Shown: piece after piece, positions 1 through 64,000 of the stretch
Position numbering within the stretch: the first letter of the stretch is position 1
Layout: every line of letters starts with the position of its first letter
Assembly: GCA_012837715.1 (NCBI GenBank)
Contig: DUQR01000039.1
Span: 81,923-145,922, forward strand
DNA: 64,000 bases
Reading direction: 5' to 3'
From: Bacillota bacterium
GTDB lineage: Bacteria > Bacillota > UBA4882 > UBA10575
Program-made: the position numbers and the translations under genes
Notes under the pieces: model-generated
What the model was told of the DNA's origin: nothing
Database searches by the model: none
What the model saw: the letters and a program-made list of their open reading frames with translations, nothing else

Positions 1-93
1 AAAAAGTTGAACGTCTACAACACCATTGAAGGATATCTACCCGGCGGACAAAGTGTCCAGTTCTTCAATTTTGACGCACCACTTATATTTTAG
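1..93 (+). CDS. C-terminal fragment of an upstream protein (truncated by window edge)
   Basis: Frame 1 open from base 1 to TAG at 91-93 (...GYLPGGQSVQFFNFDAPLIF*); no start in window. Confidence 0.35.
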   Translation, partial: KKLNVYNTIEGYLPGGQSVQFFNFDAPLIF

Positions 94-303
94 TATTTTA
101 GGTAATATAAACATTCCTGTCAATAGATTACTGTCATAATTTATCAATTTTTGTGTATAATTCTGCTTTTTATCCCTTAAGTTAAAAGAACCTGGTTATC
201 TGTATTGAAAAGGAGTACCCAGAGATTCTTACCACGGGTGGTAAAATTTCATTACAAAGCGGTATAATAATATATGAATTAAAATAAGGAGAGGAGGATC
301 AAC

Positions 304-2295
304 ATGAAATACTATGTCAATGCCAAGGCCGTAAAGGACGGCGATGGTTCCAGGGAGAGACCATTCAAACGGATCAATGATGCTGCGAAAGTGGCGCTTC
401 CCGGTGACGAAGTGTTGGTCGCGCCCGGGATTTACCGGGAGTATGTGGATCCGGTTCATGCCGGCACGGAAGAGGCCCGGATCACTTATCTCAGTACAAC
501 ACCGCTTGGGGCAGTAATCACCGGTGCGGAACAGGTAAAAACCTGGCAGCCTTATAAAGAAAAAGTCTGGGTCTGCCGGATCCCCAACAGTGTCTTCGGC
601 GCTTACAATCCTTATACCACTTTGGTCTATGGCGACTGGTATTTCGCGACCCCCAACAAGCACACCGGCTGTGTTTTTCTGAACGACAAGGCAATGTACG
701 AAGCAGTAACTTTGGAAGAATGCATCAAAGGTGAAGTTTATGCGTGTAGTTGGGTACCGGAAGATTCGATCTATAAATGGTATCCTGAACAGGACCCGGA
801 GACGGATGAAACAGTAATTTACGCCAACTTCCAGGGGCTGGATCCAAACAAGGAGAATGTGGAGCTCACGGTCCGCCGCCGCTGCTTTATGCCTTCCAAA
901 ACGGGCGTCAGTTATATTACAGTCAGCGGATTCAAGATCGATAAGGCGGCCACCACCTGGGTGCCGCCTGCCGCTTTCCAGGACGGTATGATCGGTCCCC
1001 ACTGGAGTAAAGGCTGGATCATCGAAGATTGCGAGATTGCCAACAGCAAGTGCGCCGGCATTTCTTTGGGCAAATATCTTGATCCCGACAACGAGCACTA
1101 TTTTACATATAAGCAGGTAAAGAGTCCCACCCAGATGGAACGGGATGCCATATGCCGTGGCCAGTATCACGGCTGGCTGAAAGAAAAGATCGGCAGCCAT
1201 ATCATTCGCCGTTGTAACATCCACCATTGTGAACAGGGCGGCATCATCGGCCGGATGGGCGGGGTGTTCAGTATCATCGAGGACAACCATATCCATCATA
1301 TCAATAATATGCAGGAGCTTGGCGGAGCAGAAATCTCCGGGATCAAAATGCATGCGGCCATTGATGTCATCATCCGCCGCAATCATATCCACCATTGCAC
1401 CATGGGAATCTGGTGTGACTGGGAAGCTCAGGGCACAAGGATTACGCAGAATCTGCTCCATGATAACCAGCGGCCGCCCTATGCCAAGAATCTGCCCGGC
1501 GGGATGATGTCCCAGGATATCTTTGTGGAAGTCAGCCATGGTCCAACCTTAATCGATAACAATATTCTCCTCTCCGACGTCAGCCTGCGTTTTGCCACCC
1601 AAGGTGTGGCGATGGTTCATAACCTGATCTGCGGCGCCTTTACCAGCGTTGGCGATGGGACAACTTGGCGTTATACCCCATATCACATCCCGCACCGGAC
1701 GGAAGTAATGGGCTTGATGACCATTCTTCACGGCGACAATCGTTTCTACAACAATATTTTTGTCCAGAAATGGCCGGCTGAAGACTATACGACCTATGAT
1801 GACCAGGATGCCCAAAATACGATGCGGGAGAACAGGCTGGCCGGCACACACGTTTTCGATGGATACCCCACCTATCAGGAATGGATTTCCCAGTTCGATT
1901 TTACCCAGCGTCCGAACATGCGTGCTCTGGAGCCCGTTCATCTTGGTCATTTGCCAATCTGGAGTGAAGGAAATGTCTATCTGCACGGGGCCAAACCGTG
2001 GGAAAAGGAAGGGAACGGCCTGGTGAGCGGGGAAAACGGGCAGGAAATTAAGGTTGAACTGGTGGAAAAAGACGGCCATTATCATCTGGAGACAAATCTC
2101 TTCGATTACATCAAGGATTTCCGGGTCCGGATGATTAATACCGAAATCCTCGGCAAGGCTTTCGAACCGGAGCAATCCTTTGAGAACCCGGACGGGACAC
2201 TAATCCGCTTTGATTCGGACTATTTCGGCAATCACCGGGGTGTGCATGTGATTCCGGGGCCGTTCACCTCACCTGCGGGCCGGATCAAACTTTGA
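304..2295 (+). CDS. Right-handed parallel beta-helix repeat protein (pectate-lyase-like fold)
   Basis: 663 aa ORF with SD GGAGAGGAGG; N-term YYVNAKAVKDGDGSRERPFKRINDAAKVALPGDEVLVAPGIYREY is the typical DUF1565-like start; repeated IIRRNxIHH motifs. Confidence 0.8.
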   Translation: MKYYVNAKAVKDGDGSRERPFKRINDAAKVALPGDEVLVAPGIYREYVDPVHAGTEEARITYLSTTPLGAVITGAEQVKTWQPYKEKVWVCRIPNSVFGAYNPYTTLVYGDWYFATPNKHTGCVFLNDKAMYEAVTLEECIKGEVYACSWVPEDSIYKWYPEQDPETDETVIYANFQGLDPNKENVELTVRRRCFMPSKTGVSYITVSGFKIDKAATTWVPPAAFQDGMIGPHWSKGWIIEDCEIANSKCAGISLGKYLDPDNEHYFTYKQVKSPTQMERDAICRGQYHGWLKEKIGSHIIRRCNIHHCEQGGIIGRMGGVFSIIEDNHIHHINNMQELGGAEISGIKMHAAIDVIIRRNHIHHCTMGIWCDWEAQGTRITQNLLHDNQRPPYAKNLPGGMMSQDIFVEVSHGPTLIDNNILLSDVSLRFATQGVAMVHNLICGAFTSVGDGTTWRYTPYHIPHRTEVMGLMTILHGDNRFYNNIFVQKWPAEDYTTYDDQDAQNTMRENRLAGTHVFDGYPTYQEWISQFDFTQRPNMRALEPVHLGHLPIWSEGNVYLHGAKPWEKEGNGLVSGENGQEIKVELVEKDGHYHLETNLFDYIKDFRVRMINTEILGKAFEPEQSFENPDGTLIRFDSDYFGNHRGVHVIPGPFTSPAGRIKL

Positions 2296-2365
2296 TGGCG
2301 TTTTTCCGGAGTCTGTTCAATCCCTTCTTTGCCAGTATTCAAATCCGGCAACAATGCCCTTCAGC

Positions 2366-2403
2366 AAAACACTCTACGTCATCACAACGTAGAGTGTTTT
2401 TTT
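2366..2403 (+). terminator. Rho-independent terminator
   Basis: ACACTCTACGT-N7-ACGTAGAGTGT followed by T-run. Confidence 0.85.
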
Positions 2404-2534
2404 CTTTGTCAAGATTGCCTTTAGTAAGGGGTCTGTCAAGAATTTAGTGCTTTTAGCCTTTCTGTTTGCCAGGACGGCCAGGGATTGATAGAATCAAATC
2501 GGGAAAAGAGAAACAAGGGGAAGGAGGCAGAAAG

Positions 2535-2759
2535 GTGCGGGTGATTATCGACCGTTTTGAGGGCGATTACGCCCTGGTTGAGATGGAGGATGGTTTGGTG
2601 GCGCCTATGTCGGCGCAGCTGTTGCCGGGCGCCAGGGAAGGGGATGTGGTTGAGATTAGGATCGACCGTGAAGAGACGGCAAGGCGGCGGCAACAGATCG
2701 AAGAGTTAAGGCTCAAGTTGACCCAGGGGAGAAAGGACCCGGGCAAGGAAAAGCGGTAG
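2535..2759 (+). CDS. DUF3006 domain-containing protein
   Basis: GTG start after AAGGAGG; MRVIIDRFEGDYALVEMEDG... typical of the family. Confidence 0.7.
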   Translation: MRVIIDRFEGDYALVEMEDGLVAPMSAQLLPGAREGDVVEIRIDREETARRRQQIEELRLKLTQGRKDPGKEKR

Positions 2760-2771
2760 TTGTTGTTTTTA

Positions 2772-3494
2772 TTATTCCCGGATTAACTCGGCGGTGATTT
2801 GTTGTTCCAGTTGGAGAAGGGGAAGGGCGTCCGGTTCCCGTTGCTCCCGGGGTAAGGTAATTTGGTGGTAGCCTTTGATCACTGCGGGTCTGGGCGAGAA
2901 GACATAGATTTCATCGGCAAGCAATAACGCTTCTTTTGGGTCATGGGTGACCAAGAGCACTGTCCGGGGCGCCGCGGCCCAAATTTGCCGGAAACGGGTT
3001 ATTAAAGCCCACTTCAAACTCAAATCTAAAGATTTGAAGGGTTCATCCATCAACAGGAGCCGGGAAGGATAAGCCAAGGCCCGGGCCATGGCTACCCGTT
3101 GCCGTTGGCCTCCGCTCAGTTTCCGGGGATAAGTATCCCGGTAGGGGAGGATCTCCATCTGCGCTAAATAGTAGTCGATTCTTTCCGTGAGTTGGACCGG
3201 GGGAATTTTGTTCTGTAAAACAAAGGATAGATTCTCGGCAACCGTCAACCAATCAAGGAGCCGCGGCTCTTGGAAGAGGTAACTAAGGGGTTTCCCCTCC
3301 AGTCCGGTGATCCGGCCTTGATCATGGGTCTTTAAACCGGAGATCAGGGCGAACAAAGTGGTTTTACCGCACCCCGAAGGACCGAGGAAAGCCACGATCC
3401 GGTTGGCCTTAACTTCCAGGGAGAGACCGGAGAAGACAAGGAGGTCCCCATAGGACTTGGCGATTCCTTCTAAAGTGAATTCCGTTTCGTTCAT
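2772..3494 (-). CDS. ABC transporter ATP-binding protein, NitT/TauT (SsuB-like) type
   Basis: Walker A GPSGCGKTT, LSGGQRQRVAMARAL, LLMDEPF. Confidence 0.88.
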   Translation of the reverse strand: MNETEFTLEGIAKSYGDLLVFSGLSLEVKANRIVAFLGPSGCGKTTLFALISGLKTHDQGRITGLEGKPLSYLFQEPRLLDWLTVAENLSFVLQNKIPPVQLTERIDYYLAQMEILPYRDTYPRKLSGGQRQRVAMARALAYPSRLLLMDEPFKSLDLSLKWALITRFRQIWAAAPRTVLLVTHDPKEALLLADEIYVFSPRPAVIKGYHQITLPREQREPDALPLLQLEQQITAELIRE

Positions 3495-3500
3495 CGGCGT

Positions 3501-4274
3501 TTACTCCCAATATAGTAGTTTTTTCCTGATCAGCTGCTGGAGGAGGCGGTCGAAGAAAAAGCTGATGGCGATCACCACGATCGTCCAGGCAAAGACTTCG
3601 GGGGTTTCCAGATAGGTGCGGGCCGTATCCATCCGGGCGCCAATCCCGAACTTGGGGTAAGCCAGGACTTCGGCGGCGATCATCACCTTCCAGGTTAGCC
3701 CCAACCCGGCGGCGGCGCCGGTGGCCAGATAGGGCAAGATGGCCGGTAGATACATCCGCCGGAGGACGGTGGGGAAAGGAACCTGGTAAAGACGGGCCAT
3801 TTCTTTGAGTTCCGGGTCAACCTGGCCCATCCCCTCGGTTACATTCTGGGTGATCAGTGGGAAAACCACCAGGAAAGTAACGAAAAGGGTGACCGTCTCC
3901 GCCGGAAACCAGATCAGCGCCAACAGGATCAGAGCCATTGACGGGGTGCTTCTAATTACGGTTAACCAAAGGTGAAAAAAGTGCTTAAAGGATCGGAACA
4001 ATCCGGAAAGCAGGCCGCAGATCAAACCCGCCAGGTAAGAGAGGCCAAACCCGACTAATCCCCGGGAAAGGGTGGCTGCCAGGTGGGACCAAAACCCGCC
4101 GGAGATAATGAGCTGAACCAGTCGGCGGATGGTCAGGGCGGGGCTGGGAAGGATGATCTCCCTCCCAACCAAGGCCGCCGCTCCATGCCAGACCAGGAGC
4201 AAGGTCAAGAGCGAACCGAAGGTGGTTAGTTTATTCCGGTAAATAGAACCCGGCATCGGGTATTTTACCCCCAA
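3501..4274 (-). CDS. ABC transporter permease, NitT/TauT (SsuC-like) type
   Basis: Hydrophobic, EMARLYQVPFPTVLRRMYLPAILPYLATGAAAGLGLTWKVMIAAE motif; between ATPase and SBP. Confidence 0.88.
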   Translation of the reverse strand: MGVKYPMPGSIYRNKLTTFGSLLTLLLVWHGAAALVGREIILPSPALTIRRLVQLIISGGFWSHLAATLSRGLVGFGLSYLAGLICGLLSGLFRSFKHFFHLWLTVIRSTPSMALILLALIWFPAETVTLFVTFLVVFPLITQNVTEGMGQVDPELKEMARLYQVPFPTVLRRMYLPAILPYLATGAAAGLGLTWKVMIAAEVLAYPKFGIGARMDTARTYLETPEVFAWTIVVIAISFFFDRLLQQLIRKKLLYWE

Positions 4275-5202
4275 TCGACTGTGGTTGGAAAGAATAGAGT
4301 TTCTTCAGGAAATAATCGATTTCACTTTGGACTTGGTAAGCCCCGTTTAACCGTAAGTGACAACGGGGAATGGCTTGGGCCGCCGCGGTGGCGGAGATGA
4401 AAAGATGCTTCTCGGCTAAACGGCCGGCGGCCGCCGGATGTTCAACAACCCAGGTGCTCGCCGCCTCTGCCGCCTGTAAAAAGGTTTTGACTAAAGCCGG
4501 ATTTGTGGTGGCCAATTCGGTTTTGACCACCAACGCGCTTTGGGGGTAGGATTCGTTCCGTTCCTCCAAACGTTTCCACTCGGCCTGGTAATCCAGGAGG
4601 ACTTGCAGGTCCGGGTTGCGGGCAAGGGCTTCGGTCACCCAGGGTTCGGGCAAGGTGGCCACCGCGACTTTACCGGCGATCACCAATTGGGCCAGCTCGG
4701 CCGGGCTGGGGTAATACTGGATCTGGAGATCCTTTTCCGGATCAAGCCCGTTGGCGCTTAGAAAATAGCGGAACAACAGGTCCGGAGTGCTTCCTTTACC
4801 GGTGACGCCGATTTCCTGGCCTTTCAACTCCGGCCAGGAGGTGATCGCGGTGGAAGCACGGCCGATCACATACATCACACCCCAGTTGGTGATGGCGGCC
4901 AGTTGAATCGGGATCCCCCGGTTATATAGAATGGCGGCTAAGTTGGTCGGGACCGCGGCAATATCCGCTTCTCCGGCGATGATCTTCGCGCTCATCTGGT
5001 CGGGGCTTTTAAGGACAGTGTAATTCAGCGTTACCCCGGGGAGGAGCGTCGGCTTCTCCTCTACCATTTTGACCAGGGATAAACCAGTCGTTCCGGACAG
5101 AACCATCACCTCGATGGTGGTATTCTCCACCGCCGGGAGGGGCGTAGCAACCACGAGTAAAAAGAGTAATACCGCTGTACTTAGGATTTTTTTTCTCATC
5201 AT
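4231..5202 (-). CDS. ABC transporter substrate-binding protein (NMT1/SsuA-like)
   Basis: Signal peptide MMRKKILSTAVLLFLLVVATPLPA; start chosen after GGAGGG SD rather than ORF-track start 5316. Confidence 0.82.
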   Translation of the reverse strand: MMRKKILSTAVLLFLLVVATPLPAVENTTIEVMVLSGTTGLSLVKMVEEKPTLLPGVTLNYTVLKSPDQMSAKIIAGEADIAAVPTNLAAILYNRGIPIQLAAITNWGVMYVIGRASTAITSWPELKGQEIGVTGKGSTPDLLFRYFLSANGLDPEKDLQIQYYPSPAELAQLVIAGKVAVATLPEPWVTEALARNPDLQVLLDYQAEWKRLEERNESYPQSALVVKTELATTNPALVKTFLQAAEAASTWVVEHPAAAGRLAEKHLFISATAAAQAIPRCHLRLNGAYQVQSEIDYFLKKLYSFQPQSIGGKIPDAGFYLPE

Positions 5203-5273
5203 AATCCCTCCAATCTTGTTTTGGCCAAAGCCGCCACGGCCGAGGGTTGGGTTGAATTTCCCAGTTTGACAAG

Positions 5274-5300
5274 ACAAGCCTGTCTCCTGGACAGGCTTGT
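5274..5300. repeat. Perfect 11-bp inverted repeat upstream of SBP gene
   Basis: ACAAGCCTGTC-TCCTG-GACAGGCTTGT. Confidence 0.7.
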
Positions 5301-5340
5301 TGAATAGGCGGTTCAATCAATAAGAACTCCCTTTGCTTCA

Positions 5341-5421
5341 GGACAAAAGCTTTTGACGTTGTAACCATGGGGTAAATTCATTGGGATGCTCGAACAAAGG
5401 TCAACGCTAAAAGCCTGACAA
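5341..5421 (+). repeat. Short interspersed palindromic element, copy A
   Basis: Arms AAAGCTTTTGACGTTGTAACC ... GGTCAACGCTAAAAGCCTGACA; homologous to 21079-21158. Confidence 0.55.
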
Positions 5422-5632
5422 GCCTTGGCCTCAGGATAAATAATCTGTTTCTTTGGGGTAAGGCGCACCTTTCCCCTTAGAAGCTTCATTCCTATTTTAT
5501 CCTTCTTTCCGCAGAAAGGCAAGGTGTGAAATGGACTACTATTGTTAACTTTAAACAAAAACAAGGTTGACATTGCCCGCCGGTTTGCTTTAGAATGAAA
5601 AAATAAAGCTCGAAAGTGAAGAAGGCGGTTAG

Positions 5633-6613
5633 ATGTTACATTTAGGGACATTGGTTAATCTACTCGCTTCCGCCCCCTTTGTTTCGGGGGAAGAATTGGC
5701 CAGCCGTTTAGGGGTAACCCGGACGGCCATCTGGAAGCAAGTGGGGATTCTGCGGGAGCTTGGTTATCAAATTACGGCCCACCCCCGGCGGGGTTATCAT
5801 CTCGTAGCCCGACCCGATAAACTCTACCCGTGGGAGGTTGGGCGAGACCTGCATACAGAGCTGATCGGAAAGACCATTGAGTATTACGAAGAATTACCTT
5901 CAACCAACCGGCGGGCGAAAGAGCTGTTGGGGTCGGCAACCGAAGGGACGCTTATCTTAGCGGAAACCCAGCAGCAAGGCCGGGGACGGTTAGGCCGGAG
6001 CTGGTTTTCCCCGCCGGGAACCGGGATCTGGTTAAGCTTGATCCTCTACCCTTCCTTTCCCCCGGCGGAGTTAGCAAAGCTTAATTTGTTGGCGGCCGTC
6101 GCCCTCTCCCGGGCCGTCCTGGCCACGCTCGCTTTCCGCCCTTTGGTAAAATGGCCTAATGATCTCTATTACCAAGGACGCAAACTCTCCGGCATCCTGA
6201 CGGAAGTTGGAGGAGAGCTGGGACGCCTCGAGTATGTTATTTTAGGGGCGGGAATTAATGTCAACCAAAAGAAGAGTGATTTTCCGGAAGAGTTAAGAAC
6301 GAAGGCCGGATCTTTACGGATGATCAAGGGAAGACCGGTAAACCGCCGGTTGCTCCTGTGTAGTTTTTTAGAATGTTTTGAAGAAGAGTATTTCTATGCT
6401 TTAGGGCAAGGCTTTGACCGTTGCTTGGCCTACTGCCGGGAACATACGGCGACCCTGGGACGACCGGTGGAAGTGGATAACGGCCAGAAGGTTTACCGGG
6501 GACAAGCCGTTGCCATTGCTGAAGACGGCGCCCTCATTGTTGAAGACGGCGGCGAGCGTTTCCGGGTAATTACTGGGGATGTCCAGCTTCTCGCCGGTCC
6601 CGACCTTGCTTAA
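5633..6613 (+). CDS. birA: Biotin operon repressor / biotin--[acetyl-CoA-carboxylase] ligase
   Basis: N-term HTH (LASRLGVTRTAIWKQVGILRELGY), GRGRLGRSWFSPPGTGIWLS, KWPNDLYYQGRKLSGIL. Confidence 0.95.
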   Translation: MLHLGTLVNLLASAPFVSGEELASRLGVTRTAIWKQVGILRELGYQITAHPRRGYHLVARPDKLYPWEVGRDLHTELIGKTIEYYEELPSTNRRAKELLGSATEGTLILAETQQQGRGRLGRSWFSPPGTGIWLSLILYPSFPPAELAKLNLLAAVALSRAVLATLAFRPLVKWPNDLYYQGRKLSGILTEVGGELGRLEYVILGAGINVNQKKSDFPEELRTKAGSLRMIKGRPVNRRLLLCSFLECFEEEYFYALGQGFDRCLAYCREHTATLGRPVEVDNGQKVYRGQAVAIAEDGALIVEDGGERFRVITGDVQLLAGPDLA

Positions 6614-6635
6614 AGCTTGTCTAAGGAGGAGTTTG

Positions 6636-7196
6636 ATGGATTGGATCAAAAAAAGGAAGACCACCGAACGCCTGGTTTTGGTGGCACTCTTTTCCACCCT
6701 GACCTGGATCGGCGCTTACCTACGGATTGAACTGATTCCTCCCCTTCCTTTTACCCTACAGAACTTCATGGTGATTGTGGCCGGGATTCTGCTTGGCCCG
6801 CGCGACGGCGCCCTCAGTCAGCTGCTTTATCTGCTCCTTGGTTTGGTAGGGATTCCGGTCTTTAGCCAAGGTGGTGGCCTTAGTTATCTCTTGCGGCCCG
6901 GGTTCGGCTTTATTCTTGGCTTTGTCGGGGCGGCGGCGGTGGTTGGCGGGTTAAGTAGATTGCTGCGGAAGATCAACTTCTGGGCATGTTTTGGCTTAGC
7001 CTTAACCGGGATGGCTGTGATTTATCTGATCGCCCTCCCCTATCTTTATCTCCTTAACAATCTGGTCTTAGCGGCGCCGGTAGGCTTTGGTCACCTCGCT
7101 TTGGCGATGGTCCCCTTTTTTTTGGGTGATCTGATCAAGGTGGTGGTGATTGCCGGTCTGCTCCCGCCCCTCTGGGCCCGTCTGCAGCAGTTTTGA
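6636..7196 (+). CDS. bioY: Biotin transporter BioY
   Basis: ATG after AAGGAGG; PFTLQNFMVIVAGILLGPRDGALSQLLYLLLGLVGIPVFSQGGG; adjacent to birA. Confidence 0.93.
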   Translation: MDWIKKRKTTERLVLVALFSTLTWIGAYLRIELIPPLPFTLQNFMVIVAGILLGPRDGALSQLLYLLLGLVGIPVFSQGGGLSYLLRPGFGFILGFVGAAAVVGGLSRLLRKINFWACFGLALTGMAVIYLIALPYLYLLNNLVLAAPVGFGHLALAMVPFFLGDLIKVVVIAGLLPPLWARLQQF

Positions 7197-7209
7197 GGGG
7201 GCACAGGGT

Positions 7210-8643
7210 TCAAAACATCCAGCCGAGACCGGCATACCAGTGCTGAGCGGGGGAAGCAAGATTACGGAGGCCGATTTTCAGGGTAAGGGGGGCCAGTTGG
7301 TACCGGGCATAAAGGTCCAGGACCGGCTGGTTGGGCTGCCAAAGATCGGCTTGGAGGCTAAAATTCCGGGTTTGGTAATTAAGGCCGAAACCCAACCAAT
7401 TGTGGAGGATACCCAGACGGTACTGCCATGGATTGCGGTCAACCCCGAATTGCAGGGAAAACCGGTTCTGGTCCCCCAGGTCCTCCCAGCCGAAAAGGAG
7501 AAATTGCTCCTTTTTCCAGTTGAGTTTTGCTTCGTAATCAACCCCCCATTCTTGGGGCGTGACCGATAAGGACAATTGGTTGGTCAGGGAGAGACTTTCA
7601 TAGGCTTTCAGAAAGTCATCGGCCAGATTCAGGACGCGCCCGGCTTTTTGCATGGAACTTTTAAAGAGGTCGGCGCTATCCTCGGTGGCAGCCTCCTCGA
7701 TTAATTGGTTGAGGCCGGTTGTAATCATCTGGACCGACGTCAGCATCTCCGCGGTGGCGGTCATCAGATCGGCTAAGTTAGGGTCACCTGTGGTCAGCTG
7801 GGCGGAAAGATGGGCCAAATTTTCAGCCGCTGGTTCCAGGGCGCTTAGAATATTGGCTACCGCGGTGGCGGTTCGCCCGTCCGCCCGGAGTTCCGTCAGG
7901 AAGCGGTTGAGTTCCTGTTGAAAAGGTTCAAAGGCGCCTACCAACTCATTTAACTGGGCAAGAAAGACAGGCAGATCCTCCGCTGCAGTTAGGATCGCGT
8001 TGATTCCGTCGTAGTTCAGAGTGGTCAACCGGGTGGTGATCACCTTTAAAGCAGCCAGAAGGTCGCTGGGGTCGCTCATGGCCAGTTTCCTACTGAAGGC
8101 GGCCAAATTTCCGGCGATTGTTTCCAGGTCGGTTGTGGTTTGCCTTAACCGGTCGAGGAGGGCTTGGTCGGAAAGAAGTTGGTCTAAGGAGATGGTGATC
8201 CGTTTTAAAGTGGTCATTACTTCCCCGGTCTCCCGAAAAAGGTCTTCCGGAGAAAAGGGTTCTTTTCCTTGTAGTCTGGTTCCCGGTGGTATCCGATCGG
8301 GGCCGGGACCGGGGATGATCTCGATTATCTTTTCGCCGAGGAGACCGGCGGTATTAATGGTGACCAAGGCGCCTGTTTTTAAGATAACCTCCGGGGCCAA
8401 TTTAAGGACAACTAAAACCTGGCCTTCCGGGGTGAGGGTAACCCGACTGACGCGGCCAATATCGACGCCGGCCATTTGCACCGGCGCCCCCGGCCGTAAG
8501 CCACCCACATGGATAAAGATTACTTCCAACTGATAATTCCGGTCTAGAAATTGATGACCGTTAAGCCAGAGTAAACCGGAGATTAAGATCACTAAACTGA
8601 TGAGGGTAAAGAGGCCGACTTTTGTTTCGAAACGTGAAATCAA
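7210..8643 (-). CDS. MCE/MlaD family protein with C-terminal beta-rich, barrel-like domain
   Basis: MCE domain (VGLFTLISLVILISGLLW...VQMAGVDIGRVSRVTL...GLLGEKIIEI); C-term alternating-hydrophobic strands ending ...WYAGLGWMF*. Confidence 0.88.
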   Translation of the reverse strand: MISRFETKVGLFTLISLVILISGLLWLNGHQFLDRNYQLEVIFIHVGGLRPGAPVQMAGVDIGRVSRVTLTPEGQVLVVLKLAPEVILKTGALVTINTAGLLGEKIIEIIPGPGPDRIPPGTRLQGKEPFSPEDLFRETGEVMTTLKRITISLDQLLSDQALLDRLRQTTTDLETIAGNLAAFSRKLAMSDPSDLLAALKVITTRLTTLNYDGINAILTAAEDLPVFLAQLNELVGAFEPFQQELNRFLTELRADGRTATAVANILSALEPAAENLAHLSAQLTTGDPNLADLMTATAEMLTSVQMITTGLNQLIEEAATEDSADLFKSSMQKAGRVLNLADDFLKAYESLSLTNQLSLSVTPQEWGVDYEAKLNWKKEQFLLFGWEDLGDQNRFSLQFGVDRNPWQYRLGILHNWLGFGLNYQTRNFSLQADLWQPNQPVLDLYARYQLAPLTLKIGLRNLASPAQHWYAGLGWMF

Positions 8644-8649
8644 AGGCGC

Positions 8650-9405
8650 TCACCATCCTCCGTTTATTCTGATAGGGCCGGCCAAACAGCCCGTTATGAA
8701 CTGGCGGAGGAGGGGACCGGCTTCTTCCAGAATCTTTTGGGCGGATCCACTTTCCCGGATTTTCCCTTGGTAAAGGAAGCCGATTTCATCGGCCACCCGT
8801 AACGCCGTGGTGAGGTCATGGGTCACCAGGAGGGAAGTGACGTTTAGTCGGCGGTGGACCCGGAGAATCAGATCATGGATCAGTTCGGCCATGATTGGAT
8901 CCAGTCCGGTGGTGGGTTCATCGTAGAGGATAATCTCCGGATCCAGGGCTAAGGTGCGGGCGATGGCTACCCGTTTCCGCATCCCGCCCGACAACTGACC
9001 CGGGGTTTTAGTAAGCAAGTCTGGATCATCCCCCAGCCCCACATGGTCCAGCTCTTGCTGGACGCGGTTTTTAATTTCCTGTTCCGTAAAGACTCCTTTT
9101 TTACGTAGACCTAACGCAATGTTTTCGTAAACGGTAAGAAAATCGAAGAGGGCCGAAGATTGAAAGATCATTCCCCGGGTGGGCCCACCCGGGTTTTTTT
9201 TCCGCCCGTCCAAGGGGACGCCGTTAATCAGGATCCGTCCAGCCGTGGGCTGGATTAACCCCATTACTAAACGGAGGACGGTGCTTTTTCCGCAACCGCT
9301 GGGTCCAAGGAGGACATAAGTCCGCCCGGCCGGGACGGTAAAGGATAATGCAGAGAGGATTGCCCGTCCCGCCAGGGTGTAACCGACATTTTCCAGTTGA
9401 ATCAT
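8650..9405 (-). CDS. MlaF-type ABC ATP-binding protein
   Basis: GPSGCGKST, LSGGMRKRVAIARTL, LYDEPTTGLDPI; between MlaD- and MlaE-like genes. Confidence 0.9.
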   Translation of the reverse strand: MIQLENVGYTLAGRAILSALSFTVPAGRTYVLLGPSGCGKSTVLRLVMGLIQPTAGRILINGVPLDGRKKNPGGPTRGMIFQSSALFDFLTVYENIALGLRKKGVFTEQEIKNRVQQELDHVGLGDDPDLLTKTPGQLSGGMRKRVAIARTLALDPEIILYDEPTTGLDPIMAELIHDLILRVHRRLNVTSLLVTHDLTTALRVADEIGFLYQGKIRESGSAQKILEEAGPLLRQFITGCLAGPIRINGGW

Positions 9406-9427
9406 GGCCGACTCCTTTAATCAAGCC

Positions 9428-10210
9428 CTAATAGAAAAGGACAGTGAGGAGAAGATTAAAAATAAACAAGGCGATGATTGCCGAAACCACGGCTTGCGTG
9501 GCAGCTGTGCCAACACCGGTGGCGCCGTCTTTGGTCTGGAGGCCGTAGTAAACACCAATACCGGCGACCAACAGACCGAAGAAAAGACCTTTGGCCAACC
9601 CGCCCAGGAAATCCCAAGGCTGAATATGGGTTAAGATGGAATCAACGAAGGTCTGCACGGTAACGTGTTTGAAGTAAACGGCAAGACCCATCCCGCCCAA
9701 TAAACCGGTTAGGTTAGCGATGATGATCAAGAAGGGCAACATTAAAGAGACACCCAGGATCTTAGGGGCAATCAAATAAGCCTGGGGATCTATATCTAAA
9801 GATTTAAGGGCATCGATCTGTTCCGAGACGGCCATCGCTCCGATCTCGGCGGCAATTGCTGAGCTGGCTCGGCCGGCAACGATGATTCCGGTCAAAACCG
9901 GCGCCAGTTCCCGGGAAAAAGCGATTGTCAACAAGTGTCCCATTTGGCCGACCAGGCCAAAATCCACAAAGGAGCTGCTCAAATGGAGAGAGATGACCAT
10001 TCCGGCGAAGGCGTTAATAATGATGACAATCGGTAAGGAGTTAACACCTAAGCGCTCCATCGCCAAAAGGGTTTGCGCCCAGTCCAGCTTACCACGGAAG
10101 ATTGCAGCCAAACTTGCCCCGTAATACAAAGTGATCTCGCCGAGGGCGGAAAGAAAAGCGGTCACTTTCTCCCCTATTTTTGTAATCTGTTCTACCATTT
10201 TTATCCCCAT
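9428..10210 (-). CDS. MlaE-type ABC permease
   Basis: RELAPVLTGIIVAGRASSAIAAEIGAMAVSEQIDAL signature. Confidence 0.92.
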   Translation of the reverse strand: MGIKMVEQITKIGEKVTAFLSALGEITLYYGASLAAIFRGKLDWAQTLLAMERLGVNSLPIVIIINAFAGMVISLHLSSSFVDFGLVGQMGHLLTIAFSRELAPVLTGIIVAGRASSAIAAEIGAMAVSEQIDALKSLDIDPQAYLIAPKILGVSLMLPFLIIIANLTGLLGGMGLAVYFKHVTVQTFVDSILTHIQPWDFLGGLAKGLFFGLLVAGIGVYYGLQTKDGATGVGTAATQAVVSAIIALFIFNLLLTVLFY

Positions 10211-10375
10211 TAATGTTATGGTCTTAATCTAGTCAGTTGCAAACGCTGTACGCTGGCTTCCGCCTGTACCGAAGGGCTTAAAAAGTGGAAGCCAAACTAG
10301 ACCCAGCAAATTAGGCAACTCCTTAAATATATATGGATGGGGGGATAAGCCTATGAATAAAAAGGTAAAAAAAAG

Positions 10376-10393
10376 GCCTCCATGGCGGGAGGC
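10376..10393 (-). terminator. Minus-strand rho-independent terminator
   Basis: Minus strand GCCTCCC-GCCAT-GGAGGC followed by CTTTTTTTT. Confidence 0.7.
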
Positions 10394-10403
10394 GCTCCGA
10401 GGA

Positions 10404-10487
10404 TTAAGACCGTTGTTTGATGATAATCACCGTTTTTCCCTTCTTTTTAAGAAACGGGTTAAAAAGCGCGGCTAAAAGGCGGCACAT
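10404..10487 (-). CDS. Candidate 27-aa small ORF (MCRLLAALFNPFLKKKGKTVIIIKQRS)
   Basis: Strong SD AAAAGGAGGGTGTTTT-ATG, TATAAT-like box upstream on the same strand, terminator immediately downstream. Confidence 0.45.
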   Translation of the reverse strand: MCRLLAALFNPFLKKKGKTVIIIKQRS

Positions 10488-10598
10488 AAAACACCCTCCT
10501 TTTGGGAAAAATCTTTGCTAGCTCTTTACAAGTTATGCCCTTCATTATATGATAAACTTGAAAGTCTGGTACATAGTCCGGGGTAGGAATATGGAAAA

Positions 10599-10994
10599 AT
10601 GGGGGTTGGGAAAATGGTGCCGTTCGAATTGAAGTATACTGCGGAACACGAATGGGTTAAGGTCGAAGGTGAACGGGTGACGGTAGGGATTACGGAATAT
10701 GCCCAGAAAGAACTGGGCGATGTCGTTTATGTGGAACTACCGGCGGTGGGCGAAAAAGTCAAAGCTAAAGCCGGGATGGGTAGTATTGAATCAGTGAAGG
10801 CGGTTTCCGATGTGTATGCTCCGTTGACCGGTGAGATTGTAGAAGTCAATGATGAATTGCAGTTTAGCCCCGAACTGGTAAACCAGGATCCCTACGGAAA
10901 AGGTTGGATTGCCGTGATTGAAGTCGCCGATACCGAAGAACTTAAAAATCTACTGAGCGCAGAAGCGTACCAGAAATTAATCGGTGGAAATTGA
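10599..10994 (+). CDS. gcvH: Glycine cleavage system H protein
   Basis: ELKYTAEHEWVKVEGERVTVGITEYAQKELGDVVYVELP...IESVKAVSDVYAPLTGEIVEVN; start could be 10614. Confidence 0.95.
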   Translation: MGVGKMVPFELKYTAEHEWVKVEGERVTVGITEYAQKELGDVVYVELPAVGEKVKAKAGMGSIESVKAVSDVYAPLTGEIVEVNDELQFSPELVNQDPYGKGWIAVIEVADTEELKNLLSAEAYQKLIGGN

Positions 10995-11857
10995 TCGGGC
11001 GCCTACTCCCTTGGTCGACCGGGACAGCCGCGTGGAATATGGCCCTTGATGAAGCCTTGCTACGTAGCTATGAACAGGGGAAAGCCCCGCTTACCCTCCG
11101 TTTTTACGGATGGACTCCCCCGGCGCTTTCCTTGGGCTGTTTTCAACAGCCTTTGACCGCGGAACAGCAAGCGTGGTGCCGCCAAGCAGGTGTGGATTGG
11201 GTGAAGCGACCGACCGGCGGCCGCGCTGTTTTTCATGATGACGAGTTAACCTATGCCTTGGTCGCCGGTGCGCGGGACGGCTTTGCCGGACCGGTTCTTG
11301 CCGACTACCAAAAGATCGCTTTGGGGTTGAAGCGTGGTTTTGCCCTGCTGGGGTTGGCGGTTGAACTGGCCTCGGGGCCCCGGCAAACCGAAGGTTACCC
11401 GTCCCAGCTTTGTTTTGCGGCTTCGTCCTGGTATGAGATTACTTACCAAGGGCGAAAACTGGTCGGTAGTGCGCAGCTTCGTCAGGACAAAGCCCTGCTT
11501 CAACACGGTTCTATTCTCCTTACCTTTAATCCCCTGTTTTGGGTGGAAGGAGGGGAGAAAGCCCCGACCACGGGAAGCAAAAACACCATCACCAAGCAGG
11601 TAATTGGACTGGAAGAAGCTTTAGGCTACCGTCCGCCACGGTCGGCTATCCTCTCCGCATTACAGCAAGGATTAGGCGAAGTTTTAGGGATCCGGTGGCA
11701 AGCAGGAAGCCTTAGCGCGGAGGAGCTTAGTGTGGCCACACAACTGATGGAAGAGAAGTATACCAAGGCCGACTGGAACAACCGGCGGGGGCGGAAAAGC
11801 CTGACCGGGGGCGAAGGGCGCCGACAGAGGAGGCGAGCGCATGAAAGAACCCCTTAA
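10991..11857 (+). CDS. Lipoate--protein ligase / octanoyltransferase (LipM-like) family
   Basis: [51 protein letters not shown]; overlaps gcvH stop. Confidence 0.88.
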
Positions 11858-12035
11858 ACTTTCCATTGGTGATCAGGTTCAATTGCGGAAACCCCACCCC
11901 TGTGGTGGAACAGAATGGGAAGTCTTGCGGGTGGGAATGGATTTTCGGCTGAAGTGTCTGACTTGCGGACGGTTAGTTTTGGTTCCCCGTGTTAAACTGG
12001 AGAAAGGGATTAAAAAGATTATTTCCTCACCATAA
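11841..12035 (+). CDS. DUF951 domain-containing protein
   Basis: [41 protein letters not shown]. Confidence 0.88.
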
Positions 12036-12112
12036 GGTAACAACGGGATTTGCTGGTATGATTCTTATTCCTTTTAATGGGCGCATCACAAAAAGCTTGT
12101 TCGGTCTAAACC

Positions 12113-12141
12113 TTGTTAATTTAAATATTAAATGGTATAAT
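12113..12141 (+). promoter_or_regulatory. Sigma-A-like promoter of rpsF operon
   Basis: TTGTTA-17 bp-TATAAT. Confidence 0.6.
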
Positions 12142-12149
12142 TAAATCCG

Positions 12150-12200
12150 TGTACTTCCCTGCCTCGTTGTCGCGAGGCCGTAAGTCCAGAGGGAGGAGGT
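12150..12200 (+). promoter_or_regulatory. Probable S6:S18 ribosomal protein leader (rpsF 5' UTR)
   Basis: CTTCCCT-GCCTCG-loop-CGAGGC-CG-...-AGAGGGAG: hairpin with CCG segment before outer stem, directly upstream of rpsF. Confidence 0.6.
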
Positions 12201-12209
12201 GTCTACCGC

Positions 12210-12494
12210 ATGAAATATGAAAGCGTCATCGTTTTTTCTCCTCAATTAGATGAGGAAGCTTTGGAAAACGCCATTAACCGTGTGCAAGAAGTGCTGACCA
12301 ACGGTGGAGGCGAAGTGACCAAGGTTGACCGGTGGGGCAAACGTCGACTGGCTTATGAGATCAAAGACTTAACCGAAGGCTATTATTTGTTGGTCGAGAC
12401 GGAAGCCCCCAGTTCGGCCGTACAAGAACTGGACCGGGTGCTTAGGATCTCCGATGATGTTCTTCGTCATTTGATTATCCGCGCCAACACCTGA
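12210..12494 (+). CDS. rpsF: 30S ribosomal protein S6
   Basis: [51 protein letters not shown]. Confidence 0.96.
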
Positions 12495-12531
12495 TCAACC
12501 GGACCATAAAGGTGAAGGTGGTGTGTTTTTA

Positions 12532-12954
12532 ATGAATCATGTCATTATAATTGGCAGATTAACTAGAGATCCGGAATTAAGGTATACCCCCAATGGGATC
12601 GCGGTCGCCAATTTTACGGTGGCGGTTGACCGTCCCTATACTAATCAGGCCGGCGAGCGGGAGACGGATTTTATTCCCGTTGTCGTTTGGCAAAAACTGG
12701 CAGAAACTTGCGCCAATCACTTGCATAAAGGAAGGCTGGTGGCGGTGGACGGCCGGTTACAAATCCGGAGTTATGAAACACAAGATGGTCAAAGACGAAG
12801 AGTAGCGGAAGTAGTAGCCGCCAATGTCCAATTTTTGGACCGGGCCAATGAAGCCCGGCGGAACGTCTCGGTTAATGAAGGCGGGGGTGAAACTTCCCAG
12901 GATCAAGCGGCCGATGATTTCGGCGAGATTAATTTGGATGATTTACCCTTTTAG
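12532..12954 (+). CDS. ssb: Single-stranded DNA-binding protein
   Basis: [35 protein letters not shown]; acidic tail ending DDLPF. Confidence 0.96.
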
Positions 12955-12971
12955 TTCAGAACGAAGGCCGG

Positions 12972-13214
12972 ATGGAGGTGAAAGCTTTGGTACGCGAAAG
13001 AGGTAAGAAAAAAAGACGCGTCTGTTCATTCTGTGTTGATAAGATCGAACACGTTGACTATAAAGAGGTTGGTAAGCTACGGAAGTATCTTTCCGAACGG
13101 GGTAAGATCCTTCCCCGGCGGATCTCCGGCAACTGTGCCCATCACCAACGGCAGTTAACCGTGGCGATTAAACGGGCCAGGCAATTAGCGATGTTACCCT
13201 ATTCCAGCGATTAA
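12972..13214 (+). CDS. rpsR: 30S ribosomal protein S18
   Basis: [60 protein letters not shown]. Confidence 0.96.
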
Positions 13215-13238
13215 AAGGCAAACAAAGGGAACAAAAGG

Positions 13239-13266
13239 AGGAGGCGTAAAAGCCTCCTTTCTTTTT
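13239..13266 (+). terminator. Rho-independent terminator after rpsR
   Basis: AGGAGGC-GTAAAA-GCCTCCT-TTCTTTTT. Confidence 0.8.
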
Positions 13267-13327
13267 CCAAAAGAAGCCCGGAAGGAAAATCAGGTCTAGT
13301 GTGGAATAGAAGTGGTGACGAGGAGGG

Positions 13328-13654
13328 ATGCGGATGACCCGTCCCCATCAAGAAGTTGATATAGCCCGTAAACTGCGGACCATTGAGTGGCTCAAAAGTG
13401 AGTTGCTGGAAGGGGTTTCCCTCTTTTTCAAAGCGTTAATCAGTAGTAACGGCCAAGCGATCTCCAAAGCCTTGGCTGCTATTATTCTCACCTGTTATTT
13501 TTTAGGTCGCCGCTTAGGACTAGGTTTCCATCAGGTGGACGAGGAAATCGAGGATCAACTGCAGACACATTTAGCCGCCAATCATCAACTGGAGAAGTGG
13601 TATGGGGATATTTCCGCGTTTTTACATTATGTGGAGGGAAAAAAGCACCGTTAA
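13328..13654 (+). CDS. MazG-like family protein
   Basis: ARKLRTIEWLKSELLEGVSLFFKALISSNGQAISKALAAIILTCYFLGRRLG. Confidence 0.65.
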   Translation: MRMTRPHQEVDIARKLRTIEWLKSELLEGVSLFFKALISSNGQAISKALAAIILTCYFLGRRLGLGFHQVDEEIEDQLQTHLAANHQLEKWYGDISAFLHYVEGKKHR

Positions 13655-13694
13655 GCGGGGCTTAGGTAACGTTTGGTAGGAGGTGGTGTTAGCG

Positions 13695-14144
13695 ATGAAA
13701 GTAATTCTTTTAAACGATGTGAAGTCTTTAGGAAAAAAAGGAGACTTAAAAGAGGTAAGCGATGGTTATGCCCGGAATTTTTTGTTTCCCAAGAAATTGG
13801 CGGTCGAAGCAACCCCCGGGAACCTAAAGAAATTGGAAGCAGAACGGGCCCATCAGGCACTAAGACAAGCGCGGGATGAAAGCAGCGCGCGGGAGCTGGC
13901 CAAGAAACTGGATGGTTTATCCCTGACCTTTGTCACCAAAGTTGGCGAAGGCGGTAAACTTTTCGGTTCGATTACCAGCAAAGATATTGTCGATCGGATT
14001 CAGCAGGAAACCAAGATTGAACTTGATAAAAAACAACTTAACCTGCCGGAAACAATTAAAACCATGGGTGAGCACGAGGTTACCGTGACCCTTTATCGTG
14101 GGGTTACGGCCACGGTGAAGATCCGGGTGACGGCGGAAGGCTAA
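13695..14144 (+). CDS. rplI: 50S ribosomal protein L9
   Basis: [40 protein letters not shown]. Confidence 0.96.
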
Positions 14145-14168
14145 GGGATAAGGTCTAGGGAGGAATTA

Positions 14169-16103
14169 ATGGTGAAAAGTGTGCTCAGAGGGGTCGGCGA
14201 GGAAAAACCAGGACCGGGAGTGGCCTGGAGGGATCGGTTTCCCCAGGAGGATCAGCTGCAACGACAAGTAACAGCCCTTTATACCCTCCTGGCTAATCTC
14301 TACGGGTCGGATAAACTGGTGATGAAAGCAGGGAAACTTGATGCTCTTAAACTGATGCGTTCCAAAGTCCTCACCGAACGGGTGTTAGCTTTGCAACGGT
14401 TAGTTTATGAGGATCCTACCTTGGACAAGGTGCCCCAGGAAGCTGAGTTATTAGCGGTTTTAAGTGAAATTGAAGATGAGATCGCCGATTTAATCGCCCG
14501 CAAAACTGTAGAAGAGAAGATTGAGCAGAAGATTGCCGAACGGATGCAGACCAGACACGAAGAGTATGTTAAAGACATCAAGCTGCAGGTCCTCAAAGAA
14601 GTGGCTGGTCCGGACAATCCTAATACGTTAAAAAAATACGCTGAGCTTGAAAAACTGGAGCAAGTTACGTTATCCCGTTCCGCTCTGGAGAAGCTGCGGC
14701 CTTCCTCGTTGGAGCAAGTGGTGGGCCAGGATCGGGCGATCCGGGTCCTCCTTTCCAAATTGGTCTCCCCTTACCCCCAGCATGTGATCGTTTATGGTCC
14801 GCCCGGGGTGGGGAAAACCACCGTAGCCCGTTTGGTTTTGGAAGAAGCCAAGAAGATCGGTTACACTCCCTTTACCCAAAACGCGCCCTTTATTGAAGTG
14901 GACGGGACCACTTTGCGTTGGGATCCGCGGGAAGTAACCAATCCTTTGTTGGGTTCGGTCCATGATCCCATCTATCAAGGGGCCCGCCGGGATTTGGCCG
15001 AGAGCGCCATCCCCGAACCCAAACCCGGGTTGGTCACGGATGCCCACGGCGGAATCCTTTTTATCGATGAAATCGGTGATATGGATCCGATTCTAATGAA
15101 CAAGTTGCTAAAGGTTTTAGAGGATAAAAGGGTTAAATTTGATTCGGCCTATTACGATCCGGATGACCCGGGTGTGCCCAAGTATATCAAAAAACTGTTT
15201 GAAGAGGGCGCCCCTGCCGATTTTATTCTCGTAGCCGCCACGACCAGAGATCCGGCAGAGATCAGTCCGGCCTTACGTTCCCGTTGCGCCGAAGTCTTTT
15301 TTGAACCATTGACGAAAAAGGCGGTAGAACAGATCGTCTGTGATGCCGCGCAGCGGCTGGATGCCCAGTTGGCGCCGGAGGTTCCGGGGTTGATCAGTGA
15401 TTACTCGATCGAAGGCCGTAAAGCGGTGGGAATGTTGGCCGATGCCTATGGCCTGGCCCTCTACGAACAATATACCTCCCGCCCGCAAGCGGCGGTGCGC
15501 ATCGGGAAGGAACATTTATTGGAAGTGATCCGCACCAGCCGTCTGATCCCCTTTACGAAAACAAAAAGCAAAGCCCAGGGGGAGATCGGGAAGATCTACG
15601 GGCTGGGAGTCCATGGTTTTGTCGGTTCGATTATTGAGATCGAAGCGGTAAGTTTTCCGGCGGAAAAAGGCAAAGGAAAACTCCGTTTCAACGAGACCGC
15701 CGGTTCGATGGCGAAAGACTCGGTTTTTAATGCCGCTTCGGTGGTCCGCCTTTTGACCGGTCTGGATCTGGCCGACTATGATCTCCATGTTAATGTGGTC
15801 GGCGGCGGAAAGATCGACGGACCATCAGCCGGGACAGCGATTACCTTAGCGATTATCAGTTGCCTGTTACAGCGGCCGATCCGCCAGGATATTGCGGTTA
15901 CCGGTGAAGTTTCCATCCAAGGCAAAGTGAAAGAGGTTGGTGGGATCTTCGAAAAAATTTATGGCGCGAAACAAGCCGGGATTAAGGAAGTCTTTATTCC
16001 GCAAGACAATGAGAACGAAATCCCCTCGGATTTAGCCGAGATCAAAGTTCATCCCGTGGCTACGGTTAAAGAACTGATGGATCAGGTTCTAATCACCCAT
16101 TAG
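14169..16103 (+). CDS. lonC: Lon family ATP-dependent protease, LonC (sporulation-associated) type
   Basis: GPPGVGKTT, FIDEIGDMDP, GGGKIDGPSAGTA catalytic Ser and AKQAGIKEVFIP catalytic Lys region; next to rplI/dnaB. Confidence 0.82.
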   Translation: MVKSVLRGVGEEKPGPGVAWRDRFPQEDQLQRQVTALYTLLANLYGSDKLVMKAGKLDALKLMRSKVLTERVLALQRLVYEDPTLDKVPQEAELLAVLSEIEDEIADLIARKTVEEKIEQKIAERMQTRHEEYVKDIKLQVLKEVAGPDNPNTLKKYAELEKLEQVTLSRSALEKLRPSSLEQVVGQDRAIRVLLSKLVSPYPQHVIVYGPPGVGKTTVARLVLEEAKKIGYTPFTQNAPFIEVDGTTLRWDPREVTNPLLGSVHDPIYQGARRDLAESAIPEPKPGLVTDAHGGILFIDEIGDMDPILMNKLLKVLEDKRVKFDSAYYDPDDPGVPKYIKKLFEEGAPADFILVAATTRDPAEISPALRSRCAEVFFEPLTKKAVEQIVCDAAQRLDAQLAPEVPGLISDYSIEGRKAVGMLADAYGLALYEQYTSRPQAAVRIGKEHLLEVIRTSRLIPFTKTKSKAQGEIGKIYGLGVHGFVGSIIEIEAVSFPAEKGKGKLRFNETAGSMAKDSVFNAASVVRLLTGLDLADYDLHVNVVGGGKIDGPSAGTAITLAIISCLLQRPIRQDIAVTGEVSIQGKVKEVGGIFEKIYGAKQAGIKEVFIPQDNENEIPSDLAEIKVHPVATVKELMDQVLITH

Positions 16104-16133
16104 CGCATTGATTCGGAAGAACAGCTTACCCAG

Positions 16134-16156
16134 GCCGCAGTTTCCTGCGGCTTTTT
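16134..16156 (+). terminator. Rho-independent terminator
   Basis: GCCGCAG-TTTC-CTGCGGC-TTTTT. Confidence 0.85.
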
Positions 16157-16189
16157 TAAAGAATACTTTAGCGCAAGGAGGGGCAGAAA

Positions 16190-17539
16190 GTGAGTGCTGA
16201 CCAAATTTTGGACCGCCTCCCTCCCCAGAATCTAGACGCGGAGCGTTCAACGCTCGGGGCGATGTTTTTAGAGAAAGAGTCTATTTTTCGGGCCATGGAG
16301 ATTTTGCGCCCCGGGGATTTCTATAAGGATGCCCACCGCCTTATTTACCAGACAGTGCTTGATCTGACGAACCGGGGGGAACCGGTGGATTTAGTCACGG
16401 TTACGGAAGAACTACGCCAGAAAAACCAGCTGGAGAAGATTGGTGGGATTACTTACCTGACGGAACTGGCCGGTTCGGTTCCCACCGCCGCCCACGTCGA
16501 ATTCTATGCCCGGATTGTGGAGGAGAAATCACTGCTCCGGCAGTTAATTCGGGCGGCGACGGAGATTGTGACCTTAGGTTACGACAGTCAAGATGAAGTG
16601 AACAACATTATTGACCAAGCGGAACACCTCATCTTCTCCATTGCCAACCGCCGTGCCGGACGGACGGTGGTTAACCTCAAGAATATTTTAATCGAAACTT
16701 TTGAACAGATTGAGAAATTATACGAATCCCGGGGCGCCGTCACCGGTGTGCCGACCGGGTTCAATGATTTGGACCGGTTGACGGCCGGGTTTCAACCTTC
16801 GGACCTTATTATTCTGGCGGCCCGCCCCAGCATGGGGAAGACAACTTTTGCTTTGAATATTGCCGAATACGCCGCGGTGAACCTGAAGTTACCGGTGGTT
16901 GTCTTTAGTTTGGAGATGTCCAAGGAACAGTTGGCGATGAAACTCCTTTGTTCCGAGGCGGGGGTTGATAACCAAAGGATCCGCACCGGGAATCTCCAAG
17001 AAGAAGACTGGCCCCGACTTTCCCATGCTTTAGGCCGCTTGAGCGAATCCGTGATGTTCATCGACGACTCCCCCAGCCTCTCGGTGCTGGATGTCCGGGC
17101 GAAAGCCCGCCGGATTAAAGCCGATTCCGGTTTAAGCCTGATTATCGTAGACTATCTCCAGCTGATGCAGGGGCCGAAACGGATCGAAAACCGCCAACAG
17201 GAAGTTTCCGAGATCTCCCGGGGTTTAAAAGCTTTAGCCCGGGAACTTTCGGTGCCGGTGATTGCCCTTTCCCAGTTGTCCCGGGCGGTGGAACAGAGAC
17301 AGAACAAACGCCCCACACTGTCCGATCTACGGGAATCCGGTTCACTGGAGCAAGACGCGGACCTGGTTTGTTTCTTGTACCGGGAGGATTATTATGAGCC
17401 GGAGACCGAAAAGAAGAATATTACCGAATTTATTATCGCCAAACACCGGAATGGCCCCCTGGGGACCGTTGAATTCCTCTTCCAAAAAGAGTATAGTAAA
17501 TTTTTGAGTTTAGAAAGATTCCGTAAACCCGAGAACTAA
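16190..17539 (+). CDS. dnaB: Replicative DNA helicase DnaB
   Basis: RLPPQNLDAERSTLGAMFLEKESI, AARPSMGKTTFALNIAEYAA, LSQLSRAVEQRQNKRPTLSDLRESGSLEQDADLV. Confidence 0.97.
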   Translation: MSADQILDRLPPQNLDAERSTLGAMFLEKESIFRAMEILRPGDFYKDAHRLIYQTVLDLTNRGEPVDLVTVTEELRQKNQLEKIGGITYLTELAGSVPTAAHVEFYARIVEEKSLLRQLIRAATEIVTLGYDSQDEVNNIIDQAEHLIFSIANRRAGRTVVNLKNILIETFEQIEKLYESRGAVTGVPTGFNDLDRLTAGFQPSDLIILAARPSMGKTTFALNIAEYAAVNLKLPVVVFSLEMSKEQLAMKLLCSEAGVDNQRIRTGNLQEEDWPRLSHALGRLSESVMFIDDSPSLSVLDVRAKARRIKADSGLSLIIVDYLQLMQGPKRIENRQQEVSEISRGLKALARELSVPVIALSQLSRAVEQRQNKRPTLSDLRESGSLEQDADLVCFLYREDYYEPETEKKNITEFIIAKHRNGPLGTVEFLFQKEYSKFLSLERFRKPEN

Positions 17540-17540
17540 A

Positions 17541-17567
17541 GAAGCTTTTTGCGCTGTAACCGATCAA
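17541..17567 (+). repeat. Partial copy of the short palindromic element (left arm only)
   Basis: GAAGCTTTTTGCGCTGTAACCGATCAAAGGA. Confidence 0.45.
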
Positions 17568-17582
17568 AGGAGGCGTCCGGTT

Positions 17583-17906
17583 TTGAACCCTGCCGAAATT
17601 ATTATTATTGCCGACGGAGAAGCGACGGCTTGTTGTACGGAAGCACCGGATTTACACACGCAAATTAGATACTTGGCACAAGGGCTAAGCTTAGCCTATG
17701 GCGATCAATTGACCGTCGAGTTTCTTGATCTGCGCCAAGCTCCGGACCACCCCTTAGTCCGGCAAGTTCAAGCGGAAGGGCGAAGATTACCGCTCCTTAT
17801 TTTCAACCGGGAAGTCAAATTCGAGGGCGGGATTCCCCTGCTGGCGTTAAAGACCATGCTGGAACGGGCGGGCATCTTCCCTCGGAATGGAGGGGAAAGT
17901 CGATAA
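17583..17906 (+). CDS. Thioredoxin-fold (YuzD-like) hypothetical protein
   Basis: ORF with SD AAAGGAGG; IIIADGEATACCTEAPDL..VEFLDLRQAPDHPLVRQVQAEGRRLPLLIFNREVKFEGGIPL. Confidence 0.5.
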   Translation: MNPAEIIIIADGEATACCTEAPDLHTQIRYLAQGLSLAYGDQLTVEFLDLRQAPDHPLVRQVQAEGRRLPLLIFNREVKFEGGIPLLALKTMLERAGIFPRNGGESR

Positions 17907-18003
17907 AATTTACCGGCACGGGTAAAATAAGCTTCAAGAAGGACCGGTTTTCGTCGGATCCAAGTTGGATCCAGCGTTTATTACATGAAGGAGGGGATGA
18001 GGG

Positions 18004-18561
18004 ATGAGAAGAAAAACCCCTTTCATCTGGATCGTACTTCTGCTGGGACTGGTCGTCCTTTTCTTGTTATTGATTTATCCGGGAGTTCTGCGGCGGAACG
18101 AGAACCCGTCCGAACCGGCCCCTGATTCTGCCGCTCGCCAACGGGAACACGAAGTGACCTTATTCTTTCCCAACCAGGAATATATCCAGACCGGGCGGGC
18201 CGATCTACCGATGTTAAAGGAGATTACCCGGAAGGTGGAAGCCAGTGACGAGGAGCTGATCGCAAAGGTCCTGGACGAGCTGAGGAAGCCTCCGGCGGAG
18301 GAAGGCTATACGACCGCGCTCCATGATGAACTAAAGGTGCTGGCCAGCCGGCGGGAGGACCGCCGGGCTTATGTTGATTTTTCCAGTCAAAACCTATATG
18401 GGGGTTCCCTCCAGGAAACTCTGCTGGTCCATCAGATTGTGCAGACCTTAACTGCCCTGCCCGGGATCGATGAGGTCCAATTCCTAGTGGACGGGGAGAA
18501 ACGGGAGAGTTTGATGGGGCATATCTCCACCGATGAACCCCTCAGCCCTAGCCAACTATAA
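18004..18561 (+). CDS. GerMN domain-containing protein
   Basis: N-term TM; VTLFFPNQEYIQ...VDFSSQ...QETLLVHQIVQTLTALPGIDEVQFLVDGE. Confidence 0.8.
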   Translation: MRRKTPFIWIVLLLGLVVLFLLLIYPGVLRRNENPSEPAPDSAARQREHEVTLFFPNQEYIQTGRADLPMLKEITRKVEASDEELIAKVLDELRKPPAEEGYTTALHDELKVLASRREDRRAYVDFSSQNLYGGSLQETLLVHQIVQTLTALPGIDEVQFLVDGEKRESLMGHISTDEPLSPSQL

Positions 18562-18755
18562 AGCCAGCCCCTGTTGCCAAGGCCTCTTTCCTAACGGGAG
18601 GAGGCTTTTTCTTTGTCCGGAAAAGCAATCTGTTCAAAGGGGAGATTTTCCGCTATAATTATAGGCAGTTACTATTAAGAGTTGCTCATAAGCAAGTATT
18701 ACTTATTGGCTCCGCCGCGTGTCTTTGCCTGATTTCAGAGAAAAGGGATGAGAAG

Positions 18756-19385
18756 ATGAGTGGAAAACGACTGAACAAACAAGCGCGCCACCAGACTTTG
18801 CTCCGCAAGTTAGAGGAGAATCCGCTCCTCACCGATGAACAACTGGCGAAAGAATTAGGCGTCAGTATTCAGACGATCCGCTTGGATCGGTTAGCTTTGG
18901 GTCTGCCCGAAATGAAAGAAAGGGCCAAAAGCATCGCTTCGCGCGCCTTGGGCGGGGAGAACCACCCGGCCAGTCTAGAAGTCGTCGGCGAGCTGCTTTA
19001 TTGTGAACCGGGGGTCGGTGGCCTCTCGCGCATGGTGGCCGAACCGGCCATGAGTCTGACCCGCTATAACGTCATCCGGGGCCATTACCTTTTTGCCCAG
19101 GCCAATTCCTTAGCCGTGGCCGTGGCGGATGCGCCCCATGCCCTAACCGGATCAGCCCGGGTCGATTTTTCCCGCCCGGTCCAAGCGGGACATGTTCTCC
19201 TGGCGCGGGCCCGGGTTCTCGAAAAAAGGGGGCGCCGTTTTATCGTGGAAGTCGTCACCCGCGTTGATGAGCATGAGGTGTTTAAAGGAAAATTCCTGAT
19301 TCTGGCCTTGGATGAGAAATATCTAACCGAAGAAAGTCTTAGCTTGGAAGGAAATGATACCGATAGGAGGGAAAAGAATGATTAA
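18756..19385 (+). CDS. fapR: Fatty acid/phospholipid biosynthesis regulator FapR
   Basis: LTDEQLAKELGVSIQTIRLDRLALGLPEMKERAKSIA plus hot-dog thioesterase-like C-domain. Confidence 0.92.
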   Translation: MSGKRLNKQARHQTLLRKLEENPLLTDEQLAKELGVSIQTIRLDRLALGLPEMKERAKSIASRALGGENHPASLEVVGELLYCEPGVGGLSRMVAEPAMSLTRYNVIRGHYLFAQANSLAVAVADAPHALTGSARVDFSRPVQAGHVLLARARVLEKRGRRFIVEVVTRVDEHEVFKGKFLILALDEKYLTEESLSLEGNDTDRREKND

Positions 19386-20316
19386 GTCACGAATTACCAA
19401 GTTATTAGGGATAAAATACCCGGTGATCCAAGGAGGGATGGCTTGGCTCGCCACCGCCGAACTGGCCGCCGCGGTGGCGAACGGGGGTGGGCTCGGCTTG
19501 ATTGCGGCCGGGAGCGCTCCCGGAGACTGGGTACGGGAACAAGTAAGGAAAGCACGGAGCCTGACGAGCAAACCCTTCGGGGTGAACGTGATGTTGCTTT
19601 CTCCCTACGCCGATGAAGTAATGAAAGTGGTCATCGAGGAAAAGGTCCCGGTGGTGACCACCGGTGCGGGAAACCCGGGTAAATATATGGCGGCGTTAAA
19701 GGAGGCCGGAACCAAGGTGATTCCGGTGGTTAATTCGGTCTCCCTGGCGAAAAGGTTGGAGAAATCCGGTGTCGACGCGGTGATCGGGGAAGGAATGGAA
19801 GCCGGGGGCCATATCGGCACCGAGACGACCCTGGTCCTGATCCCGCAGTTGGCGGATGCGTTGCAAGTGCCGGTTATTGCGGCGGGGGGGATTGCCGATG
19901 GCCGGGGCATGGCCGCCGCCTTAATCTTGGGCGCGGAAGGGGTGCAAATCGGCACCCGGTTTATTTGCGCCGAAGAATGTGTTGTCGATGAAGCCTATAA
20001 AGCAATGGTCTTGAAGGCGACTGACCGGTCGACGGTGGTTACCGGCCAGCGGACAGGACATCCGGTCCGGGTGCTTAAAAATAAGTTTAGCCGGAAATTC
20101 TTGGCCGCCGAAGAGGAAGGTCTGGCTCCGAACGAGCTGGAAGCAATGGGGGCCGGCCGGTTGGCTGCCGCTTTCCACGGCGACGTGGAAGAAGGTTCGG
20201 TTATGGCGGGACAGGCGGCGGCTTTGGTCAACCAAATCACCCCGGCGGCAGCGATTATTGAAGAGATGATCGGCCAATGCCAAGCTTTGCTTGGTGACAG
20301 TTTCAGCGAAGGATAA
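19378..20316 (+). CDS. fabK: Enoyl-ACP reductase II / nitronate monooxygenase family
   Basis: ITKLLGIKYPVIQGGMAWLATAELAAAVANGGGLGLIAAG; GGHIGTETT; overlaps fapR stop. Confidence 0.85.
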   Translation: MIKSRITKLLGIKYPVIQGGMAWLATAELAAAVANGGGLGLIAAGSAPGDWVREQVRKARSLTSKPFGVNVMLLSPYADEVMKVVIEEKVPVVTTGAGNPGKYMAALKEAGTKVIPVVNSVSLAKRLEKSGVDAVIGEGMEAGGHIGTETTLVLIPQLADALQVPVIAAGGIADGRGMAAALILGAEGVQIGTRFICAEECVVDEAYKAMVLKATDRSTVVTGQRTGHPVRVLKNKFSRKFLAAEEEGLAPNELEAMGAGRLAAAFHGDVEEGSVMAGQAAALVNQITPAAAIIEEMIGQCQALLGDSFSEG

Positions 20317-20332
20317 GGGGGAAGATGAAAAA

Positions 20333-20998
20333 GTGGGTAAAAGCGATCCAATTATTTATACTCTGGAACAAGCATTAGATAAAGGTAAGTGTCCGGTTTG
20401 CTGTTGTTTAGCGACGGCGACCACCCGGTCCTTGGCCAACTTGCTTTATGAATTTGTCAATGATCCGACGACCAGAGACCATCTGCGTGCTTCCGGCGGG
20501 TTTTGCCGGGAACATTCCTGGGCCCTCCAGCAGATGGGCGATCCTTTAGCCCACTCTATCATCTATGCTGACCTGATTGACGGCTTCTGCGTCAAACTTC
20601 AGGAAAACATGAAGGAATCCCGGAGCGGACCGGCTTTTCTTGCGGAGAAAGAAGAGCCCTGCCCGGTTTGTCTTGATGAAGCGGAAACCGAGAAACGTTA
20701 TCTTGATGGGTTGCTGAAGGCCATCCACACCAGCGCCTTTCAGGAAAAATATCGGAAGCTGGGTTTTTTATGCCGACCCCACTTTCAAGCGGTTTACAGT
20801 CAAACCCGGGACGGTAAAGTCCGTTCTTTCCTTACCGAGGTCCAGCTGGAAGAATTATCCCGGTTAAGTGCCGAGTTAAAGGAGTTTATCCGGAAATCCG
20901 ATTACCGTTATGCGGGAGAATTACCGGGGACTGAACGGGATGCGTGGATTCGCGCTGTCCGTTCCTGGGTTGGTCCCAACGATTTAAAGACAAACTAA
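20333..20998 (+). CDS. DUF6062 family, putative Zn-binding protein
   Basis: CPVCCC, GFCREHSWAL, CPVC..., GFLCRPHF; GTG start after AGGGGGAAG. Confidence 0.7.
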   Translation: MGKSDPIIYTLEQALDKGKCPVCCCLATATTRSLANLLYEFVNDPTTRDHLRASGGFCREHSWALQQMGDPLAHSIIYADLIDGFCVKLQENMKESRSGPAFLAEKEEPCPVCLDEAETEKRYLDGLLKAIHTSAFQEKYRKLGFLCRPHFQAVYSQTRDGKVRSFLTEVQLEELSRLSAELKEFIRKSDYRYAGELPGTERDAWIRAVRSWVGPNDLKTN

Positions 20999-21008
20999 GA
21001 TCCAAAAA

Positions 21009-21035
21009 AACGGCCTCGTTACACGAGGCCGTTTG
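21009..21035. terminator. Terminator
   Basis: AACGGCCTCGT-TAC-ACGAGGCCGTT. Confidence 0.75.
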
Positions 21036-21078
21036 GTTTGATCAGTTTCGGGCTAAAGAATGGTCCGAAACTTAATTT

Positions 21079-21158
21079 GACAGCTTTTTGCGTTGTAACC
21101 AATAAAAAGGATTTTTATTGGAAACGTTAGTTCAAAGAATAACGCAAAAGGCCTTGAC
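21079..21158 (+). repeat. Short interspersed palindromic element, copy B (best preserved)
   Basis: TTGACAGCTTTTTGCGTTGTAACCAATAAAAAGGATTTTTATTGG...AATAACGCAAAAGGCCTTGACA; nested inverted repeats. Confidence 0.65.
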
Positions 21159-21166
21159 AACTCCGC

Positions 21167-23146
21167 TTAACGAATGAGCAGCGGCGCAATCGTCAGGGCA
21201 ACGATCTCCACCAGCTTAAAGAGGATATTCAAGCTGGGTCCGGCCGTATCTTTACAGGGATCCCCCACGGTGTCGCCAATGACTGCGGCGGCATGGGCCG
21301 GGGAATTTTTCCCACCAAAGTTACCGGCTTCGATATATTTTTTTGCGTTATCCCAGGCGCCACCGGAATTGGCCAGGAAGAGGGCCATCAACATTCCGGT
21401 TAAGAGGGAACCGCCCAGGACACCAGCGAGCGCTTCCTTACCTAAGGTAAAACCGATGACAACGGGAACAAGCAAAGCGATCACACTAGGCAAGATCATC
21501 TCTTTCAGCGCCACACGGGTAGAAATATCCACACACCGGGCATAATCGGGCTTGGCTTTACCTTCGCGCAGACCGGGAATCTCCCGCAATTGCCGGCGGA
21601 CTTCTTCAATCATAAAACCGGCGGCCCGGCCGACCGCGTCCAGGGCTTGGGCAGAGAAGAAGAAGGGTAAGACCCCGCCGATAAAGAGCCCGATGATGAC
21701 GTAGGGTGACAAGAGATCAATCTCAGTGAGCCGGGCGGCGCTGGCGTAAGCGGCAAAGAGGGAGAGCGCGGTGAGCGCGGCTGCGGAAATATCAAACCCT
21801 TTCGTGACCGCCGCCATCGAGTTACCGACAGAGTCGAGGGTATCGGTTACTTCCCGGACATCATCAGGAAGACCGGACATCTCCGCGATCCCGCCGGCGT
21901 TATCGGCCACCGGGCCGTAGGCGTCGACGGCAATGGTAATTCCGGAAATCGACAGCATCGAGACGGCGCTAAGGGCCAAACCAAAGAAGCCGCCAAACTT
22001 GTAGGAGATGAGGACGGCCGCAGCGGTAATCAGGATCGGCAAAACCGTCGATTTCATTCCGATCGCCATCCCGTCGATAATCGTGGTCGCCGCGCCGGTT
22101 TGGGCGGAAGCAGCCAGGAAGCGGACGGGCTTTTTCTCATCGGAGGTATAATACTCCGAAGCAAGACCAACCAATAAACCGGCGACCGGACCAACCATGA
22201 CCGCCCAGAAGAGAGAGAGGTCTTTCAAATAAAACTTGGTAAAGAAGAAACCACCTAGCACCGCTAAGGCGCAGGTCACATAGTTTCCGTTGTTAATCGC
22301 TTGGTACACATTGCTGTTTCTCCGCATTTTGATGAAATAGATGCCGAACACGGAAGCAAGAACCCCGATGGCGAAAAGAAGCACCGGACCGACAACGGCT
22401 TTTATACCATAACGGGCGGTTAACGTCGCGCCGATCGCCATGGCCGCCACCATCACTTCGGATTCGCTTTCGAAAAGATCGCCGCCCATACCGCAAACAT
22501 CACCGACGTTATCACCGACATTATCGGCGATGACCGCCGGGTTGCGCGGATCGTCTTCGGGGATTCCTTCCTCAATTTTACCGACCAGATCCGCACCGAC
22601 ATCGGCAGCTTTCGTATAGATACCGCCCCCAAAACGGGCAAACAAAGCAACCAAGGATGAACCCAAGCCATACCCGGTTAGGAGTTCAGGATCGGGAAAG
22701 ATTAAATACAAGAGCGTAATACCGATTAAGTTGAGACCGACAACGGTCAAACCCATAATTGCCCCGGCAGGAAAGGCAATTTGCAGGGCCTCGACGGCGC
22801 CTGTTCGCGCGGCTTGCGTGGTACGCACGTTAGCTAGCGTGGCGGCGTTCATCCCAATAAGCCCCGCCAACAGGGAAAGGAGCGCGCCGATTAAGAAAGT
22901 GACTACCGTCGGGAGGCCGAGCGTGAAATAAAGGATGGGGCTAGCGATAAGTAAAACCCAGGCGACACTGGTATATTCCCGGCGGATGAAGGCAAAAGCT
23001 CCGGTCCGGATGGCTTGATGGATCTCAAGCATCTTTCCGTCGCCGGGATCAGCCTTCTTGATACTACGGTAATAGGACCAGACAACCAATAAGGTGACAA
23101 TACCCACCAGGGGGACGACCCAAAACAAGTCAGACCAAAACGACAT
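21167..23146 (-). CDS. hppA: Membrane-bound ion-pumping pyrophosphatase
   Basis: [66 protein letters not shown]. Confidence 0.96.
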
Positions 23147-23342
23147 TATTCCACCTCCAGAATTATTGCTGTACTGCTAAATAAGGCCATGGGTTCCAGG
23201 GTTAGTACATTCTTGATAATAAGAGAAAATCCTACAAAAACCAAGTTTCTAAAGGGTTAACATGAAAAGGGCCGGTTTAGGTATAGGATTGCCGAAAAGG
23301 ACATAAAAAAGCCCCCGCATAATGGGGGATAATTTTTTTTGG

Positions 23343-23426
23343 TGCCGAAGGCCGGACTCGAACCGGCACACTCTTGCGAGCGGTAGATTTTGAGTCTACT
23401 GCGTCTGCCAATTCCGCCACTTCGGC
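23343..23426 (-). tRNA. tRNA-Leu (anticodon CAA)
   Basis: Minus strand GCCGAAGTGGCGGAATTGGCAGACGCAGTAGACTCAAAATCTACCGCTCGCAAGAGTGTGCCGGTTCGAGTCCGGCCTTCGGCA, CCA encoded; long variable arm. Confidence 0.95.
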
Positions 23427-23700
23427 AGCGATCTACTTTTTAATTCTAACAAAGAAGGTGGTAGATGTCAAGGAGTTAAATTGTTCCCCCGCACTGGGCA
23501 AAAGTACCGGTCGGAACTGCTAAAAAAAGGCGGGTTGGCCGCCTTATGGTCAATGTAGTATAGAGATAGGATGGCCTTTGGTGCGGAAAAGGCCGAAGAA
23601 AGTTTTGGTCCTCTAAAGAAATGAGGTTTAATCGGTGGTAAAACTCATTTCTTTAGTATTAGCATATTCTGTTGGCCAAAAAAGGTCCCAAGCCAAAAGC

Positions 23701-24309
23701 CTATTTTGTGACTCGCCATTTTACAGCGGGGAGACCGCTTAAAGCCTGGGTTAGGGCTTCTTGGTGGGCTTCGGGAGCTTGTGCTTCCAGATGGACGGTG
23801 GCTCCGTACTCCTCTTTAACCACCTTCCCTTCATAGGTCTGCAGCAGATGCTGGACGAGAGAGGATTGGGCATAGGGCAGTTCCAGGCTAATGGTAAAAA
23901 GGCGTTGGAACCGATGGCGACCGGCGGCGATCAGGGTTTGGAGCGCCGTTGAATGGTACGCGTCAATGAGACCGCGGATCCCCAGTTTTTTCCCGCCGAA
24001 ATAGCGGGTCACCACTACCACCGTATTGGTTAAGTCTTGCTGCAAGAGGGCGTTTAAGATGGGCCGTCCAGCGGTTCCCGATGGTTCGCCCTGATCGCTA
24101 TAGTAAGTCAGGGGGTTTTCTCCCAAGCCGATCCGGTAGGCAAAGCAATTATGGGTGGCTTGGGGGTGGACCTCGGTTTTAATCCGGTTGACAAAAGCTT
24201 GGGCTTCCCCAATGTCCACCACCGGGGCTGCTTGACCAATAAAACGGGAACGTTCAATCTTCTGTTCCCAAATTGTTGCTTGGCCGATGGTAAAGTAGGT
24301 TAGCTCCAT
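23701..24309 (-). CDS. YigZ/IMPACT family protein
   Basis: RSRFIGQAAPVV...THNCFAYRIG...YSDQGEPSGTAGRPILNAL...VVVTRYFGGKKLGIRGLIDAY. Confidence 0.92.
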   Translation of the reverse strand: MELTYFTIGQATIWEQKIERSRFIGQAAPVVDIGEAQAFVNRIKTEVHPQATHNCFAYRIGLGENPLTYYSDQGEPSGTAGRPILNALLQQDLTNTVVVVTRYFGGKKLGIRGLIDAYHSTALQTLIAAGRHRFQRLFTISLELPYAQSSLVQHLLQTYEGKVVKEEYGATVHLEAQAPEAHQEALTQALSGLPAVKWRVTK

Positions 24310-24318
24310 GGTTCCTCC

Positions 24319-24427
24319 TTGGCTTTTGCGTTCCTTTCCTTATGATTGAACAATTCCAATAACTATATTGATAGCCCAATCTTGTACTGGAAGGTCCTTT
24401 TTAAGTGGTTATACGCAAAAAGCTTCC
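24319..24427 (-). repeat. Short interspersed palindromic element, copy C
   Basis: Minus strand GGAAGCTTTTTGCGTATAACCACTTAAAAAGGA...TTATTGGAATTGTTCAA...GGAACGCAAAAGCCAAGG. Confidence 0.55.
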
Positions 24428-24639
24428 ATAAATACATTCTCCTCAACAGTATTCTCTATTCTGACCAGGGATTCCTCTACCTACAAAATACATACTCTCC
24501 CCAAAACTTGCCTTGACAACAGAAAAGGTTATGGGTAACAATGCAAATCGCTTCTTCCGGTTAGCCATTGACTTTCCCGCAAATGTGGGCTAAAATATAA
24601 TTTAATTATCGATTTGGAACAGGCAAAGAAAGGACGAGT

Positions 24640-24868
24640 AGTGCGGATCCGGGTTATAGAGAGTCCCCGGCGGGTGAAAAGGGGATAACTACGGCCGACA
24701 TGAAGATCAGCCTGGAGCCCCCGGACCGAAAGGGCAGTAAGTTCGGGCGGATAGCCACCGTTAACGGCAAGAAGTGGGTCGGATTCCGATCAAGATCTGA
24801 GGCGATTGATCCGGCCAAATTGGGTGGTACCACGGTTTAAACCGTCCCTTTGCGGGCGGTTTTTTTGT
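24640..24868 (+). promoter_or_regulatory. T-box leader (Ile) upstream of ileS
   Basis: TGGGTGGTACCACGG T-box at 24821-24835, candidate ATC specifier near 24706, terminator AACCGTCCCTTTGCGGGCGGTTTTTTT. Confidence 0.92.
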
Positions 24869-24912
24869 TTTTATAAAAGATCGGGTTCATTTTGGGGAAA
24901 GGAGTTTTACCG

Positions 24913-27900
24913 ATGGGTGGAAAATTTCGCGAAGTTGATGTGAAGAGTCCCGCCAGTCAACGGGAAGAAGCGATCTTAGCGCAATGGTCAGCCCAAGACA
25001 TGGTTAAACTTAGCGTCAAGGAACGGGAGGGCGCCCCGCCGTTTATCTTTTATGAAGGGCCGCCGACCGCCAACGGCCGACCGGGAATTCATCATGTGCT
25101 GTCCCGCACGATCAAGGATTCGGTTTGCCGTTACAAGACAATGGAGGGCTACCAGGTGAACCGGAAAGCCGGCTGGGACACCCACGGTTTACCGGTGGAG
25201 ATTGAAGTCGAAAAGAAGTTAGGTCTCTCTTCAAAACAGGGGATTGAAGAGTACGGGATTGAACGATTTAACCAGCAGTGTCGGGAGTCGGTCTTCACCT
25301 ACGAAAAAGAATGGCGGCGGATGACCGAACGGATTGGTTACTGGATCGATCTGGACGACCCTTATATCACGTTGAACAACGATTATATCGAGACCGTCTG
25401 GTGGATTCTGAAAAAATACTTCGAGGCCGGGTTGATCTATGAAGGCCATAAGATCATGCCCTACTGTCCCCGGTGCGGTACGCCCCTGGCTTCCCATGAG
25501 GTGTCCTTGGGTTATAAGGAGGAGACGATTAACTCGATCTACGTGCGGATGAAAGTAGTCGGGAAAGAAAACGAGTATTTCCTGGTCTGGACGACCACTC
25601 CCTGGACGCTCCCGTCCAACGTAGCGCTGGCGATTAATCCGGCTTCGACCTACGTGCGCGCCCAACGCCCCGACGATGATCGGGTTTACATCTTGGTCCG
25701 GGAACGGGTTCCGGCCGTCTTGGGGAAAGGGGCCAAGATCATTGCCGAGTTTAAAGGGGAGGCCCTTCTGAACCTGGAGTATGAACAGCTGCTTCCTTTC
25801 CTGAAGGCCGAAGCGCCTGCTTTTCGGGTCTACGGGGCCGATTTTGTCTCCACGGAAGACGGGACCGGCATTGTCCATATTGCCCCCGCCTTCGGGGAAG
25901 ACGACTATCAATTAGGGCGTAAGCATAAGTTGCCCGTCCTCCAACCGGTGGATATCACGGGCAAATTCACCCCCGAAGTATCTCTTTGGGCGGGCCGTTT
26001 TGTCCGGGATACGGATGACGACATCACCGACCACCTGAAAGCCGAAGGGAAACTCCTCAAGAAAGAGCGGATTACCCACTCCTATCCCTACTGTTGGCGG
26101 TGTGATACGCCCTTACTCTATTACGCCCGGAAATCCTGGTATATTGAAGTAACCAAGTATAAAGACCGCTTAATCGCCAATAACAACAAGATCAAATGGT
26201 ATCCGGAGCATGTGGGGAAAGGCCGCTTTGGCAACTGGCTGGAGAACCTGATCGACTGGTCCTTGTCGCGGGATCGCTACTGGGGCACCCCCTTGAATAT
26301 CTGGCGTTGTGACCGTTGCGGACGGCTGACCACGATCGGTTCCCGGCAGGAACTGGCGGAACGGGCCATCGAACCGGTGGATCCGGCCACCATTGACCTC
26401 CACCGCCCCCATATTGATCAACTGCATCTGGAATGTGAATGCGGCGGACGGATGGCGAGAACCCCGGAGGTGATCGATTGCTGGTTTGATTCCGGTTCCA
26501 TGCCCTATGCCCAGTGGCATTACCCCTTTGAGCATAAAGATGATTTTGACCAGTTATTCCCGGCGGATTTTATCTGTGAAGGAATCGACCAGACTAGGGG
26601 TTGGTTCTATTCACTCCTCTCCATCTCGACCTTCCTCTTTGACCAACCGGCCTACAAGAGTGTGGTCGTGAATGACTTGGTTCTGGATAAAAACGGACAA
26701 AAAATGTCCAAATCCCGGGGTAACACGGTGGAACCATGGAACCTGTTTGATCAGTATGGCGCCGATGCGACCCGTTGGTATCTCTTGGCGGTTTCCCCGC
26801 CTTGGATGCCGACCCGCTTTGACGAGGAAGGACTGAAAGAAGTTTATTCCCGCTTCTTTGGCACGCTTCTAAACGTCTATTCCTTTTTCACCCTCTATGC
26901 TAATATTGACGGCGCCGACCCGGAAGCCTACCCGATTCCGGTTGCGGCGCGGGAAGAGATCGACCGTTGGCTGATCTCCCGTTTCAATTCGGTGATCAAA
27001 CAGATCCGGGAAGACATGGCCGCTTACGAATTAACCAAAGTGGTCCGGGCGATCCAAACCTTTGTGGTTGATGATGTATCCAACTGGTACGTCCGGCGTA
27101 CCCGGGAACGGTTTTGGGGCCCGGAGATGAACGAAAATAAAAAGGCGGTCTACCGCACCTTATGGGAAGTACTGGTCGGAGTGGCCAAATTAATGGCGCC
27201 CTTCGCCCCCTTCCTGGCGGAAGAGATCTATCAGAACCTGGTCCAGGGCGACGGGAAGAAACCCACCGTCCATGTGGAGCTCTATCCGGAGGCGGATCCC
27301 GTTTTGATCGATCCGGAACTGGAGAAGCATATGGGCTTAGTCATCGATCTGGTTTCCTTAGGCCGGGCCGCCCGGAATAAAGTCCAGATCAAAGTAAGGC
27401 AACCGCTGGCGGCGCTCCGGGTGGACCGAACCCTTGAAGCGCTGTTAAAGCCCATGGAAGGACTGGTTAAAGAGGAACTGAACGTCAAGGAGATCATCTA
27501 TGTGGAGGCTCCCGATGAATACGTCAACTATACCATTAAACCTAACTTTGCGGTCTTGGGGCCCAAATACGGGCATTTGATGAAAGCGATCAGCCGGGCT
27601 TTGGCCACCGGGGAAACGACGGCTTTGGTCCGGACCCTTCGGCAAGAAGGAAAACTCCTTTTCACCCTGGAGGGCAGTGGGGTGGAACTGACTACGGAAG
27701 ATCTGGAGATCCGGACGAAGGACCGTCCCGGCTATACCTTGGAGGCCAATCGGGACCATTATGTCGTCCTCGACACCACCCTTACGCCAAAGCTGATTCA
27801 GGAAGGATTAGCCCGGGAGATCGTCTCCAAGGTGCAGAATATGCGGAAAACCGCCCAGTTTGAATTGACCGACCGGATTAAACTCACCTACTGGGCCGGT

Positions 27901-28053
27901 CCGGAAGTCACCGCGGCCATTGCGGCTTTTCAGGATTATATTCTCGACGAAACCTTGGCGGTGACGATCGAGCAGGCGGAAAACCGGGAAGAAGCCTTCA
28001 CCGAATGGGAGATTAACGGGTATCCGGCCGGATTGAAAGTGGAAAAAATCTAA
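24913..28053 (+). CDS. ileS: Isoleucyl-tRNA synthetase
   Basis: GPPTANGRPGIHHVLSRTIKD, KMSKSRGNTVEPW, T-box leader. Confidence 0.97.
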   Translation: MGGKFREVDVKSPASQREEAILAQWSAQDMVKLSVKEREGAPPFIFYEGPPTANGRPGIHHVLSRTIKDSVCRYKTMEGYQVNRKAGWDTHGLPVEIEVEKKLGLSSKQGIEEYGIERFNQQCRESVFTYEKEWRRMTERIGYWIDLDDPYITLNNDYIETVWWILKKYFEAGLIYEGHKIMPYCPRCGTPLASHEVSLGYKEETINSIYVRMKVVGKENEYFLVWTTTPWTLPSNVALAINPASTYVRAQRPDDDRVYILVRERVPAVLGKGAKIIAEFKGEALLNLEYEQLLPFLKAEAPAFRVYGADFVSTEDGTGIVHIAPAFGEDDYQLGRKHKLPVLQPVDITGKFTPEVSLWAGRFVRDTDDDITDHLKAEGKLLKKERITHSYPYCWRCDTPLLYYARKSWYIEVTKYKDRLIANNNKIKWYPEHVGKGRFGNWLENLIDWSLSRDRYWGTPLNIWRCDRCGRLTTIGSRQELAERAIEPVDPATIDLHRPHIDQLHLECECGGRMARTPEVIDCWFDSGSMPYAQWHYPFEHKDDFDQLFPADFICEGIDQTRGWFYSLLSISTFLFDQPAYKSVVVNDLVLDKNGQKMSKSRGNTVEPWNLFDQYGADATRWYLLAVSPPWMPTRFDEEGLKEVYSRFFGTLLNVYSFFTLYANIDGADPEAYPIPVAAREEIDRWLISRFNSVIKQIREDMAAYELTKVVRAIQTFVVDDVSNWYVRRTRERFWGPEMNENKKAVYRTLWEVLVGVAKLMAPFAPFLAEEIYQNLVQGDGKKPTVHVELYPEADPVLIDPELEKHMGLVIDLVSLGRAARNKVQIKVRQPLAALRVDRTLEALLKPMEGLVKEELNVKEIIYVEAPDEYVNYTIKPNFAVLGPKYGHLMKAISRALATGETTALVRTLRQEGKLLFTLEGSGVELTTEDLEIRTKDRPGYTLEANRDHYVVLDTTLTPKLIQEGLAREIVSKVQNMRKTAQFELTDRIKLTYWAGPEVTAAIAAFQDYILDETLAVTIEQAENREEAFTEWEINGYPAGLKVEKI

Positions 28054-28140
28054 AGCAATGGCTCAAGCTGGCTCCCGCAGCTTAGTCCAGAAGCATCGGC
28101 GGCATATAGAACTGGCTGTTCGCAGCCGCGTTTCAATGCT

Positions 28141-28180
28141 AAGAAAGGATCTCTCTCCCGGTAGAGGGGTCCTTTTTACC
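28141..28180 (+). terminator. Terminator after ileS
   Basis: AAAGGATCTCTCTCCCGGTAGAGGGGTCCTTTTT. Confidence 0.7.
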
Positions 28181-28373
28181 TTTAGTTGCTTTTTTACGAA
28201 AAATGATCCTATAATAAAGAGAATTAAATCAGATCGGCTTTTCGTGTTGGCTTTTAAATAAACCTCATCCACTCTATTGCGCGCCGAATACAAGCTAAAC
28301 ACCATATATTGCATGGAAAGCCCTTTAGTGGCACCCAAAAGCGATTAATAACTTTATATTGGGGGAAGGAAAG

Positions 28374-29720
28374 GTGCGGATTGTCGTTGTCGGCCTTGGC
28401 CAGGTCGGTTATAACATTTCCAAAACCCTCTCGGAAGAAGGGCATGATGTAATTATTATCGATCAAGACCCGGAAGTATTAAAATGGGCCGCAGCCACTT
28501 TAGATGTGATGACGGTGGTTGGGAACGGCGCCAGCGCGCGGATACTGGAAGCGGCGGAGATTAAGACCGTCGATCTGATTCTGGCTGTGACCGAAAACGA
28601 TGAGCTGAACATGATTGCTTGCATGACGGCAAAACAGAGTGGTGTCCCGATGACTGTCGCCCGGATTCGTAATCCTGACTATACTTCCTACCATCCCTAT
28701 CTCCTTTCCTATTCCCATTATGGTATCGACCGGATCATCAATCCCGAACATTTGGCCGCCCAAGAGATCTTCCGTTTAATTGCCGTGCCGATGGCCACCG
28801 ATGTGGAGTATTTTTACGATGGAAAACTGAGTTTGGTCGGGCTTAAGATCAACCAGGAGATGGAGATTGCGGGACAACCGATTGCCAACCTTAACCTGGA
28901 GCGGTTTACCATTGTCGCTGTCGCCCGTGAGGGGAAAGCCCTGATCCCGCGGGGGGAAACCCGTCTCTTACCCAACGACAAAATCCTGGTCCTGGGGGAG
29001 ACTCTGGGGTTCCAACATTTAAACGGGTTGACGAAGAAGAAAACACCGGTGTTCCGGCGGGTGGTGATTGCCGGCGGAGGTTTAATCGCCCAGTATTTTA
29101 TCCGTTTGTTGTTACAAAAGAAGAAAAGCCCGGAGATTATCGTCCTCGAACCCAACCCGGAACTCTGCGCGACCATCGCCACTGAACTACCCGGCTGCGA
29201 GATTATCTGTGCCAATCCGACCCAGAAGGAGACTTTGGAGGAGCTGGATTTGGGACCGGATGATGTCTTCGTTTCCCTCCTGGGAACGGAGAGCAATGAT
29301 CTGATGGCCAGTCTCCTGGCGCGCAAACTTGGGGTGGAAGAGGTAATCTGTGAAATTGGCCGGGAGGATTACATCCCCTTGGCCGACACGGTAGGGGTGA
29401 CGGCGGCCATTACCCCGCGGCTCTTGACCGTGAACACCGTCCTGAAACTGGTCCGGAAGAGCAATATTGTCCATATCAATCTTTTGCAATCGGGGGACGC
29501 CGAGATCCTGGAGGTGATCCCGGAACCCAATTCACCGGTGATCAAGGCCAGACTGCGGGATTTGGGGCTTCCGCCCGGGATTCTGATCGGCGCTGTAATC
29601 CATGAGGGAGAGGTCATCGTGCCCCGGGGCGACACCTGGATTCACCCTTCGGATCATGTGATTGTTTTTGCCCTGAAAAAGCTGGTCCCAGAGGTGGAGA
29701 AGCTGTTTTACCACTCATAG
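28374..29720 (+). CDS. trkA: Trk system potassium transporter TrkA
   Basis: VRIVVVGLGQVGYNISKTLSEEGHDVIIIDQD, duplicated RCK domains; GTG start after GGGGGAAGGA. Confidence 0.92.
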   Translation: MRIVVVGLGQVGYNISKTLSEEGHDVIIIDQDPEVLKWAAATLDVMTVVGNGASARILEAAEIKTVDLILAVTENDELNMIACMTAKQSGVPMTVARIRNPDYTSYHPYLLSYSHYGIDRIINPEHLAAQEIFRLIAVPMATDVEYFYDGKLSLVGLKINQEMEIAGQPIANLNLERFTIVAVAREGKALIPRGETRLLPNDKILVLGETLGFQHLNGLTKKKTPVFRRVVIAGGGLIAQYFIRLLLQKKKSPEIIVLEPNPELCATIATELPGCEIICANPTQKETLEELDLGPDDVFVSLLGTESNDLMASLLARKLGVEEVICEIGREDYIPLADTVGVTAAITPRLLTVNTVLKLVRKSNIVHINLLQSGDAEILEVIPEPNSPVIKARLRDLGLPPGILIGAVIHEGEVIVPRGDTWIHPSDHVIVFALKKLVPEVEKLFYHS

Positions 29721-29735
29721 AGGAGCAGGATAAGC

Positions 29736-31175
29736 ATGAGGTTAAGGTTGGTTCTTAATACAGTGGGCAAAATCTTGATTTTATTGGCCATCATTATGCT
29801 GGTTCCTTTGGGAGTTGCCCTTTGCTACCGGGGAACCGACAGCCTGGCTTTTGCCAAAAGCATCATTGTTACTTTTTTGGCCGGGGGAATATTTGCTTTG
29901 ATCAAACCGGAGGGTAATTTCCGGCGGCGGGAAGGACTGGCGGTGGTGGGCCTGGGCTGGATTCTGGTGACCATCTTTGGCGCGCTCCCCTTTCTGTGGT
30001 CGGGAACAACCCAAACCTATACCGATGCCTTTTTTGAAGCCATGTCCGGGTTTACTACCACCGGCGCCACGATCTTAGCCGATGTGGAGGGAACCGCCAG
30101 AGGCATTCTCTTTTGGCGGAGTTTAACCCAGTGGCTGGGCGGGATGGGGATCATCGTCCTCTCCCTGGCCCTTTTTCCCGCTTTACGGCAAGGGGTTTTT
30201 CTCTATGAGGCGGAGGTGCCCAGTCCCTTCCCGGACAAAGTCACGCCCCGCCTGCGGACAACCTCGGTCGTGCTCTGGTTGATTTATAGCGGGCTTACCC
30301 TTCTTGAGGTCCTTATGCTGCGCGGGGTGGGAATGTCCTGGTACGAAGGGACGGTCCATGCCCTTGGCACCCTGGCGACCGGGGGCTATTCCACCCGTAA
30401 CATTAGTGCGGAAGCCTTTCATAGTTTCCCGGTCGAACTGGTTCTAACGGTGTTCATGTTTTTGGCCGGACTAAATTTTTCCCTTTACTACCGGGTACTG
30501 AAAAAGAGAAGTCTCAAACCGCTCTGGCGGAGTACGGAAGTCCGGGTTTTTTGCGGCGTGATTCTGGTCGCATCCCTTTTGATCGCCATGACCCTCGTTC
30601 GTACGGATCGTATGCCCTGGGGGGAAGCCGGCCGCCGGGCCCTATTTCAGGTGGTTTCGGTCATGACAACTACCGGGTTTTCCAGCGACAATTTTGACCG
30701 GTGGCCGGACTTGGCCCGTGCCCTCCTTTTGGTGCTAATGTTTTTTGGGGCGTGCACCGGTTCGACCAGCGGTGCCATGAAAATTGGACGCCTGGTCGTC
30801 CTCTTCCGGTATTCGTGCCGGCAAGTTAATAAAGCCTTTAATCCGCGGCAAGTGATCCCAACCAAACTGGACGGGGGGGTTATACCGGCGATCACGATCC
30901 ACAGTATGGCGGCCTTCTTCTTTATATACATCACCCTTTTTGCCGTGGGGGCCATATGTGTGGCGGCAACCGGGGTGGATCTGGTGACCGCGCTGACCGC
31001 CGCGGCTTCTTGTCTTGGCAATATTGGTCCCGGTTTGGCGGTGGTGGGCCCGTGGGGAAACTTCGGAAGTTTGCCCCCGTTGACCAAATGGGTGTTAAGC
31101 CTGTTGATGCTGGCGGGAAGACTGGAGCTTTTACCGCTTTTAGTGTTATTTTCACCCCGTTTTTGGCATAAATAA
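29736..31175 (+). CDS. trkH: TrkH family potassium uptake protein
   Basis: MSGFTTTGATILADVE...LTQWLGGMGIIVLSLALFP...GACTGSTSGAMKIGR. Confidence 0.94.
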   Translation: MRLRLVLNTVGKILILLAIIMLVPLGVALCYRGTDSLAFAKSIIVTFLAGGIFALIKPEGNFRRREGLAVVGLGWILVTIFGALPFLWSGTTQTYTDAFFEAMSGFTTTGATILADVEGTARGILFWRSLTQWLGGMGIIVLSLALFPALRQGVFLYEAEVPSPFPDKVTPRLRTTSVVLWLIYSGLTLLEVLMLRGVGMSWYEGTVHALGTLATGGYSTRNISAEAFHSFPVELVLTVFMFLAGLNFSLYYRVLKKRSLKPLWRSTEVRVFCGVILVASLLIAMTLVRTDRMPWGEAGRRALFQVVSVMTTTGFSSDNFDRWPDLARALLLVLMFFGACTGSTSGAMKIGRLVVLFRYSCRQVNKAFNPRQVIPTKLDGGVIPAITIHSMAAFFFIYITLFAVGAICVAATGVDLVTALTAAASCLGNIGPGLAVVGPWGNFGSLPPLTKWVLSLLMLAGRLELLPLLVLFSPRFWHK

Positions 31176-31199
31176 AAGCGACGGAGGGAAGGTGGTCCC

Positions 31200-32585
31200 A
31201 TGACCAAAGCGTATGATGTGATTATTATCGGGGGCGGACCGGCTGGAATCTTTGCCGCCTTAGAACTGGTGGAACGGACCGGAAAAGTATTGATTATTGA
31301 AAAAGGGAAGAGTCTGGCCGACCGGGGTTGCCCTTCAAAGCAACAACATATTCCCTGTGTAAAATGTAAACCCTGCTCCATTGTTTGTGGTTGGGGGGGC
31401 GCCGGGGCGTTCAGTGACGGGAAATTGACCCTCTCGACGGAAGTCGGCGGTTTTTTGGATGAATACATCTCCAAAGAGCGGCTCCATAAGATGATCCGGT
31501 ATGTGGACGATCTTTATCTCCGCTTTGGGGCGCCCGGGGAAGTATACGGTGATGATGAGGAGAAAGTGGCCGCGATTGCGAAGAAAGCGGTCCTGGCCGA
31601 CTTGCGGTTGATCCCTTCGCGGATCCGTCATTTAGGTTCCGGACGGACCCTGGAAGTTCTCCAAGCGATGAAAGAGTATTTGGAGGAAAAAGGGGTCGAA
31701 GTGGCGCTGAACCATACCTGTGCCGAACTGCTCGTGGAAAACGGCGCCGCCGTCGGGGTCCGTTTAAAAGATGGCCAGGAGTACCGGGCGCAATATATTA
31801 TTGTCGGCCCGGGGCGGGAAGGTTCCGAATGGCTGGTTGCGGAAGGCCGCCGGTTAGGACTGGAGACAACGGTCAACCCGGTGGACATCGGCGTCCGGGT
31901 GGAGCTCCCGGCGGAAGTGATGGAACCCTTGACTTCGGTGGTGTATGAAAGTAAGTTCATCTATTATTCCCGTTCTTTCGAAGATCGGGTCCGGACCTTT
32001 TGCATGTGCCCCTATGGGGAAGTAGTGGTGGAGAATAACGACGGACTGATGACGGTGAACGGCCATAGCCATGCCCATAAGAAGACCGCCAACACCAACT
32101 TTGCCTTGCTGGTCAGTAAGAGTTTCACCGAGCCCTTTAAAGAACCCATTACCTATGGTCAATACGTGGCCGGTTTAGCGAACCTGCTGGGCGGAGGCGT
32201 CATGGTTCAACGCCTTGGCGACTTACAATTGGGACGGCGCTCCACGCCCGAACGGATGAAAAAGGGCTTGGTCGTGCCTACGCTCCGGGAAGCCACCCCG
32301 GGCGATTTAAGCCTGGTCCTGCCCTACCGGCACCTGTTGGCCATCATGGAGATGCTGGAGGCGCTGGATACGATTGCCCCGGGGGTTAACTCCCGGAACA
32401 CTCTTCTTTACGGGGTTGAGGTGAAGTTCTACTCTTCCCGGCTCCACCTCAGCGCCGATCTGGAAACGGAAATACCGGGCCTCTTTGCCGTCGGGGACGG
32501 CGCCGGGGTGACCAGGGGATTGATGCAAGCCTCTATTTCTGGGGTAATTGTGGGTAAAGAGATCAAAAAACGGCTGGGCGCATAA
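31200..32585 (+). CDS. NAD(P)/FAD-dependent oxidoreductase (COG2509-like)
   Basis: VIIIGGGPAGIFAALELVE; GLFAVGDGAGVTRGLMQASISGVIVG. Confidence 0.88.
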   Translation: MTKAYDVIIIGGGPAGIFAALELVERTGKVLIIEKGKSLADRGCPSKQQHIPCVKCKPCSIVCGWGGAGAFSDGKLTLSTEVGGFLDEYISKERLHKMIRYVDDLYLRFGAPGEVYGDDEEKVAAIAKKAVLADLRLIPSRIRHLGSGRTLEVLQAMKEYLEEKGVEVALNHTCAELLVENGAAVGVRLKDGQEYRAQYIIVGPGREGSEWLVAEGRRLGLETTVNPVDIGVRVELPAEVMEPLTSVVYESKFIYYSRSFEDRVRTFCMCPYGEVVVENNDGLMTVNGHSHAHKKTANTNFALLVSKSFTEPFKEPITYGQYVAGLANLLGGGVMVQRLGDLQLGRRSTPERMKKGLVVPTLREATPGDLSLVLPYRHLLAIMEMLEALDTIAPGVNSRNTLLYGVEVKFYSSRLHLSADLETEIPGLFAVGDGAGVTRGLMQASISGVIVGKEIKKRLGA

Positions 32586-32691
32586 CCCGGCCGTTTCTGT
32601 TGGCGGATCCGGCATGGGCTGATCTTTGCGGTGAAAATATCGGCTGCCTTCGGCTTTGGGGAAGGAGGAACCCTGCGGCCAAAGGGTGTTT

Positions 32692-33198
32692 TTAAAAAAA
32701 GTAAAAATGGATTCCACCACCATAGACCAGACCGGGTCCGGGCGGACCCCACGGGACGCCGGCGGTGGAATACCCGATCTCCAGGTTATACTTTAAATTG
32801 GCGATAAAGCTACCACTGGTGAACTCCAAGCCCAGTCCGCCGATGAAACCGGGGGTGGAGACCAAAGCGAAGTGTTCGTCATAAAAGGCAAAATAACCGC
32901 CAAGCCCATAGGCGTAAATATTATGGGTGGGACGGAGCAGGAAGCGGTGGAGGTATTTACCGCCCCAGATTACGGCATAATCATTATAAATGAAGAGACC
33001 CTGCAACCCCGAACGGTCGGTTAGATTCAAGACCGCGCTAAAACCGACTTCGGGAAAGACCCCCTGGCAACCGAGGCCCAACCGGAAAAGGTAGGGTTCC
33101 GGCTCAGCGGCCACGGCCGGGGCGGGTCGGATTGAGAGCAAACCCAGGATGAGCAGGAAAAGGGCCAGACGCGGCCAGCTTTTAAGGAATAAAGTCAT
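32692..33198 (-). CDS. Secreted beta-barrel-like hypothetical protein
   Basis: Signal peptide ALFLLILGLLSIRPAPAVAA; Gly/aromatic alternating strands; ends GGGIHFYFF*. Confidence 0.6.
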   Translation of the reverse strand: MTLFLKSWPRLALFLLILGLLSIRPAPAVAAEPEPYLFRLGLGCQGVFPEVGFSAVLNLTDRSGLQGLFIYNDYAVIWGGKYLHRFLLRPTHNIYAYGLGGYFAFYDEHFALVSTPGFIGGLGLEFTSGSFIANLKYNLEIGYSTAGVPWGPPGPGLVYGGGIHFYFF

Positions 33199-33207
33199 GG
33201 CCTTACC

Positions 33208-33882
33208 TCATTCCGTGGTTTTATTTTCTGCGCGGAAGTACAAATACGAAGCCACGCCAGCCACGAGCGTGCTCCCCAACAACACGGCCATCATTAACCA
33301 AAAACGGGGACGGTCGGGAAGAAGCGTGCCGAAGACCATGCTCAGACCGCTCCAGAAAAAGAGCTTCCCGCCTAATTGGTGCGTTTGGGCCCAAACCTTT
33401 GGACTGGCTAAAGTCCAAGGGGTCCGGATCCCCACAAAATAATTATGGCGAATCCGGGGCAAGCCCCATCCTAATAAGGTAAAGAGAATCCCGGTAAACA
33501 GGTTGACGTAGCGGCCGAGATTAATTTTGTAGCCAAGATTAAAAACTAACGTTAACAGATGCAAACTGACCATAAACAAGACAAAGCCTAGTTTTATTAA
33601 ACGATAAGTCTTAATAAACTTAGGGTAATTTCTCCGGCGGGGATCAATCAGCGGTAAGAAAAGAAAGAACAAATAAAGGCCCGAAACAAGCAGGGGAATG
33701 GCAAAAGCACCGGTAAAACGGCTGCCGAAATCATCGGGCTGACCTTCCAGGTTCCAATGGATGGCAGTCTCCTCCGGAAGCGAAGGATAGACCACCCAAC
33801 TGATGAGGAAAACAACCAACAAAAGCAGGAGAATATACCATTCATGTTTTAATTCCGTTTTGACACTGTACTTTTCCGTCAT
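33208..33882 (-). CDS. SdpI/DUF1648 family membrane protein
   Basis: YPSLPEETAIHWNLEGQPDDFGSR; GWGLPRIRHNYFVGIRTPWTL. Confidence 0.85.
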   Translation of the reverse strand: MTEKYSVKTELKHEWYILLLLLVVFLISWVVYPSLPEETAIHWNLEGQPDDFGSRFTGAFAIPLLVSGLYLFFLFLPLIDPRRRNYPKFIKTYRLIKLGFVLFMVSLHLLTLVFNLGYKINLGRYVNLFTGILFTLLGWGLPRIRHNYFVGIRTPWTLASPKVWAQTHQLGGKLFFWSGLSMVFGTLLPDRPRFWLMMAVLLGSTLVAGVASYLYFRAENKTTE

Positions 33883-34279
33883 TAAAACAACCTCCTTTTT
33901 AAGTTTACTCTCTAACCATATTCTACCGCCAACCAGTCCAATTCTTTAACAAATTAACTTTTTTTAAAGCGGTTTGCCTTGTTTCTTTAATTTGAGGTCG
34001 CGCCAGATCTGGAGAGGAGTATGGATCTTACCGAACGGCGCTCGATCAATTATTGTGGGGTCACGGTTTAATGGGAGGACAACGCAAAAAGCCAATGAAT
34101 AAACGGCCTCTGCTACTGGGGCTAAAATCATTATAGCATAAAGGGAATCCGGTGCGCATCACTTTTTCGGGGCTCCGGCTCCCTTGCGTCAAAGGAAGGA
34201 AAATGCTATAATCGTTACGAATTAGCATCAAGCCCGAAGATCGCTTCGGGTCAATTTTTTCCAGCAGAGGAGGAGCACC

Positions 34280-36079
34280 GTGGAGCAGAGCCGGATTCGT
34301 AATTTTTGTATTATTGCCCATATTGACCACGGCAAATCCACCCTAGCCGATCGGTTGTTGGAGTATACGGGAGCCGTTTCTGAACGGGAAATGACCGCCC
34401 AGCTCCTGGACTCTATGGATTTGGAACGAGAAAGAGGGATTACCATTAAGGCCCGTTCCGTCCGGCTGAAATACCAAGCCGCCGATGGGAACGGATATAT
34501 TCTCAATCTGATCGATACCCCCGGTCATGTGGATTTTACCTATGAAGTATCCCGCGCCTTAGCCGCTTGTGAGGGGGCGATCTTGGTCGTGGACGCGACC
34601 CAAGGGGTGGAAGCGCAAACCATTGCCAACCTGTACTTGGCTTTGGAACATGATCTGGAGATTATTCCGGTCATTAACAAAGTGGATTTGCCCAGTGCGG
34701 AACCGGAGCGGATCACAAAACAGATCAGCGAGATCTTTGGTTTTCAGGAAAAAGAGGTTATTTTAGCCAGCGCGAAAACGGGACAAGGCACGGCCGAACT
34801 CTTGGAGGCGATTGTCCAACGGATTCCGCCCCCGCAAGGCGCCAAAGAAGAACCGACCCAAGCTTTAATCTTCGACTCCCAATATAACTCGTATAAAGGC
34901 GTGATCGCCTACATCCGGATGTTTAATGGCCGGTTAACGGTGGGCGATCAGATCAAAATGATGGCGACCGGTAAGGAATTTGAAATAACGGAATTGGGGG
35001 TTTTTGCGCCGGAGATGACCCCGGTGGATCGTTTGGAAACGGGAGAAGTCGGTTTCTTAGTGGCCAGCATCAAAAACGTCAGCGATACCCAAGTTGGCGA
35101 TACGATTACCCTTTGTAACCGTCCGGCGGCTGCTCCCCTCCCCGGTTACCGTCCGGCCAAACCGATGGTTTACTGTGGTTTATACCCGGTGGACAACGTG
35201 GATTATACCGATTTGCGGGATGCCTTGGAACGGCTACAGTTGAACGATGCGGCGTTGACTTTTGAACCGGAGACCTCCAACGCTTTGGGTTTTGGTTTCC
35301 GTTGTGGTTTCCTTGGCCTGCTCCACATGGAGATTATCCAGGAGCGGCTGGAAAGGGAGTACAACCTGAATCTAATCGCGACCGCGCCCAGTGTGGTCTA
35401 TAAAGTATACCGGACCGATGGCGAGATGGCTGAGGTTCGCAACCCGGCCGATCTGCCCGCGGCCGGCGTCATTACCTACGTGGAGGAGCCTTATGTCAAA
35501 GCCAATATTATCCTGCCCAACGATTTTGTCGGCCCCATTATGGAGCTCTGTCAGGAGAAAAGGGGAATCTACAAAACTATGGAGTACCTGACGACGGACC
35601 GGGTTCTCCTCAACTACGAGCTACCCCTCGCGGAGATTCTCGTTGATTTCTATGATAAATTAAAATCCCGCTCCAAAGGATACGCCTCCTTCGACTACGA
35701 ATACCTTGGTTATCAGGAAGCGGATCTGGTCAAACTGGACATCCTCCTGAACGGAAAGCCGGTAGATGCCCTTTCCGCCATTGTCCATAAGGAACGGGCC
35801 TACTACCAGGGGCGGCTCCTAGCCCGGAAGTTGAAGGATCTGATTCCCAGGCAGTTGTTTGAAGTACCCATCCAAGCGGTGGTCAATAATAAAGTGGTTG
35901 CCCGCGAGACGGTGAAGGCTTTACGCAAAGATGTGCTGGCTAAATGTTACGGGGGCGATATTTCGCGGAAAAGGAAACTTCTTGAGAAGCAGAAAGAGGG
36001 TAAGAAACGCATGAAGCAACTGGGTTCGGTGGAAATACCCCAAGAAGCTTTCTTGGCCGTTTTAAAAATTGAAGAGTAG
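34280..36079 (+). CDS. lepA: Elongation factor 4 (LepA)
   Basis: [26 protein letters not shown]; LepA-specific C-terminal [32 protein letters not shown]. Confidence 0.97.
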
Positions 36080-36086
36080 GGGGCGA

Positions 36087-36641
36087 CTATTTCTTCTTAA
36101 TCCCTTGAATATAACCGCCTTTCGTCCCTCGGGCGTCAAGGATGGCATAAAAGGCATCAGGATCAACCTGGTCAACTATTGTACGGAACCGGGGCAGATC
36201 TTTACGCCGGAGGATAAGGGTTAGGATATAACGGGGGCCGGTCCGTCCTTCCCCTTCCAGCACGGTCACGCCAAAATTTTGATCGCGGAGGGCAGTGATC
36301 AGCTCGGGAGGGTTGTTTTTCGGGACCAGTTCCACAAAGGTGTATCCTAACGCCATTTTTTCTTCCAAAAAGCCGCCGACCAGTGTTCCGCAGGAGAAAC
36401 CCAACGCATAGACGAGAATCTTCCAGGGATTGTCTAAATGGCCTACCACTTGACTGAGGGCGGTAATGTAAATACTAACTTCAAAAAAACCGAGAAAAGC
36501 AGCGACCAACCGTTTACCCCGGGTGAGCATCAAAATCCGGACCGTACTTATACTAACATCAGCAATCCGGGCGAAAAAAATAAAACAGAGGGATCCAAAC
36601 AATAAGGTCAACCCCTTTCTTCTCGACGCACCTGACTTCAA
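36087..36641 (-). CDS. DUF2179 / DUF5698 family membrane protein
   Basis: ADVSISTVRILMLTRGKRLVAAFLGFFEVSIYITALSQVV. Confidence 0.85.
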   Translation of the reverse strand: MKSGASRRKGLTLLFGSLCFIFFARIADVSISTVRILMLTRGKRLVAAFLGFFEVSIYITALSQVVGHLDNPWKILVYALGFSCGTLVGGFLEEKMALGYTFVELVPKNNPPELITALRDQNFGVTVLEGEGRTGPRYILTLILRRKDLPRFRTIVDQVDPDAFYAILDARGTKGGYIQGIKKK

Positions 36642-36828
36642 AATTACAGAAAAACCTCAAAGCGAATTGCCTAAACTCTCCCCGCCCACTCTCTCTGAAG
36701 TAAAAAATAACATAAACGGAGGAAAGATCCCTTTCCCGTCACCTGTTTGAGAACTCTCTCTTGAATTAAAAATACCATAAAACCAGGAAGAAGGCAAATA
36801 AATCCCATGGTCAATTCGGTTGTAGGTG

Positions 36829-36943
36829 GGATTTTTGTGTTGTTCTTCGTTTTATCGACTCCTATCCAATAGATCGCCTAATTTAAGTTAAACACTAGAT
36901 CTTGTTTGGGAAATCTTTTTGTTGGTTACAAGCCCAAAAAGCC
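36829..36943 (-). repeat. Short interspersed palindromic element, diverged copy (tentative)
   Basis: Minus strand GGCTTTTTGGGCTTGTAACCAACAAAAAGATTT...CTATTGGAT...GAACAACACAAAAATCCC. Confidence 0.35.
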
Positions 36944-36965
36944 GATGTGAAAGGGGGACTCCTGC

Positions 36966-38147
36966 TTGAAACCAATGGCGCTTTATCTACACATCCCCTT
37001 TTGCCGAAGAAAATGCCACTATTGTGATTTTCCTTCCTTTCCCGGACGGCCGGCCGACTTTGGCCCTTACCTGGCTGCGCTCAAAGAGGAGTTGAGAAGA
37101 AGATGGAGGCGGGAATGGGAGATCACCACCCTTTATCTTGGGGGCGGGACGCCGACCATCCTTCCCTCCAGGGAGCTAGCCGGACTGATCAAAGCGATCA
37201 AGCGGACCGTCCCCTTCCGGCCTGGTGCGGAAGTGACGGTTGAGGCTAATCCGGGCACCGTCACCGGGGAAGGACTGGACCGATTATTGGCCGCCGGGGT
37301 GAACCGTTTGAGTCTGGGGGCTCAGTCCGGAGAGGACCGGTTTTTAAAACTGCTCGGCCGGTGCCATACCACGGCGGAGGTGGAGAAGACCGTCGCTTTA
37401 GCCCGACAAGTTGGTTTTACGAATCTAAATTTAGATCTGATCTTTGGTCTACCGGGGGAGACCCCCGATGATTGGCGGCGGACGCTCGAGTGGGCCACCG
37501 CCCTCCACCCGGAGCATCTCTCTTGTTATGGACTACAATTGGAAGCGGACACCCCTCTTTTCCGGATGGTGGAGACGGGAGAACGATCCTTGCCCGACGA
37601 GGAAGAAGTCAGGGCGATGTTTCTGACCAATACCACCTTTTTACCGACGGCCGGTTATGAACAATACGAGATTTCAAATTTTGCCTACCGCCCTCGGACC
37701 GGAACCGGGACCACTAGCCCGGAGGGGGAGGTCGATTACCGGTGTCGGCATAACTTGATCTACTGGCAATACGATGATTATCTTGGTTTGGGCTTGGCGG
37801 CCGTCTCGACCGTGGACGGACGCCGCTTAACCAACCTGGCGAAACTGGAAGACTACTTGCGCGCTGTGCGTACCGGCGCGGCGCCGACCGGGACGGAAGA
37901 GATCCTCACCCGCCGGCAAAGGATGGCGGAGATGTTAATGCTCGGCTTTCGGCTGCGGACGGGTCCGGATCCGGTGGCTTTTCACGCCCGGTGGGGAGTG
38001 ACCATCGACCAAGTGCTGGGGGAGGCGGTTGCTCCCCTCCTGGACGCCGGATTACTCCGGAGCGAGGCGGAGACTTACCGTTTAACCCCCCAGGGGATGT
38101 TACTCAGCAACCAAGTCTTACACAAGCTGTTGTCCCCCCTATTATAA
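36966..38147 (+). CDS. hemW: HemW-like radical SAM protein
   Basis: LYLHIPFCRRKCHYCDFPSF; GGGTPTILP; LSLGAQS; DLIFGLPGET. Confidence 0.92.
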   Translation: MKPMALYLHIPFCRRKCHYCDFPSFPGRPADFGPYLAALKEELRRRWRREWEITTLYLGGGTPTILPSRELAGLIKAIKRTVPFRPGAEVTVEANPGTVTGEGLDRLLAAGVNRLSLGAQSGEDRFLKLLGRCHTTAEVEKTVALARQVGFTNLNLDLIFGLPGETPDDWRRTLEWATALHPEHLSCYGLQLEADTPLFRMVETGERSLPDEEEVRAMFLTNTTFLPTAGYEQYEISNFAYRPRTGTGTTSPEGEVDYRCRHNLIYWQYDDYLGLGLAAVSTVDGRRLTNLAKLEDYLRAVRTGAAPTGTEEILTRRQRMAEMLMLGFRLRTGPDPVAFHARWGVTIDQVLGEAVAPLLDAGLLRSEAETYRLTPQGMLLSNQVLHKLLSPLL

Positions 38148-38191
38148 AAAGCTGTTATTTGCATCTTATTAACTTTGTAACCTCTTTGCTC

Positions 38192-38220
38192 TTGACAAAG
38201 GATAAGGATGGTGATATTTT
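38192..38220 (+). promoter_or_regulatory. Promoter of hrcA-grpE-dnaK-dnaJ operon
   Basis: TTGACA-17 bp-TATTTT immediately before CIRCE. Confidence 0.7.
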
Positions 38221-38229
38221 TTTATTAGC

Positions 38230-38256
38230 TTAGCACTCGCCTTTCGGGAGTGCTAA
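38230..38256. promoter_or_regulatory. CIRCE operator (HrcA binding site)
   Basis: TTAGCACTC-N9-GAGTGCTAA, perfect match. Confidence 0.98.
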
Positions 38257-38317
38257 CAATAGCGATTCGTGCCTCGTTGATGACCGAGGGACAAGAAACT
38301 ATAGAAGGTGAGCAGCG

Positions 38318-39349
38318 ATGAGCCGAAGGGAGCTGGATCCGAGAAAGGAGTTAATTTTAAAGGTTGTCACCGATGACTATATCGAGTCGGCGGAACCGGT
38401 CGGCTCCAGGACGATTGCCCGTAAATATAATTTGGGGCTCAGTCCGGCGACAATCCGTAATGAAATGGCCGATCTGGAGGAAGGCGGTTATCTGAAACAG
38501 CCCCATGTTTCAGCCGGCCGGATCCCGTCTCAGCAGGGCTACCGCTATTATGTCGATGCCTTGATGCCCCAAAAGGAATTGACCGAGGAGGAACTAACCT
38601 TAATCCGGTCCTATTTTGAAGACCGGTCCCGGGAGATTGATTCGATCCTCCAACAAACGGTCAAGATTCTGGCCCAGTTAACCCGGTACCCTTCAATCAT
38701 GCTTGGCCCGACCTTAAAACCGGCAGTCTTTAAACATGTACAATTAATTCCCCTCAGCGCCCGCGATCTGTTGATCCTGATCGTGACCGATATGGGAATT
38801 ATCGAGAACAGAGTAATCGCCCTTGATTCTCCGGTCGCCCAGGGCGATTTGGACCGCGTCTCCTATATTCTGAATAAAAGATTACGGGGGCGGCCCTTTA
38901 TCGATTTTAAATCTTCGGTCTTGCGGGAATTAAGGGAGGAAATAAAGGCGAATAACGGTATCTTTCAAAAAGCCGTTAATCTAATCCTGAATACGCTGGA
39001 AACCCGGGATAAGGAACGAATCTACCTGGATGGGATAATTAACATCTTAGATCACCCCGAGTTTAAACAGGTTGAAAAGTTTAAACTATTAATGGAGTTA
39101 ATGGAGGAAGAAGAAAAGCTGTACCGGCTTCTTTCTTCCCGCCAGCAGGGACTGAAGATTTCCATCGGCGAGGAGAACCAGGAGGAAGCGGCCCAAGAAT
39201 GCAGCCTGATTACGGCCAATTACGAAGTCGGTGGCCAGGTGGTTGGGACGATTGGAGTGTTAGGTCCGACCCGGATGGAATATGCCCACGTGGTTTCGGT
39301 TGTCGATTATATTGCCCAGAAGTTAAGTGAGTTTTTATCCAGTTTATAG
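38318..39349 (+). CDS. hrcA: Heat-inducible transcriptional repressor HrcA
   Basis: ELDPRKELILKVVTDDYIESAEPVGSRTIARKYNLGLSPATIRNEMADLEE; CIRCE upstream. Confidence 0.97.
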   Translation: MSRRELDPRKELILKVVTDDYIESAEPVGSRTIARKYNLGLSPATIRNEMADLEEGGYLKQPHVSAGRIPSQQGYRYYVDALMPQKELTEEELTLIRSYFEDRSREIDSILQQTVKILAQLTRYPSIMLGPTLKPAVFKHVQLIPLSARDLLILIVTDMGIIENRVIALDSPVAQGDLDRVSYILNKRLRGRPFIDFKSSVLRELREEIKANNGIFQKAVNLILNTLETRDKERIYLDGIINILDHPEFKQVEKFKLLMELMEEEEKLYRLLSSRQQGLKISIGEENQEEAAQECSLITANYEVGGQVVGTIGVLGPTRMEYAHVVSVVDYIAQKLSEFLSSL

Positions 39350-39565
39350 TAGTAAGTAGTCGCTTACCCTAGCTACCGTTAGGGCAACGAAGTGAATGAA
39401 ACCAAAGGAGGGTGACCAGCCCCAGCGGCCGCAGAAGCTGGTCGTTGGGAGCGGCATCACTAACCAGATTTCCGGAAACGGGAAGAAGCAACTTTAAGTA
39501 GGCGGAAGGCGGAGCGACTGCTCCGCCCTGGCCTTCTCCTTTTTTAATTTATTGGAGGTGGTGGG

Positions 39566-40213
39566 TTGGTGGAAGTGAACAAAGTAAACGACGGGACTGA
39601 CCAAATGCCGGAAAATGGAGTAGAAGAAAAAAAAGAGACCATGGAACAAGCAACCGAAAAGGAAGCGAAAGGCAAAGCAAAGATCGGGAAAAAGAAAAAG
39701 GAGACCCCTCCGCAAGAAACGGAAGCCATCCAAGCCTTAAATATGAAATTAGCCCAGCTGGAGCAGGAGAAAGAAGAGTATCTGCAGAGTTATCTACGTT
39801 TACGGGCCGATTTTGAAAACTATAAAAGGCGGACCAGACAAGAATTGCAACAGGCCGCCGCTGGCGGTAAGGAAGAATTACTTTTAGAGCTCCTGCCAGT
39901 GTTAGATAACCTGGAACGCGCGCTGGCGAGCACCGGTGACCCGGAGCAGTGGCGGTCCGGAGTGGAGATGATCTTCCGTCAGTTCCTAAACATATTGGCG
40001 CAGACCGGGTTAAAGCCCATCCCGGCGGTCGGCGAAAGCTTCGATCCCCAACGCCACGAGGCAATGCTGCGGGAACCTTCTTCCCAACCGGAAAACACCA
40101 TCTTGGAAGAGTTAAAGAAAGGGTACCTGTTTGGGGAAAAAACCCTGCGTCCGAGTTTGGTGAAGGTAGCAGCTTTCGATCCGGATTTAGTTGGGGCGAA
40201 AGAGAAAGAATAA
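39566..40213 (+). CDS. grpE: GrpE
   Basis: YLQSYLRLRADFENYKRRTRQE...LLPVLDNLERAL; operon context. Confidence 0.95.
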   Translation: MVEVNKVNDGTDQMPENGVEEKKETMEQATEKEAKGKAKIGKKKKETPPQETEAIQALNMKLAQLEQEKEEYLQSYLRLRADFENYKRRTRQELQQAAAGGKEELLLELLPVLDNLERALASTGDPEQWRSGVEMIFRQFLNILAQTGLKPIPAVGESFDPQRHEAMLREPSSQPENTILEELKKGYLFGEKTLRPSLVKVAAFDPDLVGAKEKE

Positions 40214-40255
40214 AAAACTAGAAAAGTTTTGGAGATAGTAGGAGGTAAAAAGGGA

Positions 40256-42094
40256 ATGAGTAAAGTAATTGGGATTGACCTTGGAACAACAAACTCATGC
40301 GCGGCCGTCATGGAAGGCGGTGAAGCAGTAATTATTCCTAGCGCGGAAGGGGGCCGCACCGTTCCTTCCGTGGTGGGTTTTTCAAAGAACGGCGAACGGT
40401 TGGTCGGTCAAATTGCCAAACGGCAAGCGGTCGCCAATCCGGACCGGACGGTAGTCTCGATCAAGCGGCATATGGGCACCAATTATAAAGTGGAGATCGA
40501 CGAGAAAACTTACACCCCCCCGGAACTTTCGGCGATGATTCTGCGGAAGATTAAAACCGACGCCGAAGCCTATCTTGGGGAAAAGGTGGAAAAAGCGGTC
40601 ATTACCGTGCCCGCTTATTTTACCGATGCCCAAAGGCAAGCGACGAAAGACGCCGGCGCCATTGCCGGTCTGGAAGTGCTCCGGATCATCAATGAGCCGA
40701 CGGCGGCAGCCCTCGCTTACGGTTTAGATAAATCCGACGCCCATACGGTGCTCGTTTTTGACCTGGGTGGTGGGACCTTCGACGTATCCATTTTGGAGCT
40801 GGGCGATGGTGTCTTTGAGGTGAAAGCGACCAGCGGCAATAACCAGCTGGGCGGGGATGATTTTGACGAAAGGATTATCCGCTGGATGGTGGATAACTTC
40901 CGGAAAGAACAGGGGGTCGATCTTTCCAAAGACCGGATGGCCATGCAACGGTTGAAGGAAGCGGCGGAAAAAGCCAAGATTGAACTCTCCGGGGTGGTAT
41001 CGACCAACATCAACCTCCCCTTTATCACCGCTGTGGACGGTCAGCCGGTCCACCTGGATATGAATCTCACCCGGGCTAAATTTGAGGAATTAACCGCTGA
41101 TCTGATTGAGGCGACGGCGGGTCCGACCAAACGGGCGTTAGCCGATGCTGGCCTTGAACTGGGACAAGTGGATAAAGTCATCTTAGTCGGTGGTTCAACC
41201 CGGATCCCGGCCGTTCAGGAACTGGTGAAACGGCTGACCGGAAAAGAACCCTTCAAAGGGGTCAACCCCGATGAGGTCGTCGCCATCGGCGCCGCGATCC
41301 AAGCCGGAGTGTTGACCGGGGAAGTTAAAGACATTGTGCTTCTGGATGTTACTCCCCTTTCCCTGGGGATCGAAACTTTGGGTGGGGTGTTCACGCGGAT
41401 TATCGACCGGAATACCACGATTCCCACTTCGAAGAAGCAGATCTTCTCCACCGCTGCCGACAACCAAACCGCCGTGGACATTCATGTGCTCCAAGGGGAA
41501 CGGGAATTTGCCGCCGATAATGTTACCCTTGGCCAGTTCCGGTTGGATGGGATTCCACCGGCGCCCCGTGGTATCCCCCAGATTGAAGTGGCCTTTGATA
41601 TTGACGCCAACGGTATTGTCAATGTTTCCGCCAAAGATCTGGGCACCGGGAAAGAGCAGAAAGTAACGATCACCTCTTCCAGTGGCTTAAGTAAAGATCA
41701 GGTCCAACGGATGATGCAAGAAGCGGAGAAGCACGCGGAAGAGGATAAAAAACGCCGCGAACAGGTGGAGCTGAAGAACGAGGCCGATAGTCTGGTCTAT
41801 TCGGTCGAGAAGACTATTAAAGATCTAGGCGATAAAGCCCCGGCCGACCGGGTGGAAAAGATCAATAAGGCCAAGGAAGAGCTGACCTCCGCGTTGGCAG
41901 GCAATGATTATGATCTAATCAAAGAGAAGAAAGAAAACCTCCAACGGGAACTCCATGAACTTTCCGCCACCGTTTACCAACAGACGGCCCAAGCGGGAGC
42001 CAACCAGGCCCAGGGACAGCCGGGACCAGAGGCCCCGAAGGATGATGAAGGACCGACCATCGATGCCGAATATGAGGTAAAGGATGATAAGTAG
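40256..42094 (+). CDS. dnaK: Chaperone DnaK
   Basis: [40 protein letters not shown]; start set at SD AGGAGG. Confidence 0.98.
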
Positions 42095-42142
42095 GGAGCG
42101 GCCGTCTAGGATACTGATATTATTGCGGAAGAGTGGTTAACC

Positions 42143-43276
42143 ATGGCGAAAAGAGATTATTACGAAGTCCTAGGGGTCCCAAAAGGGGCCAGCGACGAAG
42201 AGATCAAAAAGGCTTACCGGCGTCTGGCCCGCCAGTATCACCCCGATGTGAATAAAGATGATCCAAAGGCGGAAGAGAAGTTTAAAGAGATCAACGAAGC
42301 CCATGAAGTGTTGAGTGATCCGCAGAAACGCGCCGCCTATGACCGATTCGGCCACGCCGGGACCGATCCCAACTTTGGGGGCGGGACCGGTGGTTTTGGC
42401 GACTTTAGTTTTGGTGGCTTTGACGGTTTTGGTGATATTTTTGACATGTTCTTCGGGGGCGGCGGACGTCAGCGGCGGGCCGGTCCGAAACGGGGGGCCG
42501 ACCTTCGGTACGAGTTACGGATCGAATTTGAGGAAGCCGTTTTCGGGAAAAAGACAACGATCCGGATTCCCCGGACGGAAGTGTGTTCTACTTGCCATGG
42601 CAACCGCGCCAAACCCGGCACGCCGATCAAAACCTGCCCGGTTTGTGGCGGCACCGGGCAGGTCCAATCGGTGCAGAACACTGTTTTTGGCCGTTTTTCC
42701 ACAGTTCGTCCTTGTGACCGCTGCCAAGGAGAAGGCAAGATTATCGAAACACCCTGTCCGACCTGCGCCGGCCGTGGACGGATCCGGCAGGAACGGGAGA
42801 TCGAGGTCACAATTCCCGCCGGGATCGACAATGGACATCGTTTGCGTCTGAGCGGGGAAGGGGAAGCGGGCGAACGGGGCGGAATGCCGGGCGACCTTTA
42901 CGTCCATTTTTCGGTCAAACCCCACCCGCTCTTTAAACGGAACGGGAACGATCTCCTGCTCGAACAGCCGATCAGTTTTGCCCAGGCGGCTTTGGGCGCA
43001 ACCATCGAAGTCCCCACTTTAGAAGGGACCGCTACGTTAAAGATCCCCGAAGGAACCCAACCGGGAACCCAGTTCCGCCTCCGTGGGAAAGGCGTTCCCT
43101 ATCTACGGGGGAGCGGGCGCGGGGATGAGTTGGTCCGGGTCCGGATCGAGGTTCCGTCGAAGCTTACCGCCGCCCAGCGGGAAGCCATTGAACAGTTGGC
43201 CGAGGCCTTCGGTGAAGAGGTGGCCCCTGAGGAGAAAAAGTTTATTAACAAACTAAAAGAGGCCTTTGGCAAATAA
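42143..43276 (+). CDS. dnaJ: Chaperone DnaJ
   Basis: J-domain HPDVNKDD; four CxxCxGxG-type motifs. Confidence 0.98.
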
Positions 43277-43319
43277 ATCGGAAAAAATCACCAATTTAGA
43301 ATAATATTTTGTATACAGA

Positions 43320-43346
43320 AACCCGCACATAGTGGCGGGTTTTTTC
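43320..43346 (+). terminator. Terminator after dnaJ
   Basis: ACCCGC-N8-GCGGGT-TTTTT. Confidence 0.85.
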
Positions 43347-43410
43347 ATATTTTATCCTAAGATATCCGCCCTTGGGGTAAGCAAAGGAATCAATTGATGA
43401 GGAGGAACGG

Positions 43411-44421
43411 TTGTCGATGCGAAAGGTTGTCTTGGTCTTCTTATCCACCCTTCTGGTCATCGGCGGCGTTTTGGGCCCCTTGGTCCAGGCTGCGCCGATG
43501 GAAGAACTAAAAATCGCCGGCCAGTTTGGTCTGGTGTATGCCCCTTTAATGGTGGCAAAAGCGCGGGGGATCTTTGAACGCCACGGATTAAAACCGGTTT
43601 GGAAGGAGTATGGCTCCGGAGGGGCGGTGCGGGAAGCACTCATCTCCGGAGAGGTTGATGTCGGCTTCATGGGGATCCCTCCTTTCCTGATCGGTTGGGA
43701 TAAAGGTTGCGAATGGAAAATAGCCTGTGGATTCGTCATTGTTCCCATCGGTTTAGTGACGTACGATCCGAATATCAAAAGTCTCAAAGACTTTAAACCG
43801 GAAGACAAAATTGCAGTCCCCTCTCCCGGTAGTATCCAACATATTTTACTGGCGATGGCCGCCGAAAAAGAACTGGGTGACCCGAATGCGTTAGACAACA
43901 ATATCGTCGCCATGGCCCATCCCGATGGGGCGGCGGCGCTCATCTCGAAAAAAGGAATAAAAGCGCACTTTACCACACCCCCCTACTTGTTCGAAGAATT
44001 GTCCCAGCCCGGTTTCCACTTGATCGTCGACGATGTCACCATCTTCGGCCATCCATTTAACTTCAATGTGGGAGTCGCGTCGGAACGTTTTCATGACCGG
44101 CGCCCGGCGGCCTACAGCAGTTTTGTCAACGCCATTGGTGAAGCGATGGCCTGGATTAACTGTAATAAAGAGGAAGCCGCCAAGCTTTTGGCGCCCGAGT
44201 TTGGGTTAACCCCCGAAAAAACCCTAACCTATCTTAACTGGGAAGGGATGAACTACACCTCGGCTCCCTATGGCCTCATGGGATTTGGCGAGTTTATGGC
44301 GAAAGCCGGTTATATCAAACGGGCGCCGGCCAGTCTGGAAGAGATTGCCTTCGAAAATGTCCTGGCGATCGTGGGCAGCCGCGCCGGAGGCCCTTCGGAA
44401 ATTGAAAAGATCCAGTACTAA
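43411..44421 (+). CDS. ABC transporter substrate-binding protein (NitT/TauT family)
   Basis: Signal peptide; FGLVYAPLMVAKARGIFERHGLKPVWKEYGSGGAVREALISGEVDVGFMG. Confidence 0.87.
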   Translation: MSMRKVVLVFLSTLLVIGGVLGPLVQAAPMEELKIAGQFGLVYAPLMVAKARGIFERHGLKPVWKEYGSGGAVREALISGEVDVGFMGIPPFLIGWDKGCEWKIACGFVIVPIGLVTYDPNIKSLKDFKPEDKIAVPSPGSIQHILLAMAAEKELGDPNALDNNIVAMAHPDGAAALISKKGIKAHFTTPPYLFEELSQPGFHLIVDDVTIFGHPFNFNVGVASERFHDRRPAAYSSFVNAIGEAMAWINCNKEEAAKLLAPEFGLTPEKTLTYLNWEGMNYTSAPYGLMGFGEFMAKAGYIKRAPASLEEIAFENVLAIVGSRAGGPSEIEKIQY

Positions 44422-44463
44422 GCAACAAACAAAAAAGGCCGGTAGGCAGTAAGGGAGGGCCTG

Positions 44464-45267
44464 ATGGTGAAAGAAACCCGCCACCTAAAAAAGGAAAAGA
44501 ATAAGACCCTTAACCAAGCGTTGTTTATTGTCGGAGCGTTGATCGGATGGGAACTATTAGCCCGGACGGGATGGTTCCCACCCCTTCTCTTTCCGAAGAT
44601 GAGCGAGGTCTTTACCCAATTGATTGCAGAAATCGTCAATGGTGAGATCCTCCGGAGACTGGCTTTTTCCCTCTATATTATTCTCTGGGGCCTTGGTTTG
44701 GCGGTGCTCACCTCCGCGGTGGTGACTACGGTCGCAATGCTCTCCCCCCTTGTTTCCGCGTGGGTGCAAGCCCTAATGGCCATTATGCACCCCCTGCCCG
44801 GCATTGCCATTTTGCCCATCATCATTCTTTGGCTGGGGACCGGCTCCCGGTCCATCGTCGCGGTGATTTGGTTCTCCTCGATCTGGCCCCTTATTGCCAA
44901 CCTGCATACGGGTTTACGGTCGGTGCCGACCACCCAAATCGAGGTAGGTCGGAACTTAGGCCTCAAAGGAATCGCTCTGGTCCGTTCCATATTGATCCCC
45001 GGCGCCTTTCCTTATATCCTCACCGGATTACGGGTCGGGTGGGCCCGGGCTTGGCAGGCTTCGGTGGCTGCGGAAATGGTCTTCGGGGCTTCTGGCGGCG
45101 AGGGCGGTTTGGGCTGGTTTATCTACAAAAAACGCTTTTTCATGGAGATCCCCAGTGTTTTTGGGGGAATGGTTATTATCATTCTCATTGGTTTATTGGT
45201 GGAACGACTTTGCTTTGAAGGAGTCGAAGTGCGTACGGTAAGACGCTGGGGGATGACCTCAGAGTAG
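44464..45267 (+). CDS. ABC transporter permease (NitT/TauT family)
   Basis: EVGRNLGLKGIALVRSILIPGAFPYILTGLRVGWARAWQASVAAEMVFG. Confidence 0.88.
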   Translation: MVKETRHLKKEKNKTLNQALFIVGALIGWELLARTGWFPPLLFPKMSEVFTQLIAEIVNGEILRRLAFSLYIILWGLGLAVLTSAVVTTVAMLSPLVSAWVQALMAIMHPLPGIAILPIIILWLGTGSRSIVAVIWFSSIWPLIANLHTGLRSVPTTQIEVGRNLGLKGIALVRSILIPGAFPYILTGLRVGWARAWQASVAAEMVFGASGGEGGLGWFIYKKRFFMEIPSVFGGMVIIILIGLLVERLCFEGVEVRTVRRWGMTSE

Positions 45268-45415
45268 AACTTCTTCCGTTGTCACTCTTAACAAGGAGGC
45301 CAAGACAATAGACCGTGGCCCCAGCGGCGCTTGAATTGGTCGTGCATGCCGGTTACCGACAGGATTATTTAATCAAAGGCGGGTGAACAACTAGAGCTAT
45401 TTTCTAAGTAAGGGG

Positions 45416-46270
45416 TTGATCAGCATAGTGAAGCAAGACCAATTAGTCGTGGAATCATTATCAAAGCGTTTTTACGTCGGCGACCGGGAAATTAACGCCC
45501 TGGATAAGATTGACTTCAAGGTGAAAAACGGGGAATTCATAAACCTCATTGGACCTTCCGGATGCGGTAAATCTACTTTACTCCGCTGTATCGCCGGTTT
45601 TGAAAAACCCACGGGCGGCCGGGTCATCCTCAACGGCCAGGAGATCAGCGGTCCCGGGGTGGAACGGATGATGGTCTTCCAAAACTTCGAACAATTATTC
45701 CCCTGGTATACGGTGCAAGAAAATATCATGTTTGCCCTAAAGGTGACTGGCCGGGCCGTCTCGCGCGCCGAACGGAAAGAGATTACTGGGGCTTACCTGA
45801 AGTTGGTTGGTTTAACCGGTTTTGCCGATCTTTATCCCCACCAACTTTCGGGCGGGATGAAACAACGGGTGGCCATCGCCCGCGCCCTCTCCGTCCGCCC
45901 CCGGATTCTGTTGATGGATGAACCTTTCGGTAGTTTGGATGCGATGACCCGTTTAACCCTCCAGGAAGAGCTGATCCGGATCTGGGGAGAGACCAAAGTC
46001 ACCATTCTCTTTGTCACCCATAACATTGAAGAAGCAATCATGCTTGGTGACCGTATTGTCGTCCTGGACGCCAACCCGGGCCGGGTTAAAGCGATTATTG
46101 CCAATCAATTAGCCCGGCCCCGTTCCCCGGAGGCTAAAGAGTTCAACTTGATCTGGGAGCAGATCCATACCCTTTTAGGCTTCAAAAACCCGGAACAGAC
46201 GAAAGCGGAAAAAAACGTCACCCAACTTTTTGGTGACGAACGGGAATTATCCCTCCTCCCCCATCTTTAG
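45416..46270 (+). CDS. ABC transporter ATP-binding protein (NitT/TauT family)
   Basis: GPSGCGKST, LSGGMKQRVAIARAL, LLMDEPFGSLDA; start may be GTG 45428. Confidence 0.9.
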   Translation: MISIVKQDQLVVESLSKRFYVGDREINALDKIDFKVKNGEFINLIGPSGCGKSTLLRCIAGFEKPTGGRVILNGQEISGPGVERMMVFQNFEQLFPWYTVQENIMFALKVTGRAVSRAERKEITGAYLKLVGLTGFADLYPHQLSGGMKQRVAIARALSVRPRILLMDEPFGSLDAMTRLTLQEELIRIWGETKVTILFVTHNIEEAIMLGDRIVVLDANPGRVKAIIANQLARPRSPEAKEFNLIWEQIHTLLGFKNPEQTKAEKNVTQLFGDERELSLLPHL

Positions 46271-46354
46271 TTAAAACGGCAAAAGTGAAGCCAAAGAAGT
46301 GATTGGAGATGGGCTTGGCAAAAATGGGGTTTGCGTTATCCCTAACTTGACTTT

Positions 46355-46996
46355 CTACAGGTGCCCGAGTTTAAAGACCTGCTTCATCCATTCGCGGGCA
46401 ATCAGGGCATGTCCGGCTTCGGTGGGGTGGACACCGTCTTGTAGCCAGTAGGCAGGTTTTTGCACGCTGGCCGCCTGGGCAAAGATCCCGTCGTACGGGA
46501 TGAAGACAGTATTATATTCCCGCGCCAGTTTCCGGACGACTTGAATTTTGGGGCCCAGGTCTTCATACCACATTTCCTGGCCTTCCTGAACCGGCAAGAG
46601 AAAGGGTTCGCAAAGGACGATCTCGGCGTCAAGCCTTTCTTTGGTTTGCTTTAAGATCGCCCGGTAATTGGCTTCAAACTCCTCCACCGGTAGCGGCATA
46701 TTGCTGTCGTACCGCCGCCAGCAGTCATTAATCCCAATCATGATGGAGACCAAGTCGGGTTTGAGATCCAAGCAGTCTTCCTGCCACCGGGCCTTAAGAT
46801 CAACCACCCGGTCGCCACTGACGCCCCGGTTGAGAAAAGCCCCGTTTATCTCCGGGAAAAGGGCTTTGACCCAGCCGGCGATCATCAAGGCATACCCCGT
46901 GCCTAAACTCCACGGTTCTTCCCGGTTCCTCCCGGCGTCCGTGATACTGTCTCCCTGAAAAAGAATAAGAGGGTTTTTGGTTGCAGTAAGGTTCAT
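46355..46996 (-). CDS. SGNH/GDSL hydrolase family protein
   Basis: LILFQGDSITDAGR; LVSIMIGINDCWR; DGVHPTEAGHALIA. Confidence 0.92.
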   Translation of the reverse strand: MNLTATKNPLILFQGDSITDAGRNREEPWSLGTGYALMIAGWVKALFPEINGAFLNRGVSGDRVVDLKARWQEDCLDLKPDLVSIMIGINDCWRRYDSNMPLPVEEFEANYRAILKQTKERLDAEIVLCEPFLLPVQEGQEMWYEDLGPKIQVVRKLAREYNTVFIPYDGIFAQAASVQKPAYWLQDGVHPTEAGHALIAREWMKQVFKLGHL

Positions 46997-47397
46997 CAGG
47001 ACACTTCCTTTTCGATTACAAGATTGTTAAGGTTACTAATACAACACGGACTAATATTTTCCTGCCTGTTAGCTCCGCCGCGGCCGCCCGCTTATGGTTC
47101 CTCCTGAACCTAAAGCGGCGCGCGACTTCCTGTTGCGCGACCCGCTTTCAACCTCTGCTTCACGAAGAAGACGATGCCAAGAAATACCTATGAGAAATTA
47201 AAACACTGCATAGCATTTATGTTCTTTAGAAGAAAATAAAGGTTTTTAGACTACCCATGGAAAATTAAAACAACTAAGCGCGGTTAAAGAGATGGACGAG
47301 TATATCCATTTCTAGATTACCTCGCGAAGGAAGGATTTTAATTGGGTATAGATGGGCTGTTTCATTTTTGCAAATTCGGGGATAAGGAAGGTGTAAA

Positions 47398-48369
47398 ATG
47401 CGGGAGACGAATTTTACCTTTGTTGATGATGATGGCGAGAAGATTTTTGTCTATAAGTGGTCCCCTGAGGATAACCAACCAAAAGCGGTTGTCCAGATTG
47501 CCCATGGGTTAGTAGAGACCGCAGCACGTTATCGGCGGGTGGCGGAGGCGTTAACGGCCAATGGTTACCTGGTCTACGCCAATGATCACCGTGGTCATGG
47601 TCAAACCGCCCGTTCCCTTGAAGCCCTGGGCGACTGGGGGGAAGATGGCTTTAACGCTTCTGTGCAAAACCTGCATCATCTGGCGGGGATCATTAAAAAA
47701 GAAAACCCCGGTTTGCCCCTTTTTCTATTTGGCCACAGTATGGGGTCGTTTTTCGTCCAAAACTACCTAACAAAATATCCTCTGGATTTACAGGGGGTTA
47801 TTCTTTCCGGTTCCAACGATAGCCCGGGATTGGCCTTAAATTTTGGCATCGCCATCGCGAAAAGGGAGATGGCGAAGACCGGACCAGGGACACGCAGCCC
47901 CAAACTGAACAAACTGGCTTTTGGCGCCTATAATAAAGGCTTTGAACCGGCGCGGACTCCCTTTGACTGGCTGAGCCGTGATGAAGCTGAGGTCGATAAG
48001 TACATAAACGATCCATACTGCGGTGGGATCGCTTCCGTTGGTCTTTACTACGATCTTTTCCGTGGCTTAAAAGAAACCTATAAGCAAGAGAACCGCCAAA
48101 GAATTCCGCGGGAATTACCGGTTTACATCTTCTCCGGGAGTAAAGATCCGGTTGGGATGAACGGTAAAGGTGTGCGTAAGCTCGTGCGGAATTATCAACG
48201 ACTCGGCCTCAAGGATTTGACTTACAAACTTTATCAAGACGGACGTCATGAAATGTTAAATGAGATCAATCGGGACGAAGTCACCAAGGATCTGCTGAAC
48301 TGGCTTGATCAGCAGACGGCTAAGGCAAAGCGGAAGCCCACTGGGACGGGAAATACGATTGGAGATTGA
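47398..48369 (+). CDS. Alpha/beta hydrolase (monoacylglycerol lipase-like)
   Basis: VVQIAHGLVETAARYRRVAEALTANGYLVYANDHRGHGQT; FLFGHSMGSF. Confidence 0.9.
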   Translation: MRETNFTFVDDDGEKIFVYKWSPEDNQPKAVVQIAHGLVETAARYRRVAEALTANGYLVYANDHRGHGQTARSLEALGDWGEDGFNASVQNLHHLAGIIKKENPGLPLFLFGHSMGSFFVQNYLTKYPLDLQGVILSGSNDSPGLALNFGIAIAKREMAKTGPGTRSPKLNKLAFGAYNKGFEPARTPFDWLSRDEAEVDKYINDPYCGGIASVGLYYDLFRGLKETYKQENRQRIPRELPVYIFSGSKDPVGMNGKGVRKLVRNYQRLGLKDLTYKLYQDGRHEMLNEINRDEVTKDLLNWLDQQTAKAKRKPTGTGNTIGD

Positions 48370-48535
48370 ACCGGTGTAAAGTAAGGACAATGAAGGGCCA
48401 GTACACCAACAACAATTCCTCTGACTAATATAAAATTTCCTTTAACAACATTTATAGTTATTACGCTTTACGATATGATATCAATTGAGACCAAAGCAAT
48501 TAAAAAGCAAAAACTGATATGAAGGAGGCGTTGTT

Positions 48536-49183
48536 TTGAAAGGTGTAATTTTTGATATGGACGGCGTTATTATTGATAGTGAGCCGATCCATACTAAACT
48601 GGAAAAAGATTTATTGGAAGAATCCGGTGGCGATTATTCGAAGATAAAACACGAGGATTTTATGGGGACCACCGATGTTCAGATGTGGAGCACTTTTAAA
48701 GAACAATTTAAGATCAAACATTCTGTGGAAGAATTAATAAATATGAAATGGGATAGGTTTATCGCCAATCTCCATCAAATACCTTTAGTGGACAATGTAT
48801 TAGATTTCATGGCCTCCTTGCGTAATGTTGGTTACAAACTGGGACTGGCTTCCTCGAATAACGAAAGAACCGTAGAAGTAGTAAAAAACAAGTTCGGTCT
48901 GGCTAAATATATAGATGTATTTATTAATGGAGAAGCGGTTGCCAAGGGAAAGCCTGATCCGGAAATATTTCTTACTACGGCAAAGCATCTGGGTTTAAAA
49001 CCAGAGGATTGTCTAGTGATTGAAGACACCAGAAATGGTGTTCTGGCAGCAAAAGCAGCCGGAATGAAATGTGTCGGCTTTCAGAACAAAAACTCCGGAG
49101 CGCAAGATTTATCTAAAGCCGATTTAATCGTGAGCAGCTATAAAGATTTAACGATCGAAGATATGAAGAGATTATTTAAATAA
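48536..49183 (+). CDS. HAD family hydrolase (beta-phosphoglucomutase-like)
   Basis: GVIFDMDGVIIDSEPIH; GLASSNNERTVEVV; KGKPDPEIFL; VIEDTRNGVLAAKAAGM. Confidence 0.9.
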   Translation: MKGVIFDMDGVIIDSEPIHTKLEKDLLEESGGDYSKIKHEDFMGTTDVQMWSTFKEQFKIKHSVEELINMKWDRFIANLHQIPLVDNVLDFMASLRNVGYKLGLASSNNERTVEVVKNKFGLAKYIDVFINGEAVAKGKPDPEIFLTTAKHLGLKPEDCLVIEDTRNGVLAAKAAGMKCVGFQNKNSGAQDLSKADLIVSSYKDLTIEDMKRLFK

Positions 49184-49225
49184 TTATATGGATCACCTAC
49201 GCGGGATTAATCTTTGTTTGGGACG

Positions 49226-49274
49226 CCAACCAACAGGACCAAGCCAAACTCATTTGCTTGGTCCTGTTGGTTGG
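49226..49274. terminator. Very long perfect hairpin between convergent genes, likely bidirectional terminator
   Basis: CCAACCAACAGGACCAAGC-N11-GCTTGGTCCTGTTGGTTGG, 19-bp perfect stem. Confidence 0.75.
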
Positions 49275-49308
49275 TTTATTTCAACGCCAAAAAACGTAAA
49301 ACCGGGGG

Positions 49309-51537
49309 CTAATGGAAACCAAGATCATCGAGAAAGATCGTTCCCTTTGGCGAACGATTAAAGACAAAACTAATTTGGGCAAGGCGGTCGGGATCGATGG
49401 CTTCGTTCTCCGCCAAAAAAGCGGTTAAATGAATTGTGTAGGTGGTATAGACCGGCTCCGTCTCAGAAGAAACCTTCAGCGGTGGTTTGAACCTGCGGTG
49501 AGTTAGGGGTGGCGGCAGAGGCATGATGCTACTGAGAGGCAGTTCAGCCCTTTCTCCGGCCCGATCCGTGAGCATGATGGTGAAATCAAGGGGTTCCTGC
49601 TCCTTCGAGACGTTAGCGGCCGCGAAGGTTAGCCCGGCGGAACCCGCCGCATCGAGGGTAAAACCTGCGGGTAGTTGCAGGCTGTAGGAAGCTGGGCCGG
49701 ATTGTTCATGATCCCATTCCAAGCGCACGCCCATGGAATCACGCAAGCGTTTGCTTGCCATGGTGGGAGGCTCTTCACGCCAGGTAACCAGGTTGACACC
49801 CTCAAGCCGGGTTCCCGGTAAAGTGGCTGTCTTAAGGTTAAGATCTTCTTCAAAATTCGCGATCTGCCGTATACCGGAGCTGACGTACTGGGACAGATAG
49901 ATTCCTGTGGGTAGCCATTCCCCTCCGGACAGCGGATTGCGAAAGAGTTGTTCATACTCTTTCCGACCGTTCACTGAGGCGTCCAGGAAGCCGGCGATCA
50001 AGACTTTAGCCAGCATTTCTTGCTCTTCAGCGGGCATGATCTCGCCGCGGTTCAGGAACCATTTGGCGCCGGGGACATCCACCCGCCCCCAGGTGGTGTT
50101 AAACTGGCCGTGGTTCGCGCCATCGATGTAAACGGCCGCTTTAAAGTAGTCTTCGCCGTTGGTGAAAGCGACGCGATCATACTGGTTTGCCCCGGCGAAG
50201 GAGTACACATCGGCATCGGCTGCGCCATGCAAAACCAGATAGTTGATATTTTCCAGAGGAGTGAAGGCTCTCCGGGGTTTATACTGTCCGTCGGAAGGGG
50301 CGATCGCGATAACGGCACGGAGATCAAAGCCGAAATCGAAGCGGAGGGCGGCGTTATCCGGATAGACCGGCAGGTGGTTAAAGGCCGCAGCAATCGCGGC
50401 GGCTTCCCCGCCGCGGGAATGGCCAATTAAGGCCAGCTTATTCATATCCACCTTATTTTCGAAAAGATGGCCCTGGGTTGAATTCCACCGACGCCAGAGC
50501 GCGAGGTGTTCCAGGAGCAGATAGCCGCGGGCGTCATTCTCTTCAGCCAGCCCTCCCAGGATAAACTCGGCCAGACCGCCTCCGTTCAGGAAGTTCTGGT
50601 CGACCGAAGCAACGATCCACCCCCTACTGGCCAGTAATTCGCCGAGATAAGCGTAGCCGGGGTCGGAGAAATCATCCATGGCGTGATTACCGTGGACGAC
50701 CAAGACCAAGGGGAAGGGCCCTTCTCCTTCGGGATACCAAACACGGGCATTGAGGGGCGCTTCCGTAAGGTCGAACCCCCAAAAAAGCTTCCGTAGCCGG
50801 CTGGTGATCCCACTCTTTATTCTGACCAAGGGGGTAAGATCCACGGTGGGGGTGGAAAGATTAACATCCTTTCCATATTCGGGCCGCTTGTCGGCGCCGC
50901 TCCCGTAGGTAAGGGTCAGGACAGGATAGCTTCCTCTTTCAGCCGGGTTATCCAGGCGGCTCAGGGCGGAATCGGCCGGTTCCCCGCCAAATTCAGCCGG
51001 TTGGTAGCGTGGGCCGGTCCAGGCAAACCAGAAAGCCATGACGGTCAGGATCAGACCGCCAAAAAGGAGCATCCCCACAGCGACCCGGCGTTTTACCGGC
51101 TCAAGGCCTTTTTCGGTGAGGGCGCCGATCCCCGCTCCGGTAAGGGAGGAAGCCCCGATGATCAGGACAAGGAGGCCGAAGACATTTACGAAGAGGAGAA
51201 CAGATGACCTTAAAACCATAAAAAGGAGAAAGACAGTCCCCACCAGCACCCAACGGGAGAACCGCGGTATTTTCTCAAACTGTCCCAGTAGAAAGACGAT
51301 CAGTTGGCCGAGGAGGAGCGAAGCCGCATAGAGGAGTACGGCCAGGCATAAGGTTTCTAACCACCTTTGGAGGCTGCTCGGGGAGGCACTGAATAAAGAA
51401 CCAAACCACACAATTACGCTAGTCAAAAGCAGGAGATAGGCGGCGCCTTTCCAGGCGCGCGGCCCTAGGCTGAAGGCCCGCTTGAGACTGGCGGTTATGG
51501 CAATTAACTTGCTGGAAACTTTCGTCTTGATACGCAC
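49309..51537 (-). CDS. Membrane-anchored alpha/beta hydrolase (multi-TM N-terminus)
   Basis: 4-5 hydrophobic N-term segments; LVLVVHGNHAMDDF..., LALIGHSRGGEAAAIAA, HGAADADVYSFAGANQYD. Confidence 0.78.
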   Translation of the reverse strand: MRIKTKVSSKLIAITASLKRAFSLGPRAWKGAAYLLLLTSVIVWFGSLFSASPSSLQRWLETLCLAVLLYAASLLLGQLIVFLLGQFEKIPRFSRWVLVGTVFLLFMVLRSSVLLFVNVFGLLVLIIGASSLTGAGIGALTEKGLEPVKRRVAVGMLLFGGLILTVMAFWFAWTGPRYQPAEFGGEPADSALSRLDNPAERGSYPVLTLTYGSGADKRPEYGKDVNLSTPTVDLTPLVRIKSGITSRLRKLFWGFDLTEAPLNARVWYPEGEGPFPLVLVVHGNHAMDDFSDPGYAYLGELLASRGWIVASVDQNFLNGGGLAEFILGGLAEENDARGYLLLEHLALWRRWNSTQGHLFENKVDMNKLALIGHSRGGEAAAIAAAFNHLPVYPDNAALRFDFGFDLRAVIAIAPSDGQYKPRRAFTPLENINYLVLHGAADADVYSFAGANQYDRVAFTNGEDYFKAAVYIDGANHGQFNTTWGRVDVPGAKWFLNRGEIMPAEEQEMLAKVLIAGFLDASVNGRKEYEQLFRNPLSGGEWLPTGIYLSQYVSSGIRQIANFEEDLNLKTATLPGTRLEGVNLVTWREEPPTMASKRLRDSMGVRLEWDHEQSGPASYSLQLPAGFTLDAAGSAGLTFAAANVSKEQEPLDFTIMLTDRAGERAELPLSSIMPLPPPLTHRRFKPPLKVSSETEPVYTTYTIHLTAFLAENEAIDPDRLAQISFVFNRSPKGTIFLDDLGFH

Positions 51538-51883
51538 TTATCCTCATCACCTTTCCTTGATCCTTTACGAATTGCCTAATTCGTCCTTGACCTCACTAAT
51601 ATATAATCGGAACAAACAATATTTCCTATATTTCATTTTAAAGAATTATCCAAAAAAGGGAAGCGTTTACGCCATTTGACTCTGAAGATTTCTGCAACGA
51701 AGGATTTTCCGTTACAATCAGGAAAGGGACGCGAAGACATGATCTCGGGTTTATCTTGAAGCAGGCGATCGGGAATATGAATCAATGGACACATAAAGTC
51801 CGCTCTCAGCGTGTGGTGGAGCTAATCAGATCAAGGTTATAGTATAATAAAACCGGCGACTACGAGGGAAGGGGAGGAAAAGG

Positions 51884-52291
51884 GTGGAGACCATTGATTT
51901 ACACGGAATGACGTTACAAGAAGCCCAAGGTAAGTTAGAACAACGCTTATTAAATACCTTTCAATATGGGGAAAGGGTGGTCCGGATCATCCACGGACAG
52001 GGGAAACATAGCGCCAATTTCCCTGTCTTGAAATCCTTCGTCCGCCGGTGGCTGGAAGAATCGGCTTTTGCCCGGGAATACGTAGAAACGGTTTTTCGCG
52101 GGGAGGATGGCTCTCCTTATACCATGCCCAACCCCGGTGAGACGGTGGTCCGGTTAAAGGGGGAAGACCCCATTGGAGTAAACGAAGAGATCGATTGGCT
52201 GACGGAAGATGAAGAATGGGAAGCCCGGAAGCAAGACAAAGGAAGAAGAGCCCGCCAGCGTCGGGCGAATCGTCGGCCATCCTATCGCTGA
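51884..52291 (+). CDS. Smr/MutS2-domain protein
   Basis: IDLHGMTLQEAQGKLEQRLLN...VRIIHGQGKHSAN. Confidence 0.85.
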   Translation: METIDLHGMTLQEAQGKLEQRLLNTFQYGERVVRIIHGQGKHSANFPVLKSFVRRWLEESAFAREYVETVFRGEDGSPYTMPNPGETVVRLKGEDPIGVNEEIDWLTEDEEWEARKQDKGRRARQRRANRRPSYR

Positions 52292-52372
52292 ATAGTGGTT
52301 CCGGCGCCATAAGGGATGAGTGGTGGGAGAAGTTGGTTTTGGCTTTAAGATCTGCGGTCACCTTTTTCGCGA

Positions 52373-53665
52373 TCAAAAAAGGAGCGGATAAACGAAATGA
52401 AACAGGATCGCCCCGCCGATGACAACCATCGCCGGTTTTACGAGTTTAGCGAGAGTAGGACCAAGTTTGGTTCCGAAATACTCGTTGGAGACCAGGAGAC
52501 AAACGTGGACCGGGGAGAGCAGCATTCCGATCATGCCAAACCCCTGCGCCAAAACCAGTGTGGAAAGTAAAACTGAAAAGCTGGGGTTGAGCCCGATCAA
52601 GCGAAAAACAATTGGAAAGCTTGCCCCGACATAACCAACGCCAAGGCCGGTTGCCAACCCGCAAAGAAAAGGAATAAGCATAACCATGAAGACCACAGGG
52701 ATCCCGTAGGAAGCCAATTCGGTGCTGAATTTTGCGACCAACGGGGTGCCGTCGGGAAGGTTGGCCTCAATAAAAGCCCCATAAACCCGGATGATCGACA
52801 TTTGGAGGGCGAGAGTGAGGATTTTCTTCTGGGAAAAAACCTGGTGCCACTGGACGGCCGGTAAAGGCCGCATGTGTTGCACCCAGAAGCTGGCCCCGAT
52901 AATCCCCAGACTAATCGGGAAATAATTGTTTTCCCAGCGAAGACCGGCGGGAATGAATTGGTAAAGGATATAGGCCCCAACCACAATGGTGATCGGAGTG
53001 GTGAGGGAGAAAAAACGCTTGAAGAAAGCAGGCTCCTGCGAACCGGGGGTTCGTCGGGAAGCCGGAATTTCCCGTAACAGAAAGTAATAGCCAGCGCCAA
53101 CCGCAAACAGGCTCATGGGAAAGCCGACGATGAAGTATTCCAGCGACGAAAGGCCGACAATTTCCATTGCCAGAAGGGGGCCGGGGAACATTGGCGACCA
53201 AAATTCCCAGATATGCCGGAACCAAAAGTTAATGGCCGATTTTAGTTCCGGCTTAAATTTTTTCTCCGGATCGCAGTTGTCTACGAGCGGCGCCGAAAAA
53301 AGAGCGCCACCGGGCATGGGTAATAAACCCATCACCAATGGCAGCACGGAAAAGGAACCGCGGGGACTAAGCCGGCTTTGGATTAGGTTGACCAGATCAG
53401 TCATCAGGCCGGTGGCGGCCATCTGCTGACTTAACCAGCAAATCTGGGCGATGACCAGGATAAAGTTTAGATGTTTTAAATTAAACAACCGGTGACAAGT
53501 GATGTTTATGATCCCATCCGCTGAATGTCCGGCAAAAAGAGCTAGAATCAAAGTCCCGATTGCCATGGACAAGGCGAGTCTTTTCAGGAGCCGGTTGGCC
53601 AAGAGAATAATGCCAAGGGAGCCTAAGAGTTTAACAATCCAGGGCAGTTCAGGAAGGAGTTGCAT
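52373..53665 (-). CDS. DUF401 family membrane protein
   Basis: Polytopic; LPMPGGALFSAPLVD, FWFRHIWEFWSPMFPG. Confidence 0.85.
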   Translation of the reverse strand: MQLLPELPWIVKLLGSLGIILLANRLLKRLALSMAIGTLILALFAGHSADGIINITCHRLFNLKHLNFILVIAQICWLSQQMAATGLMTDLVNLIQSRLSPRGSFSVLPLVMGLLPMPGGALFSAPLVDNCDPEKKFKPELKSAINFWFRHIWEFWSPMFPGPLLAMEIVGLSSLEYFIVGFPMSLFAVGAGYYFLLREIPASRRTPGSQEPAFFKRFFSLTTPITIVVGAYILYQFIPAGLRWENNYFPISLGIIGASFWVQHMRPLPAVQWHQVFSQKKILTLALQMSIIRVYGAFIEANLPDGTPLVAKFSTELASYGIPVVFMVMLIPFLCGLATGLGVGYVGASFPIVFRLIGLNPSFSVLLSTLVLAQGFGMIGMLLSPVHVCLLVSNEYFGTKLGPTLAKLVKPAMVVIGGAILFHFVYPLLF

Positions 53666-54102
53666 TTTTGCACCGTTCTTTCGTTGAGCAATTTAATGTT
53701 ACTTAAGTATTCGCATTTTCAACCTGTTCAGGTCTTAAGCTTCACCATAATTTAATAGTTTACCTACAGGTTGTTTTTTTCTACGGAGCAGGTTCTCTCT
53801 AAAAAAGTCGGTACTTGAATATCGCTTTTATGTCGGTTGATTGTGCTGTTAGAGATTACAGCTTCCGCAAAGTGCTTTTTTATTATATCAAAATTTATTA
53901 TCAAGAGAAAGAAGCTCGACAATAGTTACTATCAATGCTGAAATAACCTGGAAGCACCAATAAAAATGAAGCTTATGGCTACAGCAGGCGCAACACAAGG
54001 CGTGACGATAGCCAATTACCAATGTTTTCAGTATTAGGGAGGAATTACAAAACCTCAAGGAGAATTAATAATTATGTTAATATTGGCCCAAAAGGAGGAA
54101 GG

Positions 54103-55065
54103 ATGGTGGCCCAGAACAACCGGCTATCCAGACTTTTGGAGATGTTCTTTACAATTCAGGCCATCCCCGGACTTTCGGCGGCAGAACTGGCCGAAAAGTG
54201 TGGAGTGAGCGTTAGACAATGTTATCGTGATCTGAAAACGCTCCAAGATGGTGGCATTCCTCTATATAATGACCGCGGGTACCGGATCCTTAAGGGTTCG
54301 GTTTTAAAGGATATTACCTTCACGTTGGAGGAAGCAGTGGCTTTAATTTATGGGCTTAAATTGATTGAACAACAGAAAGGCCTATTGGATACTCCCACTC
54401 AAGCTTTGGAAAAGTTGATGGTGCGTCTACCGGAAGGACTACGGAACAGGTTAGGGAGCATTGAAGAACGGGTTGAGATCGATATAACGCCCGCGGCAGA
54501 TTATTCCGATAAAGGACCGCTTTTTAAGGCAATTAATACGGCAATACAAGAAAAGAACATCCTAGAAATTGATTATTACAGTTTCTCCCGCGATACGGTA
54601 ACGACACGAAAAGTTAACCCATATAAGCTGGTCTTTAAAGACGGATTTTGGTATTTGGTCGGTTACTGTCACCATCGGGACAAAGTTCGTGTCTTCCGCG
54701 TCGACCGGATTCGTTTCTTTAGTTTAACTAACGAAAAGTTCGTCCCCCCGATTGATTTTGATTTTGAACAGTACATGGGGGCGGCTTGGCAGATGGAACG
54801 GGGCGAAGAGTTTTATTTTAAAGTTCGTTTTTTCGGGGAAGCAGCCCGCTTTATTAAAGAAACAAATTTCCATCCTTCGCAACAGATCATAGAAGAACCT
54901 GAAGGAGCCCTTATCTTTACTGCTCGCGCCGGCGGAATGCGGTCCGTGCTTCGTTGGGTTCTTTCTTTTGGCGATGAAGCTGAGGTATTGGAACCAGAAG
55001 CTTTAAGAGGGATGGTGGCGGAGGTGATGGCATCAGGTGCGCGTAGATATGAGGAAGGAAAATAA
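54103..55065 (+). CDS. HTH/WYL-domain transcriptional regulator adjacent to cas operon
   Basis: LSAAELAEKCGVSVRQCYRDLKTLQDGGIPLYNDRGYR; WYLVGYCHHRDKVRVFRVDRI; SD AAAGGAGGAAGG. Confidence 0.88.
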   Translation: MVAQNNRLSRLLEMFFTIQAIPGLSAAELAEKCGVSVRQCYRDLKTLQDGGIPLYNDRGYRILKGSVLKDITFTLEEAVALIYGLKLIEQQKGLLDTPTQALEKLMVRLPEGLRNRLGSIEERVEIDITPAADYSDKGPLFKAINTAIQEKNILEIDYYSFSRDTVTTRKVNPYKLVFKDGFWYLVGYCHHRDKVRVFRVDRIRFFSLTNEKFVPPIDFDFEQYMGAAWQMERGEEFYFKVRFFGEAARFIKETNFHPSQQIIEEPEGALIFTARAGGMRSVLRWVLSFGDEAEVLEPEALRGMVAEVMASGARRYEEGK

Positions 55066-55103
55066 ACAATCGGTAGAACAAAAAAAGCAAGGCGTTAGGC
55101 AGC

Positions 55104-55115
55104 GAACTGATGTTC
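55104..55115. promoter_or_regulatory. LexA-like box (GAAC-N4-GTTC) upstream of cas3
   Basis: CGAACTGATGTTCA; 12 of 14 positions match Gram-positive consensus CGAACRNRYGTTYC. Confidence 0.35.
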
Positions 55116-55116
55116 A

Positions 55117-55134
55117 GTGACATACTGTTGTCAC
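55117..55134. promoter_or_regulatory. Inverted repeat, candidate operator upstream of cas3
   Basis: GTGACA-TACTGT-TGTCAC. Confidence 0.4.
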
Positions 55135-55172
55135 GGGGGTGTGGTAGGATGTAGGAGAAAGATGAACATTAT

Positions 55173-55202
55173 GTCACTCTTGATAAGAGTGTGGATTGAA
55201 AC
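55173..55202 (+). promoter_or_regulatory. Solitary diverged CRISPR repeat-like element in cas3 5' leader
   Basis: GT-CACTCTT-GAT-AAGAGTG-TGGATTGAAAC vs array repeat GT-CGCTCCT-CACGT-AGGAGCG-TGGATTGAAAC; identical 11-nt 3' end, two compensatory stem changes. Confidence 0.85.
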
Positions 55203-55240
55203 AGTTCTTTGTCGGTTTTTTGTGAAAGGATTGTCAATAA

Positions 55241-57748
55241 ATGAGTCAAAATCATGACGTTTATTTTCGTAAAGATCAATTAAATGCTTGCTCTGATTTC
55301 ATAGCCCACCGTCGCGAAAAAGACGGTGAAATGCAAAGTCTCTGGGATCATTTAATGGAAACTTCACGTTTATCAGCTGGATTTGCTGGAAAAATTGGTC
55401 TACCAAGGCATGGTGAATTATTGGGCCTCTTGCATGATCTGGGAAAAGCAAGCGCCGAATTTGACCGGTATATTCGATCGGCAACCGGGTTGATTGATCC
55501 GGATGAGGATGATTACGTGGATGCGGTGGAGCAAAAAGGGAAAATTGACCATTCAAGTGCTGGCGCACAGATCATATACCGTGCGCTTTCGAAGAAAAAT
55601 AAGGGAAGTTTGGCTGCGGAAATGTTGTCCTTGGTAATCGCTTCTCATCATTCCGGGTTGATAGATTGTTTCACTCCAGACGGGGTCGATAACTTATCCC
55701 GGAGAATGAGCAAATCTGATGAGAAAACAAGAACTACAGAATCCTATAGCAATTTAGTTGATTCCCTTAAGGGGAAGATGGAAGAAATCTTGGCTGATGA
55801 TAACATCATCAGTCAAATAAATCAAACGCTCAAGTCCTTACAAGAAAAGAATGATTCCCAAGAAACTTTTATGTTTAAAACAGGATTACTTATCAGATAC
55901 CTTTTTAGTTGCCTAATTGACGCAGACAGGATAAATACGGCGGATTTTGAAATTCCCCAGCAAGCCAAAGAAAGAAATTTGGGTGTTGATCCATGTTGGG
56001 ATGTTTTAATTAAAAAATTAGATAGACGTTTAAGTGAATTCTCTTGTCAGAATCATGTTGACTTTATCCGTGGCGAGGTCTCCGATGAATGTCTGAGATT
56101 TGCCAAAAAACCAAAAGGCCTTTACCAATTAACAGTCCCGACAGGCGGTGGGAAAACTCTTTCTAGCTTGCGATTTGCTCTGAACCATGCCTGGGAACAT
56201 GGTATGGATAGAATTATCTATATTCTTCCATATACTTCAATTATTGACCAAAATGCCGATACGGTCAGGAAGATTCTCGAAGAGAAAACGGACGAGGAAA
56301 ACTATGCCACTAATATTGTCTTGGAGCATCACTCAAACTTGACCCCGGAAAAAGAAACCAGCCGCCAAAAGCTGTTGGCAGAAAATTGGGACGCTCCGGT
56401 GATTTTCACCACTATGGTTCAGTTCTTAGAAGCTATTTTCGGCGCCGGGACACGAAATGCCCGGAGAATGCACCAACTGGCCAGGGCGGTGCTTATCTTC
56501 GACGAGATACAAACCCTGCCCGTTAAATGTGTCCATTTATTTAATATCGCTATTCGTTTTTTGATACAAAACTGTGGTTCAACAGTTGTTCTTTGTACGG
56601 CGACCCAGCCTTTACTGGATAAGGTGAAACCTGTTTCCAGAGCTTTGCAAATTACTTCTGAACAACAAATGACCCCGGATATAAAGAGGTTATTTAAGGA
56701 GTTGAAACGGGTTGAGGTTTATGATCGGCGAAAAATTGGCGGCTGGACTGTCGAAGAAGTGGCCGAATTGGCAAAGAAGGAATTGGATGAAACAAAAAGT
56801 GTTTTGGTTATTGTCAATACTAAAAAAGCCGCGGTCAATCTCTTTCAAAAACTGAAAACTCATGCCCAAGCGCAGGTGTATCATCTCAGCACTAATATGT
56901 GCCCAGCACACCGGATGGAAGTCTTAGAAAGCGTTAAGGAATGTTTGCCAGATAAAAAGCCGGTCATTTGTGTGAGTACTCAGCTTATTGAAGCTGGGGT
57001 TGATATCGATTTTGGTAGTGTTATTCGTTATCTAGCGGGACTTGATTCCATCGCCCAAGCTGCAGGTCGTTGTAACCGTAACGGGTTAAGGCCCCGGCTG
57101 GGACGGGTTTTCATTCTCAATCCCAAAGAAGAGAATTTGGGGAATCTGCAAGATATCAAAATTGGCCGGGATATAGCAGAACGCGTGCTTGATGATTTCT
57201 TGGCGGCTCCGGAGGAGTTTGATGGAGATATCTTAGGCCCCAAAGCCATGGAACGTTACTATCATTATTATTTTTACGCACGAAAGGAAGAGATGAGCTA
57301 CAAACTAGGTGCAAATTCAGGAATCGGCAGAGCGGATAATTTATTTGAGCTTCTTTCTACCAACAAGCTATCGGTTGATGCTTACCAAAGAGTAAATCAA
57401 TCTCAGCCCTCAATCATGTTACGACAATCCTTCATGTCGGCTTTTAAAGAGTTTCATGTAATAGACTCACCCACCCGCGGTATTGTTGTTCCATATAAAG
57501 AAGGGGCAGATATTATTACCCAGCTTTGTGCAGCTAAAAACTTGGAAAAGCAATATCAATTATTGAAAAAAGCACAAAGATATTCGGTTAATATTTTCTC
57601 GCAACTATTCGACGAATTGTTGCAAAAGAAAGCTATTCACCAGGTACAGGAAGGAACGGGAGTTTTTTATTTGGACAAGCGGTACTATACGACTGAATAC
57701 GGTCTAAGTAAAGATCCGGTCGGGGAGATGGATATTCTAAACGTTTAG
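55241..57748 (+). CDS. cas3: CRISPR-associated helicase/nuclease Cas3 (type I-C, HD domain N-terminal)
   Basis: [16 protein letters not shown] (HD), [41 protein letters not shown]. Confidence 0.95.
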
Positions 57749-57759
57749 GGAGGTGCATT

Positions 57760-58479
57760 ATGGAAAACAGAGTGGAATTTACGGTTTACGGCAAGTATGC
57801 CTTGTTTACTGATCCTCTAACTAAGATTGGGGGAGAAAAATGTTCTTACCAAATCCCAACCTACCAAGCTTTGAAAGGGATTTTGGAGTCGGTTTACTGG
57901 AAGCCGACAATTGTTTGGTATATCGATAAAGTCAGAATAATGAAACCGATCAGAACCCAAACCCGAAGTGCTAAACCGATCAACTACGGTGGTGGTCACT
58001 TCTTGTCGATCTATACCTACCTGGCAGATGTGGAGTACCAGGTCCAAGCACATTTCGAATGGAATTTAAACCGGGAAGATCTCGCTAAAGACCGGAATGA
58101 GAACAAGCATTATTTTGTCGCCAAGCGGATGATTGACCGGGGTGGGAGAAGGGATATCTTTCTTGGAGCACGGGAATGCCAGGGTTATGTAGAACCCTGT
58201 AGGTTCGGTGAGGGCGAGGGGTTTTACGATAACTATGGCGAACTGGCTTTTGACTTGATGTTTCACGGTTTTGATTATCCTGACGAAAGTGGAAAAAGTG
58301 AGCTTTACGCCCGTTTTTGGCGTCCAAAAATGATCAATGGTGTGGTCGAATTTCCCCGCCCGGAAGATTGTCAGCTTCGCAAATTTGTCAGGAAAATGAT
58401 TGCTAGTCAAATTGAAACATCTGGACTGGCAGAAGAAGGATTGTTGAATGGATATTCCGGAAAGGAGGTGGAAGGATGA
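57760..58479 (+). CDS. cas5c: Cas5c (Cas5d), type I-C crRNA-processing endonuclease
   Basis: [49 protein letters not shown]. Confidence 0.95.
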
Positions 58480-60407
58480 GTTGGATACAAAAACTTTATG
58501 AAACATACGAAAACTGTCAATCCATGATCGGCGCTGGCGCGGATGAAAAAGCAATACCATTAATACCGATCTGCCATACTACACAGCAGGCACAGATCGA
58601 AATCGTCCTTGATCAAGATGGTAATTTTGTACGGGCAAAAGTGGTTCCTAAAGAGAAAGCCCGGACTATCGTGCCGTGTACAGAGAGTTCCGGTGGTAGA
58701 GCAGGAATAAAGCCTGAAAGTCACCCGCTTTGCGATAAACTGCAATATGTGGCCGGAGATTTTGCTGATTTTGGAGGAAAAGTAACGAAAGGTTTTGCCA
58801 AAGATCCAAAAGAACCTTTTCGAAAATATAAGGAGATTCTGAGTGACTGGTGTGCCTCGCCATTCTCCCATCCCAAGTTAAAAGCTGTTTTGAAGTATAT
58901 TGAAAAAGAGCACGTAGTAAAAGACCTTGTTGTGCAGCAGATCCTCCACCTCGGAAATGACGGTAAACTCCTGGATAAGTGGGATAAAAAAAGTGGAGAA
59001 GAAACTCCGGAGATCTTTAAGGTTTTGGGAAACGCAAAACAGGGAGATGCCTTTATCCGTTGGGCTGTCGAAATCCCTGGGGACCCGCAGGCCGCTGCCT
59101 GGACTGACATGGAACTTTTTACAAGTTGGATTAGGTATTATTCATCAACAAAGCAGGGTGAGGCTTTTTGTTATGTTACCGGAGATGAACTTCCGGCTGC
59201 TGATCAACACCCGGCCAAATTGAGACATGACGGTGACAAGGCCAAACTAATTTCGTCCAATGATACCAGCGGTTTTACCTTCCGGGGGCGCTTTATCACA
59301 GCGGATCAGGCTTGTAGTGTTGGCTTCACAGTAACCCAAAAAGCACATAATGCACTTCGATGGTTGATTGGAAAGCAAGGATACAGAAAAGCAGGCCAGG
59401 CTATAGTAGCCTGGGCAGTTTCAGGTGAGAAAGTCCCTGCCCCTCTAGAGGATACCTTTTCCATGTTAGGAATTGATTCAATGGCAAGCGACTCCGAACC
59501 CTCTATTTCAACTGCCCAGGAATTTGCACTGAAGCTCAATAAGAAGATTGCCGGTTATAGCACAAAACTTGGCCCCACAACTGGCATCGTGGTCATGGCT
59601 TTGGATTCAATAAATCCAGGCCGTATGTCTATCGTCTTTTATCGGGAATTAACTGGCTCGGAATTTTTAGAAAGGATCGAGAGATGGCATAGTACTTGTT
59701 CTTGGATTCATGATTATCGCTTTACTGAAGTAGACAATGGAAAACCCGGAAAGAAAAAAGAAAGGAAACGAATTAGGTTTATCGGTGCGCCTGCCCCAAA
59801 TGATATTGCCGAAGCAGCTTACGGTAACAAGGTCGACGATAATCTTCGAAAAGCAACAGTCGAGCGAATTCTTCCATGTATAATCGATGGAAGAAAATTA
59901 CCAAAAGATCTGGTCGAATCCGCCGTTTGGCGGGCCTGCAACCGGATGGGAAAAGAAGATTGGGAATGGAATAAAACGCTCAGTATCGCTTGTGCTCTTT
60001 ATAGAAAATATTATGAAGAGGAGGAATATGAGATGGCTTTGGATGAGAATAGAAAAACCCGGGATTACCTTTACGGACGGTTGCTGGCAATAGCCGACAA
60101 CCTGGAAGAATGGGCTTTAAAAACAGCCGGCGAAAACCGCCAGACAAATGCAGCCCGTTTGATGCAACGTTTTGCAGAGCATCCGTATTCGACATGGAGG
60201 ACGATTGAATTGGCTTTAGTTCCTTACAAAGCCAGGCTCGGCAATAAAGCTGCAAAACATCAGCGGCTAATTACCAAGGTGATGAATATGTTTGAACCGG
60301 ACGATTTTATCAACGACAAGAAACTACACGGGGAATTTTTACTCGGATATCATTGCCAGCGTGAAGCCCTTTGGCGTAAGGAGCGTGATAACGAAAAGGT
60401 CTCATGA
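58476..60407 (+). CDS. cas8c: Cas8c/Csd1
   Basis: LYETYENCQ...; ATG overlaps cas5c stop; size and operon position typical. Confidence 0.93.
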
Positions 60408-60469
60408 TAATCTTCTATAGTAACAACATGTTAAAATTCAAAACAATAAATAAAGAAGGGGGATTCATA

Positions 60470-61330
60470 TTGGAAACTTTGAAGAACAAGATTGATTTTG
60501 CGGTGATTGTAACTGTAAAAAATGCCAATCCAAATGGTGATCCATTAAGCGGAAATAGGCCTCGTATTACCTATGACGGCTTGGGGGAAATCTCGGATGT
60601 ATGCATCAAAAGAAAAATAAGGAACCGTTTAATGGAAGCAGGGTATTCCGTTTTTGTCCAGTCGGACGATAACAGGGTAGACGATTACAGAAGCCTCCGT
60701 GCCCGGGCGGAAGGCGAGCTTAAAGGCATAGACATGAAAGATGAAACAAAATACCGGGAAGAAGCATGCAAAAAATGGATAGATGTCAGGGCTTTCGGCC
60801 AGGTTTTTGCCTACAGCAGCGGAAAAGACGATGAAAAAGGAGTTTCTATTGGTATCCGAGGTCCGGTCTCCATTCATCCCGCCTTTAGTGTTTGCCCCGT
60901 GAGTGTCTCCAGTATTCAGATAACTAAAAGCGTCAGCGGTGAAGGTGACGGAACGAAAAAGGCGTCTGACACAATGGGTATGAAACATCGGGTTGATCAT
61001 GGGGTATACGTTTTTTCTGGTAGTATGAACCCACAATTGGCAGAAAAAACCGGTTTTACCGATGAAGATGCGGAGGCTATTAAAAAGGTAATAGTTAGTC
61101 TATTTGAAAATGATTCGTCTTCAGCAAGACCCGAAGGGAGCATGGAGGTTTACAAGGTCTTTTGGTGGAAACACAACTGTAAAAATGGGCAATATTCCTC
61201 GGCCAAGGTGCATCAGTCATTAAAGGTATCCTTAAAAGACGGAGTTACTGACCCGAAAGACATTTCTGATTACAATATTGTAGTACAACACTTAGAAGGT
61301 TTGGAGCCGGAAATTATTGAAGGGCGCTAA
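60470..61330 (+). CDS. cas7c: Cas7c/Csd2
   Basis: LKNKIDFAVIVTVKNANPNGDPLSGNRPRITYDGLGEISDVCIKRKIRNRL; TTG start after GAAGGGGG (ORF track starts 60404). Confidence 0.94.
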   Translation: METLKNKIDFAVIVTVKNANPNGDPLSGNRPRITYDGLGEISDVCIKRKIRNRLMEAGYSVFVQSDDNRVDDYRSLRARAEGELKGIDMKDETKYREEACKKWIDVRAFGQVFAYSSGKDDEKGVSIGIRGPVSIHPAFSVCPVSVSSIQITKSVSGEGDGTKKASDTMGMKHRVDHGVYVFSGSMNPQLAEKTGFTDEDAEAIKKVIVSLFENDSSSARPEGSMEVYKVFWWKHNCKNGQYSSAKVHQSLKVSLKDGVTDPKDISDYNIVVQHLEGLEPEIIEGR

Positions 61331-61336
61331 AAAACG

Positions 61337-62002
61337 ATGTCTACCTATTCTGATGATGGATTGCTCATGCTTTCTGGCATCCAGCATTTTTTCTTTTGTC
61401 GTCGGCAATGGGCGCTGATCCATATTGAACAACAATGGCAAGAAAATATCCTTACCTTTGGTGGGCGAGAATTACACGAAAGAGTAGATGATCCGTTCTT
61501 CACCGAAGCGCGGGGAACGGTTCTAGTAACCCGTTCCCTGCCGATTATTTCACGAAGGCTAGGGTTGTATGGCGTTGCAGATGTAGTTGAGTTTCACAAG
61601 AGTGAAGAAGGTGTCAAGTTAAAGGAACGCAAGGGGCTTTGGCAACCTCATCCTGTGGAATATAAATATGGTGAGCCAAAGATAGATGAGCGTGATATGG
61701 TTCAACTTTGTGCTCAAGCCCTATGCCTTGAAGAGATGTTTAATACTTCCGTTATGGAAGGAGATATATTCTATGGTCGCACCCGGCGACGGCAAAGAGT
61801 GGAATTTGATGAAGACCTGCGGCAAATGGTAATGGAATTGAGTGTGGAGATGCACCGTTTGTTTGAAGAGGGGATAACGCCTTTACCGGAGCATACTAGA
61901 GCTTGTCGTAGCTGTTCTTTAGTTGATATCTGTATCCCTCACACTAGTAAAAAGAGATCTGTCCGCCGTTATCTGAATGATGCTTTACGTGAGATGAAAT
62001 AG
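61337..62002 (+). CDS. cas4: Cas4
   Basis: LSGIQHFFFCRRQWALIHIEQQW; PVEYKYGEPK; CRSCSLVDIC. Confidence 0.94.
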   Translation: MSTYSDDGLLMLSGIQHFFFCRRQWALIHIEQQWQENILTFGGRELHERVDDPFFTEARGTVLVTRSLPIISRRLGLYGVADVVEFHKSEEGVKLKERKGLWQPHPVEYKYGEPKIDERDMVQLCAQALCLEEMFNTSVMEGDIFYGRTRRRQRVEFDEDLRQMVMELSVEMHRLFEEGITPLPEHTRACRSCSLVDICIPHTSKKRSVRRYLNDALREMK

Positions 62003-62023
62003 AAAGGAGATGAGGCCCTCAAA

Positions 62024-63055
62024 TTGCGGAAATTACTAAATGTGCTATACGTAACATCACCCGACGCTTATATTGCTAAGGATGGCGAAAATGTATTGGT
62101 TTTAGTGGGGGAAGAGACGAAACTACGAATCCCAATCCATAATTTGGAGGGAATAGTTTGCTTCGGGTATACGGGAGCGAGTCCGGCTTTAATGCATCTT
62201 TGTGTGGAAAGGAATGTGGGGCTTTCTTTTCATTCGGAAAGTGGACGGTTTCTAGCGAGAGTTACGGGTCGAGTTAGTGGTAATGTGTTATTAAGGCGTA
62301 AACAGTATAGAATAGCTGATAACGTAGATGGATCTTTACAATTCGCGAAAGGCTTCGTTTTTGGAAAGATATATAACAGCAGATGCGTTTTGCAACGTTT
62401 TTTACGTGATCATGGTGCAAAGGACGATTATTCAGATATACATGAAGGAGTTAAGTTTCTATCGCTGCAGCTACAAAAAGTTGTTAACTGTAGTAATATT
62501 GGTATTCTCCGAGGGTTGGAAGGAGAAGCAGCGCGGACCTATTATGGTGTCTTTGATAAACTGATATTAGAAGGGAAAGAAGACTTTAAGTTTAATGGGC
62601 GAAGTCGGCGGCCACCTCTTGATCCGACTAATGCTCTACTCTCTTTTCTGTACACGCTTTTATCCCATGACTGTACGTCCGCTTTGGAAACTGTAGGTTT
62701 AGACCCACAAGTTGGATTTCTGCATAAAGAACGTCCAGGGCGTCCAAGCCTTTCCTTAGACTTGATGGAGGAGCTGAGACCATATCTAGTGGATCGGTTA
62801 TCTTTATCTATGATTAACAACCGACAAGTAGACATAAAAGGATTTATTACGAAGGAGTCTGGTGGTGTGATCATGACCGACGAAATGAGGAAAACCGTTA
62901 TTACTTCGTGGCAGAAAAGAAAACAAGAAGAAATAACCCATCCTTTTTTGGGTGAAAAGATACCTATTGGCTTGATTCCTTATGCGCAAGCCATGCTTCT
63001 AGCTCGCCATCTGCGAGGGGACTTGGATGCTTACCCACCATTTTTAATGAAGTGA
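62024..63055 (+). CDS. cas1: Cas1 (type I-C)
   Basis: GLEGEAARTYYGVFD; GLDPQVGFLHKERPGRPSLSLDLMEELRP. Confidence 0.97.
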   Translation: MRKLLNVLYVTSPDAYIAKDGENVLVLVGEETKLRIPIHNLEGIVCFGYTGASPALMHLCVERNVGLSFHSESGRFLARVTGRVSGNVLLRRKQYRIADNVDGSLQFAKGFVFGKIYNSRCVLQRFLRDHGAKDDYSDIHEGVKFLSLQLQKVVNCSNIGILRGLEGEAARTYYGVFDKLILEGKEDFKFNGRSRRPPLDPTNALLSFLYTLLSHDCTSALETVGLDPQVGFLHKERPGRPSLSLDLMEELRPYLVDRLSLSMINNRQVDIKGFITKESGGVIMTDEMRKTVITSWQKRKQEEITHPFLGEKIPIGLIPYAQAMLLARHLRGDLDAYPPFLMK

Positions 63056-63067
63056 TGGTGAGTTGCG

Positions 63068-63358
63068 ATGATGGTTTTGGTTACTTACGATGTAAGCACA
63101 GAGAATTCAGAAGGGAGGAAACGTCTGAGAAAAGTAGCAAAACATTGCCAGAACTATGGTCAAAGAGTTCAAAATTCAGTTTTTGAATGCCTGGTTGACC
63201 CGGTTCAATTTGCACAATTAAGAAAGCAACTTGAACAAATTATTGATCCAACTGAGGACAGCCTAAGATATTATTATCTCGGTCGAAATTGGAAAAATAG
63301 AGTTGAACATGTGGGAGCTAAGGTTACATATGATCCGGAAGGGGTATTAACAGTATAG
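63068..63358 (+). CDS. cas2: Cas2
   Basis: MVLVTYDVSTENSEGRKRLRKVAKHCQNYGQRVQNSVFEC. Confidence 0.97.
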   Translation: MMVLVTYDVSTENSEGRKRLRKVAKHCQNYGQRVQNSVFECLVDPVQFAQLRKQLEQIIDPTEDSLRYYYLGRNWKNRVEHVGAKVTYDPEGVLTV

Positions 63359-63524
63359 CGCGAAGTACAAGCACCCATGATTATCTTAGCTCTCTCGCGG
63401 AGCTAGTTAAACTGTGGGTTTGTTCATATTTGGTAAGTCAAAAAAGGATTTATTAGGCAAAATAAATAAGTTCGCGGTTTTTGTCTTTTAATCCCTAGAG
63501 CCATATGGTTTTAGGGATATTACT
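63359..63524 (+). promoter_or_regulatory. CRISPR leader, with terminal dyad
   Basis: AT-rich region between cas2 and first repeat; dyad ATCCCTAGAGCCATATGGTTTTAGGGAT at 63491-63518, 6 bp before the first repeat. Confidence 0.75.
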
Positions 63525-64000
63525 GTCGCTCCTCACGTAGGAGCGTGGATTGAAACCACCAATTTTCCGCGTGGGGAGATAAGGGTTTCGTCGCTCCTCA
63601 CGTAGGAGCGTGGATTGAAACCCTCTCCTGCTTAAAAGTATCCATTCCTTGCCATCGTCGCTCCTCACGTAGGAGCGTGGATTGAAACTTTTCCTCCCTT
63701 CCTTTTTCCTCCATCGTTACCGTCGCTCCTCACGTAGGAGCGTGGATTGAAACCTTTCCATCGTCATCAAGAGCATCAAATTGGAAGTCGCTCCTCACGT
63801 AGGAGCGTGGATTGAAACATCTGATCGGCTTGTTATCGATCAGCCGTATCAGCTGTCGCTCCTCACGTAGGAGCGTGGATTGAAACGCGGGAATGATGAA
63901 AATAAAATGCTTTCCATAGCTGTCGCTCCTCACGTAGGAGCGTGGATTGAAACAGTATCGACATCTGCAAGCTTCCCAACAAAACGGAGTCGCTCCTCAC
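63525..64000 (+). CRISPR. Type I-C CRISPR array, 7 complete repeats plus truncated 8th; continues past window
   Basis: Repeat GTCGCTCCTCACGTAGGAGCGTGGATTGAAAC (32 nt) at 63525, 63590, 63657, 63722, 63787, 63855, 63922, 63989; spacers 33-36 nt. Confidence 0.99.

Follow-up and report, generated by a model that had tools for sequence, protein, structure and literature searches.

How cells match their Cas proteins to the supply of crRNA is an open question, one that CreR answers through guides directed at cas promoters. Here we consider it at a type I-C locus of a Bacillota bacterium, contained in a 64,000-nt stretch of contig DUQR01000039.1 (hereafter the window), where a single diverged CRISPR repeat stands in the predicted leader of cas3. 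What might such a unit do for the operon whose mRNA would carry it?

The solitary unit is a diverged type I-C repeat of 30 nt (GTCACTCTTGATAAGAGTGTGGATTGAAAC, 55173–55202, plus strand) and is the sole handle match outside the arrays. Its hairpin, CACTCTT-GAT-AAGAGTG (55175–55191), has stem arms at 55175–55181 and 55185–55191 that pair throughout (7/7) around a 3-nt loop, and it is present in the minimum free energy fold of the leader, the stability of which is unremarkable as a whole (z = -0.35). The last 11 nt (TGGATTGAAAC, 55192–55202) are identical to the 5' handle of the array repeat (11/11), placing the expected Cas5c cut at 55191/55192. The unit ends 38 nt before the cas3 ATG at 55241 and shares the orientation of the window's CRISPR array (63525–64000, plus strand), which continues beyond both window and contig and whose repeat, GTCGCTCCTCACGTAGGAGCGTGGATTGAAAC, has a loop of 5 nt. 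An earlier sequence-only reading had described the unit in these terms, and its sequence, coordinates, spacing, orientation, handle, fully paired 7-bp stem and shortened loop all proved exact.

That reading also regarded the stem changes as compensatory. Both differences from the array repeat are indeed paired (G-C to A-U and C-G to U-A), but the term holds only relative to today's array repeat. Stems of the form CACTC...GAGTG occur in other I-C arrays too (L014, L025) and, as described below, a sister unit has been evolving apart from the arrays, so the difference may in part reflect ancestry instead of compensation in place.

A count across the 2.4-Mb assembly gives 12 copies of the string GTGGATTGAAAC, one of them the solitary unit. 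The other 11 belong to arrays and are spaced accordingly, seven in that of the window and four where contig C3 begins. When the unit was tested as an array remnant, no further repeat copies were found at array spacing, and it is the only one within 8 kb. The C3 copies form part of another array fragment bearing this handle, located at the contig edge (C3:1–240, L020), into which the window's array may continue.

The unit precedes an operon in the order cas3-cas5c-cas8c-cas7-cas4-cas1-cas2, all on the plus strand. It comprises cas3 (type I-C, 55241–57748), cas5c (57760–58479, PF09704), cas8c (csd1, 58476–60407, PF09709), cas7 (csd2, 60404–61330, PF05107) and cas4, cas1 and cas2 (61337–63358). 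Cas5c is the pre-crRNA endonuclease; its closest solved relative is BhCas5c (4f3m, E = 2e-94), and its Y46, K116 and H117 correspond to the catalytic triad of that enzyme. Upstream lies a gene for a WYL/WCX-domain transcriptional regulator (54022–55065, plus strand; PF13280, PF25583, HTH_11).

Between this gene and the unit is a recognisable promoter region. A GAAC-N4-GTTC palindrome resembling the Firmicutes LexA box (GAACTGATGTTC, 55104–55115, plus strand), found also in G008 and in the cas3 promoters of G025 and G012, is followed by the cas3 promoter dyad GTGACATACTGTTGTCAC (55117–55134, plus strand), which is common to G008 and G015 and present as a variant in G012 and G025. A probable extended -10 element (TGG-TAGGAT, 55145–55150, plus strand) comes next, with TARRAT at the same spacing in G000, G008, G015, G025 and G012, from which transcription is predicted to start at about 55157. 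Downstream of the handle, the 34 nt at 55203–55236 (plus strand) would fill the Cascade backbone, array spacers being 33–36 nt, and contain the putative cas3 ribosome-binding site GAAAGGA (55224–55230, plus strand), 10 nt ahead of the ATG. No terminator-like site was found within 54900–55300, and the repeat leads straight into the ribosome-binding site and ATG of cas3. An Rfam search at the leader returned no family, only a sub-threshold miRNA match attributable to chance. Predicted pairing of the handle and seed region with the Shine-Dalgarno sequence in the leader fold was set aside as marginal (shuffle fraction 0.054).

Two further observations concern the promoter itself. In several genomes of the class, the LexA-box-like palindrome and the cas3 dyad stand side by side, pointing to possible SOS control of cas3. 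The dyad (GTGACA-N6-TGTCAC) together with a GAAC-N4-GTTC-like box also occurs in genomes and contigs without I-C genes (L183, L188, L189, L191), and the pair may mark a wider regulon.

Five cas3 loci of the class have this promoter block of LexA-like box, dyad and TARRAT in common, with some variation: the palindrome is degenerate in G015, and the GTGACA...TGTCA dyad reads GTGTCA in G025. In G015, G025 and G012 this promoter leads directly to cas3 with no intervening repeat, which indicates that the promoter is older and that the repeat was added inside what is probably an existing 5'UTR in the window's genus. A genome of the same genus, G008, which came to light when the upstream dyad was used as a search pattern, has the same promoter followed by GTCACTCCTGATAAGGGTGTGGGTTTAAAC, an ortholog of the solitary unit; these two are the only orthologous copies found. 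As G008 has an array repeat of its own (GTCACCCCTCTTACGGGGGTGTGGATTGAAAC), the solitary units are orthologs evolving apart from the arrays. The expectation that the element would be conserved upstream of cas3 in relatives is therefore borne out within the genus, while the wider class keeps the promoter without the repeat.

Between the window and G008, the repeat is identical at 26/30 positions and the promoter at 60/69 (both 87%), and the repeat lies 22 nt after the -10 element in both. The comparator, fourfold sites of cas1/cas2, gives 58/106 (55%), on the assumption that the leader and these genes share their history. For the repeat, 26/30 at an expectation of 0.55 corresponds to P = 2.4e-4 in a single species pair that involves a 2.5-kb MAG contig, and local recombination could mimic constraint. 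Identity falls to 58% over the 38 nt 3' of the repeat; the first 10 nt agree at 8/10 positions, differing at 2 and 6. By these comparisons, the solitary element is probably under selection.

The G008 locus itself is no longer intact. I-C cas8 and cas7 are absent from that genome, its cas3 is truncated and joined to cas1, and its unit differs from that of the window by a U-G change and a C-A mismatch in the stem and by two bases of the handle. Stem pairing is thus not maintained in G008, whereas the window copy is intact; such decay would be as expected if selection had been lifted after loss of the effector genes. The maintained covariation envisaged by the sequence-only reading is accordingly weakly supported, with one compatible stem change set against one broken pair and two altered handle positions in a genome whose effector genes are gone. 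The distance from repeat to ATG is about 93 nt in this dead locus, and coverage of the Shine-Dalgarno sequence is not conserved there. The collapsed locus (L194, G008 contig 49) is of interest in its own right: the window's leader stands ahead of a truncated cas3 that belongs to another I-C clade and is joined to the last part of a cas1 almost identical to that of the window, after which come cas2 and an array. This arrangement suggests exchange of the effector module under a kept promoter followed by deletion, or else an assembly join.

For a broader view, a collection of about 185 I-C loci was assembled, in part through a phylum-wide search for the Csd1 family and in part through a Cas3 alignment used against all bacteria. 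Each locus was oriented by its cas3 and inspected for units that combine handle and hairpin and lie outside arrays. Units matching the handle at 10/11 or better and having a stem of 5 bp or more numbered 23 per 188 kb near cas3/cas5 starts and 19 per 3.9 Mb elsewhere, in a count that predates the addition of the last 20 loci; by this enrichment, units near the starts exceed chance. Read by eye, many resemble small-RNA genes in which a diverged repeat is followed by roughly 25–35 nt and an intrinsic terminator, as upstream of cas3 in L092, L059, L055, L075 and L176, or antisense in the cas3-cas5 gap in L156, L159, L162 and L165. A handle-like match in L144 was rejected because homologous Psychrobacter leaders do not have it. 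Some loci show arrays or their remains in this position: arrays directly upstream of cas3 in L079, L220 and L221 end in a repeat and a hairpin-T tract, a single repeat is left upstream of cas3 in L080, and L155 has a decayed mini-array with two recognisable repeat remnants upstream of cas3, besides a CreR-like unit before cas5.

Whether a unit behaves as a guide was assessed by taking the 20 nt after each handle and seeking a TTC-flanked match within 700 nt, with shuffled guides as the control. A target at p ≤ 0.01 was found for 19/34 lone repeats near cas3/cas5 as against 4/94 handle matches elsewhere, three of those four being genuine elements that fall slightly beyond the region limits. Across the 22 target-bearing elements, positions 1–5, 7–9, 11 and 13–16 match in 18–22 of 22 cases, whereas positions 6, 12 and 18, which were excluded from the target score, match in 5, 8 and 6 of 22, the level expected by chance. 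Had the matches come from simple duplication, identity would be expected at these unscored positions too; agreement at chance level there favours Cascade-type pairing, in which every sixth base is flipped out. The targets mostly adjoin the cas5 or cas3 promoter, and the elements of these related loci appear to be CreR-like autorepressor guides aimed at their own cas promoters, a conclusion that the sequences strongly support.

Such CreR-like elements lie in the cas3-cas5 gap (L156, L159, L160, L162, L163, L165, L066, L067, L074, L149, L155, L179, L209, L210, L036) or upstream of cas3 (L059, L075, L039, L176, L167, L215, L219), and many of the 22 are antisense in the gap with a terminator of their own. 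In L059 and L039 the guide targets overlap the region just upstream of the element's own repeat, as if these guides repressed their own promoter and not that of cas3. The CreR arrangement is described as common among type I and V-A systems (PMC12737573), and the survey extends its signature to type I-C at large scale, with 22 target-bearing elements. Most of the lone repeats that the survey found near I-C cas genes look like trans-acting guides, which sets a prior against a cis role for the unit in the window.

The stretch that follows the handle in the window, AGTTCTTTGTCGG, gave another result. No TTC-flanked target was found in the locus (best p = 0.56–0.59 against shuffles), a window-wide search yielded none of note, and a genome pattern search found neither TTCAGTTCNTTGT nor TTCAATTCNTTGT. 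PAMs other than TTC, tried across locus, window and genome, gave nothing above shuffles. An ATC-flanked match at 55108 on the minus strand, within the LexA-like box, was weak (9/17) and was rejected. The corresponding stretch of the G008 unit has no target in its contig (p = 0.87). Viral contigs containing the 18-nt core gave chance matches only, with no hairpin ahead of the handle, and a Cas3 search of viral contigs found none. The sequence-only reading had offered, as one of two ideas, that a processed RNA bearing this handle guides Cascade to repress cas; the idea holds for many other I-C loci, where TTC-flanked targets show the six-base period, but not for the window, where no target was found in locus or genome. 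On present evidence the unit, lacking both target and terminator, is not supported as a CreR-type guide, and without a target test a lone repeat next to cas genes should not be taken for a guide.

The other idea, that Cas5c acts on the mRNA leader of its own operon, is the one we favour, because the unit follows a promoter conserved in five genomes and precedes the cas3 ORF, a sister species retains it, the copy in the live system is intact, and the operon encodes a Cas5c with the catalytic triad of BhCas5c. Our tentative proposal, to which we attach slightly less than even confidence, is that the unit is a cis-acting 5' leader element of the cas mRNA that would be bound and cut by Cas5c and so feed back on spare effector. 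Transcription would start at about 55157, and the repeat hairpin would fold in the nascent leader at about +19 to +35. Cas5c would then bind this hairpin as if it were an array repeat and cut at 55191/55192; BhCas5c cuts at the hairpin base, leaving an 11-nt handle (PMC3727216). The enzyme would stay on the handle, with which the cas3 mRNA would now begin, and Cas7 would load on the next ~34 nt, so that handle plus 34 nt (55192–55236) would cover the GAAAGGA Shine-Dalgarno sequence. In I-C systems, assembly of Cascade on RNA is nucleated by Cas5c and Cas7, which hold the handle in a clamp (PMC7684278). Free Cas5c, or Cascade without crRNA, might in this way shut down or destabilise the cas mRNA, a negative feedback that would operate without a DNA target.

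A second lineage bears on this proposal. In L090 (G104), an intact short hairpin and handle independently occupy the same place, and that locus has neither target nor terminator. More tentatively still, the two cases suggest a target-free cis counterpart of CreR, in which Cas5c would cut the leader and Cascade would assemble on the region of the cas3 ribosome-binding site, and which would have arisen separately in at least two I-C lineages (the window's genus and L090).

Two rival readings carry enough weight to be set beside the cis-acting leader element, and we consider each of them unlikely. Processing of the handle and downstream leader could yield a trans-acting, CreR-like guide that directs Cascade to the cas promoter or another one, much as the target statistics and six-base mismatch period of the other loci imply for their elements, and the 8/10 identity with G008 just after the repeat also speaks for this reading. 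Such a guide would have to include the cas3 Shine-Dalgarno sequence in an RNA with no terminator, and the target searches in the window's genome and the G008 contig speak against it. The unit could instead be a functionless relic, whether as the final repeat left by a collapsed array or as a CreR gene whose target has gone, and to this reading we give a similarly low weight. Arrays do stand directly upstream of cas3 in L079, L220, L221 and L013, with one repeat left in L080, and the bases ahead of the unit resemble the end of the G008 array leader (AATATTAT-GTCAC versus GATATTACT-GTCAC). A relic would not be expected to retain 87% identity to its ortholog where fourfold sites retain 55%, nor an intact handle and stem in a live locus at a position fixed relative to the -10 element in both species.

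Two other readings are much less probable. The leader hairpin might serve as a decoy that soaks up free Cas5c and Cas7, making the cas mRNA a sponge as viral Racrs are; Racrs consist of single repeat units behind a promoter, and one of them, RacrIC1, is an inhibitor of a type I-C system (PMC10651486). They are described in viruses and plasmids and not in cas leaders, however, and one copy per cas mRNA would make a weak sponge, which leaves this reading very unlikely. Least probable of all is that the 17-bp palindrome at 55175–55191 is a DNA operator bound by a regulator and not an RNA element. The palindrome is a perfect inverted repeat that follows closely on the promoter, and a WYL regulator gene is adjacent, but an operator has no need of a handle matching at 11/11, the promoter comes with a dyad of its own, and in G008 the unit is kept although the WYL gene is not adjacent.

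The cis-acting leader element can be placed among several known arrangements. CreR and CRISPR-derived regulatory crRNA-like RNAs were reportedly described by Liu et al. (2023, Cell Host Microbe) and Shmakov et al. (2023, NAR). Like the window unit, CreR (reviewed in PMC12737573) is a diverged lone repeat beside cas genes that keeps its hairpin and handle and is proposed to act through the effector in negative feedback on the Cas proteins. It differs in being an RNA of its own with a guide partly matching the cas promoter, whereas the window unit lies inside the predicted cas3 leader and has no target or terminator. CreA of the CreTA toxin-antitoxin modules is likewise a crRNA-like RNA with a degenerate repeat and makes Cascade a repressor, but no toxin RNA gene or target promoter is seen at the window. 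Racrs, including the I-C RacrIC1 (PMC10651486), share with the unit a single repeat placed in an mRNA close behind the promoter, which Cas5c is expected to engage; they are anti-CRISPRs encoded by phages and plasmids, whereas the window unit is host-encoded in a cas operon leader. Autogenous leaders, such as those of ribosomal-protein operons, offer a further parallel: the mRNA leader mimics the normal RNA substrate of the protein, which when free represses the operon that encodes it. At the window, the protein bound would differ in being a processing endonuclease and in cutting the leader as well. We therefore file the window element as a variant of CRISPR-derived cas regulation and not as CreR, one that suggests a second, target-free route to matching Cas protein with crRNA, in which the repeat endonuclease would read its own mRNA.
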